DNA from: Bacillota bacterium
GTDB taxonomy: Bacteria; Bacillota; UBA4882; UBA10575
Reading direction: 5' to 3'
Assembly: GCA_012837715.1 (NCBI GenBank)
Contig: DUQR01000049.1
Coordinates: 1-57,247, forward strand
Length of the DNA: 57,247 nucleotides
In this document: positions 1 through 57,247 of the stretch, piece after piece
How the letters are laid out: every line of letters starts with the position of its first letter
Numbering within the stretch: the first letter of the stretch is position 1
The notes under the pieces: generated by a model
Databases searched by the model: none
What the model saw: the letters and a program-made list of their open reading frames with translations, nothing else
What the model was told of the DNA's origin: nothing
Position numbers and translations under genes: made by a program

Positions 1-1
1 A

Positions 2-190
2 ATTGTGCTTACGGGGGCGATGATCCCCTATACCCTCAGAAACTCCGACGCCGTATTTAACCTGGGCTGTAGTTTAATGGCCGTACAGCTTTTACCGGCC
101 GGGGTCTACATAACCATGAACGGAAAAGTATTTGCTTGGGACAACGTCAAAAAGGAGCGGGAGCGAGGGGTTTTTACCACAAAAGACTAA
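2..190 (+). CDS. ansA: L-asparaginase, C-terminal fragment (cut by window edge)
   Basis: The last 62 codons of a gene that starts before the window. The visible tail (LTGAMIPYTLRNSDAVFNLG, then GVYITMNGKVFAWDNV) matches the C-terminal domain of bacterial type I/II L-asparaginases, which hydrolyse L-asparagine to aspartate and ammonia. The catalytic threonines are in the missing N-terminal part, so type and localisation cannot be judged. The reading frame is open from base 2 to a TAA stop. A hairpin about 107 bases downstream could end transcription. Confidence 0.85.
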   Translation: MVLTGAMIPYTLRNSDAVFNLGCSLMAVQLLPAGVYITMNGKVFAWDNVKKERERGVFTTKD

Positions 191-195
191 TTGGA

Positions 196-274
196 CTTTC
201 TGCGTTGTCCTTGGATTCAACATTCCAATACAATATATGGATAGCCTAATATTTATTGGTTACAACGCAAAAAG
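196..274. repeat. Family A dispersed inverted-repeat element, copy 1
   Basis: A 79-base element bounded by inverted ends CTTTCTGCGTTGT and ACAACGCAAAAAG, which are 13-base arms with one mismatch. Its reverse complement aligns along most of its length with the copy at 8782-8860, including an internal ATATATTGTATTGGA segment and TCMAAGGACAACGC near the end. It encodes no protein. It resembles a MITE or REP-like palindromic element; no transposase is present in the window. Confidence 0.7.
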
Positions 275-296
275 CTTCAATTGGCCGGGTTCAATA

Positions 297-331
297 AAAC
301 CGCCGTTTTGGATGGTCGAACGGCGGTTTCG
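297..331. terminator. Hairpin terminator between convergent ansA and cupin genes
   Basis: A perfect 11-bp stem (AAACCGCCGTT paired with AACGGCGGTTT) with an 11-base loop. It lies between two convergent genes and could serve both strands. The U-tract is only three T on the plus strand. Confidence 0.6.
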
Positions 332-393
332 TTATGCTCTCCGGAGGGATGTTTTAACTAATACTTTCCTTTATAATCAGGGATTTTCAGTTT

Positions 394-840
394 TTAGTAG
401 GCATGGTGTTCTTCCGGCCGAGTCACATGAACCGTGCCCCGTGGATGTTCCGGGGGTGCATAGATGGAGTATAACTTAAGCGGCTGCTCACCGGTATTAA
501 TTAAGTTATGCCAAGTTCCGGCTGGGATCAGAATTACGTCATCCTCAGCGACCTGGCGTTGAAAAACTAAATTGTTGGGACAACTCCCCATTCTAACTAC
601 GCCTTGCCCTTGTTCGATCCGAATAAATTGATCAGTAAAGGGATGCATTTCCAGACCGATGTCGCTCCCCACATTAATGCTCATTAAGGTAAGCTGTAAA
701 TAGCATCCGGTCCATAAAGCGGTGCGGAAGTTTGTATTTCTGATGGTCGCCTCTTCAATATTGATCACAAAAGGTTCCGGTCCGTAATCCCTTAACTCCG
801 GATAGCAAGGCGGTGGGGCAGGGGGAAAGGTATTATACAT
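394..840 (-). CDS. Cupin-domain protein
   Basis: A 148-residue single-domain cupin. The first cupin motif is visible around residues 65-85 (G-x5-HP-F-x-Q-F-I-R-I-E-Q-G-x-G) and the second around 105-120 (PAGTWHNLINTG), giving the usual metal-binding His/Glu set. The N-terminus is proline-rich. Similar small cupins are widespread in Bacillota and often annotated loosely as mannose-6-phosphate isomerase-like; the substrate is not predictable. The ATG has a good site, AGGAGGGAG, seven bases upstream. It stands alone and converges with the asparaginase gene. Confidence 0.8.
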   Translation of the reverse strand: MYNTFPPAPPPCYPELRDYGPEPFVINIEEATIRNTNFRTALWTGCYLQLTLMSINVGSDIGLEMHPFTDQFIRIEQGQGVVRMGSCPNNLVFQRQVAEDDVILIPAGTWHNLINTGEQPLKLYSIYAPPEHPRGTVHVTRPEEHHAY

Positions 841-1031
841 TTTGCTCCCTCCTTTAACGGATGATGATCATTATATGAATGCGCGAAAGGGAATGGTCTT
901 GGGCAAGGGAAAATAGGCGCCAAGGTAATCAACGGAGATCGCTCCAAAAGGCGCATAACCCTTTCGGAACAAGTAGAGACTAAAGGGGAAGAGGATGAAG
1001 TTACAGGATCCAAGGAGCGGGAGGGCATAAT

Positions 1032-1334
1032 TTGAAAGAAGGTTTTTTCGGAATAGAACCCATGGTCATTGAGAACCGTCAATTTGTCGAGTATGAGGAA
1101 GAAGATATTCAACGCCTTAATGACACCGAGGAGCAAAAATTTCTCGTAAATCCCCAGGTCAGTCGGGTTAAGGATAAGGTTGAGCATGAACTGGGCGAGG
1201 GACATTGGGAAAAACACTGGTTAACGATTGATCCTAGTGGACGGCGGGTCTATACCCATATTTATTATGGCGAAGAGCGGGCTTTGGCCGTGACCGCCGA
1301 TGGTAAGATCATTAAAGAGATCAGTTACCGTTAA
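1032..1334 (+). CDS. Hypothetical protein, 100 residues
   Basis: Not recognised. A soluble, charged protein without signal peptide or membrane segment; the N-terminal half is Glu/Asp-rich, and the C-terminal half has beta-strand-like patches (GRRVYTHIYYGEERALAVTA). The TTG start is preceded by GGAGCGGGAGGG about seven bases away; an in-frame ATG at 1062 is the alternative. A clear intrinsic terminator follows at 1371, so it seems to be a monocistronic gene divergent from the cupin gene. Confidence 0.6.
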   Translation: MKEGFFGIEPMVIENRQFVEYEEEDIQRLNDTEEQKFLVNPQVSRVKDKVEHELGEGHWEKHWLTIDPSGRRVYTHIYYGEERALAVTADGKIIKEISYR

Positions 1335-1370
1335 ACTTAGCTAAGGTAAATATGGATTTTGCTCCAGTTG

Positions 1371-1396
1371 AAAAAGACCCGCGGGGGTCTTTTTTA
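1371..1396 (+). terminator. Intrinsic terminator
   Basis: Inverted repeat AAAAAGACCC / GGGTCTTTTTT with a very short GC-rich loop, followed by a T-run. Placed 36 bases after the 100-residue hypothetical gene and before the copA promoter region. Confidence 0.8.
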
Positions 1397-1465
1397 CTGT
1401 TAAAAAAGGGATAAAGAATTGGTTTCAGTCGTGCAGTCATGTAACGAACTCTTAATGAAAAATTA

Positions 1466-1505
1466 TTGACAAATGTCAAGAATAAACTGCTTACTGGTGT
1501 ATAAT
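1466..1505 (+). promoter_or_regulatory. Putative copA promoter region with TTGACA-AA-TGTCAA palindrome
   Basis: A TATAAT box at 1500-1505 lies about 110 bases before copA. Upstream, TTGACA at 1466 is part of a palindrome TTGACA-AA-TGTCAA (1466-1479). The 28-base gap between TTGACA and TATAAT is too long for a normal promoter, so either the -35 is poor or the palindrome is an operator. Its core, ACA-N2-TGT, resembles the centre of the known CopY operator (TACANNTGTA), but no copY or csoR gene is in the window. Confidence 0.4.
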
Positions 1506-1646
1506 TAGAAATAGAAGCAAGAAAAAAAGTGAAAAGAAGACCCGGATCCCCAAGGCTCAGGGGCCTAAGGCGCACCAAGTTCCTTGGCGGCGAGTCAAGA
1601 AATAAGGGTGGCGCCAATGATCATAACTGCGGAAAGGGTGTGGGCA

Positions 1647-4085
1647 GTGAACAAGAAGCAAATAATCAAAATTACCGGAATGTCCTGCGCTTCCTGTGCG
1701 GCCAGGATCGAAAAGAAACTCAATAGCCTGGATGGGGTGAAACAGGCGACCGTCAATTTAGCCTTAGAACAAGCTACGGTCGAATATGATGATCAACTGG
1801 CCACTGTGGATCAGTTCTCTGCGGAGATTAAAAACCTGGGTTATGACGTCATCGAAGCTCCATCCGGGGCCCGGGTCGATCTGAACCTGGGCGGAATGAG
1901 TTGCGCGGCCTGTGCGGCGAGAATCGAGAAAAAGTTAAATTCGCTGGAAGGGGTAGAAAAGGCGGCGGTGAACTTCGCGACGGCGAAAGCAACGGTGAAA
2001 TATGACCGGGCGCTAATTAAAGTCGCTGATTTGGTCAAAACCGTAGAAAACCTTGGCTTCCGGGCGACGCCGGTGGAACAAGTCACCCGGGATCAGGAAA
2101 AGGAAGTAAGAGAAAAGGAGATCAAACGACTCCGGAAGGAAGTTTGGCTCGCGGCGCTTTTAAGCTCACCGTTGCTCCTGGCCATGCTTTTAAGTCTGGT
2201 CGGGATTGATCTTCCCTTATTGCATAATGCCTATTTTCAGTTGGTTCTAACCACGCCTATTCAGTTTGGGATCGGTTTTCGCTTTTACAAAAACGCCTAT
2301 TATGCTCTGCGGGCAAAAAGCCCCAATATGGATGTGCTCATCGCAATGGGCACTTCCGCCGCTTATTTTTTCAGTATCTATAATGGCTTTTTTGTCCCGG
2401 CTGCACCGGGGAAGATGCAAGCTCTTTACTTTGAAGCTTCGGCTGTGATTATCACCCTGATCCTACTGGGGAAATATCTGGAGGCGGTGGCGAAGGGGAA
2501 AACCTCCGAAGCCATTAAGAAGCTTATGGGTTTGCAGGCGAAGACGGCGCGGGTGATTCGGGATGGGCAAGAAGTGGATCTTCCCATTGAGGAAGTGGAA
2601 GTGGGCGACGTAATTAGCGTCCGGCCGGGGGAAAAAATACCGGTGGACGGGAAGATTATCGAGGGTAATTCCGCTATCGACGAATCGATGCTCACTGGGG
2701 AAAGTATACCGGTGGAGAAGAAAGTCGGGGATTTGGTGGTCGGGGCGACGATCAATCGCTATGGCGTCTTTAAGTTCGAAGCGACAAAGGTCGGTCGGGA
2801 TACGGTTTTGGCGCAAATTATTAAAATGGTGGAAGAGGCGCAGGGGTCGAAAGCCCCGATCCAAAAGCTTGCCGATGAAGTCTCCGGGATCTTCGTTCCG
2901 GTGGTGATTGGGGTCGCGGTCGTTACCTTTCTCGTCTGGACACTGCTGGTCGGGGATTTGTCGGCGGCGATAATCAGCGCTGTTTCTGTATTGGTCATTG
3001 CTTGCCCTTGCTCCCTGGGACTGGCGACACCAACGGCGATCATGGTTGGAACCGGAAAAGGGGCGGAAAACGGTATTCTGATTAAAGGCGGCGAATACCT
3101 GGAGATGGCCTATAAGTTAGACACCGTGGTGTTGGATAAAACCGGGACCATTACCAAAGGTCAGCCGGAGGTGACCGATCTTTTCCCTTTGGGCGGGCTC
3201 GAAAAAGGACAGCTTCTCCGTTTAGCGGCTATTACCGAAAAAAGATCAGAACATCCCTTAGGGGTGGCGATCTATGAAAAAGGGAAAGCGGAGTTGGGAA
3301 TGATACCCGATCCGGACCAGTTTGAAGCGCTTCCGGGCCGTGGGGTAAAGGCGGTTGTCGGGCAGCAAATGGTGTATATCGGGACCCGGAAGTTGTTGAA
3401 GGAACAAGGTGTTGACCTTGGTAGCGCGGAAGAGGTCGTTGCTAAGCTGGAGGATGAAGGAAAGACAGCCATGTTGGTGGCGATCGATCAACAAGTGGCA
3501 GGGATCATTGCCGTTGCCGACACACTAAAGGAAAATTCCAAGGAAGCCTTGGCTGAGCTGGAGTCGATGGGGATTGAGGTCTATATGATCACGGGCGACA
3601 ACCGGAGAACAGCGCAGGCCATCGCGAAACAGGTTCGGATCGGAAAGGTGCTGGCTGAAGTCCTTCCGGAGCATAAGGCGGAAGAGGTGGAAAAACTAAA
3701 ACAACAAGGGAAGATTGTGGCCATGGTCGGTGACGGGATCAATGATGCGCCTGCGTTGGCCACGGCCGATATTGGGATGGCGATGGGAACCGGGACCGAT
3801 GTGGCGATGGAAGCAGCCGATATTACCTTAATGCGGGGCGATTTAAAGACCATTCCGGCCGCGATCCGGCTTTCCCGGCAGACCATGCGTAAAATCAAAC
3901 AGAATTTGTTCTGGGCCTTTATCTATAACACCCTTGGGATCCCCTTTGCCGCCCTGGGCTTATTAAACCCGATCATCGCCGGCGCCGCCATGGCCTTCAG
4001 CTCGGTGTCGGTGGTCACTAACTCCTTAAGCTTAAAAAGGTTTAACCCTTATCAAGCCCCTGAAGCACCGACTTTTCAAGCCTGA
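1647..4085 (+). CDS. copA: Copper-exporting P1B-type ATPase CopA
   Basis: ATP-driven Cu(I) efflux across the cytoplasmic membrane. Two N-terminal heavy-metal-associated domains carry GMSCASC (about residues 11-17) and GMSCAAC (about 83-89). Then come membrane segments, the actuator motif LTGES, the transmembrane metal-site motif CPCSLG (about 452-457; Ser where Ala is commoner), the phosphorylation loop DKTGTITKG (about 496), the nucleotide-binding SEHPLG, the hinge [11 protein letters not shown], and YN and [12 protein letters not shown] in the last helices. That is a full-length CopA of 812 residues. The start is uncertain: GTG 1647 has GGAAAGGG eight bases upstream and gives a short lead into the first domain; ATG 1617 with AAGGGTGG is the alternative. 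No CopZ gene or metalloregulator adjoins it. Confidence 0.93.
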
Positions 4086-4142
4086 CCGGAAGCCTTTAGG
4101 GGTTTGAAAAACCGCTGTTCAGTGGTATATTTAGGGAAACTG

Positions 4143-4172
4143 TTGACTCCTTTCTCAATAATAATGTATAAT
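4143..4172 (+). promoter_or_regulatory. Sigma-A type promoter for the DUF134-Mrp operon
   Basis: TTGACT at 4143-4148 and TATAAT at 4167-4172 with an 18-base spacer. An 8-base palindrome, GCATATGC, lies just downstream near 4188 and may be an operator. Confidence 0.7.
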
Positions 4173-4215
4173 CAAGGCATAAATAGCATATGCCCATAAA
4201 CGAGGTGGTATGGTC

Positions 4216-4581
4216 TTGGCCAGGCCGGTAAAAAGGCGAAGAGTATGTGGTTTGCCGGAGTGTACCCGTTTTGGTCCTTTGGATTCAAGGGTAGATCCGG
4301 ATCATTATATCCAGATGACCGTTGATGAGTATGAAACGATTCGCTTGATTGATCTAGAGCGCCTTACCCAAGAAGAATGCGCTCGGCAAATGAATGTGGC
4401 GCGTACCACCGTTCAGGGGATCTATAGCGAAGCGCGGAGAAAAGTGGCTGCCGCTTTAGTAGAGGGAAGAGTACTCTGGATTGAAGGCGGAAAATACCGC
4501 CTTTGCGATGGACATGTCCGAACTTGCGGTCATCGTGGTTGTCGGCGTCACCGGTGGGGACAAGGGTTGGGTGGTCACTAA
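4216..4581 (+). CDS. DUF134 family helix-turn-helix protein
   Basis: A 121-residue predicted DNA-binding protein of the DUF134/COG1342 family. The N-terminus reads MARPVKRRRVCGLPECTRFG, the family signature. The central region has an extended HTH (LTQEECARQMNVARTTVQGI), and the C-terminus is rich in Cys and His (CDGHVRTCGHRGCRRH), suggesting a metal site. I chose TTG 4216 rather than ATG 4210 because it restores the family MARP start and puts GAGGTGG seven bases upstream. It is 34 bases before the Mrp ATPase gene. This pairing recurs in anaerobes and suggests regulation linked to Fe-S or metal status; that role is inference. Confidence 0.85.
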   Translation: MARPVKRRRVCGLPECTRFGPLDSRVDPDHYIQMTVDEYETIRLIDLERLTQEECARQMNVARTTVQGIYSEARRKVAAALVEGRVLWIEGGKYRLCDGHVRTCGHRGCRRHRWGQGLGGH

Positions 4582-4615
4582 ATTTTAAAGTAAGCTAAGA
4601 CAAAAGGAGCTAAAG

Positions 4616-5488
4616 ATGATGACTGAAAATTGTAATCAAAACTGTAGCAGTTGTGGGGAAGATTGTGGGGAAAGAAAAGAAGCCCCCAAAAGGGATTTTG
4701 CGGAGAAGCCTCATGAGCTAAGCAAGATTAAAAAGGTTATTGGTGTGGTCAGCGGGAAAGGAGGAGTCGGCAAATCTTTGGTCACCTCGCTCCTGGCGGT
4801 CGCCATGAACCGCAAGGGGTATAACACCGCCATTCTTGATGCGGATGTGACCGGTCCATCCATCCCCAAAATGTTTGGCGTTAAAGAAAAGGCGAAAGGG
4901 AATGATCTGGGTCTTTTTCCCGTGAAGAGTAGAACAGGTATTGATCTAATGTCGATCAATCTGTTGTTGGAGAATGAGACCGACCCGGTGGTCTGGCGGG
5001 GACCCGTGATTGCGGGGGCGGTGAAACAGTTTTGGACCGATGTAATCTGGAACGATGTGGATTTCATGTTCATCGACATGCCGCCCGGAACCGGTGACGT
5101 GCCCTTGACCGTTTTTCAATCGATCGCGGTGGACGGGATTATCATTGTTACTTCTCCACAGGAGCTGGTTTCGATGATCGTGGCCAAGGCGGTAAAGATG
5201 GCGGAAATGATGAAGATTCCCCTGCTTGGGGTGGTCGAAAATATGTCCTATTTCCACTGCCCGGATAATGGCAAGGATTATCAAATCTTTGGGGATAGTC
5301 ATTTGGAGGAGATTGCGGCCACGCACGAGCTGAAAGTCTTGGCCAAATTGCCCATTGATCCAAAGATTGCGGAAGCCTGTGATCAGGGGCAGATCGAATT
5401 TTTGGATGGTAATTGGCTTGACCCAATTAGCGATCAACTTAAAGGGTTACTTGGGGAAGGAGAAAACGAAAGCCGTAAGAATGTTTAG
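4616..5488 (+). CDS. mrp: Mrp/NBP35 family Fe-S carrier P-loop ATPase
   Basis: A 290-residue ApbC/Mrp/NBP35-type ATPase thought to bind and transfer [4Fe-4S] clusters to apo-proteins in the cytoplasm. The N-terminal cysteine cluster (C-x3-C-x2-C-x3-C, residues 5-16) is that of Nbp35-like members. The deviant Walker A is GKGGVGKS (about 49-56), the switch I region is DADVTGPSIPKMFG, and FIDMPPGTGD follows around 155. The C-terminal NMSYFHCP has the usual C region but only one Cys of the CxxC pair. ATG 4616 is preceded by AAAAGGAG. It is the second gene of the DUF134 operon and ends with an intrinsic terminator at 5558. Confidence 0.9.
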   Translation: MMTENCNQNCSSCGEDCGERKEAPKRDFAEKPHELSKIKKVIGVVSGKGGVGKSLVTSLLAVAMNRKGYNTAILDADVTGPSIPKMFGVKEKAKGNDLGLFPVKSRTGIDLMSINLLLENETDPVVWRGPVIAGAVKQFWTDVIWNDVDFMFIDMPPGTGDVPLTVFQSIAVDGIIIVTSPQELVSMIVAKAVKMAEMMKIPLLGVVENMSYFHCPDNGKDYQIFGDSHLEEIAATHELKVLAKLPIDPKIAEACDQGQIEFLDGNWLDPISDQLKGLLGEGENESRKNV

Positions 5489-5557
5489 TCAAGAATTCAA
5501 GTCATCTGGAGAATACCATCCGGTTCCGGCTGGGTAATGCGGATCTCAAGGTAGAGG

Positions 5558-5588
5558 AAAGCCCTGATTGGTAAAGAATCAGGGCTTT
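5558..5588 (+). terminator. Intrinsic terminator after mrp
   Basis: Perfect 12-base arms AAAGCCCTGATT / AATCAGGGCTTT with a 7-base loop. The T-run is part of the right arm. Confidence 0.8.
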
Positions 5589-5673
5589 GCTGTGTTTAGA
5601 GTAAGTATTTGGCACCAAGAGCCTAGTAATGGCTTATTATATCATAAAAAAAGAATACTGTGGGTGGTTGGTG

Positions 5674-7578
5674 ATGAAGGATCAAAAAAATACCCTTGAG
5701 GTCAAGTTATTAATGATCCAAGGTAAGATTCATTCTTTACCGGTGGCTCCGTTTTTAAAAACATCCTTGCTTCAGGATATTGCTTTGGCCATTGCCAAAC
5801 GGAACAATCCCGAAGCCGTGCTTGACATCCTTGGGGTCATGACTGGGAAACTTCTGAAAAGACCAACTTGTCAAAGGGGGATCGCCCTTTCTTTACTTCG
5901 CGATTTGGAAAGGCTGCAACAAAAACTTTTGCCGATCGTGGCGCGTAAAGGGAAGAAAAAGCCGGATCAGAAGGGAAAACCGGATTTAACGCTTCCTTTT
6001 GCCGGGAGTGCCGCTGCGGCCGGACCGGTCTTCAGTATTAACAATACCGGAACCGGGAAGGGTGGTGAATTTACCGGTGGTGACAGTAGCCCCGGTTTGG
6101 TTGGTTTCGGTGGCGAGAATAGCGGCTGTGGTTTGCAAGGGATCGGCGGTCCTCCCGATGGGAACGGCGTCTGTGGACAGGGGAGCGGAGCAGGAGCCGG
6201 GGTTGAAGGTATCGGGGGAACGCCGACGCTTGTTCCGTCGCTTTCGGTCACAGGTGGACCGGGCGTACGTGGGATCGGGGTTGATGTCACTTCCGGGGTA
6301 CTGGATGCGGGCGTTGGCGGGGGTGAGGGCGTTACTGCGGTCGGGGGATCGGCGACCACTGCAGCTCAAGGGGCGAGCGCTAATGGTGGCGCTGCTTTTT
6401 CCGGTGTAGGCGGGAATGCAATCGCCACCATTGGTGATATCACCCATGCCGTCGCCGGAGCGGCCTTTATTGGTTTCGGCGGTGAGGCGCGAACGAATGG
6501 CAGCTTTTCAGTGGCCATTTCCGGTGACGGCGTTTCTGCACTAGCGGGTGTTGCTGTGACCACCGGAGTAAACGGGGCCACGGCGGACGCCGGTGACGGC
6601 GGTTTTTTCTGGGCTGGTGACGCTTTTACGACGGGAAATAATAACTCAGAAGCAAGAGGGGGGATCGGAGTAACCGGCCTCGGTGGGGATGCCGTGACTT
6701 CGGGGATTGGCTCATTAGCCAGGGGTGGATTCGGGTTAAGGGCACTTGGTGGCAGTGGAGAAAGCTCCGGCGCAAGCTCGGATGCGACGGGTGGTCATGG
6801 CGGTGTCCTTTCTGGCGGAGATGCCGAGTCGTCCGCCGCTAATGTGGCCATAACGGCCGGCAACGGGATAACCGTAGCGGGAGGAAATATTCTGGCGGCC
6901 GGTCCTGGCAGTACCATTACACCTGGTAATGGAGTGGTTGGGCAGGGAGGTAACGATGAGACCGGAACAGTCCCCGGCGGCCATGGGATTGTTGGGATTC
7001 CGGGAACCGGATCGGTACCGGGTCTGGCTGGCTTGTTCAACGGCAATGTTCAGGTTAATGGTGACTTTACGGCAACCGGTGCGAAGGCCTTCAAGATTGA
7101 CCACCCGCTGGAGCCGGAAAAAAAGTATCTTTGCCACGCGGCGGTCGAATCAGCCGAGCTGAAGAATTTCTACGATGGCCTTGCTGTTCTGGATGAAAAG
7201 GGCGAGGCGGTCGTGGAAATGCCCCCCTGGTTTGGCGCGCTGAATGAAAAGTTCCGGTATCAATTAACTCCTCTTGGTTTTATCCCCCATCCGCTCTATA
7301 TCGCCGCGGAACTTGAAAACAATCGCTTCCGGATTGCCGGGGGTTCGCCCGGTCTCAAGGTCTGTTGGCAGGTAACCGGGGTGCGCAAGGACGTTTATGC
7401 TCAAAAAAGCGGTTTTCAGGTGGAGGTTCCTAAAGCCCCGCATGAACAAGGCTGTTATCTCAGCCCCGACTTTTATGGGGAAGCCCCGGAGAAAGGGCTT
7501 TTTGCCGGCATAAATTCCCGTTCTAACCCCAGCCGGGAGGAGATCAGGGAAGAGGCAAAAAGAAAGAAGCGGAAATAA
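5674..7578 (+). CDS. Glycine-rich repeat protein with conserved C-terminal domain
   Basis: A large structural-looking protein of about 634 residues with no signal peptide. Residues 1-100 are helical and charged. Residues about 110-455 are low-complexity Gly/Ala/Ser/Thr sequence with irregular motifs of the type GVxGxGGxA and GGDAxTxG, as expected for a repeated beta-structure. From about 465 there is a compact domain beginning FNGNVQVNGDFTATGAKAFK, then IDHPLEPEKKYL, EMPPWFGALNEKFRYQLTPL and WQVTGVRKDVYA; I recall this type at the end of tail-fibre-like or beta-helix proteins. The tail is basic. The ATG at 5674 gives MKDQKN; an in-frame ATG at 5629 would add 15 residues. Both have weak ribosome sites. 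A spore-surface or exported fibre role is inference. Confidence 0.75.
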   Translation: MKDQKNTLEVKLLMIQGKIHSLPVAPFLKTSLLQDIALAIAKRNNPEAVLDILGVMTGKLLKRPTCQRGIALSLLRDLERLQQKLLPIVARKGKKKPDQKGKPDLTLPFAGSAAAAGPVFSINNTGTGKGGEFTGGDSSPGLVGFGGENSGCGLQGIGGPPDGNGVCGQGSGAGAGVEGIGGTPTLVPSLSVTGGPGVRGIGVDVTSGVLDAGVGGGEGVTAVGGSATTAAQGASANGGAAFSGVGGNAIATIGDITHAVAGAAFIGFGGEARTNGSFSVAISGDGVSALAGVAVTTGVNGATADAGDGGFFWAGDAFTTGNNNSEARGGIGVTGLGGDAVTSGIGSLARGGFGLRALGGSGESSGASSDATGGHGGVLSGGDAESSAANVAITAGNGITVAGGNILAAGPGSTITPGNGVVGQGGNDETGTVPGGHGIVGIPGTGSVPGLAGLFNGNVQVNGDFTATGAKAFKIDHPLEPEKKYLCHAAVESAELKNFYDGLAVLDEKGEAVVEMPPWFGALNEKFRYQLTPLGFIPHPLYIAAELENNRFRIAGGSPGLKVCWQVTGVRKDVYAQKSGFQVEVPKAPHEQGCYLSPDFYGEAPEKGLFAGINSRSNPSREEIREEAKRKKRK

Positions 7579-7674
7579 GAAGGATGATAGAGATTATTGT
7601 AAAATATTAATAATGCCACCACGAAGTGGTGAAAATATGAAACCGGGTGAGTTGACGAGCCTGGGCGGCCTGTT

Positions 7675-8520
7675 CTATTTTCGATGCGGGTAACTGCCGA
7701 GGACCTTTTTCCAGCCGTTGGTCGCCCGTACTGTTTGCTCCACTTGGTGTAAGGCTTTTTTCAGTCCTGGCTCGGATTTGTGGCCGACCATTTCGAAAAG
7801 GAGCACATAATCCTGGGGGCGCACTTTATAGGGGCGGGACTGGACAAAAGTCAGATCAATCCCATTTTCCGCAAAAAAACTGGTAATTACGTGCAATTGT
7901 CCGGGACGGTTCACGCCAAAGCGGACGGCCAGTAAGGTCCGGTCATTACCGGTGGGTGGGTGATCGGATAACCCACAGACAAAAAACCGGGTTTCGTTAT
8001 TGGCATAATCGGCCAGGTTTTCATGGAGAATATTCAAGCCGTATTCCTGGGCTGTCCTGGGAGAGCATAAAGCGGCTACGCCTGGCTCTTTGGTGGCGGT
8101 TACCGCTGCTTCCGCGGTGGAAGCGACCGGGATCTGTAAACAGGTGGGAAACAGTTTATCCAGGTTATGCGCGCACTGGTTGAGAGCGGAGGGGTGGGAA
8201 AAAATCTTTTCTACCTTTACCGGATCTTCCATCCTTCCTGCTAGCACGTACTTGATATTAACATGGACTTCATCGCTGACTTTGACGAAATCATGGAATT
8301 CGATCAGAGCGTCAAAAGTGAGGCCGATGATCCCGTCCACCATGTTTTCCGCCGGTAAGACCGCCCGCTCCGCCTGGTAGGATTCGACCGCTTGGAGGCA
8401 GTCATAAATATTGGCGAACATGATTTTTCCCGGCGCATTCCCGCCGGTAATCCGTTTCTGGTAAAGAAGGGATGCTTCTTCCGAAAACGTTCCTTTCGGT
8501 CCCAGAGTTACGATCCGCAA
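7675..8520 (-). CDS. pheA: Prephenate dehydratase with ACT domain
   Basis: Converts prephenate to phenylpyruvate, the committed step of phenylalanine synthesis. The N-terminal dehydratase domain starts VTLGPKGTFSEEA and contains the catalytic NNETRFFV motif near residue 168. The C-terminal ACT domain (about 190-275), for feedback by phenylalanine, has the ESRP-type segment as QSRPYK. The 281-residue length matches monofunctional PheA. The TTG start has AGGAGGTCAT upstream. It is a single gene, not in an aromatic operon. A promoter is seen at 8571-8599 on the same strand, with no T-box before it. Confidence 0.92.
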   Translation of the reverse strand: MRIVTLGPKGTFSEEASLLYQKRITGGNAPGKIMFANIYDCLQAVESYQAERAVLPAENMVDGIIGLTFDALIEFHDFVKVSDEVHVNIKYVLAGRMEDPVKVEKIFSHPSALNQCAHNLDKLFPTCLQIPVASTAEAAVTATKEPGVAALCSPRTAQEYGLNILHENLADYANNETRFFVCGLSDHPPTGNDRTLLAVRFGVNRPGQLHVITSFFAENGIDLTFVQSRPYKVRPQDYVLLFEMVGHKSEPGLKKALHQVEQTVRATNGWKKVLGSYPHRK

Positions 8521-8570
8521 GCTGATGACCTCCTAACCTTTCTCCTTCCTTTTGCTCCAGGGTTTTAAGT

Positions 8571-8599
8571 AATTTACCACATGCCAACTGTTTTTTCAA
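8571..8599 (-). promoter_or_regulatory. Promoter for pheA
   Basis: On the minus strand, TTGAAA (8599-8594) and TAAATT (8576-8571) are separated by 17 bases, about 50 bases before the TTG start. Confidence 0.5.
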
Positions 8600-8902
8600 G
8601 ACAATCAACATATTTCGGCTGTGGCTTTTTTTATAGTCCGAAGTTAAGATTGATCCGGGGTTAAGTTTAATAAATGAAAGAAGGAGATATCCTAAGTTAA
8701 CAGAGAATTTTTGAAAGAGCTTCGGTTTATGCAGAATAAACGCGGCTTCTGGTGTCCCGATGGGCGCTGGGATGAATCAAACTTTTTGTGATGGAACCAA
8801 AAAGAAGAGGCCAGTGATATATTGTATTGGATTTGTTAAATCAAAGGACAACGCAAAAAGCCCAAACAGGGAAAGACAGAGGGTAGAGAAGGAGGTTATT
8901 GC
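8600..8902. other. Intergenic region between divergent pheA and vanX-like genes
   Basis: About 300 bases without a supported gene. It holds Family A repeat copy 2 (8782-8860). The remainder is AT-rich and shows no clear promoter for the vanX-like gene. Confidence 0.5.
8782..8860. repeat. Family A dispersed element, copy 2
   Basis: 79 bases, the same length as copy 1. Right end ACAACGCAAAAAG; left end CTTTTTGTGATGG is partly degenerate. The internal ATATATTGTATTGGA and AAAGGACAACGC segments match the reverse complement of copy 1. Confidence 0.65.
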
Positions 8903-9636
8903 ATGAAGTTCGGGAGGACGCGAAGGGCTCTCCGGGTCACATTCATCGTCCTTATCTTGTGGCTTGTGGCTTTTGTTCCAACTATCTTTGGGTTGGAAAG
9001 TGTGACGACGCCTACCACTTTACCGGAAGGCTTTGTTTACGTGGATGAAGTGATTCCCGATCTAGTCCAAGAGATCAGGTATTATGGGACCAATAATTTC
9101 ATGGGGCGACCAGTCGACGGCTACAATACAAACCGGGCGATTTTAACCCATAGGGCAGCGCAAGCCCTTCGAAAAGTGCAGCAGGAATTAAGCGGGAAGG
9201 GTCTGGGGTTAAAGATCTTCGACGGCTACCGGCCGACGCGGGCGGTTGATCATTTTCTCCGCTGGGCGGCGGATCCGAACGACCATAAAATGAAGGAACA
9301 ATATTATCCGGATTTTGAGAAGAAGGATTTATTTAGATTGGGGTACTGGGGTACATAGCTACCAGATCCGCCCATTCCCGGGGCAGTACGGTGGATCTTA
9401 CGGTGATTCATCTCGCGACCAAAGAAGAGTTGGATATGGGCAGTCCCTTTGATTTTCTCGGACCGCGCTCCCGGTATAACAGCCCGTCAATCAACGAGGA
9501 ACAATTCAAAAACCGAAAACTCTTAAGGGATCTGATGGTAAAATACGGTTTTGTCCCGTATAATGAAGAGTGGTGGCATTTTCGCTTAAAAGACGAGCCT
9601 TTTCCCGATACTTATTTTAATTTTGTGGTTGAATAA
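8903..9636 (+). pseudogene. VanX-type D-Ala-D-Ala dipeptidase, frameshifted by an 8-bp tandem duplication
   Basis: Family enzymes are zinc D-alanyl-D-alanine dipeptidases. An N-terminal hydrophobic segment (residues 10-30) suggests export or membrane anchoring. The first frame covers EIRYYGTNNFMGRPVDGY and the FDGYRP arginine loop, then stops at 9357. The second frame continues with the zinc motif SAHSRGSTVD and the catalytic end NEEWWHF. The break is the exact tandem repeat TGGGGTAC-TGGGGTAC (9339-9346 and 9347-9354). Removing one unit joins the frames as RLGYIATRSAHSRGSTVDLT, the expected family sequence, giving about 241 residues. It may be a recent mutation, a slippage switch or a sequencing error. 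No vanH, vanA or vanRS genes are nearby, so a role in peptidoglycan recycling is likelier than resistance. Confidence 0.88.
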
Positions 9637-9741
9637 TCCTTGAGTGGACAGGCCAGCAAGTCCTTTTGCGGAGCAAAGAACCGGTATGTTACATAAACGT
9701 CGTCCGATAATAATCCACAATGTTCAGGAGGTTATTGGGGA

Positions 9742-9999
9742 ATGGAAACCAGAATTGCTGCGGTTAGTATAATTGTGGAGCATCCCGATGCGGTGGAAAA
9801 GCTCAACAATATCCTGCATGAGTACAACAGTTATATCATTGGTCGGCTCGGGGTGCCATACCGGCAACGGGAAATCTCCATTATTTGTGTGGTGATGGAT
9901 GCTCCCAACGAAGTGATCAGCGCTTTATCCGGGAAACTGGGGATGCTGCCTAATGTGATGGCCAAAGCGGTATACTCAAAACCTTTTCCAAAGGAGTAG
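9742..9999 (+). CDS. TM1266-family putative iron-only hydrogenase regulator
   Basis: An 85-residue ACT-like protein (ETRIAAVSIIVE, IIGRLGVPYRQREISIICVV, ALSGKLGMLPNVMAKAVYSK) matching the TM1266 family, which accompanies [FeFe]-hydrogenase and maturation genes in anaerobes. Family members are small ferredoxin-fold proteins with a proposed nickel- or iron-linked regulatory role. ATG with AGGAGG at 9727. It is followed after five bases by a truncated Crp/Fnr gene. No hydrogenase gene is in the window. Confidence 0.85.
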   Translation: METRIAAVSIIVEHPDAVEKLNNILHEYNSYIIGRLGVPYRQREISIICVVMDAPNEVISALSGKLGMLPNVMAKAVYSKPFPKE

Positions 10000-10004
10000 T
10001 GAAC

Positions 10005-10115
10005 ATGGCTGCTCGTTGCTTGTTGGAAAGCCACGACAATTGTATTGAAAACGTCCCAATTTTCAGTAATTTATCCCCTGATGAAAGGCAAGAAATCGCC
10101 GGGATCACTAAGTAG
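10005..10115 (+). pseudogene. Crp/Fnr-family regulator, N-terminal remnant
   Basis: A 36-codon frame beginning MAARCLLESH with the segment CIENVPIFSNLSPDERQEIA, which matches the start of the cyclic-nucleotide-binding domain of Crp/Fnr proteins (VPIF..LS..E...IA). It stops at TAG. The remaining roughly 190 residues, including the HTH, are absent, and a terminator follows within 21 bases. AAGGAG lies eight bases before the ATG, inside the end of the TM1266 gene. Best read as what remains after a deletion; a functional mini-peptide cannot be excluded. Confidence 0.65.
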
Positions 10116-10135
10116 TAAGCAGTGGCGAAACGGAG

Positions 10136-10174
10136 AAGACCGATCAAGGATGAAAAAGGCTTGATGGGTCTTTT
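10136..10174 (+). terminator. Intrinsic terminator
   Basis: AAGACCGATCAAG paired with CTTGATGGGTCTT (one mismatch), loop GATGAAAAAGG, then TT. It ends the TM1266 unit. Confidence 0.7.
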
Positions 10175-10390
10175 CATGTTAACTATAGATTAAGAAACCC
10201 CGCTCCTTCAATCTTTTACCTTGATTAGCTTTACTTTCCGGCTAAACTTACTTAAAATTGAAAGGGCAAGCTTTCTCTATCCTGGACGCCGGATATGGTT
10301 AATAAAGGATTCAAGATCGGCGGTCCCAAAAACGATGAATTGAACCATACTTGCTTTCGGGTACGGTTACACTAACAGAGGAGGGACAGC

Positions 10391-11443
10391 ATGACAGTTT
10401 TATTTTTTGATTTTATAGAGCAGTTACTATCCACTCCGGCCCTTTTGGTGACTACGGTTTTAACTTTAGGGGTAATCTTGGTTAATGGTTGGACCGATGC
10501 ACCAAATGCGATTGCAACATGTATTTCCACGCGCTCGATGGGACCACGGGCAGCGATTGTGCTGGCTGCCGTCTTTAATTTTCTTGGTGTGTTTGTGATG
10601 ACCATGCTTAACGCTACGGTCGCCCAGACGATTTATAAGATGGTGGATTTTGGCGGTAACTCCCACGAGGCTTTGGTGGCTTTGTGCGCTGCACTGCTTG
10701 CCATCGTATTATGGGCTACCGCCGCTTGGTGGTTTGGGATTCCTACTAGTGAAAGCCATGCGTTAATTGCCGGGCTTTCCGGAGCGGCGATTGCCCTCCA
10801 AGGCGGGCTTTCCGGGATTAACTTCCAAGAATGGATGAAAGTCATTTACGGATTGGTCTTATCTACCGGCATGGGTTTCGGTACGGGGTGGTTGGTGGTT
10901 AAGTTGATCGAAAAAATCTGCTCCCGGATGGACCGGAGAAAAACCTTTAGCTTTTTTAAAAACGCTCAAATTACCGGCGCTGCGGGTATGGCCTTTATGC
11001 ACGGGGCTCAGGATGGCCAGAAGTTTATGGGCGTTTTTATGTTGGGGATGTTTTTAGCTCAAGGGCAGGCTAATGTGACCGCTTTCCAGATTCCGGTTTG
11101 GTTAATGCTCCTGTGTTCGTTGGTAATGTCGCTGGGGACGTCCATCGGGGGACTCCGGATCATTAAATCGGTCGGGATGGATATGGTAAAGTTAGATAAA
11201 CACCAGGGATTCTCTGCTGATTTGGCAGCGGTCCTCTCTTTGCTCACGGCTTCGGTAACCGGAATTCCGGTAAGCACTACTCATACCAAAACAACGGCGA
11301 TTATGGGGGTGGGCGCCGCCAAACGCTTATCATCGGTAAACTGGGGAATTGTCAAAGAGATGGTGATGGCCTGGGTTTTGACTTTCCCTGGTTGTGGGTT
11401 GATCGGTTTTCTGATGGCGGTATTGTTTATGCGCCTCTTTTAG
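10391..11443 (+). CDS. pit: PiT-family inorganic phosphate transporter
   Basis: A 350-residue integral membrane protein with about ten hydrophobic helices. Both halves carry the PiT signature: NGWTDAPNAIATCISTRSM near residues 31-50 and the second, symmetry-related AFMHGAQDGQKFMG near 200. The loops GIPTSESHALIAG and GIPVSTTHTKTTAIMGVG are also typical. It takes up phosphate, usually as metal-phosphate, with H+ or Na+. GAGGAGGG precedes the ATG. The DUF47 gene follows after 42 bases with its own ribosome site, a standard pairing for these transporters. Confidence 0.92.
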   Translation: MTVLFFDFIEQLLSTPALLVTTVLTLGVILVNGWTDAPNAIATCISTRSMGPRAAIVLAAVFNFLGVFVMTMLNATVAQTIYKMVDFGGNSHEALVALCAALLAIVLWATAAWWFGIPTSESHALIAGLSGAAIALQGGLSGINFQEWMKVIYGLVLSTGMGFGTGWLVVKLIEKICSRMDRRKTFSFFKNAQITGAAGMAFMHGAQDGQKFMGVFMLGMFLAQGQANVTAFQIPVWLMLLCSLVMSLGTSIGGLRIIKSVGMDMVKLDKHQGFSADLAAVLSLLTASVTGIPVSTTHTKTTAIMGVGAAKRLSSVNWGIVKEMVMAWVLTFPGCGLIGFLMAVLFMRLF

Positions 11444-11485
11444 TAAAGAAGGAACGGATCTATTTACGAAAGGAGTAGATGGTAG

Positions 11486-12109
11486 ATGGCTAACAAAAAG
11501 AATGAATATTACTTTACCACCTTTGCCCAATTGGTCCAGTATTCCTGCGATGCGGCGGTCCTGTTAAGCCAAATTATTAATGATTTTCACGCCGAGGAAC
11601 TGGAAACGAAAATGGACGAGATGCACGAGATCGAGCATGCCGGTGATAAGGGACGTCACGTGATGATGAAACAGTTGGCCCGGGAGTTTATTACCCCTAT
11701 TGAACGGGAAGATATCGTTTCCCTGGCTGATGCGATTGATAATGTAACCGATACGGTTGAAGATGTCTTGGTCCGGATATATATGTTCAATTTTACGGTA
11801 ATACGGGAAGATGCGATTAAAATGGCGGCGATTATTGTTAAATGTTGTGAAGCGCTGAAGGAAGCGGTGGTGGAATTTGCCAAATTCCGGAAGTCCCAAA
11901 CCTTACATAGCCTCATCATTGAAATCAACCGGTTGGAAGAGGAAGGGGACGCTTTGTTTGTTAAAGCTACCCGGAACCTTTTCGTGAATGAAAAGGATCC
12001 CGTGCAAATTATGGCTTGGCGGGAAACCTTTGATTATATGGAAAAATGCTGCGACGCCTGTGAAGAAGTCTCAGAAGTAATTGAAAGCGTAATGATGAAG
12101 AATTCATAA
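11486..12109 (+). CDS. DUF47 (PhoU-like) protein, PiT partner
   Basis: A 207-residue all-helical cytoplasmic protein of the DUF47/YkaA family, which shares the PhoU fold. Visible are DEMHEIEHAGDKGRH (conserved E-x2-GD metal-cluster motif of the first bundle) and NRLEEEGDALF of the second. Members are encoded beside PiT transporters and are thought to modulate phosphate uptake. AAAGGAGTAGATGGTAG precedes the ATG. It is co-directional with pit and probably in the same transcript. Confidence 0.88.
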   Translation: MANKKNEYYFTTFAQLVQYSCDAAVLLSQIINDFHAEELETKMDEMHEIEHAGDKGRHVMMKQLAREFITPIEREDIVSLADAIDNVTDTVEDVLVRIYMFNFTVIREDAIKMAAIIVKCCEALKEAVVEFAKFRKSQTLHSLIIEINRLEEEGDALFVKATRNLFVNEKDPVQIMAWRETFDYMEKCCDACEEVSEVIESVMMKNS

Positions 12110-12151
12110 CTTTGGGGCTCGACGGTTGATACCGATGGGGGCGACGACGAG

Positions 12152-12838
12152 ATGGAAAAACTGATCATTGATGATCTTGAGATCGAAGTGGTCCGGAAAA
12201 AGATTAAACACCTCTACTTATCGGTGTCTCCACCTGCCGGTAATGTCCGTATGACCGTCCCGGCGCGTCTGGATCATGAAACCATCACTTTTTTCGCCCG
12301 TTCCAAGTTAGCCTGGATTAAAAGACAGCAAGCAAAGATCCTCGCCCGGCCGTGCCCCCCGGTTCTGGATTATGTTCATGGGGAAACCCATTATTTTTTT
12401 GGCCGCCCTTATAGATTACAGGTACTGGAAACCACTAGTCGACAACGGGTGGAGTACAGCGCCGATCAGGGTCTGATTTTATATGTCCGGCCAAACAGCA
12501 CGAAAGAGCGACGACAAAAACTTTTAAACGACTGGTACCGCCAGCAGTTAAGAGCGGCAATCCCAACTTTTCTTGAAAAATGGCAAAAAGAAATTGGAGT
12601 TACCATTGGCGAATGGGGCATTAAACGGATGAAGACAAAATGGGGGAGTTGTAATCTTCAAGCCCGCCGGATCTGGCTCAATTTGGAGCTGGCGAAGAAA
12701 AGCCCCCGTTGTCTTGAGTACATTATCGTCCATGAATTAGTTCACGTGCTGGAACGAAAGCATAATAACCGGTTTTATGGTTATTTGACCAAGTATTTAC
12801 CGGACTGGAAGGAGATCAAGAAAGAGTTAAATAGCTAA
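12152..12838 (+). CDS. YgjP/DUF45 zinc metallopeptidase
   Basis: A 228-residue cytoplasmic protein of COG1451, sometimes called SprT-like or M48-like. The zinc motif HELVHVLERKHNNRFY (HExxH plus downstream His) is at about residues 195-210. Upstream are the family features RMKTKWGSC and RRIWLNLELAKK. The substrate is unknown; in some bacteria it accompanies type I restriction genes, but not here. The ribosome site is weak. It starts 42 bases after the DUF47 gene, so it could be the third gene of the pit transcript. A strong terminator follows at 12881. Confidence 0.85.
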   Translation: MEKLIIDDLEIEVVRKKIKHLYLSVSPPAGNVRMTVPARLDHETITFFARSKLAWIKRQQAKILARPCPPVLDYVHGETHYFFGRPYRLQVLETTSRQRVEYSADQGLILYVRPNSTKERRQKLLNDWYRQQLRAAIPTFLEKWQKEIGVTIGEWGIKRMKTKWGSCNLQARRIWLNLELAKKSPRCLEYIIVHELVHVLERKHNNRFYGYLTKYLPDWKEIKKELNS

Positions 12839-12864
12839 TTATCCTTGGCCCGTTGTCCAATAGG

Positions 12865-12908
12865 CTTTTTGCGTTGTTTACCCCTCCCGCGGGAGGGGGC
12901 TTTTTTTG
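12865..12908 (+). terminator. Terminator with adjoining solo Family A end
   Basis: The hairpin CCCCTCCCGCGGGAGGGG at 12881-12898 is followed by CTTTTTTT. Directly before it, 12865-12877 is CTTTTTGCGTTGT, identical to the Family A terminal sequence but without a partner end. Confidence 0.75.
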
Positions 12909-13027
12909 CAAAGAATTGTCGAACAAGGAAGGAAAAAGTAAAACAAAGTTAGAATTATATGTAAATAAGGCCAAATATAAGTAAAGAATAGCAATAATAG
13001 GCAGGGTGGATGGAGTGAAGAATCCCG

Positions 13028-14083
13028 ATGCGACTTGATATTTCGGTATTTAAAATTAAAAAGGTTTATATTTGGTTTTATTCTTACTTTCTCTCGATCC
13101 TTATTACATGGATTGTTTATATGACAGGAGGAACAAATAAAGTTTACGCCAATTTGATGTATATCCCCATTGCCATTATGGCGTCTACCCACGGGAAGCG
13201 GCAAGGGGTGATCCATGCGGTAGTAAGTGCCTTGTTAATCGGGCCTTTTATGCCCTTAGATACTGTTATGCATCTTAATCAGCCTTCGATTAACTGGACG
13301 GTAAGATTGATCACCTATAGCGCCATAGCCTTTGTCATCGGTTTTTTTGCCGATTTCTACCGGCAGGAGTTTGAAAAGAGAGTGAAAAAGGAAAAAGAGA
13401 TTGCCGATACCCAGATGGCAATGGTTTATTCTTTAGTTAAGCTAGCCGAATCAAGGGATGATAATACTGGGGTTCATATTGAACGGGTGGCTAAAATATG
13501 TCAACAGCTGGCCCGTAATTTACAGCGCCGCGATAAATACCGGGGTTATATCAATGATAGTTATATTCAAAAGATTACGGAATTAAGTCCGTTGCATGAT
13601 ATTGGTAAGGTGGGAATCCCCGATCAAATTTTGCTTAAACCCGGTCCTTTATCGGCGGAAGAATATGAGCTTATGAAGACCCACACCACGATCGGGGCCA
13701 AAACCCTCATGGAAGTAAAGGAGAAGTTTCCGGATCACCGGTTTTTAGAATTGGCGATTAGTATAATTAGATTCCATCATGAAAAGTGGGACGGCACCGG
13801 ATATCCGCTTGGTCTGGCAGGAACCACTATCCCTTTATCCGCCCGGATCATGGCCATTGTCGATGTGTACGACGCCCTACGGTCAAAGCGGGTATATAAG
13901 GATGCCATCTCCCATGAAGAAAGTATCCAAATTATCCGGGAGGGGAGTGGTAGTTTTTTTGACCCGGATATTGTCGAGGCTTTTCTGGAAATTCAAGCCG
14001 AGATTGGGGCGATCTTTGACCAATATGGGGAAGAAGAGCGGGCACCGGTAAGATGGCGGTGCAAAAAGGCGTACAGACAATGA
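13028..14083 (+). CDS. Membrane-anchored HD-GYP domain protein
   Basis: A 351-residue protein: three to four membrane helices in residues 10-120, a short coiled linker (EFEKRVKKEKEIADT), then an HD-GYP domain from about 135. Catalytic motifs are complete: the first His in GVHIERV, HDIGKVGIPD, and HHEKWDGTGYP. HD-GYP enzymes are metal-dependent phosphodiesterases, usually hydrolysing cyclic di-GMP. No GGDEF domain or diguanylate cyclase gene is in the window. The ribosome site is weak (GGAG about 14 bases upstream), and ATG 13028 is the first in-frame start. Transcribed alone. Confidence 0.87.
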   Translation: MRLDISVFKIKKVYIWFYSYFLSILITWIVYMTGGTNKVYANLMYIPIAIMASTHGKRQGVIHAVVSALLIGPFMPLDTVMHLNQPSINWTVRLITYSAIAFVIGFFADFYRQEFEKRVKKEKEIADTQMAMVYSLVKLAESRDDNTGVHIERVAKICQQLARNLQRRDKYRGYINDSYIQKITELSPLHDIGKVGIPDQILLKPGPLSAEEYELMKTHTTIGAKTLMEVKEKFPDHRFLELAISIIRFHHEKWDGTGYPLGLAGTTIPLSARIMAIVDVYDALRSKRVYKDAISHEESIQIIREGSGSFFDPDIVEAFLEIQAEIGAIFDQYGEEERAPVRWRCKKAYRQ

Positions 14084-14170
14084 GAAGAGTCGGCTGGAGA
14101 ATAAGGTTTAAAACGGGCTGCCGGATCCTAATCCTCAGCGAGTTTAATGGAGCAAAGGTGGCACCAGCGC

Positions 14171-14199
14171 TTGACAAAGAGCCTAAATTATGTTAAATT
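14171..14199 (+). promoter_or_regulatory. Promoter of the lacI-bgaA unit
   Basis: TTGACA (14171-14176) and TAAATT (14194-14199) with a 17-base spacer. The start of transcription would fall on the first operator-like palindrome. Confidence 0.6.
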
Positions 14200-14203
14200 T
14201 TAT

Positions 14204-14217
14204 TTAAAACGATTTAA
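14204..14217. promoter_or_regulatory. LacI-type operator candidate O1
   Basis: TTAAAACGATTTAA: a palindrome centred on CG with one mismatched pair, just after the promoter. LacI-family proteins typically bind palindromes with a central CG. Confidence 0.55.
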
Positions 14218-14290
14218 GTTACATTTTACTTGTTAGCTATTAAAGGATGAACGTTATTTTCCGCTGGGGAAAATTTTTTTAATTACCATT

Positions 14291-14306
14291 TTTAAAACGT
14301 TTTAAA
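14291..14306. promoter_or_regulatory. LacI-type operator candidate O2
   Basis: TTTAAAACGTTTTAAA, a perfect 16-bp palindrome with central CG, 88 bases centre-to-centre from O1 and 117 bases before the lacI start. The spacing would allow looping. Confidence 0.65.
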
Positions 14307-14422
14307 TAGCCAACGCCAAACGCCGGGTGTTCCGAAACTCAATGGGGTTGTGGTAGGCTTCGTTCCTAGCTCGTCGGGGAAGATCGAAGTAAACAAAGCG
14401 CGTCAGGAAGGAATAGAAAACA

Positions 14423-15418
14423 GTGGTGACAATTAAAGATGTGGCTAAAGCGGCTGGGGTTTCACCGGCCACCGTTTCTTTGGCTTTGAATAATAACGAT
14501 AAAGTGAACCGGGAAACAAGAAAACGGGTGCAAGCGGTTGCTCGATCCTTAAATTATATCCCCAATGCCCGAGCTAAAGCTTTGGTTGAGAAGTCAACCA
14601 AAATAATTGGTCTGGTCATTCCTGAGATCCATAATCCCTTCTTCTCCGAAATGGCTCAGGCGATCAAGGATTATTTACAAGACTCGGATTACAGTATTAT
14701 TCTTTGTGGGACGGATAACAATCCGGACTTGGAAAGTAAATACATCAATATGTTCAAAGGCGGTCTGGTTGACGGGGCGATTTTCAGCTGTATAACCAAT
14801 GTCAACAATGAAGTCGTTCATGATCTGGCCCGGAACTACCTCCCCCTGGTCTACATCGATCGGGTTGCTGAAGATGAAGAAGTAATTCCGATGATCAAAT
14901 CGAATTTGGCAGAGGGGGCTTACCAATTAACAAGACATTTGCTGGACTTGGGCCACCGGAAAATCGCTTTTATTGGGCGGACCGATGAAGAAAGGTTCCA
15001 AGGCTATCTTAAGGGGATGCAAGAAGCCGGTTGTCCGGTGATCGAGTCTTATATTTTTGATCAAAGCTACACTTTTGACCAAGGGATTGCGGCGGGGAAA
15101 ACCTTGCTTACGCTACCAGAAAAGCCAACTGGGGTGGTCTGTTTCAATGACGAGGTAGCCCTTGGGTTAACCCAGTTTATGGTTAAAGCCGGGCGGAAAA
15201 TACCGACCGATCTCTCGGTCTGCGGGATTGATAATACGGTATCCAGGTATTATAATCCGGAGATTACCACTATTGATGTGCCCAAACAGGAAATGGGGAG
15301 AACCGCGGCCCGGCTTTTGCTGAAGATGATTAAGGGTGAAAAAATTCGAGCGGAAGAGCGTTTTATCCATTTTCCGGTTACTCTCATCAAACGGGATTCG
15401 ACAGCGCCGCCTAGGTAG
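14423..15418 (+). CDS. LacI-family transcriptional regulator
   Basis: A 331-residue regulator. The N-terminal HTH is TIKDVAKAAGVSPATVSLAL, followed by the hinge helix NARAKAL and a periplasmic-binding-protein-like sugar domain (IIGLVIPEIHNPFFSEMA to FPVTLIKRDS). GTG 14423 or the adjoining GTG 14426 is the start, with AGGAAGGA about ten bases upstream. The GH42 beta-galactosidase gene follows after 94 bases, so the inducer is probably a galactoside or a breakdown product. The two CG-centred palindromes upstream imply autoregulation of both genes. That assignment is inference. Confidence 0.92.
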   Translation: MVTIKDVAKAAGVSPATVSLALNNNDKVNRETRKRVQAVARSLNYIPNARAKALVEKSTKIIGLVIPEIHNPFFSEMAQAIKDYLQDSDYSIILCGTDNNPDLESKYINMFKGGLVDGAIFSCITNVNNEVVHDLARNYLPLVYIDRVAEDEEVIPMIKSNLAEGAYQLTRHLLDLGHRKIAFIGRTDEERFQGYLKGMQEAGCPVIESYIFDQSYTFDQGIAAGKTLLTLPEKPTGVVCFNDEVALGLTQFMVKAGRKIPTDLSVCGIDNTVSRYYNPEITTIDVPKQEMGRTAARLLLKMIKGEKIRAEERFIHFPVTLIKRDSTAPPR

Positions 15419-15459
15419 TCGCTCCCCCGGCAAGCTGGGGCCAGCGAAAAGATGAAAAT
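15416..15459 (+). repeat. Family B stop-codon hairpin, copy 1
   Basis: Begins with the TAG stop of the lacI gene: TAGTCGCTC, stem CCCC-GGCAAGCT-GGGG, then CCAGCGAAAAGATGAAAAT. The outer pair TCGCT/AGCGA also matches. It aligns with copies at 19576 and 30117. No T-run follows. Confidence 0.65.
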
Positions 15460-15512
15460 CAGTCGTACCCCAAAATGTCAAACCGAAGGTAAGCAAGGAC
15501 AGAGGAGAGGAG

Positions 15513-17582
15513 ATGACAAAGATGGGAAAATATCAACCGATTAACCCTAAACTTCCCCATTTAATTCACGGGGCGGATTATAATCCTGACCAGTGGCTGG
15601 ACCGGCCGGACATTTTGGCGGATGATCTTCGCTTGATGAAACTGGCCAATTGTAATGCCATGTCGGTGGGGATTTTTGCCTGGGCGGCGTTGGAACCGGA
15701 GGAAGGGAAGTTTAATTTTGAGTGGTTGGACCGGATCTTGGACCAGTTGGCGGCGGACGGCATTTATGCGGTGCTGGCCACTCCCAGCGGAGCCCGGCCG
15801 GCCTGGCTTGCCCAAAAATACCCGGAGGTTTTACGGGTTGACGCCGACCGGAGGCGGATTTTGTATGGCAATCGACATAACCATTGTTATACTTCGCCGG
15901 TTTACCGGGAAAAAGTAAAGATCATCAACACGAAACTGGCGGAAAGATATAAGGAACACCCGGCTTTGCTGGTTTGGCATGTTTCCAATGAATATGGCGG
16001 TGAATGCCATTGTGACTTGTGCCAGGAAAAATTCAGGGAATGGTTACAAGTGAAGTATCAGACACTGGACGCCTTAAACCATGCATGGTGGACGGCTTTT
16101 TGGAGTCATACCTATACCGATTGGTCCCAGATCCAGTCGCCGGCCCCCCATGGTGAGCAATCCATCCATGGCCTTGCACTCGATTGGAAACGGTTCGTTA
16201 CCCACCAGACGATCGACTTTTTTAAAGCTGAAAAGGCGCCGCTCAAAGCAATTACACCGGAAATTCCGGTGACCACCAATTTTATGGGCACCTATCCCGG
16301 ACTGAATTATTGGAAGTTTGCCAAGGAGCTTGATGTGATCTCATGGGATAGTTATCCCCGCTGGCATGGGGAAAAAGCCGATTGGCAGACGGCGGCCGAG
16401 GTGGCTTTTGTTCATGATCTGAACCGCAGTTTGAAACAGGGAAAACCGTTTATGCTCATGGAAAGCACCCCCAGTATGACCAATTGGCAGATCGTTGCCA
16501 AGAAAAAGCGGCCGGGGATGCATTTGTTGTCATCGCTCCAAGCAGTGGCGCATGGCGCTGATACCGTTCAGTATTTCCAATGGCGGAAAGGCCGGGGAGG
16601 AGCGGAAAAATTCCACGGGGCAGTGGTGGACCATGTCGGGCATGAGCAGACCAGAGTCTTCCGGGATGTGGCGGAAGTGGGCGCGGTCTTAAAAGAGTTG
16701 GATCCCGTGCTCGGTACCACCGTGGAAGCGGAAGTTGCTCTGCTCTTCGATTGGGAGAACCGTTGGGCGTTGGAAGAGGCGATGGGACCCCGGCAGGAGA
16801 AGAAATACGAGGAAACTTGCCACCGGCATTACTTTCCCTTTTGGTCCCGGGGCGTTCCGGTTGACGTGATTAATGCGGATCAGGATTTCTCCCGTTACCG
16901 CTTGCTTGTTGCCCCCATGCTTTACATGGTCCGACCGGGGGTGGGGGAACGGCTCGCCGATTTTGTGGCCAAGGGCGGAACTTTAGTCGCCACTTATTGG
17001 TCGGGGATTGTGGACGAGAATGACCTCTGCTTTTTAGGGGGGGTTCCCGGACCGTTACGGAAGACACTGGGGATCTGGGTGGAAGAGATCGATGCGTTGT
17101 ATGATGGTGAGGTAAACTATGTCTCGATGTTGGACGGAAATGCTTTAGGATTAAAAGGGGAGTATAAGGCCAGGGAATTATGTGATGTGCTTCATCTGGA
17201 AACTGCCCAGTCGCTTGCGGTCTACAAGGAGGACTATTATGCCGGACGCCCGGCCCTTACCGTTAACCGTTTCGGTCAAGGGGAAGCTTATTATCTGGCT
17301 TCCCGGAATGAGGATTGTTTTCTTGGCGACTTTTATCACTGTCTGATCGAAAAAAATAATATTAAACGGGTCCTCCCGGCAGAGCTGCCGGTAGGGGTAA
17401 CCGCCCAGGTTCGCACGGATGGGCGTCAGGAATTTGTGTTTGTCTCTAATTTCACCCCCGAAAACCAGGTCGTGGATTTGAAGGACCAGGAATTCAAAGA
17501 GCTACGGACCGGGGAAAGGATCCGGGGGAGCTTGACACTGGCGTCCTACGGGGTTAAAATTCTTGCCCGTAACCGGACGTGA
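15513..17582 (+). CDS. Beta-galactosidase, glycoside hydrolase family 42
   Basis: A 689-residue intracellular GH42 enzyme that releases terminal beta-galactose. The TIM-barrel domain begins GADYNPDQW. The acid/base glutamate lies in WHVSNEYGG (about residue 155), followed by a cysteine-rich zinc site (CHCDLC), and the nucleophile glutamate lies in FMLMESTPS (about 320). The trimerisation domain (from about 400) and a small C-terminal beta-domain follow, so the enzyme is full length. There is no signal peptide, so substrates must be imported, and no sugar transporter is adjacent. Start ATG 15513 (or 15522) after GAGGAGAGGAG. Second gene of the LacI unit; terminator at 17637. Confidence 0.92.
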   Translation: MTKMGKYQPINPKLPHLIHGADYNPDQWLDRPDILADDLRLMKLANCNAMSVGIFAWAALEPEEGKFNFEWLDRILDQLAADGIYAVLATPSGARPAWLAQKYPEVLRVDADRRRILYGNRHNHCYTSPVYREKVKIINTKLAERYKEHPALLVWHVSNEYGGECHCDLCQEKFREWLQVKYQTLDALNHAWWTAFWSHTYTDWSQIQSPAPHGEQSIHGLALDWKRFVTHQTIDFFKAEKAPLKAITPEIPVTTNFMGTYPGLNYWKFAKELDVISWDSYPRWHGEKADWQTAAEVAFVHDLNRSLKQGKPFMLMESTPSMTNWQIVAKKKRPGMHLLSSLQAVAHGADTVQYFQWRKGRGGAEKFHGAVVDHVGHEQTRVFRDVAEVGAVLKELDPVLGTTVEAEVALLFDWENRWALEEAMGPRQEKKYEETCHRHYFPFWSRGVPVDVINADQDFSRYRLLVAPMLYMVRPGVGERLADFVAKGGTLVATYWSGIVDENDLCFLGGVPGPLRKTLGIWVEEIDALYDGEVNYVSMLDGNALGLKGEYKARELCDVLHLETAQSLAVYKEDYYAGRPALTVNRFGQGEAYYLASRNEDCFLGDFYHCLIEKNNIKRVLPAELPVGVTAQVRTDGRQEFVFVSNFTPENQVVDLKDQEFKELRTGERIRGSLTLASYGVKILARNRT

Positions 17583-17636
17583 GCGACTACATAAGTTTCT
17601 ATGGAGGAGCCTTCAACCTTTTTCCTTGAATGATGA

Positions 17637-17665
17637 GGGAGCGGTGGTCACCGTTCCCTTTCTTT
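17637..17665 (+). terminator. Terminator after the GH42 gene
   Basis: GGGAGCGGTG paired with CACCGTTCCC and a minimal loop, followed by TTTCTTT. Confidence 0.7.
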
Positions 17666-17811
17666 ATAGGTGTATAGTAAGTTGACAGGAGAGCGATGCT
17701 TCTGCGTGTTCTTTGCTTTAATAATTCCGGTACAGTATATTGGTGGCCTGATTCAAGTCAAACTCTATATAGAAAGTTTAGATCATGCCTTATCTTTCTA
17801 CAGTAAAAAAA

Positions 17812-17820
17812 TGTTATAAT
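17812..17820 (+). promoter_or_regulatory. Extended -10 promoter for the DedA-like gene
   Basis: TGTTATAAT, a TGn-extended -10 box, 33 bases before the ATG. No convincing -35 is seen. The preceding stretch 17702-17785 has weak similarity to Family A repeats. Confidence 0.5.
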
Positions 17821-17852
17821 ATATTAAGTGATCAATTGGACGGAGAAGATTT

Positions 17853-18521
17853 ATGGATAAAATCAAATATTCTAGTCTAATTTGTTTTTTTGTGCTTATC
17901 CTTGCCTTTATTCTGTGTGGCCCGCGGTTGACCGGGCTTTCTCTGCAGGAGTTGCTAAACTATACACCGGAATCCCCGGTTTTGGCCGCTTTAGTCTTTC
18001 TTGGTTTGTACTGTATAAAAGCGTTCGTGATGTTTATTCCATTGACCGTCTTATACATCGCCGCCGGAGTGATTTTTCCCTGGTGGTGGGCGATCATTCT
18101 GACCTATCTTTGTTTAGCGGTCGAGTCTACACTTGGTTACTTTTTAGGTCGGCGGTTAGGACGCCATCGCGTGCAACAACTGGTCAGCCGTAGTGATTAC
18201 GGAAAAAAATTGATGGAATTTGGCACAAACCACAGTATCTTTAGTTCTTTTATCATCCGTTTAATACCGGGACCGCCCATTGAATTGACCAATATGTTTA
18301 TTGGGACTACTGAGATCAAGTATCATCATTTTCTGGTTGGAACCTTATTGGGGTATACTCCGGGATTGGTTCCCCTTGTTTTAATGGGCAAAGCAGCCAC
18401 CGATCTTTGGTCGCCTCACTTTCTCATTCCCTTTGTTTTTTGGGTTGTGATGATAATTTTCTTTTCAATCGTAGGTGGTTATGTATGGCGGAAAAAGCGG
18501 AAAAGAAGATTGCCGGAATAA
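17853..18521 (+). CDS. DedA/TVP38-family membrane protein (VTT domain)
   Basis: A 222-residue integral membrane protein. After an N-terminal helix come a second helix pair and the VTT core: LTYLCLAVESTLGYFLGRRLG, the conserved reentrant-loop arginine region SFIIRLIPGPPIELTNMFIG, and two C-terminal helices ending in a basic tail (WRKKRKRR). Related proteins move phospholipids or undecaprenyl phosphate across membranes. The uppP gene is 1.4 kb downstream but not in the same operon. ATG with GGACGGAG upstream. A strong terminator lies at 18587. Confidence 0.85.
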   Translation: MDKIKYSSLICFFVLILAFILCGPRLTGLSLQELLNYTPESPVLAALVFLGLYCIKAFVMFIPLTVLYIAAGVIFPWWWAIILTYLCLAVESTLGYFLGRRLGRHRVQQLVSRSDYGKKLMEFGTNHSIFSSFIIRLIPGPPIELTNMFIGTTEIKYHHFLVGTLLGYTPGLVPLVLMGKAATDLWSPHFLIPFVFWVVMIIFFSIVGGYVWRKKRKRRLPE

Positions 18522-18586
18522 TACGCCTTCCCGTTGTAGGACTTATCGTTCTGGCTCAGATTTCCCTGTTGGCTAGATACGGTTGG

Positions 18587-18616
18587 AAAGACTGCCTTTA
18601 ACAGAGGCAGTCTTTT
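18587..18616 (+). terminator. Intrinsic terminator
   Basis: AAAGACTGCCT / AGGCAGTCTTT, an 11-bp perfect stem with an 8-base loop and a T-run. Confidence 0.85.
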
Positions 18617-18740
18617 GTCGGTAAAGTTTCTCCGGTGACGCTAAAGATTGTTCCTTTATGGGCGACACAACGGAAAAAGATTTACATATCATATCAATAC
18701 CCCTAGATCCACCGAAAGGTGAGTGAAAGGAGGGAAGATC

Positions 18741-19463
18741 TTGGAGCAAAATTCTTATCCGCCGTATAAGCCGGCACCCCGTTATTTACATTGTAAAACC
18801 GATAGCATCCTCAGTTGTGGGCATGGGATCGATGGCCGGGCCCGCCCGGTGCAAGTGGACACGGAAGGCGCAGTCAGTGTCTTGCCAAATGCGGCCACTT
18901 ATGCGCAGGCGGGATGGCTCTTTTCGATCAATCATACTAATCTCCTGCCGCCGGACGGACAGTTTTTAGCTTTTACTTTTGAAAACCCGGTGGCCAATGA
19001 TAAAGTTATGTATCTGGAGCAGGTTTCGGCTGGGATCTTTGTCAATGAGGTAGTAGGCGTACGCGTCAACAACGAAGAAACCATAGAGCTTGTGGTGGCG
19101 CAGACCCCGCAGGTGCAGGATGTGGACGAAACCTTGACGCCGGTTAATAATCTGCTTGGTTCACCAAACGCCAGTACCTTACTGGTACGGACGGTAGATG
19201 ATTTTAACTTAGGTCCTATTCTCTTTCGGGCAATCCATCCCAGCGGTGAGCTTACCCAGGATTTCCGGGGCCGGATTATTCTACCGCCTGGTTACATTTT
19301 ACTGATTTATGTAATCAGCCGGGTAACCAATATCAGCAATGGCCAACTTACCGCCACGGTTACCTGGTGGGAACGGCCGGTTGGGAAAAAGAACCGGAAA
19401 CGGAAGCCAATGCCCCAAGGAGAAGGTGAGCAGGAAAAGGTAATAAAGGAAAAGGGTAATTAA
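18741..19463 (+). CDS. Hypothetical protein, beta-rich, 240 residues
   Basis: Not firmly recognised. There is no signal peptide or membrane helix. The first 40 residues are Tyr/Pro/Cys-rich (SYPPYKPAPRYLHCKTDS), the middle is beta-rich (GWLFSINHTNLLPPDGQFLA, LPPGYILLIYVISRVTN, LTATVTWWER), and the tail is highly charged. The pattern recalls the DUF6143-type proteins of spore-forming Bacillota; this is from memory and unchecked. TTG 18741 is preferred over GTG 18723 because AAAGGAGGG sits six bases before it. Monocistronic, ended by the terminator at 19493. Confidence 0.65.
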   Translation: MEQNSYPPYKPAPRYLHCKTDSILSCGHGIDGRARPVQVDTEGAVSVLPNAATYAQAGWLFSINHTNLLPPDGQFLAFTFENPVANDKVMYLEQVSAGIFVNEVVGVRVNNEETIELVVAQTPQVQDVDETLTPVNNLLGSPNASTLLVRTVDDFNLGPILFRAIHPSGELTQDFRGRIILPPGYILLIYVISRVTNISNGQLTATVTWWERPVGKKNRKRKPMPQGEGEQEKVIKEKGN

Positions 19464-19492
19464 GAAAATAAGTACAGAATGCTTTGTTTATC

Positions 19493-19518
19493 GTCCACCC
19501 CATGTGGACTTTTTTTAT
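19493..19518 (+). terminator. Intrinsic terminator
   Basis: GTCCAC-CCCAT-GTGGAC followed by seven T. Confidence 0.8.
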
Positions 19519-19575
19519 TTTTGGCATGGGAACTTTGATCAATTTTCGCTCATGATTACCGGGAAAAGGATTGGG

Positions 19576-19620
19576 TAGTTGCTCACTTCAACCAGTTGAG
19601 GCCAACGAAAGGGTGAAAAT
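19576..19620 (+). repeat. Family B hairpin, copy 2
   Basis: TAGTTGCTCA, stem CTTCAA-CCAG-TTGAGG, then CCAACGAAAGGGTGAAAAT. Compared with copy 1, the stem changes from CCCC/GGGG to CTTCAA/TTGAGG and the outer pair from TCGCT/AGCGA to GTTG/CAAC, so pairing is kept while sequence differs. Confidence 0.65.
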
Positions 19621-19639
19621 ATGCTGTACGGTACTTGCG

Positions 19640-19696
19640 AAGGCAAGTCATCCAGACGAGCGACGAGTAGCGCGCGACGAGCGTATTTTCTAAGGA
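19640..19696 (+). repeat. Family C tail repeat, copy 1
   Basis: AAGGCAAGTCATCCAGACGA-GCGACGAG ... ATTTTCTAAGG, directly after a Family B hairpin. It matches 40616-40665 (AAAGGCAATCATTCTCACGA-GCGGCGAG ... ATTTTCTAGG). Confidence 0.55.
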
Positions 19697-19957
19697 ACAT
19701 GGCAGGTATAAGCAACAGGATCAAGAATATAATAAGGCAACATTTTTAGGATTAATTTTTTGTGTTCTCCTTTGCCGTAATAATCCCAATCTAATGGTCT
19801 ATCATTAAACAGAAAAAGCTTTATCAAGCGGAGGGACAAGCCAAGGGGAAGCTGGCGCCAGCGGGGCGGATTTGGTTTTGTCATGATCCGCTTACCTTGA
19901 GAGGTCAGGGATTCGGAAGGGAAGAAAAGACCAGGAGGAAAGAAGGAGTGGAAGCGG

Positions 19958-20782
19958 ATGTCTTTCGTGGAATTGCTTAAGGCGGTCTTTTTAGGGATTG
20001 TGGAAGGAATAACGGAATGGCTGCCGATTAGTAGTACCGGCCATTTAATTTTAGTGGAGGAATTTATTCGCTTAAAGGCTTCGGCGGCTTTTAAGGAGAT
20101 GTTTACCGTTGTTATCCAGTTGGGGGCGATTTTAGCGGTAGTCCTTTTATACTTCCGGAAACTGAACCCTTTTGCCGCGACGAAAACAACAGAAGAAAAA
20201 GCAGCGACGTGGCGAATTTGGTTTAAGGTGATTGTGGGTGTACTCCCAGCCGGGGTGGTCGGGATCTTATTTGACGACTGGCTGAATGAACATTTCTATA
20301 ACTACTGGACGGTCGCGTTAATGCTGATTCTGTACGGGGTGCTTTTTATTCTGGTTGAGAATCGGAATAAAGGAAACGAAGGGAAAATCAAGAGTTTCGA
20401 GGCCCTTTCCTATGGGACCGCTTTTCAAATCGGTCTTTTCCAGGTCTTATCCTTAATTCCCGGAACCTCCCGCTCGGGAGCGACCATTTTGGGGGCGATC
20501 ATCCTTGGAACGTCGCGGAGTATAGCGGCGGAGTTTTCATTTTTCTTATCGATCCCAGTTATGTTTGGGGCCAGTTTCTTAAAGTTGCTCAAATTCGGCT
20601 TTGATTTCAGCGGGCTGGAGCTGGCCATTCTGTTAGTAGGCATGATTACCGCCTTTTTTGTTTCGGTGCTTGCCATCCGTTTTCTCCTTGCCTATATCAA
20701 GAAAAATGACTTCAAAGCCTTCGGTTGGTACCGGATCGTGCTCGGGCTCTTTCTGATCGGTTTCTTTGTCTTGGCCCGGTAG
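19958..20782 (+). CDS. uppP: Undecaprenyl-diphosphatase UppP (BacA)
   Basis: A 274-residue membrane phosphatase that dephosphorylates undecaprenyl diphosphate, recycling the lipid carrier for cell-wall synthesis; the family gives bacitracin tolerance. Both signature loops are present: [15 protein letters not shown] (residues 16-30) and [14 protein letters not shown] (about 168-181). About eight hydrophobic helices. ATG is preceded by AAGAAGGAGTGGAAGCGG. The TAG stop is the first three bases of a Family B hairpin. It converges with the glpQ-like gene. Confidence 0.95.
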
Positions 20783-20824
20783 TGCCGCTGGCTTCCGACA
20801 GCTGGAGCCAAGGGATCAAAATCG
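20780..20824 (+). repeat. Family B-like hairpin, copy 3, overlapping the uppP stop
   Basis: TAGTGCCGCT, stem GGCTTCC-GACAGCT-GGAGCC, then AAGGGATCAAAATCG. Its first three bases are the uppP stop codon. More divergent than the copies at 15416, 19576 and 30117. Confidence 0.5.
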
Positions 20825-21183
20825 AAGCCAGGTGGGGCGAGAAGCCCCATGCGTGCGGAATCCTGCCACGTTTTGAAATCGAAATCAACCTTCAGGCAGA
20901 ATAGTTGGCATGAGTAAAAGTGACATGAAAAAGAGAACGGAGGAGAGGCCGACATCCTGTCGGCCTCTAGATATGTAGGGGCGACTATAAAAACAGGCCA
21001 TTCCCGCTTCTGCGCCGATTGGCTAAAAAGCAAGCTTAAAACCGGCAACATCTACCAATTATGTAAAGCGGAAAAATCAGTGAAAAAAGCGAAGTTGCGG
21101 ATAGAATCAAGAAAGAGAATATAAGTAAATTTGTTAATACACAGGTCAAAGATTCTGTTTCTCGAAGATGAACGCATCGTGAA
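20825..21183. other. Gene-free region between convergent genes, with hairpins
   Basis: TGGGGC-GAGAA-GCCCCA at 20833-20849 and a 10-bp perfect stem AGAGGCCGAC/GTCGGCCTCT at 20944-20968. The latter could act as a bidirectional terminator, although it lacks T-runs. Nothing coding is supported. Confidence 0.5.
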
Positions 21184-22053
21184 TTATAGCTCGCGCAAAA
21201 CTGCGTCCACGATCAAGTTATCAATTTTTGCTTTGTATTCTTCATACTCCGCTCTGGTCTTTACCGTCCAACCGAGCAGCGGGACTCCCAGCTTCCTAAA
21301 CATTTCCAGTCGGCCTGGGGAGAGATTATTTATTTCATAGGCGATAAAATGGGGCCGACTGATGATGTTTAAGAGCATATTCTCTAAAAGTACCTTCTTA
21401 TACCATGGTAAACGGGTTGTTCCGGCATATTCCACGTCGTAATCACTTACTTCGAAGCTACCGGCGAGCTGTCCCCGGACAACTTCTGGGGCATGTTGGC
21501 GGAACCATTGGACCGTGAAGGGGTTAAAGGACTGAATCGCATATTTCCCCTGATAACCTTTTAATTCTTCATAGAGCAGGCGTTCCATCTCGCCAACCTT
21601 TCCCTCATTTTTGATCTCAATCAATAGTGGAACCTGACCGGCGACCAAAGTAAGGACTTCACGGAATAAGGGGATTGTTTCCGTTGACCCGAAAAGCTTA
21701 TATTTGGTTAGCTCTTCATAGGTCAATTCATGCAAATACCGGTCAACCCCTAAGCCACGTCGGAGTTTTTTGTCGTGGTAGACGACGAGTTTCTGGTCTT
21801 TGGTCATGGCTACATCCAATTCGATGATAAAACCCTTTTCGATGGCGCCTTTAAAGGCTGGCATCGAATTTTCAGGGACCTTTATATTATCATCATGTAA
21901 ACCCCGATGGGCGATTAATCTGTTTTGTAGCCAAGCCAAATCGCTTGGGTTGCCCATTACTTCCACGGTCTTTGGCAGTCTAAAAAAGGCGTAGAGCACT
22001 CCGGATAAAACCACAAGGACAATACCAATTATCACTAGAAGCTTTAGATTCAT
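21184..22053 (-). CDS. Glycerophosphodiester phosphodiesterase, membrane-anchored
   Basis: A 289-residue GDPD protein. A single N-terminal membrane helix (residues 4-26) places the catalytic domain outside. Motifs are HRGLHDD (His50 region), PENSMPAF, the metal-binding ELDVAMTKD with downstream VVYHDKKL, LLIEIKNE, and the C-terminal LGWTVKT. It hydrolyses glycerophosphodiesters or possibly teichoic-acid-like polymers to glycerol-3-phosphate and an alcohol. It is the last gene of a minus-strand run after DUF4153 and DUF6485 genes, with a 96-base gap before it. Confidence 0.9.
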   Translation of the reverse strand: MNLKLLVIIGIVLVVLSGVLYAFFRLPKTVEVMGNPSDLAWLQNRLIAHRGLHDDNIKVPENSMPAFKGAIEKGFIIELDVAMTKDQKLVVYHDKKLRRGLGVDRYLHELTYEELTKYKLFGSTETIPLFREVLTLVAGQVPLLIEIKNEGKVGEMERLLYEELKGYQGKYAIQSFNPFTVQWFRQHAPEVVRGQLAGSFEVSDYDVEYAGTTRLPWYKKVLLENMLLNIISRPHFIAYEINNLSPGRLEMFRKLGVPLLGWTVKTRAEYEEYKAKIDNLIVDAVLREL

Positions 22054-22149
22054 TGGTCAATCACCGTCCTTTTGTTAGCGGGTGTTCTTTCTTCTCGGCG
22101 TCAGCCCAAAAAGGCGGCCAACCAAGAGGGCAATTTTTATTGCCCGATC

Positions 22150-22338
22150 TTATTTTCTTGCCTTATAGTCTTGATAAAGATGCTCAATCGAACGGTCGTA
22201 GGCTTTTTCGCCCGCTGGAGAAAAGAAACAGCCGGGGACTTCGCCATACTTCCGGTGATAAGCGACACATTCACAACATTTGCCATGACGGGAACAAGCG
22301 TAGGTGCAAGTACAGTTCGTTTTGGAATCACAAGCCAT
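22150..22338 (-). CDS. Small cysteine-rich protein, DUF6485-like
   Basis: 62 residues beginning MACDSKTNCTC, with CSRHGKCCECVAYHRKYGEV and PGCFFSPAGEKAYDRSIEH. The Cys pattern (about nine cysteines with His) suggests a zinc or Fe-S site. It resembles small proteins annotated as DUF6485 in clostridia; function unknown. The start is set by AGGAGGTGAG just upstream of the ATG at 22338. It lies 31 bases after the DUF4153 gene, so they are probably co-transcribed. Confidence 0.75.
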   Translation of the reverse strand: MACDSKTNCTCTYACSRHGKCCECVAYHRKYGEVPGCFFSPAGEKAYDRSIEHLYQDYKARK

Positions 22339-22369
22339 GCTCTCACCTCCTCTTGACGGGGTTTTTTGC

Positions 22370-24118
22370 TTAAAAGTCTTTTTTGATAAAAAGATAAAAC
22401 TCGAACCCGGTAAGCTCATACTTTTCGGTTAACGGATCTTGGAAACCCCGAACCTCTGTAAATAAATAACTGAGCTTGACTTCCTCGTTTTGGTCGGTGA
22501 TGATTAGTTGCGGGGTCGAACCCACCGATAGGTTTTGTGCTTGTAGATCGTTGGTCAGCAGGTCCTTCACATTTTTCCGGTATAATTCCCTTCCTTCCCG
22601 GGTAATTACTAAAACCTGATTCTGTCCGGAGTAGGTAAGGGTGTAAAGGTCATTTCCGATCTGGATCTCGTTGGCGTAGACCCGAGTAAGATCGACAAAA
22701 ACTTCGTCACCTTCAAGGGAAAGGATCCGGTCCGCTTCCGCCATTTGGTAGTAGAAATAACCCCGGGCGTTGCTCCTGCCTCCACGGATGTATTTAAAAC
22801 CAAAGACATTCTCCATATCATCCAGTTCAAAAGCGGCCGGGAGTAATTTGATCTCCTTTAGACTATGGTTCTTGTTAAAATAGGCAAGGATGGCGCTGAT
22901 TTCCTGTCGCCCTTCGAGGGGGAGATCGGGACGGGGGATAATGGTCGACCCCTTCAATAATTCATATTTGCGTAAAAGGCCGATCAAACGCTGATTCTGG
23001 CTATACTTGGCGACGGCAAAACTGCTCCAAGGACCGGTTACGGAGAGAAAGGCAACCACGGCCAAGGAAATCGGGAGGAGTACATTCCGGCGGTGTTTGG
23101 TAAAACAGTAGTATAGCATCCAGCCGGTAACCCACAAGCCAGCCAATAAAACATAGTAACGGTTTTCGGTCAGACCGAAAGCCGCAACCCGCTTACCCAT
23201 GGCAACAAACATCATCCCGATCAGGGGGAGGATGAGCCAAGGAAATATTCGGGAGAACTTGTCACTAGCCCTGTTTTCTTGGCGTAATGGATAAAGGATA
23301 AAAAGCAACAGGCTGCTTAGGAGAGCAAACCACAGGACTAAGTGGGCGACGAGTCCGACGGGCCAGGTTTGGGTGAAAATAATCTTGGCAAAATAGGTAT
23401 AGAGAATGATGGTATAGACCGTTACGATTGGAATCAGGATATAAACAAACAAGAACTTTAGCACTTGCGGATAAGTGTCTTGTTCGTAACTCCGGTCCGA
23501 GCCGGGGATCTCCGCCAGAAAATAGAGGGGAGCAAAGATGCCGGCGCAGATCAGCCAGAAATCCAAGTATAATTCGGCACAGACCGAAACGGCAAACAGT
23601 TGGTCAATGGTGAATAAGGTTAGGGCGATGCCGATATAAAGGGTCGCCGCATAGAAATAGGAAACGCAAAACTTAAGGGCTAAGTCAAGCACATAGAATT
23701 CAAAATCTTTATGCCGGCCAAGATAAGGGATAAAAATAAAGGCTAAATACGAAGTCAAGCTATAAGCCACATAACGGGTGCTGGTGACCAGGTTGATTTC
23801 TTTAAGGCCAAGGCTAAAGTAAAGGATTAAGAGGCCAAGCGTAACAGGGAGGATCATCCCCCTCATTTTCGGACGGTGCGGGGCATAACGTTCAAGCAAC
23901 TCCCTGAAGCATAGGGTGAGGGGAAACCCTAAGGCCAAGGTCCAAGCGATCCTGTTCAATAATTCTGCGGTTTCTTCCAGCAGCACCGGGTCGTGGATCA
24001 AAAAAATCAACAATGAAACGGTCGCCACCAGAAAAGCAGCAGCTTCCGGAAAGCGTTGGAGACTGTTGGCCGCTTTTGCCTTAAGCTGTTGGACCAAAGC
24101 CCTGATTCTCCTAGCCAT
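22370..24118 (-). CDS. DUF4153 membrane protein
   Basis: About 582 residues. The first 370 hold around ten to twelve membrane helices, and the C-terminal 200 residues form a soluble, probably extracytoplasmic domain (DMENVFGFKYIRGG, GYFYYQMAEADRIL, NDLYTLTYSGQNQ). The layout fits the DUF4153 family found in many Bacillota; function unknown. ATG 24118 (MARRIRALV) is chosen because AAGGAGGG lies seven bases upstream; a start at 24172 would add 18 residues without a good site. First gene of the DUF4153-DUF6485-GDPD operon. Confidence 0.82.
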   Translation of the reverse strand: MARRIRALVQQLKAKAANSLQRFPEAAAFLVATVSLLIFLIHDPVLLEETAELLNRIAWTLALGFPLTLCFRELLERYAPHRPKMRGMILPVTLGLLILYFSLGLKEINLVTSTRYVAYSLTSYLAFIFIPYLGRHKDFEFYVLDLALKFCVSYFYAATLYIGIALTLFTIDQLFAVSVCAELYLDFWLICAGIFAPLYFLAEIPGSDRSYEQDTYPQVLKFLFVYILIPIVTVYTIILYTYFAKIIFTQTWPVGLVAHLVLWFALLSSLLLFILYPLRQENRASDKFSRIFPWLILPLIGMMFVAMGKRVAAFGLTENRYYVLLAGLWVTGWMLYYCFTKHRRNVLLPISLAVVAFLSVTGPWSSFAVAKYSQNQRLIGLLRKYELLKGSTIIPRPDLPLEGRQEISAILAYFNKNHSLKEIKLLPAAFELDDMENVFGFKYIRGGRSNARGYFYYQMAEADRILSLEGDEVFVDLTRVYANEIQIGNDLYTLTYSGQNQVLVITREGRELYRKNVKDLLTNDLQAQNLSVGSTPQLIITDQNEEVKLSYLFTEVRGFQDPLTEKYELTGFEFYLFIKKDF

Positions 24119-24213
24119 TAAAGGCCCTCCTTTATATAGACAATAACAAGGGATTTCCTTTCTAGCCCCCAAAATCCTTCCTTAGTAAGCGAAAGAGCGA
24201 AATTTACCAAAAG

Positions 24214-24296
24214 CTTTTTGCGTTGTAACCAATTAAAAGGATTCCAGTACAACTTATACTGTTTTTGCAGGATTGAACCCAAGGACAAGTAAAAAG
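24214..24296. repeat. Family A dispersed element, copy 3
   Basis: Left end CTTTTTGCGTTGTAACCAAT identical to the reverse complement of copy 1; right end CCAAGGACAAGTAAAAAG slightly degenerate. 83 bases. Located between the divergent DUF4153 and ndk genes, where it may overlap their promoters. No other feature is visible between 24119 and 24461. Confidence 0.65.
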
Positions 24297-24461
24297 CCCA
24301 ACGAAGATTGTTGCGCCATTTATGAAGTTAATGGTAAACTAATTGGTAGATTGCTTGAATATGCATTTTCAGGAAGTCCCCCATTTTATCGTTGCCTTTG
24401 CCGAATTAAAGTTGGGCGGGTTACGAAGGGACTAGTCATTAGAGCAGAAAAGGGGAGTGGA

Positions 24462-24869
24462 ATGTTGGAAAGGACATTGGTTTTACTTAAACCGGATGCG
24501 GTTGAACGCCGGTTGGTCGGACGGATTCTTGGGCTCTATGAAGAAAAGGGTTTGCAGATTACGGCCTTGAAAATGTTAAAACCATCCCGAGAATTGGTTG
24601 AAGCCCATTATGCTGAACATAAGGACAAGCCTTTCTTTGCAGAACTGGTGACCTATCTGACCAGGGGGATGGTTTGTGCGCTTATTATAGAGGGCGAAAA
24701 TGTCATTAAGACCGTCCGGAAGATTAACGGCGCGACCGATCCGGCCGAGGCGGAGATGGGAAGCATTAGGGGGCTGTTCGCCCTCACCAAAAATGAAAAT
24801 CTGGTCCATGCTTCCGATTCGCCGGAAAGTGCGGAACGGGAGATTAAACTCTGGTTTTCCCAAGGATAA
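24462..24869 (+). CDS. ndk: Nucleoside diphosphate kinase
   Basis: 135 residues. Transfers the gamma-phosphate between nucleoside triphosphates and diphosphates through a phosphohistidine. The start LERTLVLLKPDAVERRLVGR and the active-site NLVHASDSPESAEREI (His near 114) are typical. The RNGPT-like region reads TRGMVCALIIEGENVIKTVR with KINGATDPAEAEMGSIRG. ATG 24462 follows AAAAGGGGAG; the upstream extension to 24273 lies partly in a repeat and is not part of the family. Single gene. Confidence 0.95.
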   Translation: MLERTLVLLKPDAVERRLVGRILGLYEEKGLQITALKMLKPSRELVEAHYAEHKDKPFFAELVTYLTRGMVCALIIEGENVIKTVRKINGATDPAEAEMGSIRGLFALTKNENLVHASDSPESAEREIKLWFSQG

Positions 24870-24891
24870 ACTGACCGGTGGTCTTGAAAAA

Positions 24892-24954
24892 GTGATTTGC
24901 GTTGTAACCAATAAAAGGGATGCCAAGACAATATATATATACAACGCAAATCAC
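24892..24954. repeat. Family A palindrome, copy 4, between convergent genes
   Basis: 63 bases with 15-base perfect arms GTGATTTGCGTTGTA / TACAACGCAAATCAC and the internal AACCAATAAAAGGGATGCCA similar to copy 3. It lies between the ends of ndk and the DegT gene, where it could terminate both. Confidence 0.7.
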
Positions 24955-24971
24955 CCTGAAAAGGGAATCAA

Positions 24972-26075
24972 TTAACAGTTGAGGAACGCTTTGATCTTTT
25001 CAACCACTGTTGCTTGGGTCTCTTTTTCCATTTGCGGCCAGATCGGCAGGGAGAGCACTTCTTCGGCGTACTGCTCAGCCACACTTAAGCTGGGGGTAGT
25101 TCCGGCATAGACTGGCAGTTTATGCAGAGGGACCGGGTAATAAATCATCGTTCCGATTCCCGCGGCGTGGAGTTGTTGGTGCAAATCATCCCGCTTACCG
25201 TTTAACACCCGGATGGTATACTGGTTATAGACATGTTTAGTGTAGGGCGCCGCATAGGGGAGGACGATCCCCGGAAGATCCTTTAGGAGTTGGTTGTAAT
25301 AATGCGCTGCTGTTCTGCGGCCGGTAATCCACTGGTCAATATGGGGTAATTTGACGCTTAAGATCACAGCTTGAAGGGCATCCAGACGGGAATTATACCC
25401 GATCATTTCATTGTAGTAATTTTGCTTTGCTCCGTGCACGCGTAAGGTCCGGGCAACCTCCGCAATTTCGTCATCGTTGGTGGCAATCAACCCTCCGTCG
25501 CCATAGGTGCCCAGTATTTTGGTGGGATAGAAAGAAAAACAACCGACGTGGCCGATGGTTCCCAGTTTCTTTCCTTGATAATCGCCACCAAAAGATTGCG
25601 CTGCATCCTCGATCACCTTCAAATGGTATTTTTCCGCCAGCTCGATCAGCGGTTCCATGTTGGCGGCCTGACCATAGAGGTGAACCGGGAGGAGGCCTTT
25701 GGTCCGGGGAGTGACCGCTTGGGCTACTTGTTTGGGGTCAAGATTAAAGGTTTGAGGGTCAATATCGACAAAAACAGGGGTAGCCCCCACCAAGCTGATC
25801 GCCTCCGCAGTCGCGAAAAAGGTAAAGGCGGAGGTGATCACTTCATCGCCGGGACCGATTCCTGCTGCCCGTAAGGCAATGACCAACGCGTCGGTGCCGG
25901 AATTGACCGCGATGGCGTGTTTAGCCCCTAAATAAGCAGCCAGATCCTTTTCTAGGGCGGCGACTTTAGGCCCCATGATAAACTGGCCGGATTTGAGAAC
26001 TCCTTCGATGCCGTCGATTAGCTCAGCCCAGAGCGCTTCGGTTTCCGGTTTTAAAGCGAGGATTGGAATCTTCAT
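24972..26075 (-). CDS. DegT/DnrJ/EryC1 sugar aminotransferase
   Basis: A 367-residue PLP-dependent aminotransferase acting on nucleotide sugars. Motifs are GPKVAALEKDLAAYLGAKHA, NSGTDALVIAL, GDEVITSAFTFFATAEA, VIEDAAQSFGG and the Schiff-base lysine in FSFYPTKILGTYGDGG. The sequence is close to WbpE/WlbC-type enzymes that aminate UDP-3-oxo-GlcNAcA, and the adjacent oxidoreductase fits a WbpB/WlbA partner. No dehydrogenase, acetyltransferase or epimerase for a full pathway is present. ATG 26075 (MKIPILALKPE) with AGGAGGGG upstream. Second gene after the Gfo/Idh gene. Confidence 0.9.
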   Translation of the reverse strand: MKIPILALKPETEALWAELIDGIEGVLKSGQFIMGPKVAALEKDLAAYLGAKHAIAVNSGTDALVIALRAAGIGPGDEVITSAFTFFATAEAISLVGATPVFVDIDPQTFNLDPKQVAQAVTPRTKGLLPVHLYGQAANMEPLIELAEKYHLKVIEDAAQSFGGDYQGKKLGTIGHVGCFSFYPTKILGTYGDGGLIATNDDEIAEVARTLRVHGAKQNYYNEMIGYNSRLDALQAVILSVKLPHIDQWITGRRTAAHYYNQLLKDLPGIVLPYAAPYTKHVYNQYTIRVLNGKRDDLHQQLHAAGIGTMIYYPVPLHKLPVYAGTTPSLSVAEQYAEEVLSLPIWPQMEKETQATVVEKIKAFLNC

Positions 26076-26117
26076 TGGTACCCCTCCTGGTATCAATTGG
26101 GCGTAGTAGGTAATCGC

Positions 26118-27086
26118 TTAATAGCGCTCCTTGATGAATTCAGGATCGCTTTTTGCCAACAATTCGGTTGCCCGTTCGAGGATGCGGATTACCGCTAGCC
26201 CGTTTCTCCCGTCCGAGATGGATCTTTCCCTAGTGTCTACACAGGTTAAGAAATGTTCCATCTCCCTCGTTAAAGGCTCCCCGTCTCCTTTATAGACTAG
26301 TTTTTGTCCATCGACTCTGTTTGTTAAATCCCCATTAATCCCTTTGTCATGGAAAACTACGGTCTGTTCTAACTCATCATAAACCAGCATCCCTTTACTA
26401 CCAATAATGGTTAAACGACGCCTTTTTTCCGGCCATAACCACGAGTTGTGGAGATGGGCGTGGATTCCTTCAGGAAAAAGAAGATGCAGATAGATATCAT
26501 CCTCCACCTCTGGTTGGAGCGCCCTCTGGCCACAGACCTTCATTACGGTGGGGTCTTCGCCGATGAGGTATAAAAGGACCGCCAGATCATGGACCCCCAG
26601 ACTCCAAAGCACATTCTCCACCGCCTGCGCCCGGCCTAAATCCAAGCGTTCCTGATGAAGGCTGAAGATCCGGCCTAGAAGGCCTTGGGAAAGGTAATTT
26701 TTAATCCATTTGATCGCGGACTGGTAGAGTAAGAGATGGCCGACCATCAGAATCCGGTCCCTTTCTTCAGCCAGTCGAACCAGGTCCTCTGCTTCTTGGA
26801 TACTGAGGGTCATCGGCTTCTCTAAAAAAACATCTTTTCCTGCGCGCAGTGCGGCTTTAGCTATTTGGTAATGGGTGTATGCCGGCGTAGCGATTGCCAC
26901 CGCCTCAACCTCCGTAGCCAGCATGGCTTGGTAGGTACTGAAATGAGCTACCTGTGGATAGATCTCCATGAAACTTGTCCGTGCGGTCGCTGACGGTTCG
27001 GCAATTGCTGCTAAGACGCCAAGTTTATCCAAGGTCTTGATTAAGTTTTTTCCCCAATGTCCTGCGCCAATTACACCTATTCGCAT
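26118..27086 (-). CDS. Gfo/Idh/MocA-family oxidoreductase
   Basis: A 322-residue NAD(P)-dependent dehydrogenase. The Rossmann motif GVIGAGHWGKN starts at residue 4, EKPMTLSIQEAEDL contains the family EKP, and the C-terminal substrate domain has LWSLGVHDLAVLLYLIG with the conserved Asp-His region. It probably oxidises the 3-hydroxyl of a UDP-sugar to feed the DegT enzyme 42 bases downstream, as WbpB/WlbA do; the substrate is inferred. ATG 27086 gives the expected N-terminus; GGGAAAGG is rather far upstream. Starts up to 27212 are unlikely. Confidence 0.87.
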   Translation of the reverse strand: MRIGVIGAGHWGKNLIKTLDKLGVLAAIAEPSATARTSFMEIYPQVAHFSTYQAMLATEVEAVAIATPAYTHYQIAKAALRAGKDVFLEKPMTLSIQEAEDLVRLAEERDRILMVGHLLLYQSAIKWIKNYLSQGLLGRIFSLHQERLDLGRAQAVENVLWSLGVHDLAVLLYLIGEDPTVMKVCGQRALQPEVEDDIYLHLLFPEGIHAHLHNSWLWPEKRRRLTIIGSKGMLVYDELEQTVVFHDKGINGDLTNRVDGQKLVYKGDGEPLTREMEHFLTCVDTRERSISDGRNGLAVIRILERATELLAKSDPEFIKERY

Positions 27087-27572
27087 CAACAGGCTGTCCT
27101 TTCCCCTATTTTTCTGCCGGAAATGCTCCCGGCCAATAAAAACTATTCTCTTAGAATCCACTAAATCCTTCCAAACTCCACAATTATCAGCTTCTTTCCT
27201 GGTCGCTCCCACTTTCAGTTTTATATTATCGGTTATAGTTTTACTGATAACCCAATCGGATTTGCTTTACTTATTAGCACGTTATTTATTTTTTTTCTTG
27301 TTCTATTTAGGATCTATGGTTTAAAATATAGAGGCTGTATTATGTGGTCGATCGATTGTCGGGTTTGTTTTTTTGGTAAGATCTATAGTCTGTGGAGCCT
27401 TACTTCATATGGATAAGTCTAAAAGTCGCTAGAAAGGAGCTGGTTTTTGATGTATAAAGGCAGTGCAGTGGAGATTGGACGTGAGCGGGAGGTGCGCTCG
27501 GAATATTAAGCCAAGCCAAAACCTCCCAAAGGTGTGACCATGAAGACTGAGGAGACCTTAGGAGGTTATATA
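27087..27572. other. Divergent intergenic region with a possible small ORF
   Basis: No established gene. At 27450-27509 (+) a 19-codon frame MYKGSAVEIGREREVRSEY has AAAGGAG ten bases upstream. An inverted repeat GGGAGGT ... ACCTCCC spans about 27488-27527. ATG 27540 opens a short in-frame lead into rsgA. These could form a translated leader for rsgA, but support is weak. Confidence 0.35.
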
Positions 27573-28646
27573 GTGAAAAAAATAGATTTATTTAGCTTAG
27601 GGCTTACGGAACAACTTCAGCAGGAGGCAAAAGGATTTAACGGCCTTTACTTGGGGCGGGTTTCTTCCCAAGCAAAAGGCTTATACCGGGTGCTGGTGGA
27701 AGCAGGAGAGCTGACCGCGGAAGTTTCGGGAAAATTCTCCCACCAGGTGCGAAGCCAAGCTGATTACCCAGCGGTCGGCGATTTTGTCATGGTGGACCGG
27801 ATGGACAATACCAACGGAAATGGGATTATTCATCATGTTTTGACTCGAAAAAGCTGTTTCGCCCGTAAAGCGGCGGGGTCTAACGATTTACAAGTCGTTG
27901 CCGCCAACATTGATCAAGTTTTTATCTGCATGGCACTGAATAATGATTTTAATCCGCGTCGGTTAGAACGCTATCTCTCCATTGCCTGGGATAGCGGGGC
28001 AATTCCTGTTGTGGTGCTGACCAAGGCGGATCTTTGTCCGGACATTAACGCAAAGCTCGCTGCTTTATCTCCCTTGACGGTAGGGGTAGAAGTCCTGGTT
28101 ACCAGCAGTATGTCCTGGGATGGATATTTGGCGGTTCAAAGCAGGATTACGAAAGGCCGGACGGTTGCCTTTATCGGTTCCTCCGGAGTGGGGAAATCGA
28201 CTTTGATCAATCGTCTCCTGGGGGAAGACCGCTTGGCCACCAATACGCTGAGCAATGATGATAAAGGGAGGCATACCACTACCCGGCGGGAGCTGATCCT
28301 TTTGCCGGACGGAGGGATGGTGATTGATACTCCGGGCATGCGGGAGCTTGGTCTCGTCAGCGCGGATCTGGCTAAATCCTTTGCCGACATTGATGAACTG
28401 GCCGCCAATTGTCGCTTCCGCGATTGCACTCACGGGTCGGAGCCGGGCTGTGCCGTGCAACAGGCGATTCAGGATGGTTTTTTGTCCGTTGAAAGACTGG
28501 CCAGTTTTCAAAAACTGCAGAAGGAAGCAAAGTATAACGGCTTAAACTCCAAACAAATCGAAAAGGAGAAGTTTTATACAATGTTTAAAGGTTTCGGCGG
28601 GATGAAAAACGCGCGGAAGTATATTAAAGAGAAAACGAGGAAATAG
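27573..28646 (+). CDS. rsgA: Ribosome small subunit-dependent GTPase RsgA
   Basis: A 357-residue circularly permuted GTPase that acts late in 30S subunit assembly. An OB-fold-like N-terminus (GRVSSQAKGLYRVLVEAGEL) is followed by G4 LTKADL, G1 GSSGVGKSTLINRL, G3 DTPGMRELG, and the C-terminal zinc motif CRFRDCTHGSEPGC with a basic tail. GTG 27573 (MKKIDLFSLG) is chosen because AGGAGG lies seven bases upstream; upstream in-frame starts at 27534 and 27540 have poorer sites. Monocistronic, ended by the terminator at 28708. Confidence 0.93.
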   Translation: MKKIDLFSLGLTEQLQQEAKGFNGLYLGRVSSQAKGLYRVLVEAGELTAEVSGKFSHQVRSQADYPAVGDFVMVDRMDNTNGNGIIHHVLTRKSCFARKAAGSNDLQVVAANIDQVFICMALNNDFNPRRLERYLSIAWDSGAIPVVVLTKADLCPDINAKLAALSPLTVGVEVLVTSSMSWDGYLAVQSRITKGRTVAFIGSSGVGKSTLINRLLGEDRLATNTLSNDDKGRHTTTRRELILLPDGGMVIDTPGMRELGLVSADLAKSFADIDELAANCRFRDCTHGSEPGCAVQQAIQDGFLSVERLASFQKLQKEAKYNGLNSKQIEKEKFYTMFKGFGGMKNARKYIKEKTRK

Positions 28647-28707
28647 GCCAGTTGAACCGGGATTGTAATCGCATGCCTTCAACGCCTTGAATGACCTGAA
28701 TGAATGG

Positions 28708-28745
28708 AAAACACCTCAGAGGATATCTCCTCCGGGGTGTTTTTA
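28708..28745 (+). terminator. Intrinsic terminator after rsgA
   Basis: AAACACC ... GGTGTTT with an inner GGA/TCC pair, then TTTT. Confidence 0.75.
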
Positions 28746-28866
28746 TCTTTATTCTCCTTATTCGTCGAATATATACTCTGTTTAGAATTTGTTTAGTTTA
28801 AAATGCTAGCCTAAGAAGAGAACCATAAAACGCCTAAAGGAAAGATTTCAATAAGGGGAGATCAAA

Positions 28867-30108
28867 ATGAAAGCTTCGCGGTGGATTCCTTTAATCGCTT
28901 TTCTTATTTGCGTTGCTCTTTTCTCCGGGTGTGGTGGCGGAAAGGGAGGAAAGGGCGGAAACGGGGGCCTGAAAAAAAATCAGGTGGCGGCGCCCATCTC
29001 CTCGCCGCCGAGCGGCAAGGTGCTGGTAGGTATGGAAATAAGCCTGACCACAAGTACCGCCGGGGCGACTATCTATTATACGGTGGACGGTACCGAGCCG
29101 ACAACGGAGAGCACGGTTTATAGTGACACGCAAAAGCCGGTGGTCCCGGAGGGGGGAATGACCTTAAAGGCTTTTGCCATAAAAGACGGGATGCTGCCCA
29201 GTAACATCGCGACTTTTGTTTATTCCACCTATGACGAACTGCCGGTAGAACAGGTCACCCATCAGGTGGGTGGCGTTGGCTTCCGGATGCGCCGGGCCCC
29301 GGCCGGGCTGACTTTCCCCTTTGGCATGTATTCTGAGACCGCCACCATCGATTATGCTTTTTTGATTGGCGAGACGGAGGTTACTTACGAATTATGGCTG
29401 GTTGTTTATAACTGGGCGACGGACGAGGCACGGGGCGCTGGCCGGTACTACTTCCAAAGAACCGGCCAAGCCGGAAATTCCGGTGTTTATTTTGAGGGGG
29501 AACAAGATCCGGTCACGTCGATCAGCTGGCGCGATGCGCTAGTCTGGTGTAATGCGTTAACCGAATATTATAACGCCAAAAACGGAACCGATTGGAAATG
29601 TGTATATATCGATGGGGAAGGGAAGCCAATCCGTGATTCCCGCGATACCAATGCCGACGTTTGTGATCAGGCAGCGGCCTTGCCCACCGCCGACGGCTTC
29701 CGCCTGCCGGTGAGTAAGGAATGGGAACTGGCGGCTCGGTATATCGACGGCAGCGACTGGCTGCCCTGGAACCACGCCAGCGGCGATCTCTCCGGTACCT
29801 CCTACCCGCCGGAAAATGTAACAACTACGCATATTGGGGATTATGTTTGGTATGCGGAGAATAGCGGGGAGCAAACCCACCCGGTAGCGACGAAAAAGAG
29901 TAATCCTTTTGGTCTTTTTGATATGAGTGGCAACGTTAGTGAAATGTGCTTCGACCGGCACTGGAACGATGCGACTAGGAGGGTAATACGCGGCGGTGGT
30001 ATTTGGTCTCAGCTAGGGGAATATTCTTTGCTTGTTAGCTTTGAAGATTGGATTGAGCCCGATGTCGCTTCCGGTACCTACGGCTTCCGTTTGGCTAGGA
30101 CTGATTAA
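28867..30108 (+). CDS. Lipoprotein with chitobiase-like and FGE-sulfatase domains
   Basis: A 413-residue exported lipoprotein: signal peptide residues 1-20 with lipobox LFSGC, a Gly/Lys linker, a chitobiase/hexosaminidase C-terminal-type beta-domain (about 45-118; GATIYYTVDGTEPT, LKAFAIKDGMLPS), then a formylglycine-generating-enzyme/SUMF1-fold domain (about 140-412; GETEVTYELW, TSISWRDALVWCNALTEYYN, FRLPVSKEWELAAR, FGLFDMSGNVSEMCFD, GFRLARTD). Most such domains in lipoproteins are binding or structural rather than true sulfatase activators. GGGGAGATCAAA precedes the ATG. Transcribed alone. Confidence 0.88.
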   Translation: MKASRWIPLIAFLICVALFSGCGGGKGGKGGNGGLKKNQVAAPISSPPSGKVLVGMEISLTTSTAGATIYYTVDGTEPTTESTVYSDTQKPVVPEGGMTLKAFAIKDGMLPSNIATFVYSTYDELPVEQVTHQVGGVGFRMRRAPAGLTFPFGMYSETATIDYAFLIGETEVTYELWLVVYNWATDEARGAGRYYFQRTGQAGNSGVYFEGEQDPVTSISWRDALVWCNALTEYYNAKNGTDWKCVYIDGEGKPIRDSRDTNADVCDQAAALPTADGFRLPVSKEWELAARYIDGSDWLPWNHASGDLSGTSYPPENVTTTHIGDYVWYAENSGEQTHPVATKKSNPFGLFDMSGNVSEMCFDRHWNDATRRVIRGGGIWSQLGEYSLLVSFEDWIEPDVASGTYGFRLARTD

Positions 30109-30116
30109 CCTTCGGG

Positions 30117-30161
30117 TAGTCGTCCACCCCGGTAACTGGGGTAAAGCGAAAAACTGAAAAT
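30117..30161 (+). repeat. Family B hairpin, copy 4
   Basis: TAGTCGTCCA, stem CCCC-GGTAACT-GGGG, then TAAAGCGAAAAACTGAAAAT. It starts 8 bases after the lipoprotein stop codon and aligns without gaps with copy 2. Confidence 0.65.
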
Positions 30162-30202
30162 TGGCTGAAAACGACCGGCATTCCTGTTTAAAGGTGGAAC
30201 AG

Positions 30203-30237
30203 AAAAAACCATTGACCCTTTACGTCAATGGTTTTTT
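30203..30237. terminator. Intrinsic terminator between convergent genes
   Basis: AAAAAACCATTGAC-CCTTTAC-GTCAATGGTTTTTT, a 14-bp perfect stem with A- and T-runs on the two sides, so usable by both the lipoprotein gene and mgsA. Confidence 0.85.
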
Positions 30238-30306
30238 ATTTGGAATCCATTGTACCACTAGAGTTCGAGAGTGCCACTAGAGATTATTCCGGCCAGAACC
30301 ATGCGA

Positions 30307-30687
30307 TTACATTCCCACTTTTTCTTGCAAGGCCGCGATGAGCAGCTCAGCGGTGGCCAAGTTGGTCGCCAATGGTACATTATGCACATCACAAACCCGG
30401 AGCAAGGCAGTGACATCCGGCTCGTGGGGCTGCGCGGTCAGCGGATCCCGCAAGAAAATAACCATCTCAATCTGGTCCGCGGATACCAGGGCGCCGATCT
30501 GCTGGTCGCCGCCGAAGGGTCCCGACTGCATTCGCTGCACGGGGATTTTACACTCCTGTTCAATCAGGCGTCCGGTCGTTCCCGTGGCGACCAGCTCGCA
30601 CCGGGCGAACAGGCTTTTATTCCGTTTCACAAAAGCAATGATTTGCTGTTTCTTTTGGTCATGGGCGATCAAAGCTACTTTTTTCAT
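30307..30687 (-). CDS. mgsA: Methylglyoxal synthase
   Basis: 126 residues. Converts dihydroxyacetone phosphate to methylglyoxal plus phosphate, a bypass of lower glycolysis under phosphate limitation. Family features: [37 protein letters not shown], the catalytic Asp in [15 protein letters not shown], and [19 protein letters not shown] 30687 with GGAGGA upstream. It stands without the usual rod/min genes seen beside it in many clostridia; an open frame without a start codon runs up to its ATG. Confidence 0.95.
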
Positions 30688-31154
30688 CAACAATCTTCCT
30701 CCAGTTCATTATCATTTTCCGGTATTTCTTGCTCCCGGCCTTTAAGCTCTAAACAGATCAGCTTGGGGGAAAGATCTACCTTAGCGGTATTTGAAGGATA
30801 CGCCTTACTTATTGACCGATCCTGCGTGCAAGGGGACTCTTCTGCACAGGTTTCACTTTTAAATAAAGTTTCTTAGTCTAACACAAAAAAACCTTCATAT
30901 TGTCAAAAATATTCCATCGTAAAATGTTCAATTACAAATTACACTATTTCAAAGCGGAAGGCCGAGCGATCCTTCTTGTGGAGTTTGAGGCTTTTAAAGT
31001 GGTTTTAGATGTGGGAGACGAGGAATAATGGGCCCGATCAAGATCTTGGATTTCAATTGATGAAGCCAAGGACAACGCAAAAGCCCAAAAGGAAAGGGAA
31101 TCCGGGAATAAGTCAAATGTTCATGTAAATGATGTTCATTGTGATTCAGCGCCG
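30688..31154. other. Gene-free region with coding-like scraps and a Family A end
   Basis: On the minus strand from about 30871 a stop-free frame (KAYPSNTAKVDLSPKLICLE ... ELEEDC) ends in TGA overlapping the mgsA ATG, but has no start codon. On the plus strand a 34-codon ATG frame lies at 30924-31028. A Family A right end (CCAAGGACAACGCAAAAGCCC) is at about 31066-31086. Confidence 0.4.
30924..31028 (+). CDS. Possible small protein of 34 residues
   Basis: ATG frame MFNYKLHYFKAEGRAILLVE followed by FEAFKVVLDVGDEE and TAA. The composition looks protein-like (alternating hydrophobic residues, acidic end), but there is no ribosome site before the ATG and no recognised family. It may be a remnant of a longer gene. 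Confidence 0.25.
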   Translation: MFNYKLHYFKAEGRAILLVEFEAFKVVLDVGDEE

Positions 31155-32267
31155 TTAGTGGATCGCGCCGAATTGCAAGATTTCCAGCTTTATACTAAGA
31201 TTTATGTTCATCTCCCGATAGGCGGTACTCCAGTCGACTTGCTGCCAATAAGCGGGGTATTTAGCCCGGACTAGATTGCCGATGCCCAACGGGTCGCTGC
31301 CAAGCTCTTGCGTATAGTGGATGATTTCCAAACAAGCCTGTTTAATCTGCCCGGCAAGTTGTTCTTCGATCTTCTTTTGCACTGACGGCTGGTCAAAGGC
31401 GTCCCGGCGGTATTCAATCAAAGATCCAGTCAAAGCTAAAGTAATGTCGGCTACTGGGTGCTTATTTTCAGCGTTAACCCGAATTTTGCGCCGGCTTTTG
31501 ACATTAGTGAGGGCGAGGCCTTTTTTTCCGGATTCAGTCATTTCGGGCGCAATCGGATCAAAAAATAAGTTCGCCTTCTTAAATTGGCCCATCATGGCCA
31601 ACAGGAGAGTGGTTTGCTGCGGATCGATGGCGCCAACCATCTTATCTCCGGCAAACAAGGCCGACCCCAGAACCCTAATCCCGTCCGCTTCCAGCTTAAT
31701 CAGGGGGGTGATCGGATCGAAACCCGGGGCGAAATAACGGATTAAAAAATCATAGGTGCAAGTATCCGGGGTATGGGTGGAATTGATATTATTCACCAGG
31801 AGTTGGTTGATGTAAAGGGACGAGCGGGGCTTGTCGGTGAAGGTCTCTGCCTTTTCCAGCAGTTCTTTCGGACTGCCATCGACAATGACCACAGAGGAGA
31901 CGGGAGGATTAAGCGGCCCCCTTTCCAGGATCTCCATTAGTGGTTGAATGCCCAGCATGGCGAGGTCTTTCGAAAAAAGGAATTGTTGGACTTTTCCGTA
32001 GCTAATTAATTTGGAGGAGGTTGTTAGGTGTTTGTTTCTGGCTTCCCGCATTAAATACCCTTCGGCGCTAACGATCTCATCCCGGTTTTTTTCTTTGGCG
32101 CCGATCGCCGGATAGCTACTGGTTAGTAAGAGCTTATGCTCTGGTGATAACTCGATCCCCGCCTGTAAAGCAAAACCGGTGCGGTCGACCAGCCTCAGAT
32201 CCCAACAGCCGGAGAAGAGAAACAAACTACAGAGGCTGGTGATGAAGGCGATTAAGTTTTTCCTCAT
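31155..32267 (-). CDS. gerC: Ger(x)C-family spore germination lipoprotein
   Basis: The 370-residue C subunit of a germinant receptor in the inner spore membrane. Signal peptide with lipobox LFSGC (residues 17-21) followed by WDLRLVDRTGFALQAGIE, the family start; the C-terminal domain contains KIEEQLAGQIKQACLEIIHY and GSDPLGIGNLVRAKYPAYWQ, typical of the last domain. Its ATG overlaps the gerB stop by four bases (ATGA). Third gene of gerA-gerB-gerC. The nutrient sensed cannot be told from sequence. Confidence 0.93.
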   Translation of the reverse strand: MRKNLIAFITSLCSLFLFSGCWDLRLVDRTGFALQAGIELSPEHKLLLTSSYPAIGAKEKNRDEIVSAEGYLMREARNKHLTTSSKLISYGKVQQFLFSKDLAMLGIQPLMEILERGPLNPPVSSVVIVDGSPKELLEKAETFTDKPRSSLYINQLLVNNINSTHTPDTCTYDFLIRYFAPGFDPITPLIKLEADGIRVLGSALFAGDKMVGAIDPQQTTLLLAMMGQFKKANLFFDPIAPEMTESGKKGLALTNVKSRRKIRVNAENKHPVADITLALTGSLIEYRRDAFDQPSVQKKIEEQLAGQIKQACLEIIHYTQELGSDPLGIGNLVRAKYPAYWQQVDWSTAYREMNINLSIKLEILQFGAIH

Positions 32268-33346
32268 TTCGATTTTACGCTCCTTCGCTTAATCAAGGAA
32301 TAGAAGTAACAAAGGATCAAGAAACCAAAAACAGCAATCCCGCTTAGATTGACAACTTTCGCTAGTTGGGTCGCTTGGATGAAATCTTTAGGGAGACGGC
32401 TGAGTAGAATGGTCAGGCCGGTATACAGACCGTAGACGAGTTTTTGTTTTTTAAAGGAAAAAGACCGCCGCAGACTGTCGTAAGTGGTGAAAAAATACGA
32501 ACGGAAAGTGCTTTCCAAAAGAGGAAACCACAAGAGGATAAATAATAGATCAATCCGGTCCAGATAAGGCGCCCGGCAATACCGGGCTAAATTAAACAAC
32601 GGGGCAACTTGCGTTTGCAATAGGTTTTCGCCAAACAGTCCTGTGGTAACCAAGAAAATAATGGTAATAAAGGCCATTGTGCATAGATTGGCGCCAATAA
32701 CCCACTTTAAGGTGTTTTCCTGATCGCTAATATGAGGATAAAGAAAAACGGTTAGTTCCAACCCAATAAAAGCGAGGGTGGCCGGAACGAGGCTTTGACC
32801 GAGGCGAGCTAGATCCGCCGCCCCGACGGGCATTAAAAAAGTAAACTGGACCTTTGGGAGTACAACTATACTAAGCATCAAAAAGGAGAAAAGAATAAAA
32901 AAGATAATCCGGGAAAAACGGGCGACCGGTTTCAACCCATACCAACTGAGATAAACGGTCGGGGCAATAATCAGCAGCGCAAGAAAGATTTCGGGAGTGG
33001 CTTCTAAGGTGAATAACTTAATGAACTCGGTAAAATAGCGAAAAGCCGCTACCATTGAAAAGCTTAGGTAAAGGATTAAAAGGAGGTTGAGGATTGGCCC
33101 CAGGACTTTGCCGAATAAAGATCGGTTAATTTCCAAGATGGATTGATGAGAATACCTTCTGAGGAGGGCGATAACGACAATGATGATCAGGGTGCTAAGC
33201 AGCCCGGCGCTGAGGATGGAGATCCATCCATCATGGCCCACTTCTTTGGCAAGGGTGGAAGGTAACGCGATCACCCCCAGCCCGACTTGGGCTGATAGAA
33301 TGAACACTCCCAACTGTTTAGCAGTGATTCGATTGCGGTTTTCCAT
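32264..33346 (-). CDS. gerB: GerB-type endospore germination permease
   Basis: A 360-residue membrane protein with about ten helices of the APC-like GerB family, the germinant-binding subunit of the receptor. N-terminus ITAKQLGVFILSAQVGLGVI, then AKEVGHDGWISI, as in the family. The ATG at 33346 shares one base with the gerA stop (TAATG), indicating translational coupling; a start at 33367 would lie inside gerA. Full length. Confidence 0.93.
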   Translation of the reverse strand: MENRNRITAKQLGVFILSAQVGLGVIALPSTLAKEVGHDGWISILSAGLLSTLIIIVVIALLRRYSHQSILEINRSLFGKVLGPILNLLLILYLSFSMVAAFRYFTEFIKLFTLEATPEIFLALLIIAPTVYLSWYGLKPVARFSRIIFFILFSFLMLSIVVLPKVQFTFLMPVGAADLARLGQSLVPATLAFIGLELTVFLYPHISDQENTLKWVIGANLCTMAFITIIFLVTTGLFGENLLQTQVAPLFNLARYCRAPYLDRIDLLFILLWFPLLESTFRSYFFTTYDSLRRSFSFKKQKLVYGLYTGLTILLSRLPKDFIQATQLAKVVNLSGIAVFGFLILCYFYSLIKRRSVKSK

Positions 33347-34353
33347 TACTGCCGCCTCTTTTTCCAAAAATCTTTCCCCGTTTTAAAGGGGCTCAAGGTC
33401 TGAAAATAAGGTTGCCCCAAGGATTCTAAGGTAACCAGATGCGCAAAGGTTACCGAAGCAGTCACTATGAAACCGAGCACTCCGAAGATAGAGGCGAAGA
33501 AGAGGGCGATAAATTTTAAGCTCCGGGCCGATAAGCCCAGATCATAGGGGGGCAGAACTAGAGAAGCAATTAAGGTCGCCATGCTAACGACGACGGTTAC
33601 CGCACTGACCATTCCCGTAGAAATGGCCGCTAGACCCAGTAAGAGGCCAGATAAAACATGGATGCCAACGCCAAGGTTTGAGGCGAACCGGGATGCGGAT
33701 TCCCGGAGGAGTTCGATGATGACTTCAAGGAAAAAAATCTCGATGATCGGCGGAAAAGGAACCTGCGCCCGGGATTCGGCCAGCGGAATGAGAAAATTAA
33801 CCGGGATGATATAGAAGTGAAAAGAGATGACGGCAACGTAAAGGGCGGGGAGAAAGACGGCTAGCCCCAAGGCGATTAGGCGCAAGCAACGGATGAAAGG
33901 TCGAAATAACCAATTGTAATTCAGGTCATCCGGTTTATCGAAAAAATCAAAAAAGTTAACTGGCGTGCTCAACGTCACTGGAGTACCATCCAGGATGATG
34001 AGGAATTTCCCCTCTAATAAATTGTGGATGGCTTGCTCAGGACTGGCGGTGGCTTGAAATTGGGGAAAGAGGGAGCGGGGAAAATCCTTGATCAGGTTTT
34101 CCAGTTGCCCGGCGCCAATTAGTTTGTCCAACTTTAAACCGGCGATTTGATCAACTATTCTTGCCAACAACTGCGCATCTGCTCTTCCCTCTAAATAGGC
34201 GATGGCTAGCTGTTTGGAGTTTAACTTACCAACATTAAAGAGTTTGAACTCAAGCCGGTTTGACAAAAGCTTACTGCGGATTAGAGTCAAATTGGTATGG
34301 AGATCGGTGCTGAACTCTTCATGCGGACCGGTAATGATCTTTTCCGCCTCCAT
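33346..34353 (-). CDS. gerA: GerA-type spore germination protein, N-terminally short
   Basis: 335 residues, against roughly 480-550 for typical GerA subunits. The protein begins MEAEKIITGPHEEFSTDLHT, which corresponds to the family segment VRGPREGF.E.LRTN that normally follows an upstream piece. It continues through the second half of the cytoplasmic domain (SPEQAIHNLLEGKFLIILDG) and the membrane domain (ESASRFASNLGVGIHVLSGL, STGMVSAVTVVV, LPPYDLGLSARSLKF). An in-frame TAA directly precedes the ATG and no ribosome site is evident, so the missing part is not simply a misplaced start. gerB and gerC look intact. Confidence 0.88.
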   Translation of the reverse strand: MEAEKIITGPHEEFSTDLHTNLTLIRSKLLSNRLEFKLFNVGKLNSKQLAIAYLEGRADAQLLARIVDQIAGLKLDKLIGAGQLENLIKDFPRSLFPQFQATASPEQAIHNLLEGKFLIILDGTPVTLSTPVNFFDFFDKPDDLNYNWLFRPFIRCLRLIALGLAVFLPALYVAVISFHFYIIPVNFLIPLAESRAQVPFPPIIEIFFLEVIIELLRESASRFASNLGVGIHVLSGLLLGLAAISTGMVSAVTVVVSMATLIASLVLPPYDLGLSARSLKFIALFFASIFGVLGFIVTASVTFAHLVTLESLGQPYFQTLSPFKTGKDFWKKRRQ

Positions 34354-34679
34354 TTATTTATTCAGTCTATGATCCGGACGGGTTTTATCGTCCGTGCGCC
34401 ACTCCTGAATTTACCCGCTGCGGGTATGCTCTTCTTCAACTAGGTTACCCTATTCTTTCCGAGTTATTCTGTGCCAAAGCTAAGGAAGGGTAGGTTCTGG
34501 AGCGAATTGGCCGGCCCATCAAAGTTTTGGCGCTATAAGCATAAAAAGATCCCAATACAATATATCGTGTGCGGCTTGGATTAAGCGACCAATATATTGT
34601 ATTGGGATGATTAACGCAAAGGATACTCCCAACAGCCTCATTAGAAGGGCTGCTTATAAAAGACGGAAAGGTACGCTGT
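34354..34679. other. Intergenic region between the mcp and ger genes
   Basis: No gene supported. Contains the large palindrome at 34549-34608 and a short GGACG-based inverted repeat near 34376-34396. No clear sporulation-type promoter was identified for gerA. Confidence 0.45.
34549..34608. repeat. Family A-related palindrome
   Basis: 17-base perfect arms ATCCCAATACAATATAT / ATATATTGTATTGGGAT around a 26-base centre, followed by GATTAACGCAAAGG. The arms are the internal motif of Family A, here turned into the palindrome itself. Confidence 0.7.
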
Positions 34680-36365
34680 TTAACCCAATTTAAACATTTC
34701 GACGGCTTGCTTCAGATTCCCCGCAATTTTCCGTAAATTATCCGCTAGGGTAGTTACATGTTTCATGGAAGCGCTCTGTTCTTCAGTGATCGCGGAGACT
34801 TCTTCCGTGCTGGCCAGGTTCTGCTCACTGATGGCGGAAATTGCGCTAATCGCATCGGTTGATTTTTCGTTGAGGGCGGCCATTTGTTCGGCGGATTTCA
34901 CGATGAGATTGATTTCGGTGATGGTATTCATTAGTGTTTGGTTAATTTTTTCGAAAGCAATAACGGCTTTTTCCGCCAGGGTTTTGCTGGTTTCCGCCCT
35001 TGTAATTCCCTGTTGCATTACTTGGACAGTTTGATCCGTGTGGGCTTTCATTTCTGCGACTAACTCGGAAATAGAACGGGCCGACTGTTTTGAACGTTCC
35101 GCCAGTTTTGCAACTTCTCTGGCGACAACAGCAAAACCTTTTCCTTCTTCTCCTGCTCTGGCTGCCTCAATCGAGGCGTTTAAAGCCAGCAAACTGGTTT
35201 GTTCGGCGATTCCTTCAATGATCGAAGTTATACCTTCAATCTCTTCCGACGAATGAAGTAGTTCATTGATGGAACCGGCCACTTCTTGTGTGGAATCGTA
35301 TAAGGCGCTAATCTCTAGTGCCACATTACTGGTGACTTGCTGTCCCAGTTCGGCTGAGCGGGCTACTTCCCTGGAAACTTGGCTAATTCTTTGTGAATCG
35401 CGCGTGACCTGAATAACCATATCGGACAACTCTTGGATTGAATTAAGCGCTCCGGTGATTTGGCGAACTTGTTCGGAAGAGGCGGCCGCCAGTTCGTTTG
35501 CGGCCTTGGCAACTTCCGTGGAGAAAACACCGGTTTCTGAAGAGATCGTAGTCAGTTTCATGCTGGTCTGATTCAAAGTTTGCGCTTGGTCACTGATCTT
35601 AGTCACTAAGCTTCTCAGACCTGATATGGCCAGGTTTAACCCCTGAATTGCTTGGGCGGCTTCATGGGAACCGGTTACATCGAGCACGTCATGGGATAAG
35701 TCGCCGGCGCCTAAAGACTGCACTCTTTCTACCATCTTCTTTAAAGGAAAATAAACAGAAAAGGCGATGAGCAGACCGATTAGGGTTATGCATCCAATGC
35801 CGATGACTACTATTATCGTATTGGATTTCTTTAGTCGAGCGGCAAAACTTTCACTATCCAAATATAAGTTATAATTGAGACTGGCGGTGGTATTACGGAT
35901 ATACGTTAATGTGCTTTGTAAATTGTCGACTTCCCGATTGAGTGCGATAAAATTCCCGTTGCTAACGGGCATGTCCATAATCGCTCGAATATTGGCAAAG
36001 ATTTCATCCAATTTTTGGCCGGTCGCGGCATCGATATTTTTTCTGGCTTTGATTTTGTTAAATAACACATTTAAATTGACCTGCTTGGCCGTAACGTCCA
36101 CGGCTTCTTTGGCTAACAGCGCCAGATATTGGCCGCGGATCCGTTCCACATCAATTTCAATATCGATGCTATCCTGTGCCGAGATGGCGGCGGTGTTGTC
36201 ATAAATTTTTTTGGTATTCTCCTGAATCATCTGCATTGCTTTGTTGCTGTTAAGACTTTGTCCGACCATAAAGCCGATCAGAAGGATGATAATAAAGAGG
36301 ATTTGATAAAATACGCTTACCCTGGATAAAACTTTCCCCAAAGATCCTAAAAGTTTCTTAATCAT
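34680..36365 (-). CDS. Methyl-accepting chemotaxis protein
   Basis: A 561-residue transmembrane receptor. Helix 1 at about 18-38, an extracytoplasmic four-helix-bundle-like sensor (40-185), helix 2 at about 185-210, a HAMP domain (210-265), and a cytoplasmic signalling coiled coil whose hairpin tip reads [34 protein letters not shown] receptor of this sort passes ligand binding to CheA/CheW, but no che or flagellar genes lie in the window. ATG with AAGGAGGAGCG upstream. Monocistronic. Confidence 0.93.
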
Positions 36366-36560
36366 AGTCGCTCCTCCTTGTTCTCGGCTAATTCTGATCG
36401 ATTACATTGACAAGACGATAGTTAATAGAGAATAACAAACAAATCGTCAATTATTCGCCAATAGAAAACATGATGCTTCATTATGGTTGTCAAAAGATCA
36501 GAGGCCATTTTTAGAGAATAGCCTAAAGCCTTTAACCTAGTCCAAATTTATGTCCCGCAT

Positions 36561-36589
36561 ATGACAAGACCCGCCCATTATGCTATAAT
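36561..36589 (+). promoter_or_regulatory. Strong extended -10 promoter of the ABC exporter leader
   Basis: ATGACA at 36561-36566, a 17-base spacer, and TATAAT at 36584-36589 preceded by TGC (extended -10). Transcription would start near 36596, about 340 bases before the first ABC gene. Confidence 0.7.
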
Positions 36590-36627
36590 CTATAATGTTA
36601 GCATCCTAACAACTAGGAGGCGGTGGG

Positions 36628-36855
36628 GTGTGGATGCCAAAGGCCATCGCTCACTACGCAATAGTGGTGAAAAAGATCTGGGAAGTCAAAAAAAGGTTGC
36701 GCCGCAGTTGGAGAGAAGAAAAGGTGGGCGCCTTTTTTTATGCTGCTGGAGAAGAACAAGCGTTAATCTGGAAGAAGTCAAGACATAATAATACTGGACT
36801 AATTGCGTTGTTTTACCTTATTTTGTGGGTGGATCACCCGTCGTGTGTTGGCTAA
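36628..36855 (+). CDS. Possible leader peptide ahead of the ABC exporter
   Basis: A 75-codon frame with GTG start, an ideal AGGAGG seven bases upstream (36615-36620), and a short hairpin GTTAG-CATC-CTAAC before it. The peptide is strongly basic at first (MWMPKAIAHYAIVVKKIWEV, KKRLRRSWREEK) and hydrophobic at the end. Its coding region runs through the terminator-like hairpin at 36688-36739 and stops 80 bases before the ABC gene. No family recognised. A regulatory leader role is inferred by analogy with bmrB of Bacillus subtilis bmrCD. Confidence 0.45.
   Translation: MWMPKAIAHYAIVVKKIWEVKKRLRRSWREEKVGAFFYAAGEEQALIWKKSRHNNTGLIALFYLILWVDHPSCVG
36688..36739 (+). terminator. Attenuator-like terminator inside the leader ORF
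   Basis: Left arm AAAAAAAGG-(TTG)-CGCC, right arm GGCG-CCTTTTTTT, loop about 23 bases. It would stop transcripts from the promoter at 36561 before the ABC genes unless prevented by translating ribosomes. Confidence 0.55.
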
Positions 36856-36935
36856 AGAACGACGACCAATGGGATGGGGACACCTTAATTATAACATAGG
36901 TGGGTATTATTGTGAATTAATAACGGGGGGTCTAG

Positions 36936-38675
36936 ATGATTAAGCAATTATTTAGTTGTATTGGTCAGTACAAAAAAGAATCGATCTTGGCGCCCCTCAT
37001 CGTCACCGGTGAGGTGGTGCTGGATGTGTTCATCCCGCTGATCATTGCCAACTTGATTGATCAGGGGATAGTCGTCGGAAGGATGAATGTGATTTTAAAG
37101 CTTGGCGGAATACTGGTGGTCGTCGTTTTGATCTCGTTGACCTTTGGGGTGCTGGCTGGATTGTATGCCGCCCGCGCTGCAGCCGGTTTTGCCGCTAATC
37201 TACGGAAGAAAATGTACTATGCGGTCCAAGATTTTTCCTTTGCTAACATCGACCGGTTCTCCACGGCCAGTCTGGTTACGCGGTTAACGACGGATGTGAC
37301 CAATGTGCAATTCGCCTACCAAATCGTGATCCGGGTCGCTGTGCGGAGCCCGATGATGTTCTTCTTTTCCCTTTTGATGTCGTTCTATATTAATCCCCGG
37401 CTTTCTTTAGTGTTTCTGGTGGTCATTCCCATCCTGGGACTGGGTCTCTACTTGATTTCCAGGAAGGTTTTTCCCATCTTTCATCGGGCTTTCAAAACTT
37501 ATGACCGGTTGAATCGGGTGGTCCAAGAGAATTTACGCGGGATTCGGGTGGTCAAATCCTTCGTCCGGGAAGAGTACGAGAAGGAGAAATTTAATGAGGT
37601 CTCGCAGCGGATCTATGATGATCTTACCTTGGCTGAAAGAATCCTCGCTTTTAACGCTCCTTTAATGCAGTCTTCCGTCTATATCTGTTTACTCTTTATT
37701 TCTTGGGTGGGCGCCCGGATGGTGGTGGCGACGACAATGACCACCGGGCAACTGGTGAGTCTCTTCTCCTATTCGTTGCAGATCTTAATGAGTCTGATGA
37801 TGCTCTCCATGGTTTTTGTGATGCTCACTATTTCACGGGCTTCGGCCGAACGGATTGGGGAAGTGTTGAACGAAAAAAGTGATCTCCGCAATCCGGAACA
37901 TCCTGTCCGGGTAGGGAAAAATGGGGCGATCCGGTTTGAAAACGTCAGTTTCAGTTATGCCCAGAAAGCCGATCAGTTGTGTCTGATCGATATCAATCTA
38001 CAGATTGAATCTGGACAAACAGTGGGGATTATCGGAGGGACCGGGAGCGGGAAAACAACCTTGGTTCAATTGATTCCCCGTCTTTATGATGTCACCCGGG
38101 GCGCCGTTTATGTCGGCGGTGTCGATGTCCGTGCCTATGATCTGCAGACTTTGCGGGAACAGGTGGCGATGGTCCTCCAGAAGAATGTCTTGTTTTCCGG
38201 CACGATCAAAGAGAACCTGCGTTGGGGAAACCGGGAGGCCACCGATGAAGAGTTGATTGCGGCTTGCCGGTTGGCGGAGGCCGATGAGTTTATCCGGTCC
38301 TTTCCCGAAGGGTATGACACCTATCTTGAACAGGGGGGTGTTAACCTCTCCGGCGGGCAGAAACAACGGCTCTGTATCGCCCGGGCTTTGTTGAAAAAAC
38401 CCAAAATTCTTATTCTTGATGATTCGACCAGTGCGGTGGATACGAAGACCGATGCTTTAATCCGGAAAGCTTTTCGGGAGATGATACCGGAGACGACTAA
38501 GTTGATCATCGCCCAACGGGTGGCTTCGGTTATGGACGCCGACCAGATTATCGTGATGGACAACGGTCGGGTAGCCGCTGTGGGCAAACATGATGAACTG
38601 CTGAGAACCAACCGGATTTACCGGGAGGTCTATTCTTCACAGCTTAAAGGGGGGGATGACCATGGCGCCGCCTAG
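36936..38675 (+). CDS. ABC exporter half-transporter, degenerate ATP-site subunit
   Basis: A 579-residue half-transporter with six membrane helices followed by an ATPase domain. Walker A GGTGSGKTT (about 370), Q-loop VLQKN, signature LSGGQKQR, Walker B ILILDDSTSAVD. The usual catalytic Glu after Walker B is Asp and the H-loop His is Gln (IIAQRVASV), marking the non-canonical site of heterodimeric exporters such as BmrC/BmrD or TM287/288. Partner gene overlaps by 14 bases. Likely multidrug or lipid efflux; substrate unknown. ATG at 36936 with a G-rich but weak ribosome site. Confidence 0.92.
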   Translation: MIKQLFSCIGQYKKESILAPLIVTGEVVLDVFIPLIIANLIDQGIVVGRMNVILKLGGILVVVVLISLTFGVLAGLYAARAAAGFAANLRKKMYYAVQDFSFANIDRFSTASLVTRLTTDVTNVQFAYQIVIRVAVRSPMMFFFSLLMSFYINPRLSLVFLVVIPILGLGLYLISRKVFPIFHRAFKTYDRLNRVVQENLRGIRVVKSFVREEYEKEKFNEVSQRIYDDLTLAERILAFNAPLMQSSVYICLLFISWVGARMVVATTMTTGQLVSLFSYSLQILMSLMMLSMVFVMLTISRASAERIGEVLNEKSDLRNPEHPVRVGKNGAIRFENVSFSYAQKADQLCLIDINLQIESGQTVGIIGGTGSGKTTLVQLIPRLYDVTRGAVYVGGVDVRAYDLQTLREQVAMVLQKNVLFSGTIKENLRWGNREATDEELIAACRLAEADEFIRSFPEGYDTYLEQGGVNLSGGQKQRLCIARALLKKPKILILDDSTSAVDTKTDALIRKAFREMIPETTKLIIAQRVASVMDADQIIVMDNGRVAAVGKHDELLRTNRIYREVYSSQLKGGDDHGAA

Positions 38676-40554
38676 GAGAAGACCCTTGGAGAAACCAAAA
38701 GCCCAAGGTAAAACGGTTAAGCGTCTTTTTTCCTATCTCACCCGTAAATACAAATGGTATTTTGCTTTGGCCATGCTCTGTATTTTGCTCAGTTCCCTTG
38801 CCGGGGTGGCTGGTTCCCTTTTTCTGCGGGTGCTCATTGACGATTACATCACCCCACTGTTGGGCGTAACCGATCCCGTCTTTAGCGGTTTGTGGAAGGC
38901 TTTGTCGGTTATGGCTGGGATTTTCCTATTAGGCGTGGCGGCGACCTTTGTTTTTAACCGGACGATGGCCGTGATTGCCCAGGGGGTCTTGAAAGAGATC
39001 CGGGACGAGATGTTTGCTCATATGCAGTTGTTACCGATTAAATATTTTGACACCCATACCCATGGCGATTTGATGAGCCGTTATACCAATGACACCGACA
39101 CCCTCCGGCAGATGATCGCACAGAGTTTGCCCCAGATGTTTCTGGCGGTGATTACCATTGTCAGTGTTTTTGCGGCAATGGTGGCCACCAACCTTCTACT
39201 AACCGGTCTGGTCCTACTTTTGCTTTCCTTGAGCCTTTCCGTTACCAAATGGATTGCGCAAAACAGTGGGAAATACTTTATGCGACAGCAAACATCCCTC
39301 GGTAAAACCAACGGTTACATTGAGGAGATGATCCATGGACAGAAAGTGGTGAAGGTCTTTTGTTATGAGGAGGAAGCAAAAGCAAAGTTCGACCGGTTAA
39401 ATGAGGAGCTGCGCATCAATGCGACGGAAGCAAACAGTTACGCCAATATTCTGATGCCGGTTATGGGTAACCTTAGCCATTTCCAGTATGTCTTAGTGGC
39501 GATTGTCGGAGGCGCTCTAGCTATTGGGGGAGTTGGCGGGATCACTCTCGGGGCCATCGCCAGCTTTCTCCAGTTAAGCAGGACTTTTAACCGGCCAATT
39601 GCGCAAGTTTCGCAACAATTGAATGCGGTGGTGATGGCGCTGGCCGGAGCGGAACGCATCTTTGCGCTCCTGGATGAGGAGATTGAGCAGAATGAGGGCA
39701 ACGTTACCCTGGTTTACGCGAAATATACCGACGGGGGGCATCTGGTGGAGACGGCGGAACGGACCGGGATCTGGGCGTGGAAGCATCCCCATGCTGACGG
39801 CAGGGTAACCTATACGGAGCTGAAAGGGGATGTTCGCTTCAATGATGTGGATTTCAGCTACGATGGGGAAACTGATGTGCTTCATAAGATTACCCTTTAC
39901 GCGAAGCCCGGGCAGAAGGTGGCTTTGGTCGGGGCGACGGGTGCCGGGAAAACAACCATCACCAATCTGTTGAACCGTTTTTACGATGTGGACGACGGGA
40001 AAATCTACTACGACGGGATTAACATTAACAAGATCAAAAAGAGCGATCTCCGCCGGTCTTTGGGGATCGTGCTCCAGGACACCCACCTGTTTACCGGAAC
40101 GGTGAAGGAGAATATCCGTTACGGGCGTTTGGATGCTACCGATGAGGAAGTGTATGCTGCAGCCAAGCGGGCTAATGCCGATGGCTTCATTGCGTTGCTC
40201 CCCCAAGGATACGATACGGTGCTGGAAGGCGACGGGTCCGGGCTTTCTCAAGGGCAGAGGCAACTATTGTCGATTGCCCGGGCGGAGGTGGCCAACGCGC
40301 CGGTCATGATCTTGGATGAAGCGACTTCCAGCATTGATACCCGGACGGAAGCAATCATCCAAAAGGGGATGGATGCCTTGATGGAAGGGCGCACGGTCTT
40401 TGTCATCGCTCACCGCCTCTCGACCGTCCAGAATGCCGATGTCATTCTGGTGCTTGAGGCGGGCCGGATTATTGAACGGGGAACCCACGCCGAACTGTTA
40501 GCCCAAAAAGGGAAGTATTATCAGCTTTATACCGGTGCGTTTGAGTTGGAATGA
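38662..40554 (+). CDS. ABC exporter half-transporter, catalytic subunit
   Basis: A half-transporter of about 630 residues. Six membrane helices with a roughly 50-residue insertion between membrane and ATPase domains (TDGGHLVETAERTGIWAWKH). Walker A GATGAGKTT, Walker B VMILDEATSSID with catalytic Glu, and H-loop VIAHRLSTV are intact, while its signature is LSQGQRQL rather than LSGGQ. This signature faces the degenerate Walker site of the partner, as known for heterodimers. ATG 38662 (MAPPRRRP) has AAAGGGGGGG seven bases upstream; ATG 38656 is too close to it. Confidence 0.92.
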   Translation: MAPPRRRPLEKPKAQGKTVKRLFSYLTRKYKWYFALAMLCILLSSLAGVAGSLFLRVLIDDYITPLLGVTDPVFSGLWKALSVMAGIFLLGVAATFVFNRTMAVIAQGVLKEIRDEMFAHMQLLPIKYFDTHTHGDLMSRYTNDTDTLRQMIAQSLPQMFLAVITIVSVFAAMVATNLLLTGLVLLLLSLSLSVTKWIAQNSGKYFMRQQTSLGKTNGYIEEMIHGQKVVKVFCYEEEAKAKFDRLNEELRINATEANSYANILMPVMGNLSHFQYVLVAIVGGALAIGGVGGITLGAIASFLQLSRTFNRPIAQVSQQLNAVVMALAGAERIFALLDEEIEQNEGNVTLVYAKYTDGGHLVETAERTGIWAWKHPHADGRVTYTELKGDVRFNDVDFSYDGETDVLHKITLYAKPGQKVALVGATGAGKTTITNLLNRFYDVDDGKIYYDGININKIKKSDLRRSLGIVLQDTHLFTGTVKENIRYGRLDATDEEVYAAAKRANADGFIALLPQGYDTVLEGDGSGLSQGQRQLLSIARAEVANAPVMILDEATSSIDTRTEAIIQKGMDALMEGRTVFVIAHRLSTVQNADVILVLEAGRIIERGTHAELLAQKGKYYQLYTGAFELE

Positions 40555-40564
40555 ACCTTGGTCC

Positions 40565-40600
40565 GCCGGGGCCGAATGGCGTACACCATTCGGCCCCGGC
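40565..40600 (+). terminator. Strong hairpin after the ABC genes
   Basis: 15-bp perfect stem GCCGGGGCCGAATGG / CCATTCGGCCCCGGC with a 6-base loop and no T-run. Followed by a Family C tail at 40616. Confidence 0.55.
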
Positions 40601-40615
40601 TTGGTGAATACCGGC

Positions 40616-40665
40616 AAAGGCAATCATTCTCACGAGCGGCGAGTGACGATCGGATTTTCTAGGTA
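40616..40665 (+). repeat. Family C tail repeat, copy 2
   Basis: AAAGGCAATCATTCTCACGA-GCGGCGAGTGACGATCGG-ATTTTCTAGG, similar to 19640-19696. In both places it follows a hairpin after a gene. Confidence 0.5.
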
Positions 40666-40761
40666 TTAAGGTAAACATTGGGTGGGATCGGGAGGGGAGA
40701 AGGGGAAGGGCGAGAATATAAATAGGGTGAGAGCGATTAACTTCGGAGAGGAGTGGGATTG

Positions 40762-41574
40762 ATGGCTCCTAGCGCCCAAGAATTGTTCTTTGCCTTTCTC
40801 CTTACTTTGCTTGCTGGTCTGTCCACAGGAATCGGAAGTATCTTGGCCTTCTATACCAAACAAACCAATAAACGGTTTTTATCGGTGACTCTGGGGTTTT
40901 CGGCCGGGGTTATGATCTATGTTTCAATGATTGAGATTTTTGCGAAAGCCCGGGCTTCATTAGAAACGGTTTATGGTCCCACCAAAGGACTTCTGGTCAC
41001 CACCATGGCTTTTTTTGCCGGTATTCTCCTGATTGCTTTGATTGATAAATTTGTGCCCGACGTGGAAAACCCCCATGCCATGCGGGGGGTGGAAGAGATG
41101 AGCGACCCTGATCCAGAGGAGCGGTCTTTACTCCGTATGGGACTGTTTTCCGCTTTAGCCATTGCCATTCATAATTTCCCCGAGGGGCTGGCTACTTTTG
41201 TCAGTGCGGTCCAGGATCCTACTTTAGGGATTAGTATCACCGTGGCGATTGCCCTCCACAATATCCCGGAAGGGCTGGCGGTTTCGGTGCCGGTTTATTT
41301 TGCCACTGGGAACCGGCGGAAAGCTTTTTTCTATTCGTTTTTGTCCGGGTTTTCCGAACCGATCGGCGCCATCGTTGGTTATTTCTTACTGATGAAGTTT
41401 TTCAGCCCGGCCCTGTTCGGACTGATCTTTGCCGGCGTGGCCGGAATCATGGTCTATATCTCCTTGGATGAGTTGCTACCGACCGCGGAGAAATACGGGG
41501 AGCATCATCTCGCCATCTATGGCTTAATCTCCGGAATGTTCGTAATGGCGTTAAGTTTGGTGCTCTTTGCCTGA
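40762..41574 (+). CDS. zupT: ZIP-family metal transporter ZupT, paralog 1
   Basis: A 270-residue membrane protein with eight helices for uptake of Zn2+ or other divalent metals. Metal-site motifs are in helix 4 (HNFPEGLATF) and helix 5 (HNIPEGLAVS). N-terminus LAGLSTGIGSILAFYTKQTN and C-terminus YISLDELLPTAEKYGEHH are typical of ZupT. ATG 40762 is nine bases after GGAGAGGA. A second gene of identical length, strongly similar, lies at 49652. Confidence 0.93.
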   Translation: MAPSAQELFFAFLLTLLAGLSTGIGSILAFYTKQTNKRFLSVTLGFSAGVMIYVSMIEIFAKARASLETVYGPTKGLLVTTMAFFAGILLIALIDKFVPDVENPHAMRGVEEMSDPDPEERSLLRMGLFSALAIAIHNFPEGLATFVSAVQDPTLGISITVAIALHNIPEGLAVSVPVYFATGNRRKAFFYSFLSGFSEPIGAIVGYFLLMKFFSPALFGLIFAGVAGIMVYISLDELLPTAEKYGEHHLAIYGLISGMFVMALSLVLFA

Positions 41575-41799
41575 TCCCGGGCCCGTGCTTTTTGGCTCCG
41601 GCTTGGTAGAGGCGGGTAAAAGTAATCTTTTATCCCAGGGATAAGTAGCGAGTGACCAGTGAGTAGAGCTCAATCTATTGGGCCCCCTTGTTATGGGTAA
41701 GGCAGGAAAGAAAGTCCTTTAGGTACTTGACTAGGAGAAACTTTCTGCTGTTTGCCGACATAAGCTGGAACATGGAACACTAACAAGGGGGGTTAGGTG

Positions 41800-43353
41800 A
41801 TGGTAACGCTTGAGAAATATTTGGACCCGTTACCCATCCCCGCAGTTCTTCAACCCAAGTACCGTAATAAAAAAGAGACTTACTATGAGGTCCAGATGCG
41901 GGCCGCCGCTCAATGTTTGCATTGCAAACTACCGAAGACCTTAATCTGGGGATACGAAGGGAAATATCCGGGGCCAGTGATTAATGTCCGCCGCGATGAG
42001 AAGGTCTTAATCAAATGGGAAAACCACTTACCGGAGAAGCATTTTCTACCGGTTGATAAATCTTTACATGGCTTGGCCGAGCTTCCGGAAGTCAGAACCG
42101 TTGTCCATCTCCATGGCGCCCGGGTGCGACCGGAGAGTGACGGGCATCCGGAAGCATGGTATACGTGGGATTTTACGGAGAGAGGTCCGTTTTTCAGCCG
42201 GGATGTTTACTGGTATCCCAACCGCCAACCGGCGGCTACGCTTTGGTATCATGATCATGCGATCGGGATTACCCGTTTAAATGTCTATGCCGGTTTGGCC
42301 GGTTTTTATTTCATTCGGGACAGCACAGAAAGGAAACTCAATCTCCCGCAGGGCCAATACGAGATCCCTCTGCTCATCCAGGACCGTTCCTTCAATCCTG
42401 ACGGGTCGCTATTTTATCCTCGCCAACCGGACCCGCCAAACCCTGAGATTGATCCCTGCATCACCCCGGGTGTGGACGGGGATACCATCTTAGTGAACGG
42501 AAAGGTATGGCCATATTTAGAAGTGGAACCGCGTAAATATCGCTTCCGGGTTTTGAATGGTTCCAACCACCGGTTTTACCGGATAAAACTTGATCCGGAA
42601 CTTCCTTTCTACCAGATTGGGACAGACGGCGGTTTCTTACCCGCACCGGTTAAGCTCAAGGAATTGGTGATTGCCCCAGCCGAACGGGCTGATTTGATTG
42701 TTAATTTTGCCCATTTGCACGGAAAGAACTTAATCCTGCGGAATGATGCGCCTGTTCCATTCCCCAACGGCACACCCGTTGATCCGGAAACCACCGGCCA
42801 AATCATGGAGTTCAGGGTAGTCTTACCCCTTCAACAGGAAGATAAAAGCTCCTTGCCGGATGAACTTGTGCCCGTGCCCCGGCTGGACCAAAACTTGGTA
42901 AAAGTCCGGCGGAATCTCAGTATGGTTGTCCAACGGGATGAGTTTGGACGCTTACTTTTTTTGCTTAATGGGGAAAAATGGCATGATCCGGTGACCGAAG
43001 AACCCCGCCGGGGTGGAGTGGAAATCGGGAATTTGATCAATCCCGGTTTTGTGTCCCACCCTATCCATCTGCACCAGGTTCAATTTCAAATTTTGAATCG
43101 TCAACCCTTTGACGTCGCCCATTATAACCGGACCGGGGAGCTTATTTTCACCGGGCCGCCGGAACTACCCGACCACAATGAACAGGGATGGAAAGACACC
43201 GTCCGGAGCAAGCCGGGGGAAGTTACGCGGATTATTATCCAATTCGGACCCTATACCGGGCAGTACCCCTGGCATTGTCATCTCTTAGAGCATGAGGATT
43301 ATGATATGATGCGCCCGTTTACGGTTCTTAGCAAAAAAAGCAAGAAGGAGTAA
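41800..43353 (+). CDS. cotA: CotA-like multicopper oxidase (spore-coat laccase type)
   Basis: A 517-residue laccase/bilirubin-oxidase-like protein without signal peptide, as for CotA. Copper sites: TVVHLHGARV (HxH), WYHDHAIGITRLNVYAGLAG (HxH), HPIHLHQVQF (type 1/3) and WHCHLLEHEDYDMM (HCHxxxH plus axial Met). CotA-type features include PFMDPLPIP-like NPLPIP region (LDPLPIPAVL) and KWENHLP. It oxidises phenolic substrates with O2 and in Bacillus pigments the spore coat. ATG 41800 has AAGGGGGG seven bases upstream. Monocistronic. Confidence 0.92.
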   Translation: MVTLEKYLDPLPIPAVLQPKYRNKKETYYEVQMRAAAQCLHCKLPKTLIWGYEGKYPGPVINVRRDEKVLIKWENHLPEKHFLPVDKSLHGLAELPEVRTVVHLHGARVRPESDGHPEAWYTWDFTERGPFFSRDVYWYPNRQPAATLWYHDHAIGITRLNVYAGLAGFYFIRDSTERKLNLPQGQYEIPLLIQDRSFNPDGSLFYPRQPDPPNPEIDPCITPGVDGDTILVNGKVWPYLEVEPRKYRFRVLNGSNHRFYRIKLDPELPFYQIGTDGGFLPAPVKLKELVIAPAERADLIVNFAHLHGKNLILRNDAPVPFPNGTPVDPETTGQIMEFRVVLPLQQEDKSSLPDELVPVPRLDQNLVKVRRNLSMVVQRDEFGRLLFLLNGEKWHDPVTEEPRRGGVEIGNLINPGFVSHPIHLHQVQFQILNRQPFDVAHYNRTGELIFTGPPELPDHNEQGWKDTVRSKPGEVTRIIIQFGPYTGQYPWHCHLLEHEDYDMMRPFTVLSKKSKKE

Positions 43354-43354
43354 G

Positions 43355-43387
43355 TAGTCGCTTGGCACGGGCTTATTGCCAGGATAA
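43355..43387 (+). repeat. Family B-like hairpin, copy 5
   Basis: TAGTCGCTTGGCA-CGGGCTTAT-TGCCAGGATAA, one base after the cotA stop. It shares the TAGTCGCT head with copy 1, and the stem TTGGCA/TGCCAG keeps pairing. Confidence 0.45.
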
Positions 43388-43433
43388 ACTAACGAAGGGA
43401 AAACAAAACCGCTCGCAAAAAGAAAACTGATGG

Positions 43434-43462
43434 TTGACAATAGCGCTTTTTATGGGTATAGT
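43434..43462 (+). promoter_or_regulatory. Promoter of the T-box-aspS-gatCAB operon
   Basis: TTGACA (43434-43439), 17-base spacer, TATAGT (43457-43462). Start expected near 43469, at the beginning of the leader. Confidence 0.75.
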
Positions 43463-43469
43463 ATTATAA

Positions 43470-43759
43470 AATTTGACAAAAAAAGGCGAGGAAGGGGAAG
43501 AGTACTTACCGCGTGGCGCCTGGCAGAGAATCCGGGAGGGTGGAAACCGGGTAGGTGGGCGGTGGGGAAGAACACCCCGGAGCAGCCACCCGAAACGGCG
43601 TCTGATGAAGGACAACCGGAGTAGACGTGGACGGAACCTTTACCGTTAAAAAAAGGCAACCGTGGAAAAGACGCGGATTGTGTTATGAGTGAACCGTATT
43701 TGGTTAAGATGGGTGGTACCGCGAGCAAAGTCTCGTCCCTCAAGGGGCGGGACTTTTTC
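43470..43759 (+). promoter_or_regulatory. T-box riboswitch (Asn, possibly also Glu)
   Basis: A tRNA-sensing leader of about 290 bases. Visible: AGTA in the specifier-loop 5' strand (43501), CAGAGAA and GGTGGAAACC of distal stem I (43523-43548), the specifier region GGAAGAACACCCC (43566-43578), and the T-box proper TGGTACCGCG (43714-43723) that pairs with the uncharged tRNA acceptor end. It ends in the terminator 43729-43759 (GTCTCGTCCCT-CAA-GGGGCGGGAC plus T-run). AAC followed by A just before the lower stem is the best specifier (Asn); GAA (Glu) overlaps it by two bases. This fits control of indirect Asn/Gln-tRNA formation. Confidence 0.88.
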
Positions 43760-43879
43760 TTTTACCATCCCCACCGGATATGTGGAGCCTTAAAGGGCGC
43801 GTTCCGGTTGCCGGCCGGCGGACCGGTTTATTGGCCCAAATAAGAATCTTATTTAATTGGGGAGGAAGGAGGCTTGGTA

Positions 43880-45169
43880 ATGGACAGAACGTTGGTGAAA
43901 GAGGCCCGGCAGAAGATGGGCAGTAGGATTCGGCTGTGCGGTTGGGTGCATCGCATTCGGGATCTGGGTAACCTTACCTTTTTGTTACTCCGGGACCGGA
44001 GCGGCCTGATCCAAGTGGTTTTGGAAGGGAAAGACCATCCGGAACTACGCCTGGAAACAGTGGTCAAGATTGAGGGTAAGGTGGTGGCGAACGAAAAAGC
44101 CCCGGGGAAGGTGGAGATCCAAGCAGCGAAGGTGGAGGTAATTTCGGACGTGGAGTATGACCATCTGCCCCTGGCCGTGAACAGCGGGGTAATTAAGGAA
44201 GGGTTGGATACGATCCTCAACCACCGGGTGCTGAGCCTGCGGAACCTGCAAGTCCATGGGATCTTCCTTGTGCAGCAGGAGATTATCCGGGCTTTCCGCG
44301 ACTTTTTCCGGGACCGGGGGTTTACCGAAATTCAGACGCCGAAAATCGTGGCCGAGGGGGCGGAAGGCGGGGCGGAACTGTTCCCGGTCAAGTATTTTAA
44401 AAAACGGGTTTACCTTGCCCAAAGCCCCCAGTTTTACAAACAGATGATGGTGGCGGCCGGATATGAACGGGTCTTTGAGGTCGGCCATGCCTACCGGGCG
44501 GAGTTACACAACACCACCCGTCACCTGAACGAATATATCAGCCTCGACGTGGAGATGGGTTTTATTAAAGATGAAAATGATTTAGTGGCGATCGAGAATG
44601 AATTCTTGCGGTACCTGTTTGCATCCCTCCCGGAGACTTGCGGCGAGGAACTCTCCCGCTTCGGAGTGGAACTGTCCGACCCCGGTGTGATCCCCAAACT
44701 CTCTGTCGGTGAGGCGCAGGCGCTTTTGAAGGCGGAATACGGAAAAAGATTGCCCGCAGGGAATATCGATGCGGAAGCGGAGAAACTGCTGGGCCGGTAT
44801 GTGAAGGAGAAAACCGGCAGCGATTTTCTCTTCCTGACCGGATTTCCCGTGTCGAAACGGCCGGTTTACGCCATGCCGGAGGAGGAAGCTCCCGACCTGA
44901 CTAAGAGTTTTGACCTTTTATATAAAGGGCTGGAGATTACCACCGGCGGACAGCGGATTCATAGTTACCGGATGCTTTATGAGAAGATGCAGGCTTTTGG
45001 TTTGAATCCGGAAGATTTCGGTTTCTACCTCGATACTTTTAAATACGGCGTTCCGCCCCATGGTGGATTCGCCATCGGTTGCGAACGTTTGACCATGCAG
45101 TTACTGAACTTAGCTAATGTTCGAGAAGCCAGCCTTTTTCCACGGGATGTGGACCGGGTGACCCCATAA
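43880..45169 (+). CDS. aspS: Aspartyl-tRNA synthetase, short non-discriminating type
   Basis: A 429-residue class II synthetase lacking the bacterial GAD insertion domain, so of the archaeal-like type usual for charging both tRNA-Asp and tRNA-Asn. OB-fold anticodon domain 1-100 (RIRLCGWVHRIRDLGNLTFL); motif 2 YERVFEVGHAYRAELHNTTRH; motif 3 GGFAIGCERLTMQLL. Asp-tRNA-Asn made here would be amidated by GatCAB, encoded next. ATG 43880 with AAGGAGG seven bases upstream; TTG 43874 less likely. First gene after the T-box. Confidence 0.92.
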   Translation: MDRTLVKEARQKMGSRIRLCGWVHRIRDLGNLTFLLLRDRSGLIQVVLEGKDHPELRLETVVKIEGKVVANEKAPGKVEIQAAKVEVISDVEYDHLPLAVNSGVIKEGLDTILNHRVLSLRNLQVHGIFLVQQEIIRAFRDFFRDRGFTEIQTPKIVAEGAEGGAELFPVKYFKKRVYLAQSPQFYKQMMVAAGYERVFEVGHAYRAELHNTTRHLNEYISLDVEMGFIKDENDLVAIENEFLRYLFASLPETCGEELSRFGVELSDPGVIPKLSVGEAQALLKAEYGKRLPAGNIDAEAEKLLGRYVKEKTGSDFLFLTGFPVSKRPVYAMPEEEAPDLTKSFDLLYKGLEITTGGQRIHSYRMLYEKMQAFGLNPEDFGFYLDTFKYGVPPHGGFAIGCERLTMQLLNLANVREASLFPRDVDRVTP

Positions 45170-45206
45170 GTAAAAAGCTTGATCAAGAGGAAGGAGCGGA
45201 GAGCAG

Positions 45207-45494
45207 ATGAGCGTTAGTGAACAAGAGCTCCGGCAGGTGGCGGAACTGGTACGGCTTGCTTTTTCCGAAGACGAATTGCGGGTTCTGGTTGGAGAGTTCA
45301 ACCGCATTTTGCAGTTTGTTGCCAAGCTGAATGCGGTGGATACCACCGGCGTTCCGCCCACTGTGCAAGGAGTGAAGGTGAAGAACCGGTTCCGGCCAGA
45401 TCAGGTTAGGCCTTCCCTACCCAGGACGGAAGCGTTGAAAAACGCCGTAGCGGTGAAAGACGGTAGTTTTGTGGTGCCGCAAATCATGGAATAG
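45207..45494 (+). CDS. gatC: Asp/Glu-tRNA amidotransferase subunit C
   Basis: 95 residues, the small subunit that wraps around GatA and stabilises the GatAB complex. N-terminus SVSEQELRQVAELVRLAFSE is typical, and the C-terminal part (RPDQVRPSLPRTEALKNAV) matches the GatC tail. GGAAGGAGCGGAG precedes the ATG. 37 bases after aspS and 11 before gatA. Confidence 0.93.
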   Translation: MSVSEQELRQVAELVRLAFSEDELRVLVGEFNRILQFVAKLNAVDTTGVPPTVQGVKVKNRFRPDQVRPSLPRTEALKNAVAVKDGSFVVPQIME

Positions 45495-45505
45495 GAGGCG
45501 CGGAG

Positions 45506-46987
45506 ATGGAACTTTGCGATTTAACCCTTCATGAAATTAAAGAGCTTTTCGCGGAGAAAGAGGTCTTGCCTTCGATGGTCCTGGCTTCGGTCGCCAAGAG
45601 AATCCAAGCACAGGAGGAGAGTCTCGGCGCCTACCTGGCATTGGATTTGGAAGCCGCTTTTGCGGCCGCCCGGGCGGCCGACCACCGGATCCAAGCCGGA
45701 AAGCCTTTAGGTGAAATGGACGGGATTCCCTTTGCGCTCAAAGATAATCTCTGTCAAACGGGAAAGGAGACCACCTGTGCCTCCCGGATTTTGCAGGGGT
45801 TTGTGCCGCCCTATACGGCGACGGCGGTGCAGAAACTTTTGGACCAGGGCGCGCTGATTATCGGCCGGACCAATATGGACGAGTTTGCCATGGGTGCTTC
45901 CACCGAACACTCGGCGGAAAAAAAGACGAAAAACCCGTGGGATCCCCAGCGGGTGCCGGGCGGTTCCAGCGGCGGTTCGGCCGCGGCGGTAGCTGCCGGG
46001 GAAACCATTGTGGCCTTGGGTTCCGACACGGACGGCTCCATCCGGCAACCGGCGGCTTTCTGCGGGGTGACCGGACTTAAACCTACCTATGGGCTGGTGT
46101 CCCGCTACGGACTGGTCTCTTTTGCCTCTTCCTTTGACCAGATTGGACCCATCGCAAAGGATGCCGAAGACTGTGCCCTGGTACTTAAGGCGATTGCCGG
46201 TTTTGACCCGTTGGATTCTACTTCCCTCCGGGGGGAGCAGCAGGTGGATTATACCAAAGGCTTGGAACAGAGTCTTCACGGGCGCACGATTGGCCTGCCC
46301 CGGGAGTATTTTGGGGAAGACCTCGACGCAGAGGTGAGACGCATAATCATGGGAGCCGTCGAGCAATTGGCAGAACTGGGCGCCCGGATTGTGGAACTTT
46401 CCTTGAAATTGTCGGAGTACGCTCTTCCAGCCTCCTATCTGATCTCTTCAGCTGAGGCTAGTTCCAGTCTGGCCAGGTACGACGGGATTCGGTACGGGCG
46501 GGCGGCTGCTGACCGGGGGGACCTAGCCACCTTCTATACACAGACCAGGACGGAGGGGTTTGGGCCGGAGGTTAAGCGCCGGATTATACTTGGCGCCTAT
46601 GCGCTCAGCGCCGGGCATTACGAAAAATATTACCAAAAAGCCCAACAGATTCGGACCTTGATTGGCCAGGAATTCGAGGAGGCTTTTCGGTGCGTGGACG
46701 CGATCGTGACGCCCACGGCGCCGACGCCCCCTTTTAAGCTGGGAGATAGGTTAGCCGATCCTTTAGCGCTGTACTTATCCAATCTTTACACCGTCCCGGT
46801 GAACCTCGCCGGTCTGCCCGCCCTCTCTGTTCCCTGCGGTTTTGTCCAAGGAGCGCCGGTGGGGATGCAGATCATCGGTGGGCCTTTTGCCGAAGCCACC
46901 ATTTTAAATATTGCCCATCAATACCAAAAAGTGACCACCTATCATCAAGCCCGGCCGTGCGGAGGGAGAAAAGGGGGATCGAGATGA
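45506..46987 (+). CDS. gatA: Asp/Glu-tRNA amidotransferase subunit A
   Basis: A 493-residue amidase-signature enzyme that releases ammonia from glutamine or asparagine for transamidation. Catalytic triad regions: Lys in FALKDNLC (about 76), cis-Ser and nucleophile Ser in PGGSSGGSAAAVAAGE (about 150-165). The following DTDGSIRQPAAFCGVTGLKP is the family signature. ATG with AGGAGGCGCGGAG. The stop TGA overlaps the gatB ATG (ATGA), implying coupling. Confidence 0.95.
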   Translation: MELCDLTLHEIKELFAEKEVLPSMVLASVAKRIQAQEESLGAYLALDLEAAFAAARAADHRIQAGKPLGEMDGIPFALKDNLCQTGKETTCASRILQGFVPPYTATAVQKLLDQGALIIGRTNMDEFAMGASTEHSAEKKTKNPWDPQRVPGGSSGGSAAAVAAGETIVALGSDTDGSIRQPAAFCGVTGLKPTYGLVSRYGLVSFASSFDQIGPIAKDAEDCALVLKAIAGFDPLDSTSLRGEQQVDYTKGLEQSLHGRTIGLPREYFGEDLDAEVRRIIMGAVEQLAELGARIVELSLKLSEYALPASYLISSAEASSSLARYDGIRYGRAAADRGDLATFYTQTRTEGFGPEVKRRIILGAYALSAGHYEKYYQKAQQIRTLIGQEFEEAFRCVDAIVTPTAPTPPFKLGDRLADPLALYLSNLYTVPVNLAGLPALSVPCGFVQGAPVGMQIIGGPFAEATILNIAHQYQKVTTYHQARPCGGRKGGSR

Positions 46988-48420
46988 ACTTTGAAGCGGT
47001 GATCGGCTTGGAGGTTCATGCTGAGCTATCCACCAAAACGAAGATTTTTTGTGCCTGCTCCACCAAGTTTGGGGCCGAGGCCAATACCCAGACCTGCCCC
47101 GTCTGTCTGGGCCTGCCCGGTACGTTACCGGTTCTCAACGAGAAAGTGGTTGAATACTGCCTCCGGGCGGGTTTAGCCTTAAATTGCCAGATTACGGACT
47201 GGAGTAAACTGGACCGGAAAAACTATTTTTACCCCGATTTGCCGAAGGCCTATCAGATCTCCCAGTCTGATCTGCCTTTATGCCGGGACGGGTCTCTGTC
47301 GTTGGCGAGCGGGAAACCAATCCGGATCACCCGGATTCACATTGAGGAAGACGCCGGAAAACTAATCCATAGTACGGAGGGGGAAGGTTACTCCCTGGTC
47401 GACTATAACCGGGCGGGGGTGCCGCTCATTGAGATTGTTACGGCGCCGGATCTGGCTACCCCGGAAGAAGCGGTGGAGTTTCTGGAGAAGTTACGGCGGA
47501 TTCTGATCTACCTTGGGATCTCCGACTGTAAAATGGAAGAGGGTTCTTTGCGCTGCGATGCCAATATTTCGCTTAAACCGGCGGGGACGAAGCAACTGGG
47601 GACCAAGACCGAGCTGAAGAATATCAACTCTTTTAAGGCATTAGGACGGGCGTTGGCCTATGAAATCGAACGCCAGTCCGAGCTTTTGGCGGAGGAAAAA
47701 ACGGTTAAGCAGGAGACCAGAAAGTGGGAGGAAGCCAAGCAGCGGACCTTATCCATGCGGAGCAAAGAGGAGGCCCAGGATTACCGGTATTTTCCCGATC
47801 CGGACCTGGTCCCGATCGAACTGGACCCGGATTATGTGGCGGAAATCGCGGCCGCCCTGCCCGAGCTCCCGGAAGAAAAGAAACACCGGTTTATCGAGGA
47901 TTATCACTTGCCGGAGTATGACGCCGAGCTCATTACCGGCTCCAAATACCTGGCGGATTTCTTTGAAGCCGTGCTCAAGCATTACTGCAACCCGAAAGCA
48001 GCCAGCAATTTCATTATGGGCGAATTGCTGCGGCTCATGGGTGAAGAGGGGCTGGACCCGGAAGACCTGAAGGTCAACCCGGCGCACTTGGGCGATCTCC
48101 TTCAACGCATCGATGAAGGGGAGATCAGTATTACTCAAGGGAAGAAAATTTTCGAAAGGGTCTTTCGCACCGGCGCCTCCCCGGAGGAGATCATTCAGGC
48201 CGAAGGCTTACGACAGATTTCCGATCAAACCCAACTGTTGATCGTCGTAAATAAGGTAATTCAGGATTATCCGCAGTCAGTCCGTGACTACCTGGGCGGT
48301 AAAGAAAAGGCGGCCGGGTTTTTAATCGGCCAAATTATGCGGGAAACGAAGGGTCAAGCCAATCCCCAAGTTATAAAAGGGTTGCTCATCGAGGAATTGG
48401 AAAAAATGCGCCAAGAATGA
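46984..48420 (+). CDS. gatB: Asp/Glu-tRNA amidotransferase subunit B
   Basis: A 478-residue kinase/transamidase subunit that phosphorylates the mischarged Asp- or Glu-tRNA and accepts ammonia from GatA. N-terminus FEAVIGLEVHAELSTKTKIF, zinc cysteines CACSTKF and CPVCLGLPG, DRKNYFYPDLPKAYQISQ, and YRYFPDPDL are all conserved. The C-terminal YqeY-like tail domain is complete. ATG 46984 follows AAGGGGGATCGAG and overlaps gatA; the longer ATG at 46957 lies inside gatA. Confidence 0.95.
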   Translation: MNFEAVIGLEVHAELSTKTKIFCACSTKFGAEANTQTCPVCLGLPGTLPVLNEKVVEYCLRAGLALNCQITDWSKLDRKNYFYPDLPKAYQISQSDLPLCRDGSLSLASGKPIRITRIHIEEDAGKLIHSTEGEGYSLVDYNRAGVPLIEIVTAPDLATPEEAVEFLEKLRRILIYLGISDCKMEEGSLRCDANISLKPAGTKQLGTKTELKNINSFKALGRALAYEIERQSELLAEEKTVKQETRKWEEAKQRTLSMRSKEEAQDYRYFPDPDLVPIELDPDYVAEIAAALPELPEEKKHRFIEDYHLPEYDAELITGSKYLADFFEAVLKHYCNPKAASNFIMGELLRLMGEEGLDPEDLKVNPAHLGDLLQRIDEGEISITQGKKIFERVFRTGASPEEIIQAEGLRQISDQTQLLIVVNKVIQDYPQSVRDYLGGKEKAAGFLIGQIMRETKGQANPQVIKGLLIEELEKMRQE

Positions 48421-48442
48421 TATGATTAGGGATAGGTTGGGC

Positions 48443-48583
48443 ATGGAATTGAAATTGCAGAAGTCCGTATTGAGCTCTGCGCAAAAAAAAGGTATAATAA
48501 CAAATGGACCAAACCTAGAATTAGCCCTTATTGAGGTACTCTGGATTTTGATGAAGAGACGGACTAATCGGGCCAAGCTTTAG
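48443..48583 (+). CDS. Possible small protein of 46 residues
   Basis: An ATG frame, MELKLQKSVLSSAQKKGIIT then NGPNLELALIEVLWILMKRR and TNRAKL, ending in TAG six bases before a strong terminator. The pattern (polar head, short hydrophobic stretch, basic tail) looks like a genuine small protein, but the ribosome site is weak and no family is recognised. It starts 22 bases after gatB and may be the last gene of that operon. A promoter-like TTGAGC-N17-TATAAT lies inside it (48470-48498). Confidence 0.35.
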   Translation: MELKLQKSVLSSAQKKGIITNGPNLELALIEVLWILMKRRTNRAKL

Positions 48584-48589
48584 GTTAAC

Positions 48590-48623
48590 AAGGAAGGTAC
48601 CTTTATTGGGGCCTTCCTTTTTC
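48590..48623 (+). terminator. Intrinsic terminator ending the aspS-gatCAB operon
   Basis: AAGGAAGG ... CCTTCCTT with T-run; loop about 14 bases with an internal GGTACC. Confidence 0.8.
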
Positions 48624-48648
48624 TAGAATGAAGAAAAAAGGAGAAAGC

Positions 48649-49494
48649 GTGGGAAGATCATTGAATTTGTTGGTCACCTTAGATTCCAATTATCTTAAGC
48701 CCCTCAGGGTAATGCTTTTTTCGCTTTTTTTCAATAACCCGAATGAACGGTTTGATATTTACTTAATGCATTCTAGGATTAAACCGGACGAGCTTAGCGA
48801 TTTAGAGCAATTTATCAGCCAACAGGGACACCGGTTGATCGTGATTAAGGTCGGGGAGGCTGATTTCCAGGCTGCGCCCGTGGTTAAGCATTATACGAAG
48901 GAAATGTACTATCGGCTATTGGCCTTTAAATATCTTCCTGCCACTTTAGAGCGGATTCTTTATCTGGATCCGGATATTTTGGTGATTAACAGTGTTAAAG
49001 GATTATATGATCTGGATTTATCAGAGTGGATGTTTGCGGCGGCCTACCATGACCGGCTGATGGTTAAGGAGTTAAATAAGGTCCGGTTTCTCGAGTATGA
49101 GCTTGAAGAGTATTATAACTCCGGCGTGCTTTTGATGAATCTGAACCGGCAGCGCTCTCTAATCGATGAGCAAGAGATCTACAACTTTGTGGAGAAAAAC
49201 AAGAGCCGATTGATCCTGCCCGATCAGGATATCCTGAATTCACTGTACGCCAAAGAGATCCGGAAACTGGATGAGATCGAATTTAACTATGATACCCGGT
49301 TTTATAAGTATTTTCGCTTTTTAAGCAAAGGGAAGATTAACATGGACTATGTGATGCGCCATACGGTTATTCTCCATTTTTGCGGAAAAAAGAAACCCTG
49401 GCATAAGAATTACAGTGGCGAGTTTCATGGGTTGTACAAGCATTATGAGAAGTTGGCTTTTGAAGATTCGGTTCCGGTAAATGTCTTAGAATAA
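48649..49494 (+). CDS. Family 8 glycosyltransferase
   Basis: About 281 residues. GT8 enzymes are retaining transferases using UDP-sugars, for example general stress protein GspA and LPS galactosyl/glucosyltransferases. Motifs: LLVTLDSNYLKPLRVML, the metal-binding DxD as LYLDPDILV (about 105), YYNSGVLLMNL, LPDQDILN, and ILHFCGKKKPWHKNYSG. GTG 48649 is chosen because AAAGGAG lies five bases upstream; ATG 48628 sits at the edge of the terminator without a ribosome site. Acceptor unknown. Probably monocistronic. Confidence 0.87.
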   Translation: MGRSLNLLVTLDSNYLKPLRVMLFSLFFNNPNERFDIYLMHSRIKPDELSDLEQFISQQGHRLIVIKVGEADFQAAPVVKHYTKEMYYRLLAFKYLPATLERILYLDPDILVINSVKGLYDLDLSEWMFAAAYHDRLMVKELNKVRFLEYELEEYYNSGVLLMNLNRQRSLIDEQEIYNFVEKNKSRLILPDQDILNSLYAKEIRKLDEIEFNYDTRFYKYFRFLSKGKINMDYVMRHTVILHFCGKKKPWHKNYSGEFHGLYKHYEKLAFEDSVPVNVLE

Positions 49495-49651
49495 TTAATC
49501 CAAAAAGAAACGGGCATTATAGCCCCGGGCTCAGCCTTTAAGGGAGATCGCAGTATTTTATGGGAATTATAAGGGGTTGTTTTTATGGCGTAGTGCAAAA
49601 AGCAGATCAACAAGTCAAGTTGCAGAAATTATTGACGAAAGGAGCGAGAGT

Positions 49652-50464
49652 ATGCCCTTCACGACGGCTAATTTATTGTTTGCGTTTGGTTTGACCTTAA
49701 TGGCCGGTCTGTCAACGGGAATCGGAAGTCTCCTGGCCTTTTATGCTAAACAGACGAATAAAAAATTCCTCTCGGTTGCCTTAGGTTTTTCGGCGGGAGT
49801 AATGATTTATGTTTCGATGGTTGAGATCTTTGCGGAAGCCCGGGCTTCTTTGGAAGCGGTCTATGGGTCTACGAAAGGTTATTGGGCGACGACCATTGCC
49901 TTTTTCACTGGGATTGCGATTATTGCGCTGATTGATAAAATTGTCCCCAGTCCTGAAAATCCCCATGACATGCAAAGTAAAGAAGACGTTGAAGAAATGA
50001 AGACCAATGATCCGGCTTTATTACGATTGGGCCTTTTTTCGGCGTTGGCCATTGCCATCCACAATTTCCCCGAAGGAATTGCCACTTTTGCCAGTGCGGT
50101 TAAAGATCCGACTTTAGGAATTAGTATTGCGATCGCGATTGCCATTCATAATTTACCGGAAGGAATTGCGGTTTCCATTCCGGTTTATTACGCGACCGGG
50201 AGCCGGCGAAAAGCCCTTTTTTACTCTTTTGTTTCGGGTTTTTCCGAACCACTGGGGGCCATCCTCGGTTATTTTCTCCTGTTGCGTTACTTTAGTGATG
50301 CGATGTTTGGGTGGATCTTTGCCGCGGTCGCTGGAATTATGGTTTACATATCTTTAGATGAATTACTCCCGACGGCTGAGAAATACGGTGAACACCATTA
50401 TGCCATCTACGGGCTGATCCTCGGTATGGTCGTGATGGCGATTAGCCTCTTAATGTTTGCGTAA
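49652..50464 (+). CDS. zupT: ZIP-family metal transporter ZupT, paralog 2
   Basis: A 270-residue protein, exactly the length of the gene at 40762 and strongly similar throughout (LAFYAKQTNKKFLSV, ALGFSAGVMIYVSMVEIFAE). Metal motifs HNFPEGIATF and HNLPEGIAVS. They differ mainly in the loop after helix 3 (SKEDVEEMKTNDPALL versus GVEEMSDPDPEERSLL), a likely regulatory or selectivity loop. ATG 49652 with AAAGGAG upstream; the longer frame from 49577 has no ribosome site. Suggests duplication with divergent metal preference or regulation. Confidence 0.92.
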   Translation: MPFTTANLLFAFGLTLMAGLSTGIGSLLAFYAKQTNKKFLSVALGFSAGVMIYVSMVEIFAEARASLEAVYGSTKGYWATTIAFFTGIAIIALIDKIVPSPENPHDMQSKEDVEEMKTNDPALLRLGLFSALAIAIHNFPEGIATFASAVKDPTLGISIAIAIAIHNLPEGIAVSIPVYYATGSRRKALFYSFVSGFSEPLGAILGYFLLLRYFSDAMFGWIFAAVAGIMVYISLDELLPTAEKYGEHHYAIYGLILGMVVMAISLLMFA

Positions 50465-50528
50465 TTTAGGTAAGGAAGATGGCGCCATAGGCGGTCCTTT
50501 CCGACGGAAAGAAAAGAAGAGGGGTAAG

Positions 50529-51017
50529 ATGGAGATGAAAAGGATGCTTACCGTCCAAACGCCCATCGGCCGCCTTGGGCTGGTGGAAGCAGATAACCGC
50601 CTGACCAATCTCTACTTTGAACATGATGGCCTTCCGTCCGGGTTGGCGGTTCGAGAGACCGAGCTTCTGGTTAAGGCCTGTCAACAGCTGACGGAGTATT
50701 TCTCCGGAAAACGGACGGTTTTTACTTTGCCGTTAGCGCCAACCGGGACCGAGTTCCAAAAAAGGGTCTGGCAAGTTTTATGCCGGATTCCCTACGGGGA
50801 AACGCTCAGTTACCAAGGGGTGGCCAAAGCGCTTGGGAATGAAAAAGCCATGCGGGCAGTGGGACAGGCCAACAACAAAAACCCAATCCCGATTATCATC
50901 CCTTGCCACCGGGTGATCGGCGCCAATGGTGCTTTAGTTGGTTACGGCGGCGGATTGCAGATTAAGGAAACCTTACTGGCTTTGGAGAAGGATTTTTTAA
51001 AGGGGAAAGTGGGTTGA
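50529..51017 (+). CDS. ogt: Methylated-DNA-protein-cysteine methyltransferase
   Basis: 162 residues. Direct reversal of O6-alkylguanine by transfer of the alkyl group to an active-site cysteine. The signature PCHRVIG is present (IPIIIPCHRVIGANGALVGY), preceded by QKRVWQVLCRIPYGETLSY and the arginine-finger region RAVGQANNKNP. ATG 50529 follows AGAGGGGTAAG; the frame from 50457 starts inside zupT and is rejected. Its TGA overlaps the TTG of the next gene (TTGA), so the two are coupled. Confidence 0.94.
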   Translation: MEMKRMLTVQTPIGRLGLVEADNRLTNLYFEHDGLPSGLAVRETELLVKACQQLTEYFSGKRTVFTLPLAPTGTEFQKRVWQVLCRIPYGETLSYQGVAKALGNEKAMRAVGQANNKNPIPIIIPCHRVIGANGALVGYGGGLQIKETLLALEKDFLKGKVG

Positions 51018-51856
51018 GAAGGCGCACGAAACGGATTTTCAAAGCGAATAATGATTGGCAACGGGTTGAGGTGCTGAAGAGAAACCGGGAAAAACGCCAC
51101 CGGTACCGGCAGTTTTTTGTTGAAGGCGTTAAATCCATTAATTATGCGCTGGAGTATAACTGGCCGATCCGGTGGTTTGTTTATACAAGGGAAAAACCCC
51201 TCTCCGCTTGGGCGGAGGGGGTTTTAGCCAATTCGCGGGCGGAGTTACACTTGGAATTGTCCGGTCAGCTGATGGCCGCACTGAGCGAGAAGGAAGAGGA
51301 GACCTCCGAGCTGATTGCCGTGGTGGACATGGTGGAAAGGGATCTGTCCACCATTGAGATTAAGGACGACCTGTTAATAGCGGTCTTTGATCGGCCTTCC
51401 AGTCACGGAAATTTAGGGGCTTTGATCCGTTCCTGTGAAGCGTTAAAAGTGGATGCCTTAATCATCACCGGCCATGCGGTTGACCTTTATGACCCCAAAA
51501 CGATCCGGGCCAGTATGGGCACTTTCTTTGCGGTGCCCACGTTCAGGCTGCCTTCCCACCGGGAACTCTCACCTTGGTTGGAGCAGGCCAGGCGGAAGCT
51601 CCCTGCATTTCAGGTGGTTGGTTCAACGGCGAAGGCCGATCTTTTGGTTGATGCCGCGGATTTCACGAAACCGACCGCTATATTGATTGGCAATGAAACC
51701 TACGGATTGAGCAATAACTATAAAGCGCTCTGTGACACTCTGGTGCGGATCCCGATGTACGGGGAGATCACTTCCTTTAACGTCTCCTGCGCGGCCTCGA
51801 TCATCCTCTATGAAGTTGACCGGCAACGCCGGAAGATAAACATTGATTCAATCTAG
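51014..51856 (+). CDS. TrmH/SpoU-family RNA 2'-O-methyltransferase
   Basis: 280 residues with a SPOUT knotted domain. An N-terminal substrate-binding region (KRHRYRQFFVEGVKSINYAL) is followed by the three SpoU motifs: HGNLGALIRSCEAL, AILIGNETYGLSN and IPMYGEITSFNVSCAASIIL. It methylates a ribose 2'-OH in rRNA or tRNA; the target is not predictable. TTG start overlapping the ogt stop, with AGGGGAAAG upstream. An intragenic terminator-like hairpin lies at 51193-51225. It converges with remnants of an msr-trx operon. Confidence 0.88.
   Translation: MRRRTKRIFKANNDWQRVEVLKRNREKRHRYRQFFVEGVKSINYALEYNWPIRWFVYTREKPLSAWAEGVLANSRAELHLELSGQLMAALSEKEEETSELIAVVDMVERDLSTIEIKDDLLIAVFDRPSSHGNLGALIRSCEALKVDALIITGHAVDLYDPKTIRASMGTFFAVPTFRLPSHRELSPWLEQARRKLPAFQVVGSTAKADLLVDAADFTKPTAILIGNETYGLSNNYKALCDTLVRIPMYGEITSFNVSCAASIILYEVDRQRRKINIDSI
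51193..51225. terminator. Terminator-like hairpin inside the TrmH-family gene
   Basis: AAAACCCC-(T)-CTCCGC-TTGG-GCGGAG-GGGGTTTT: a 14-bp stem with one bulged base and a four-base loop, in the coding sequence. T-run of four on the plus strand and five on the minus strand. Confidence 0.5.
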
Positions 51857-51979
51857 ACATTGAATAAATTCTTCGAACTCTTTTTCCTTTAACCCGATAC
51901 CGAATTGACCATCGAGTCGCTTTGTTAGTTCGCTCTTTTCAAAGAAAAGAACCGCCGGAAGGCAGTTGCTCCCTTCCTT
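51848..51979 (-). pseudogene. Thioredoxin-family C-terminal remnant
   Basis: A 43-codon frame without start codon: KGATAFPAVLFFEKSELTKR then LDGQFGIGLKEKEFEEFIQC. The AFPAVLFF segment is the thioredoxin cis-proline strand and the rest matches the last strand and helix; the CxxC half is missing. An in-frame TGA at 51980-51982 precedes it. Overlaps the last nine bases of the TrmH-family gene on the other strand. Confidence 0.6.
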
Positions 51980-52014
51980 CATAGATCCGGATGGGTGCCA
52001 TTGTCATTGGATTT

Positions 52015-52104
52015 CATTCTTCCTTTACCAACGGAATAAAGGCGCCATAGCCTTCTTCCGCCATCCGGTCGAGGGGAATAAAACGAAGGGCGGCGCTATT
52101 GATA
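52015..52104 (-). pseudogene. MsrB C-terminal remnant
   Basis: A frame reading INSAALRFIPLDRMAEEGYG then AFIPLVKEE and TGA, the exact end of methionine-R-sulfoxide reductase B (normally YCINSAALRFIP). It is joined directly to the end of msrA in another frame and lacks about 110 upstream residues, including most of the catalytic domain and the catalytic Cys just before INSAALRF. Confidence 0.75.
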
Positions 52105-52644
52105 TTGGGTCAGGAGGCTAAAGTCCACATGGCAATAGCCGCCCGGGTTTTTTTCCAGATAGTTCTGGTGGTACGCTTCCGCCGGGCAGAAATTAATAAG
52201 GGGTTGAACTTCGGTGACAATGGGGTCCTTGAATTGGGCTTGAACCTCCGCCATTACGGCGCGGATCACCGGTAAATCTTCCTCGTCCCGATAGTAGATC
52301 CCGGAACGGTACTGGATGCCCCGGTCGTTACCCTGACGGTTGCGGGCCGTCGGATCGATGATCCGGAAAAAATGGCGCAAAAGCGAAGCCAGCGTCACCC
52401 GCTCCGGGTCATAGCGGAGATGGACCGCTTCCGCGTGTCCGGTCCGGCCGGAACAGACCTCTTCATAAGTGGGGGATTGGGTGGTGCCGTTGGCATAACC
52501 GGCGGTTGCTGCCGCGACCCCGTAAACCCGGGCGAAATAGGCTTGTACTCCCCAAAAACACCCGCCGGCCAGCCAGATCTCTTTGAGTCTTTGCTCCTCG
52601 TAGTTAATCCCCTGGTTGGGATTGGGGGGCAGGGGTCCACGCAT
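52096..52644 (-). CDS. msrA: Peptide methionine-S-sulfoxide reductase A
   Basis: 182 residues. Repairs Met-S-sulfoxide in proteins. Catalytic motif GGCFWGVQAYFARVYGV (Cys near residue 29), then GYANGTTQSPTYEEVCSGRT, GHAEAVHLRYDP and the C-terminal QYRSGIYYRDEED and AEAYHQNYLEKNPGGYC. Complete up to HVDFSLLTQYQ; the last few residues may derive from the deletion junction with msrB, since the stop lies in msrB sequence. ATG 52644 with AAAGGAG seven bases upstream. Confidence 0.94.
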   Translation of the reverse strand: MRGPLPPNPNQGINYEEQRLKEIWLAGGCFWGVQAYFARVYGVAAATAGYANGTTQSPTYEEVCSGRTGHAEAVHLRYDPERVTLASLLRHFFRIIDPTARNRQGNDRGIQYRSGIYYRDEEDLPVIRAVMAEVQAQFKDPIVTEVQPLINFCPAEAYHQNYLEKNPGGYCHVDFSLLTQYQ

Positions 52645-52860
52645 TTTTTAGCTCCTTTTTGTCTTATGATAACCGCAATACCCGGAAGGAATGCTTCAGC
52701 GCTGGGTGAGGATCATCCCTGGGGAATAAAAATGTAACCCGGAAGGAAAAGCTCATCTTTTGGGGAAAGTTTTTGAAGAAGACTATAGTCTAAAAGAGGT
52801 TAATAGTAAGGCATGCTTAAAAAACGGTGCCTGGGTCCTTAAAGTTACTGCCTGGTTTGC

Positions 52861-52889
52861 TTGACAGGAGTTTGAAAACCTGATAAAAT
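52861..52889 (+). promoter_or_regulatory. Promoter of the tetR gene
   Basis: TTGACA (52861-52866), 17-base spacer, TAAAAT (52884-52889). Confidence 0.75.
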
Positions 52890-52892
52890 TAG

Positions 52893-52906
52893 ACCGATCG
52901 TTCGGT
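52893..52906. promoter_or_regulatory. TetR operator candidate 1
   Basis: ACCGATCGTTCGGT, a palindrome with arms ACCGA/TCGGT, four bases after the -10 box and 23 before the ATG. Shares ACCGA-W-CGTTC-K-GT with the site at 53587. Confidence 0.7.
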
Positions 52907-52928
52907 AAATAATGCGAGGTAGGAGCCG

Positions 52929-53540
52929 ATGAAAAATATAGGGATTGAGCGGACGGAGACCAGAGAACGAATCCTGGAAGTGAGCGCCAAACTCTTTGCC
53001 GAGAAGGGGTACAGCGCCACCGGGATTGACGAGATTGCCAGGAATGTGGGGATCACAAAGTCGGTCATCTATTATCATTTTAAGAACAAAGAAGATATTC
53101 TCCAGACCCTGATTGATGAAGCCTTTGCCCAACTAAAACAACCGGAGATTAATGAAGCCCATAAGCAATTCCATGAAACCGGGGAACAGTTCCAAGAGAT
53201 AATGGGGTTGATCCAATTTATGGGGACAGAGCGGAACCGGCGGATCATTAAGATTATCTTTATGGAATCAATGATGGACCAGAACGAGTCGGTTCCCTTG
53301 TTCGACATTTGGGATCAAAGTGTGGCGCTCCACCGGGGTTTTGGCGGTCAGCCGGTTGATGAATGGTTAAACAATGATCCCCGCCGGAAAGTGGAGACTT
53401 TTTTCCTGTTTGTCCTTCCGTTGCTTACTTTTTTTATCTTTCGTGACCGGTGGTGTGACCACTATAAGCTCAGTCCGGAAGAGGCTTGGAACGCTTTGCG
53501 CGCAGGGCTGATGGATTATTTTTATCCAAAGCTATTTTAG
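52929..53540 (+). CDS. TetR-family transcriptional regulator
   Basis: 203 residues. The N-terminal HTH domain (RILEVSAKLFAEKGYSATGI, then DEIARNVGITKSVIYYHFKN) is standard; the helical C-terminal ligand domain shows no diagnostic match. It very likely represses itself and the RND-type transporter operon 92 bases downstream, since near-identical palindromes precede both genes. GAGGTAGGAG precedes the ATG. The inducer may be an amphiphile or lipid-like substrate of the transporter (inference). Confidence 0.92.
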   Translation: MKNIGIERTETRERILEVSAKLFAEKGYSATGIDEIARNVGITKSVIYYHFKNKEDILQTLIDEAFAQLKQPEINEAHKQFHETGEQFQEIMGLIQFMGTERNRRIIKIIFMESMMDQNESVPLFDIWDQSVALHRGFGGQPVDEWLNNDPRRKVETFFLFVLPLLTFFIFRDRWCDHYKLSPEEAWNALRAGLMDYFYPKLF

Positions 53541-53586
53541 AAGTCCGGCGCGGGAACCTCACTTCTTTTTTTTACCCACAAAATAG

Positions 53587-53600
53587 ACCGAACGTTCTGT
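53587..53600. promoter_or_regulatory. TetR operator candidate 2
   Basis: ACCGAACGTTCTGT, 32 bases before the MMPL gene. Differs from operator 1 at two positions only. Confidence 0.65.
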
Positions 53601-53632
53601 ATATGAAATAAGCTAAAGGAGGTTTAGCCGTA

Positions 53633-56386
53633 ATGAGAAATTTTTGGACCCGGGTCGCCGCCTTTGTGCTCAAACATCATAAAGGGGTCGTGCTGGCGAC
53701 GATTATTTTGGTGGTGCTAAGTATCATCTCCGCTAGCAAGATCCAGGTGACCACGAAGATGAAGGATATGCTGCCTGCCGACAACCCCCAAGTCCAGATG
53801 ATGGATGAGGTAGATCGGCATTTTTCCGGAGGAACTTCCCTTTTCATTACCGTAGAGGGTGATGACCGGGAAGCCATGGTGGCCTGCGCGGAGTCCCTAG
53901 CGACCGCGATCGAAGCAAGGGCTGAGCTTCGGGAGAACATAAGGACGATCAATCTGAAACTGGACAAAGACTTTGCAATCCAGTGGGGATTATTATTACA
54001 AGAGGCAGAGGATCTGGCTGACTTAAAAACCCGGTTCACCCAAGTGAATTTATTACCTTTGTTGATTGCGGTGAATGATTCCTTCGAAGAAACCTACATT
54101 GAAAATTCGGACGAAGAATTGTCCACGAGCAAGCAGGAGAATGAGGCGGTAGCGACGCTTGGGGGGATGGAAACATTCTTTACCCTTTTACGGAATTACT
54201 TAGCCAATCCGGAAGCCGCCCCCCTATCGGAACAAGGAGCGCGGCTGGCGGAGACTTTTTTGCTAGGCGATACGTACTCCTTCAGCCCGGATCATTCGAT
54301 GCTCATGTTTACCTTGACTCCCGCTTTTGCCATTGATGATTTTGATCAACTAGTGAAGTTTATGGATGGCATCAAGGAAGTTATCGCGCTGGTGGAGAGG
54401 GATTATCCGCAGCTTGTCATCGGGTATACAGGAGAGATCGCCATCCAAGCGGATGAACAATATGCCCTCCGCTTTGATATGCTGGTCCCATCTTTAGGGG
54501 CGCTGGTCGTAATTTTCTTGCTTTTTCTCTTTTCCATCCAACCATTCCGGGCGATGCTCTTTTCCTTGCTCAGTTTGGTGGTGGGGATTCTTCTCAATTA
54601 CGGGGTCATCGGGATCACCCTGGGGGAGATTAATATGCTCACCAGTACGCTGGGGGCGCTGCTCATCGGCTTAGGGATTGACTATGGCATTCAATTTGTG
54701 ACCAATTTTGGCCTTTACCGCAAGGAAGGGCATGCTCTGGCCGATGCGCTTCACTTGACCTACACCAAGACGGGGATGGGTACCCTTTTGGCGGCACTCA
54801 CGACCGCGTTGGGCTTTTTTGTGATGGCGCTGACCGGTTCCGAATCCTTGTCCGAGTATGGAGTCACGGCCGGAATCGGGATAATTACTTGTTTTGTGGC
54901 GATGTTTCTGTTTTTGCCGGCGCTTTTATGCTGGTTCGGGAAAAAAGCACCAGCCGCGTCCCGCCTTCCGGTCGTTGAATATGGATTCTTAGCTAACCTG
55001 AGCTTATTTATAAAGAAGCACCGGATTGCCGTCTCGGTGGTGGGAGTGGTGCTCACCGGCTTTCTCTTCTTTACCATGTTTCAAAACCGGATTGACCTGG
55101 ATTTAATGGCGCTGGAACCCCAAGAGATGCCGTCAATTAAAGGGTACTACAAGATTATGGATCAATACGGTCTATGTCCCCTTTCGGCCTTGGCGGTGAC
55201 CACGTCCCTGGAAGATGCCAGGAGATTAACGGAGAAGCTGGAAGCAGAGGATTACATCGCTCAGGTTGAATCCCTGGCCACTTATCTACCAACCCCGGAA
55301 GAACAGGAAGAACGGCTGACTACGATCAAAGAAATCCAGGAGATGGGCCCGCGCTATCAGGAGCTTTTCTATACACCCGCCGATCTCTTGCGTTTTAGTG
55401 AAGAGGTTCAACGCTTGGAGTGGAATATCATTGAAATCGGTGACCTCTCCGTGGCTGGTCTAGGAGAGAATAACAAGATTGTGCAGAAGCGTAACCATAT
55501 GATCCGGGAGATCCTTGGTGCAGAGACCGGCCGGCCGGGGCAGGAAGTATTTCAGAAACTGATCCTTCTCCTGGAAACAGATCCGGTGCTCTATGCCGAC
55601 CGGCTCAGTCAAATAGATGCGCATTTTACCCGTGCGCTGGACGCCCTCATCACTCAGATGACGGCTGTCCAAAGGCCGATCACCGTTGCTGACCTCCCGG
55701 CTCAGATTCGCGACCAATTGCTCAGTACCGACGGCAAACGAAATTTGGTCATGGCTTATCCTCGGCAATCCATTATGGAGCGGGAAAACGGGCTCCGCCG
55801 TTTTACCGAACGGATGGCGAAGATTTCCCCGCGGATTACGGGTATGGCGATGGTGGCGGTTTCTTGGTTTACAGAGATTATGGATGGAAGCGTCAAAGCC
55901 GGGCTTTATATTTTCCTTACCATATTTCTCTTGCTCCTTATCTCCATGAAGAGCCTCCGGCGATCATTATTGGCTTTAGTACCGCTTACCGTAGGAATGA
56001 TTTGGATGTTGGGTCTCATTCCTTTGCTGGGCTGGCGGGTGAACATACTTAATATCGGTGTTATCCCGCTGATTATGGGCATGGGGATTGACTATGGCGT
56101 GCACATTGTCGAGCGCTTTACAGTAGAGAATGGGGATATTAGCGCCGTCTTCAAGTATACCGGTAAAGCATTACTTCTTTCCGCGCTGACCACGATGATT
56201 GGTTTCGGTTCATTGGGTTTAATGGGTTCCTTTGCCGGGGTAGCATCTATTGGCGCCATCCTCTTTCTCGGGATAACGACTTGCATCGCAGCAGCTTTGT
56301 TCCTAACGCCAGCCTTGTTAAGTTTGGGGCGCAAGCCGGTGCCGGGAAAAAGGTCAGTCTGGCAAGGAAAGACAAAGAACATATGA
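53633..56386 (+). CDS. MMPL/RND-family (HAE3-like) transporter
   Basis: A 917-residue RND-superfamily exporter with 12 helices: helix 1 near residues 18-38, a large extracytoplasmic loop (40-280), helices 2-6 (about 285-440), helix 7 near 465, a second large loop (490-745), and helices 8-12. The proton-relay region motif GLGIDYGIQFVTNFG and its repeat GMGIDYGVHIVERF occur in helices 4 and 10. It resembles hydrophobe/amphiphile efflux-3 and HpnN-like proteins that move lipids. AAAGGAGG precedes the ATG. The LolA-like gene follows 28 bases later, a recurring pair. Confidence 0.9.
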   Translation: MRNFWTRVAAFVLKHHKGVVLATIILVVLSIISASKIQVTTKMKDMLPADNPQVQMMDEVDRHFSGGTSLFITVEGDDREAMVACAESLATAIEARAELRENIRTINLKLDKDFAIQWGLLLQEAEDLADLKTRFTQVNLLPLLIAVNDSFEETYIENSDEELSTSKQENEAVATLGGMETFFTLLRNYLANPEAAPLSEQGARLAETFLLGDTYSFSPDHSMLMFTLTPAFAIDDFDQLVKFMDGIKEVIALVERDYPQLVIGYTGEIAIQADEQYALRFDMLVPSLGALVVIFLLFLFSIQPFRAMLFSLLSLVVGILLNYGVIGITLGEINMLTSTLGALLIGLGIDYGIQFVTNFGLYRKEGHALADALHLTYTKTGMGTLLAALTTALGFFVMALTGSESLSEYGVTAGIGIITCFVAMFLFLPALLCWFGKKAPAASRLPVVEYGFLANLSLFIKKHRIAVSVVGVVLTGFLFFTMFQNRIDLDLMALEPQEMPSIKGYYKIMDQYGLCPLSALAVTTSLEDARRLTEKLEAEDYIAQVESLATYLPTPEEQEERLTTIKEIQEMGPRYQELFYTPADLLRFSEEVQRLEWNIIEIGDLSVAGLGENNKIVQKRNHMIREILGAETGRPGQEVFQKLILLLETDPVLYADRLSQIDAHFTRALDALITQMTAVQRPITVADLPAQIRDQLLSTDGKRNLVMAYPRQSIMERENGLRRFTERMAKISPRITGMAMVAVSWFTEIMDGSVKAGLYIFLTIFLLLLISMKSLRRSLLALVPLTVGMIWMLGLIPLLGWRVNILNIGVIPLIMGMGIDYGVHIVERFTVENGDISAVFKYTGKALLLSALTTMIGFGSLGLMGSFAGVASIGAILFLGITTCIAAALFLTPALLSLGRKPVPGKRSVWQGKTKNI

Positions 56387-56414
56387 CCTCTGAAAAAGTA
56401 AGGAGGAGATTGGA

Positions 56415-57161
56415 ATGAAGAGAAATTGGACTTTTCTGGCTGTGTTGGCGCTTGGGGTGTTGATGAGCGGTTTAGTTCTGGCGGCAGAGAAAGAAGCGGT
56501 GGCCATTCTCCGCCGCGTCGAGGAAAAACAGGCGACGGACACAATGGTTTCCCGGATGGGGATGTTCATTTACCCGGACGCCGGCGCCGATGACTGCCGT
56601 AGCTTCGAGGTGGTAGGTTACAGCAAAGGTGATGAAGACGAATATATATCCTTTCTTGAACCGCGGAGCATTAAAGGCTTGACGATTCTTTCCAAAGGTG
56701 ACGACCAATGGATCTATTTCCCCTCCACCGGCCGGGTCCGCAAGATTGCCAGTAAAGCGAAGGATCAATCGATTCAGGGGGTAGGGGGCGACTTCTCATA
56801 TGAAGACTTAAGCGCCGGGAAATGGGAAGAAAAATATGACTTTATTATTGCCAGCACCACGGATCAACAGTGGGTTCTAACAGGGACACCCAAGAAAGAG
56901 TCATCCTATTCCAAGGTGAATTTAGTTATTGACAAGGAAAAATTGATGATGATCAAGATCGAGTACTACAAAGAGAAAGAGGGGCACTTTAAAGACTTAA
57001 TTATGGAGGAGCTCAAAGTGCTGGACGGCTGGGAAATTGCCACCCGGATGACGATGATCAATTACACAAAAAACAGTAAGACGGTGCTTGTTATTAACGA
57101 CGCCAAATATAACGTGGAAATTGACGAGAAATACTTCAACCCAACCCGTTTTTACCGTTAA
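56415..57161 (+). CDS. LolA-like outer-membrane-lipoprotein-sorting family protein
   Basis: 248 residues with a signal peptide (1-24, cleavage after LVLAA) and a half-barrel domain of the LolA/TP0789-like family: EVVGYSKGDEDEYISFLEPR, IKGLTILSKGDDQWIYFPST, and GGDFSYEDLSAGKWEEKYDF. Such proteins often accompany MMPL transporters and are thought to carry a hydrophobic ligand to or from them. In a diderm host it might serve the outer membrane, but that cannot be decided here. AAGGAGGAGATTGGA precedes the ATG. Last gene of the TetR-controlled unit. Confidence 0.87.
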   Translation: MKRNWTFLAVLALGVLMSGLVLAAEKEAVAILRRVEEKQATDTMVSRMGMFIYPDAGADDCRSFEVVGYSKGDEDEYISFLEPRSIKGLTILSKGDDQWIYFPSTGRVRKIASKAKDQSIQGVGGDFSYEDLSAGKWEEKYDFIIASTTDQQWVLTGTPKKESSYSKVNLVIDKEKLMMIKIEYYKEKEGHFKDLIMEELKVLDGWEIATRMTMINYTKNSKTVLVINDAKYNVEIDEKYFNPTRFYR

Positions 57162-57170
57162 TAAGCGCAT

Positions 57171-57199
57171 CAGCCGGAGCCGATGGTGTGCTCCGGCTG
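57171..57199 (+). terminator. Hairpin after the MMPL operon
   Basis: 10-bp perfect stem CAGCCGGAGC / GCTCCGGCTG with a 9-base loop, then AGATATTTTC. The last bases of the window (AAAAAGGAG) look like the ribosome site of a following gene. Confidence 0.65.
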
Positions 57200-57247
57200 A
57201 GATATTTTCTTGCCAATGGCGGGAAGCTTCTTAATCTTAAAAAGGAG

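What the first reader, a model, noticed from the sequence alone, without database searches (positions are those of the whole stretch)
15416..15459. Stop-codon-proximal hairpin family with compensating stem changes (Family B)
Copies at 15416-15459, 19576-19620 and 30117-30161 align almost without gaps: TAGTYG..., a GC or mixed stem, then AGCGAAAA..TGAAAAT. Looser members lie at 20780-20824 and 43355-43387. Stems differ (CCCC/GGGG, CTTCAA/TTGAGG) but stay paired, and the outer pair changes from TCGCT/AGCGA to GTTG/CAAC. Most begin at or within 8 bases of a gene's stop codon; two use the TAG itself. They lack T-runs, so they are not ordinary intrinsic terminators. Covariation suggests a selected RNA structure, perhaps a 3'-end stabiliser, processing site or protein-binding element; one lies inside the lacI-GH42 operon.
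Basis: partly seen in the sequence, partly recalled or inferred. Interest (0 to 1): 0.62.

Follow-up and report, generated by a model that had tools for sequence, protein, structure and literature searches.

The report
GTAG-tagged mobile repeats at gene ends
The hairpins are pieces of a short DNA repeat that has inserted itself at dozens of places in this bacterium and its close relatives, often at stop-codon-like sites, so they look like a REP-type mobile repeat rather than a dedicated RNA signal at gene ends.

Summary
The three core copies (15414-15459, 19574-19620, 30115-30161) are real and related, but they are not free-standing RNA hairpins. They are the 5' module of a modular interspersed repeat of about 130-175 bp. 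The host genome holds 46 BLAST matches to the type-1 form and 14 to the type-2 form, to which these copies belong; 19574-19694 is a near full-length type-2 copy. The family is essentially confined to one GTDB family, with match numbers that differ between species of the genus. Empty sites show insertion: eleven relatives have an uninterrupted rplE-rpsN junction where this genome has an insert, and tkt, L043 and lacI-GH42 agree. The insertion target is about YTAR^GTA, so stop codons TAA/TAG followed by G can serve as targets, and the repeat's TAG became the lacI stop. An unpaired GTAG beside a hairpin and TAG-supplied stops match GTAG REP elements. However, no Y1/RAYT, IS110 or TnpB gene was found in this genome or its genus, and the units are longer than REPs. 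Covariation is modest in type 2 and nearly absent in type 1. A sense-strand bias (37:13) is only partly explained. Best reading: a new REP-like non-autonomous repeat family in a Bacillota lineage, mobiliser unknown.

The parts
15414..15462 (+). Type-2 5' module (GTAG tag + hairpin + TGAAAAT) between lacI and GH42; its TAG at 15416-15418 is the lacI stop codon
   Evidence: BLAST to type-2 consensus 15413-15462, 92%, E 2e-15; model R1 65.1 bits (model built from it); LacI and GH42 by Pfam
19574..19697 (+). Near full-length type-2 element, ending TATTTTCTAAGG
   Evidence: BLAST 19574-19694, 77%, E 1e-23; 72% to the L008 copy
30115..30167 (+). Type-2 5' module, 7 nt after the stop of an FGE-sulfatase-domain gene
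   Evidence: BLAST E 4e-5; R1 62.2 bits (model built from it)
20778..20849 (+). Type-1 5' module; its TAG at 20780-20782 is the stop of the bacA/uppP gene
   Evidence: BLAST 20786-20849, 82%, E 4e-12
7622..7669 (+). Type-1 fragment (inner part of the 5' module)
   Evidence: BLAST 77%, E 5e-5
40583..40665 (+). Type-3 module with the common right end TTTTCT, between an ABC-transporter gene and a ZIP-transporter gene
   Evidence: BLAST to a hand-made type-3 consensus, 80%, E 4e-15
41594..41630 (+). Type-3 fragment
   Evidence: BLAST 78%, E 9e-4
5511..5542 (+). Possible type-3 fragment
   Evidence: BLAST 85% over 33 nt, E 3e-4
43352..43387 (+). Doubtful degenerate copy after a multicopper oxidase gene
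   Evidence: Only 11 exact bases AAGTAGTCGCT match the consensus, E 3.9; fold no better than shuffles

Best explanation
Family B is the 5' module of a lineage-specific, non-autonomous mobile repeat. The full element is about 130-175 bp: an unpaired GTAG tag, a 5' hairpin module, a middle or 3' hairpin, and the right end TTTTCTAR. It inserts at a short target close to YTAR^GTA. Shown: dispersal, modularity, head-to-tail tandems, empty sites in relatives, a shared target-like motif at both ends. Copies can therefore land on TAA/TAG stop codons followed by G, or in the stop-to-Shine-Dalgarno spacer inside operons, and sometimes supply the stop codon themselves. Inferred: it was moved as folded single-stranded DNA by a Y1/HUH-type enzyme using GTAG as guide and cutting at CT/CA, as proposed for REP elements; that enzyme is not found in this genome now, so the copies here are old. 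Any effect on mRNA would be secondary.
For: 46 and 14 genome matches to the two forms. In the 101-genome search 12 of the 13 genomes with a match are in the window's GTDB family (own genome included) and numbers differ within the genus. Empty sites: rplE-rpsN uninterrupted in 11 of 11 relatives; tkt, L043, L038 and lacI-GH42 likewise lack the insert in the relatives aligned. Ends: left YYAR|GTAG, right TTTTCTA|RGTAG, random outside. Tandems L029/L013, L075, L092. GTAG REPs are reported to supply TAG stops and to sit just after ORF ends (PMC3733652); GTAG as guide for CT/CA cleavage (PMC8266576). Best copy-to-copy identity 90% here, 92-95% in G011/G012.
Against: No Y1_Tnp match in this genome or any congener, so the mobiliser is inferred, not shown. 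On gene ends not chosen for insertions, the target motif is only weakly sense-oriented (5:0 in own genome, 3:2 in relatives), so the sense bias of 37:13 is not fully accounted for. The three short window copies lack a recognisable 3' end, so they are read as truncated or decayed.
Confidence: 0.82

Rival explanations
1. One reading: a selected cis-acting RNA element at mRNA 3' ends (exonuclease barrier, processing site or protein-binding site) kept for the host's benefit.
For: Sense bias 37:13 between collinear genes and 22 of 50 sense copies within 15 nt of a stop; modest covariation in type 2; more G-U than A-C among imperfect pairs on the sense strand (biased by using one sequence's fold). 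REPs within 15 nt of a stop are reported to lower translation in E. coli (PMC12306157).
Against: Orthologous gene ends in relatives lack it; type 1 shows one compensated pair of 15 and a positive covariation term; it continues into a longer dispersed repeat with its own right end; no Rfam family.
Confidence: 0.1
2. A MITE of a DDE-type insertion sequence, with a 3-bp target duplication GTA.
For: GTA flanks both ends at sites with a known empty state (rplE-rpsN, tkt, L043), so a 3-bp duplication cannot be told from a no-duplication insertion; size about 170 bp; non-coding.
Against: The ends are direct, not inverted, repeats (YTARGTAG at both); head-to-tail tandems join end to start without spacer.
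Confidence: 0.2
3. An IS110-like system in which the repeat is a bridge-RNA-type unit moved in trans.
For: Structured non-coding unit of about 170 nt whose end-to-start junction resembles its target.
Against: No IS110 transposase domain in G000-G010; no Rfam match on full copies.
Confidence: 0.03

Closest known systems
GTAG-tagged REP elements with RAYT/TnpA-REP (PMC3733652, PMC8266576)
   Same: Unpaired GTAG directly 5' of an imperfect hairpin; many dispersed copies; mostly just after ORF ends; TAG of the tag supplies stop codons; C[T/A] often found just before the tag, the dinucleotides TnpA-REP cuts.
   Different: Units of 130-175 bp with several modules instead of 20-40 bp; chains head-to-tail; no RAYT found; in a Bacillota lineage, a phylum not among those the 2013 survey lists for GTAG repeats.
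Pneumococcal BOX elements (PMC3049150)
   Same: Modular composite repeat with fixed end modules and variable inner modules, structured, intergenic, transposase uncertain.
   Different: No sequence link tested; different end sequences; the GTAG tag and YTAR^GTA target were not reported in what I read.
IS200/IS605 ends and their non-autonomous derivatives
   Same: Hairpin ends, a short target that becomes the left flank, a right end that resembles the target, and insertion into the end of an earlier copy.
   Different: No Y1 transposase or TnpB in the host; no longer element with these ends and a gene was found.

Membership tests
GTAG REP element | GTAG tag 5' of a hairpin | tested here: met
   48 left ends: G 0.92, T 0.81, A 0.88, G 0.85, followed by the stem; GTAG unpaired in predicted folds of type 2
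GTAG REP element | 20-40 bp palindromic unit | tested here: not met
   Type-2 hairpin is about 30 nt, but conserved units run 130-175 bp with a common right end
GTAG REP element | RAYT/Y1 transposase associated with the repeats | tested here: not met
   No Y1_Tnp in G000-G008; one broken copy in G012 without recognisable repeats beside it. RAYT loss is known in E. coli strains
GTAG REP element | Location just after ORFs, TAG supplying stops | tested here: met
   22 of 50 sense copies within 15 nt of a stop; lacI, bacA/uppP and others use the repeat's TAG
GTAG REP element | Frequent pairs in opposite orientation (BIME-like) | tested here: inconclusive
   The tandems read are head-to-tail; inverted pairs were not counted systematically
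DDE MITE | Terminal inverted repeats | tested here: not met
   Both ends carry YTARGTAG in the same direction
DDE MITE | Target-site duplication | tested here: inconclusive
   At most GTA; ambiguous because element and target share it
Known structured RNA family | Match to a curated covariance model | tested here: not met
   Only an unrelated T-box in the window; nothing relevant on full copies
IS110 / bridge RNA | DEDD IS110 transposase in the host | tested here: not met
   No PF01548 match in G000-G010

The most novel reading that the evidence does not exclude
A family of modular GTAG-tagged hairpin repeats that inserts at stop-codon-like sites and is moved by an enzyme that is neither a Y1/RAYT transposase nor any known repeat mobiliser, still active in some relatives.
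Probability: 0.15. Interest if true: 0.7.

Novelty: new variant of a known kind. Interest (0 to 1): 0.4.

Why it matters
It adds a REP-like repeat family to a Bacillota lineage; the 2013 GTAG survey did not list this phylum. It also gives clear empty-site evidence for insertion, down to inserts between rplE and rpsN and in a transketolase gene end. It warns that gene-end hairpin families can look like RNA regulatory elements when they are inserted repeats. With no recognisable transposase and plentiful presence/absence differences between species of one genus, the question of what moves such repeats becomes testable here.

Tried and rejected
Rfam on the window and on full copies: nothing relevant. 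Tight DNA patterns on the own genome found only known copies. RAYT/IS200, IS110 and TnpB tested as mobilisers and not found in the genus; the Y1 genes of relatives that were read have no recognisable copies beside them. No match in plasmids, phages or viral contigs. An 18-mer scan of named genomes gave one chance-like hit (Fibrella) and four unclassified Bacillota records. RNAalifold on 18 type-1 copies did not support strong covariation. A first count of the target motif at gene ends (11 sense, 0 antisense) was circular, because it used loci fetched as insertion sites; on unselected gene ends it falls to 5:0 and 3:2, so I withdrew the claim that the target alone explains the sense bias. A DGR hairpin was considered for 30115 (FGE-sulfatase gene upstream) and set aside because the same repeat follows unrelated genes; no reverse-transcriptase search was run.

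Full report
What was checked. The three core copies exist as described and begin two bases earlier than stated, with GGTAG. A covariance model built from them scores them at 60-65 bits and finds further copies in the 2.4-Mb genome at C4, C29, C20, C18, C27 and elsewhere. Reading those places showed that the similarity runs well past the hairpin into conserved sequence. The finding is therefore the left end of a longer repeat.

Anatomy. Type 1 (hand-made consensus, 174 nt) reads AAGTAGTCGCTCACGCTGGCTACCGCC...GATGAAAAT...AGCCAGGTGAGTCGAC...GGTTGTTCATGCCGACT...AGTCGGGTGAACAACTTAAGCTATTTTCTAAGTAG, a 5' hairpin module and a 3' hairpin module. Type 2, to which the finding belongs, has the shorter hairpin GTAGTCGCTCACCCCAGCAAGCTGGGGCAAGCGAAAGGATGAAAAT, then GCGAAGGCAAGTCATTCACACGAGCGACGAG and the same right end GATTTTCTAAGTAG. 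A third module shares the right end. Modules recombine and chain head-to-tail; in relative G011 a type-1 unit is followed directly by a type-2 unit between two genes that read as mutM- and coaE-like from their translation (L092). The own genome has 46 and 14 BLAST matches to types 1 and 2. The window holds one near full-length type-2 copy, two type-2 5' modules, two type-1 pieces and about three type-3 pieces.

Distribution. Of 101 genomes searched, 13 have a match; 12 of them, the own genome included, belong to the window's GTDB family (G004 and G014 weakly), and one weak match lies outside it. Numbers differ within the genus: G003 has none at the threshold while G001 and G006 have ten matches with only 8 of 78 and 50 candidates scored. 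Named matches are unclassified Bacillota records. There is no match in plasmids, phages or viral contigs.

Insertion, shown by empty sites. At rplE-rpsN all eleven relatives searched align straight through a joined-flank query. Nine junctions were printed: six read TCCTAAGTAAAGGAGG and three are close variants, while this genome has TCCTAAGTAGTGGC...TTTTCTTTAGTAGGAGGG with two units between. At the transketolase-like gene relatives keep CTCGGTTTAGGTAGTTT (or close to it) in the last codons; here the element starts at that TTAGGTAGTT and the protein end changes. At L043 relatives have CTCAGAGTAAGGGG or close to it, and this genome CTCAGAGTAGAAC...TTTTCTAAGTAAGGGG. At lacI-GH42 two relatives lack the repeat; in G004 LacI ends ...CCGGCCGGTTCGGCGTAA where this genome reads ...CCGCCTAGGTAG, so the repeat's TAG became the lacI stop.

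Target and placement. The conserved block at the left is YYAR|GTAG and at the right TTTTCTA|RGTAG, with no consensus outside. With the empty sites this gives a target close to YTAR^GTA, so a stop codon TAA/TAG followed by G can be a target. Copies abut stops often: 22 of 50 copies with a sense gene upstream lie within 15 nt of its stop, against 0 of 23 with an antisense gene upstream. Collinear neighbours are mostly in sense, 37 against 13, P 0.0009. ORFs in this census were called mechanically, so single assignments may be wrong. I first thought the target alone explained the sense bias, but that count used loci chosen as insertion sites. On unselected gene ends the motif is rare and only weakly sense-oriented, 5:0 in the own genome and 3:2 in relatives. 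The bias may also reflect selection against antisense insertions or some RNA-level effect; this is open.

Structure. Type-2 copies keep their pairs slightly better than shuffles (87.6 against 83.1%, 2 of 500), with four pairs changed on both sides, which 68 of 500 shuffles match. Type-1 hairpins are conserved mostly in sequence, with one compensated pair of 15. G-U exceeds A-C among imperfect pairs on the sense strand, 135 against 61, but the pairs were taken from one sequence's fold. A need for a folded top strand, as DNA during mobilisation or as RNA, fits; a strong case for RNA selection does not follow.

Mechanism. GTAG beside a hairpin, and CT or CA often found in the left flank, recall REP elements and their Y1 nucleases, for which GTAG is proposed to guide cutting at CT or CA (PMC8266576). 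GTAG REPs are known to supply TAG stops to upstream genes (PMC3733652). This step is inference. Y1_Tnp was not found in this genome or its genus, nor IS110 or TnpB. Among the copies compared, the best identity is 90% in this genome and 92-95% in G011 and G012, which suits a family that is old here and was active more recently in relatives. The assemblies are drafts, and a transposase gene could be missing from them.

Verdict. Real, but not best read as a dedicated 3'-end RNA signal: it is a new REP-like mobile repeat family. It works like a GTAG REP in tag, placement and stop-codon use. It is not filed as a REP because unit length and RAYT association were tested and not met.

Noticed in passing
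43480-43743 +: T-box leader (RF00230, 111.8 bits) shortly after the doubtful copy at 43355.
   Followed up: no
8819-8866, 31043-31090, 34594-34641: Another dispersed repeat, ATATTGTATTGG...CAAAGGACAACGCAAAAAGCCCAAA; similar words TATTGTACTGGAATT occur in L053.
   Followed up: no
40753-41574 and 49577-50464: Two copies of a ZIP-transporter gene region, 73-74% identical in DNA (for the first copy).
   Followed up: no
40567-40603: Strong palindrome CCGGGGCCGAATGG-CGTACA-CCATTCGGCCCCGG directly before or in the type-3 module.
   Followed up: no
L074 7414-7586 and L075 5730-5902: Two records under different names carry the same repeat and flank; one contig ends exactly at the repeat's right end, so such repeats break draft assemblies.
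   Followed up: partly
L093 against L104: Repeat pieces in different genera (G012, G001) are 93% identical, while rplE-rpsN of G012 and G000 is 82%: recent spread, transfer or constraint.
   Followed up: no
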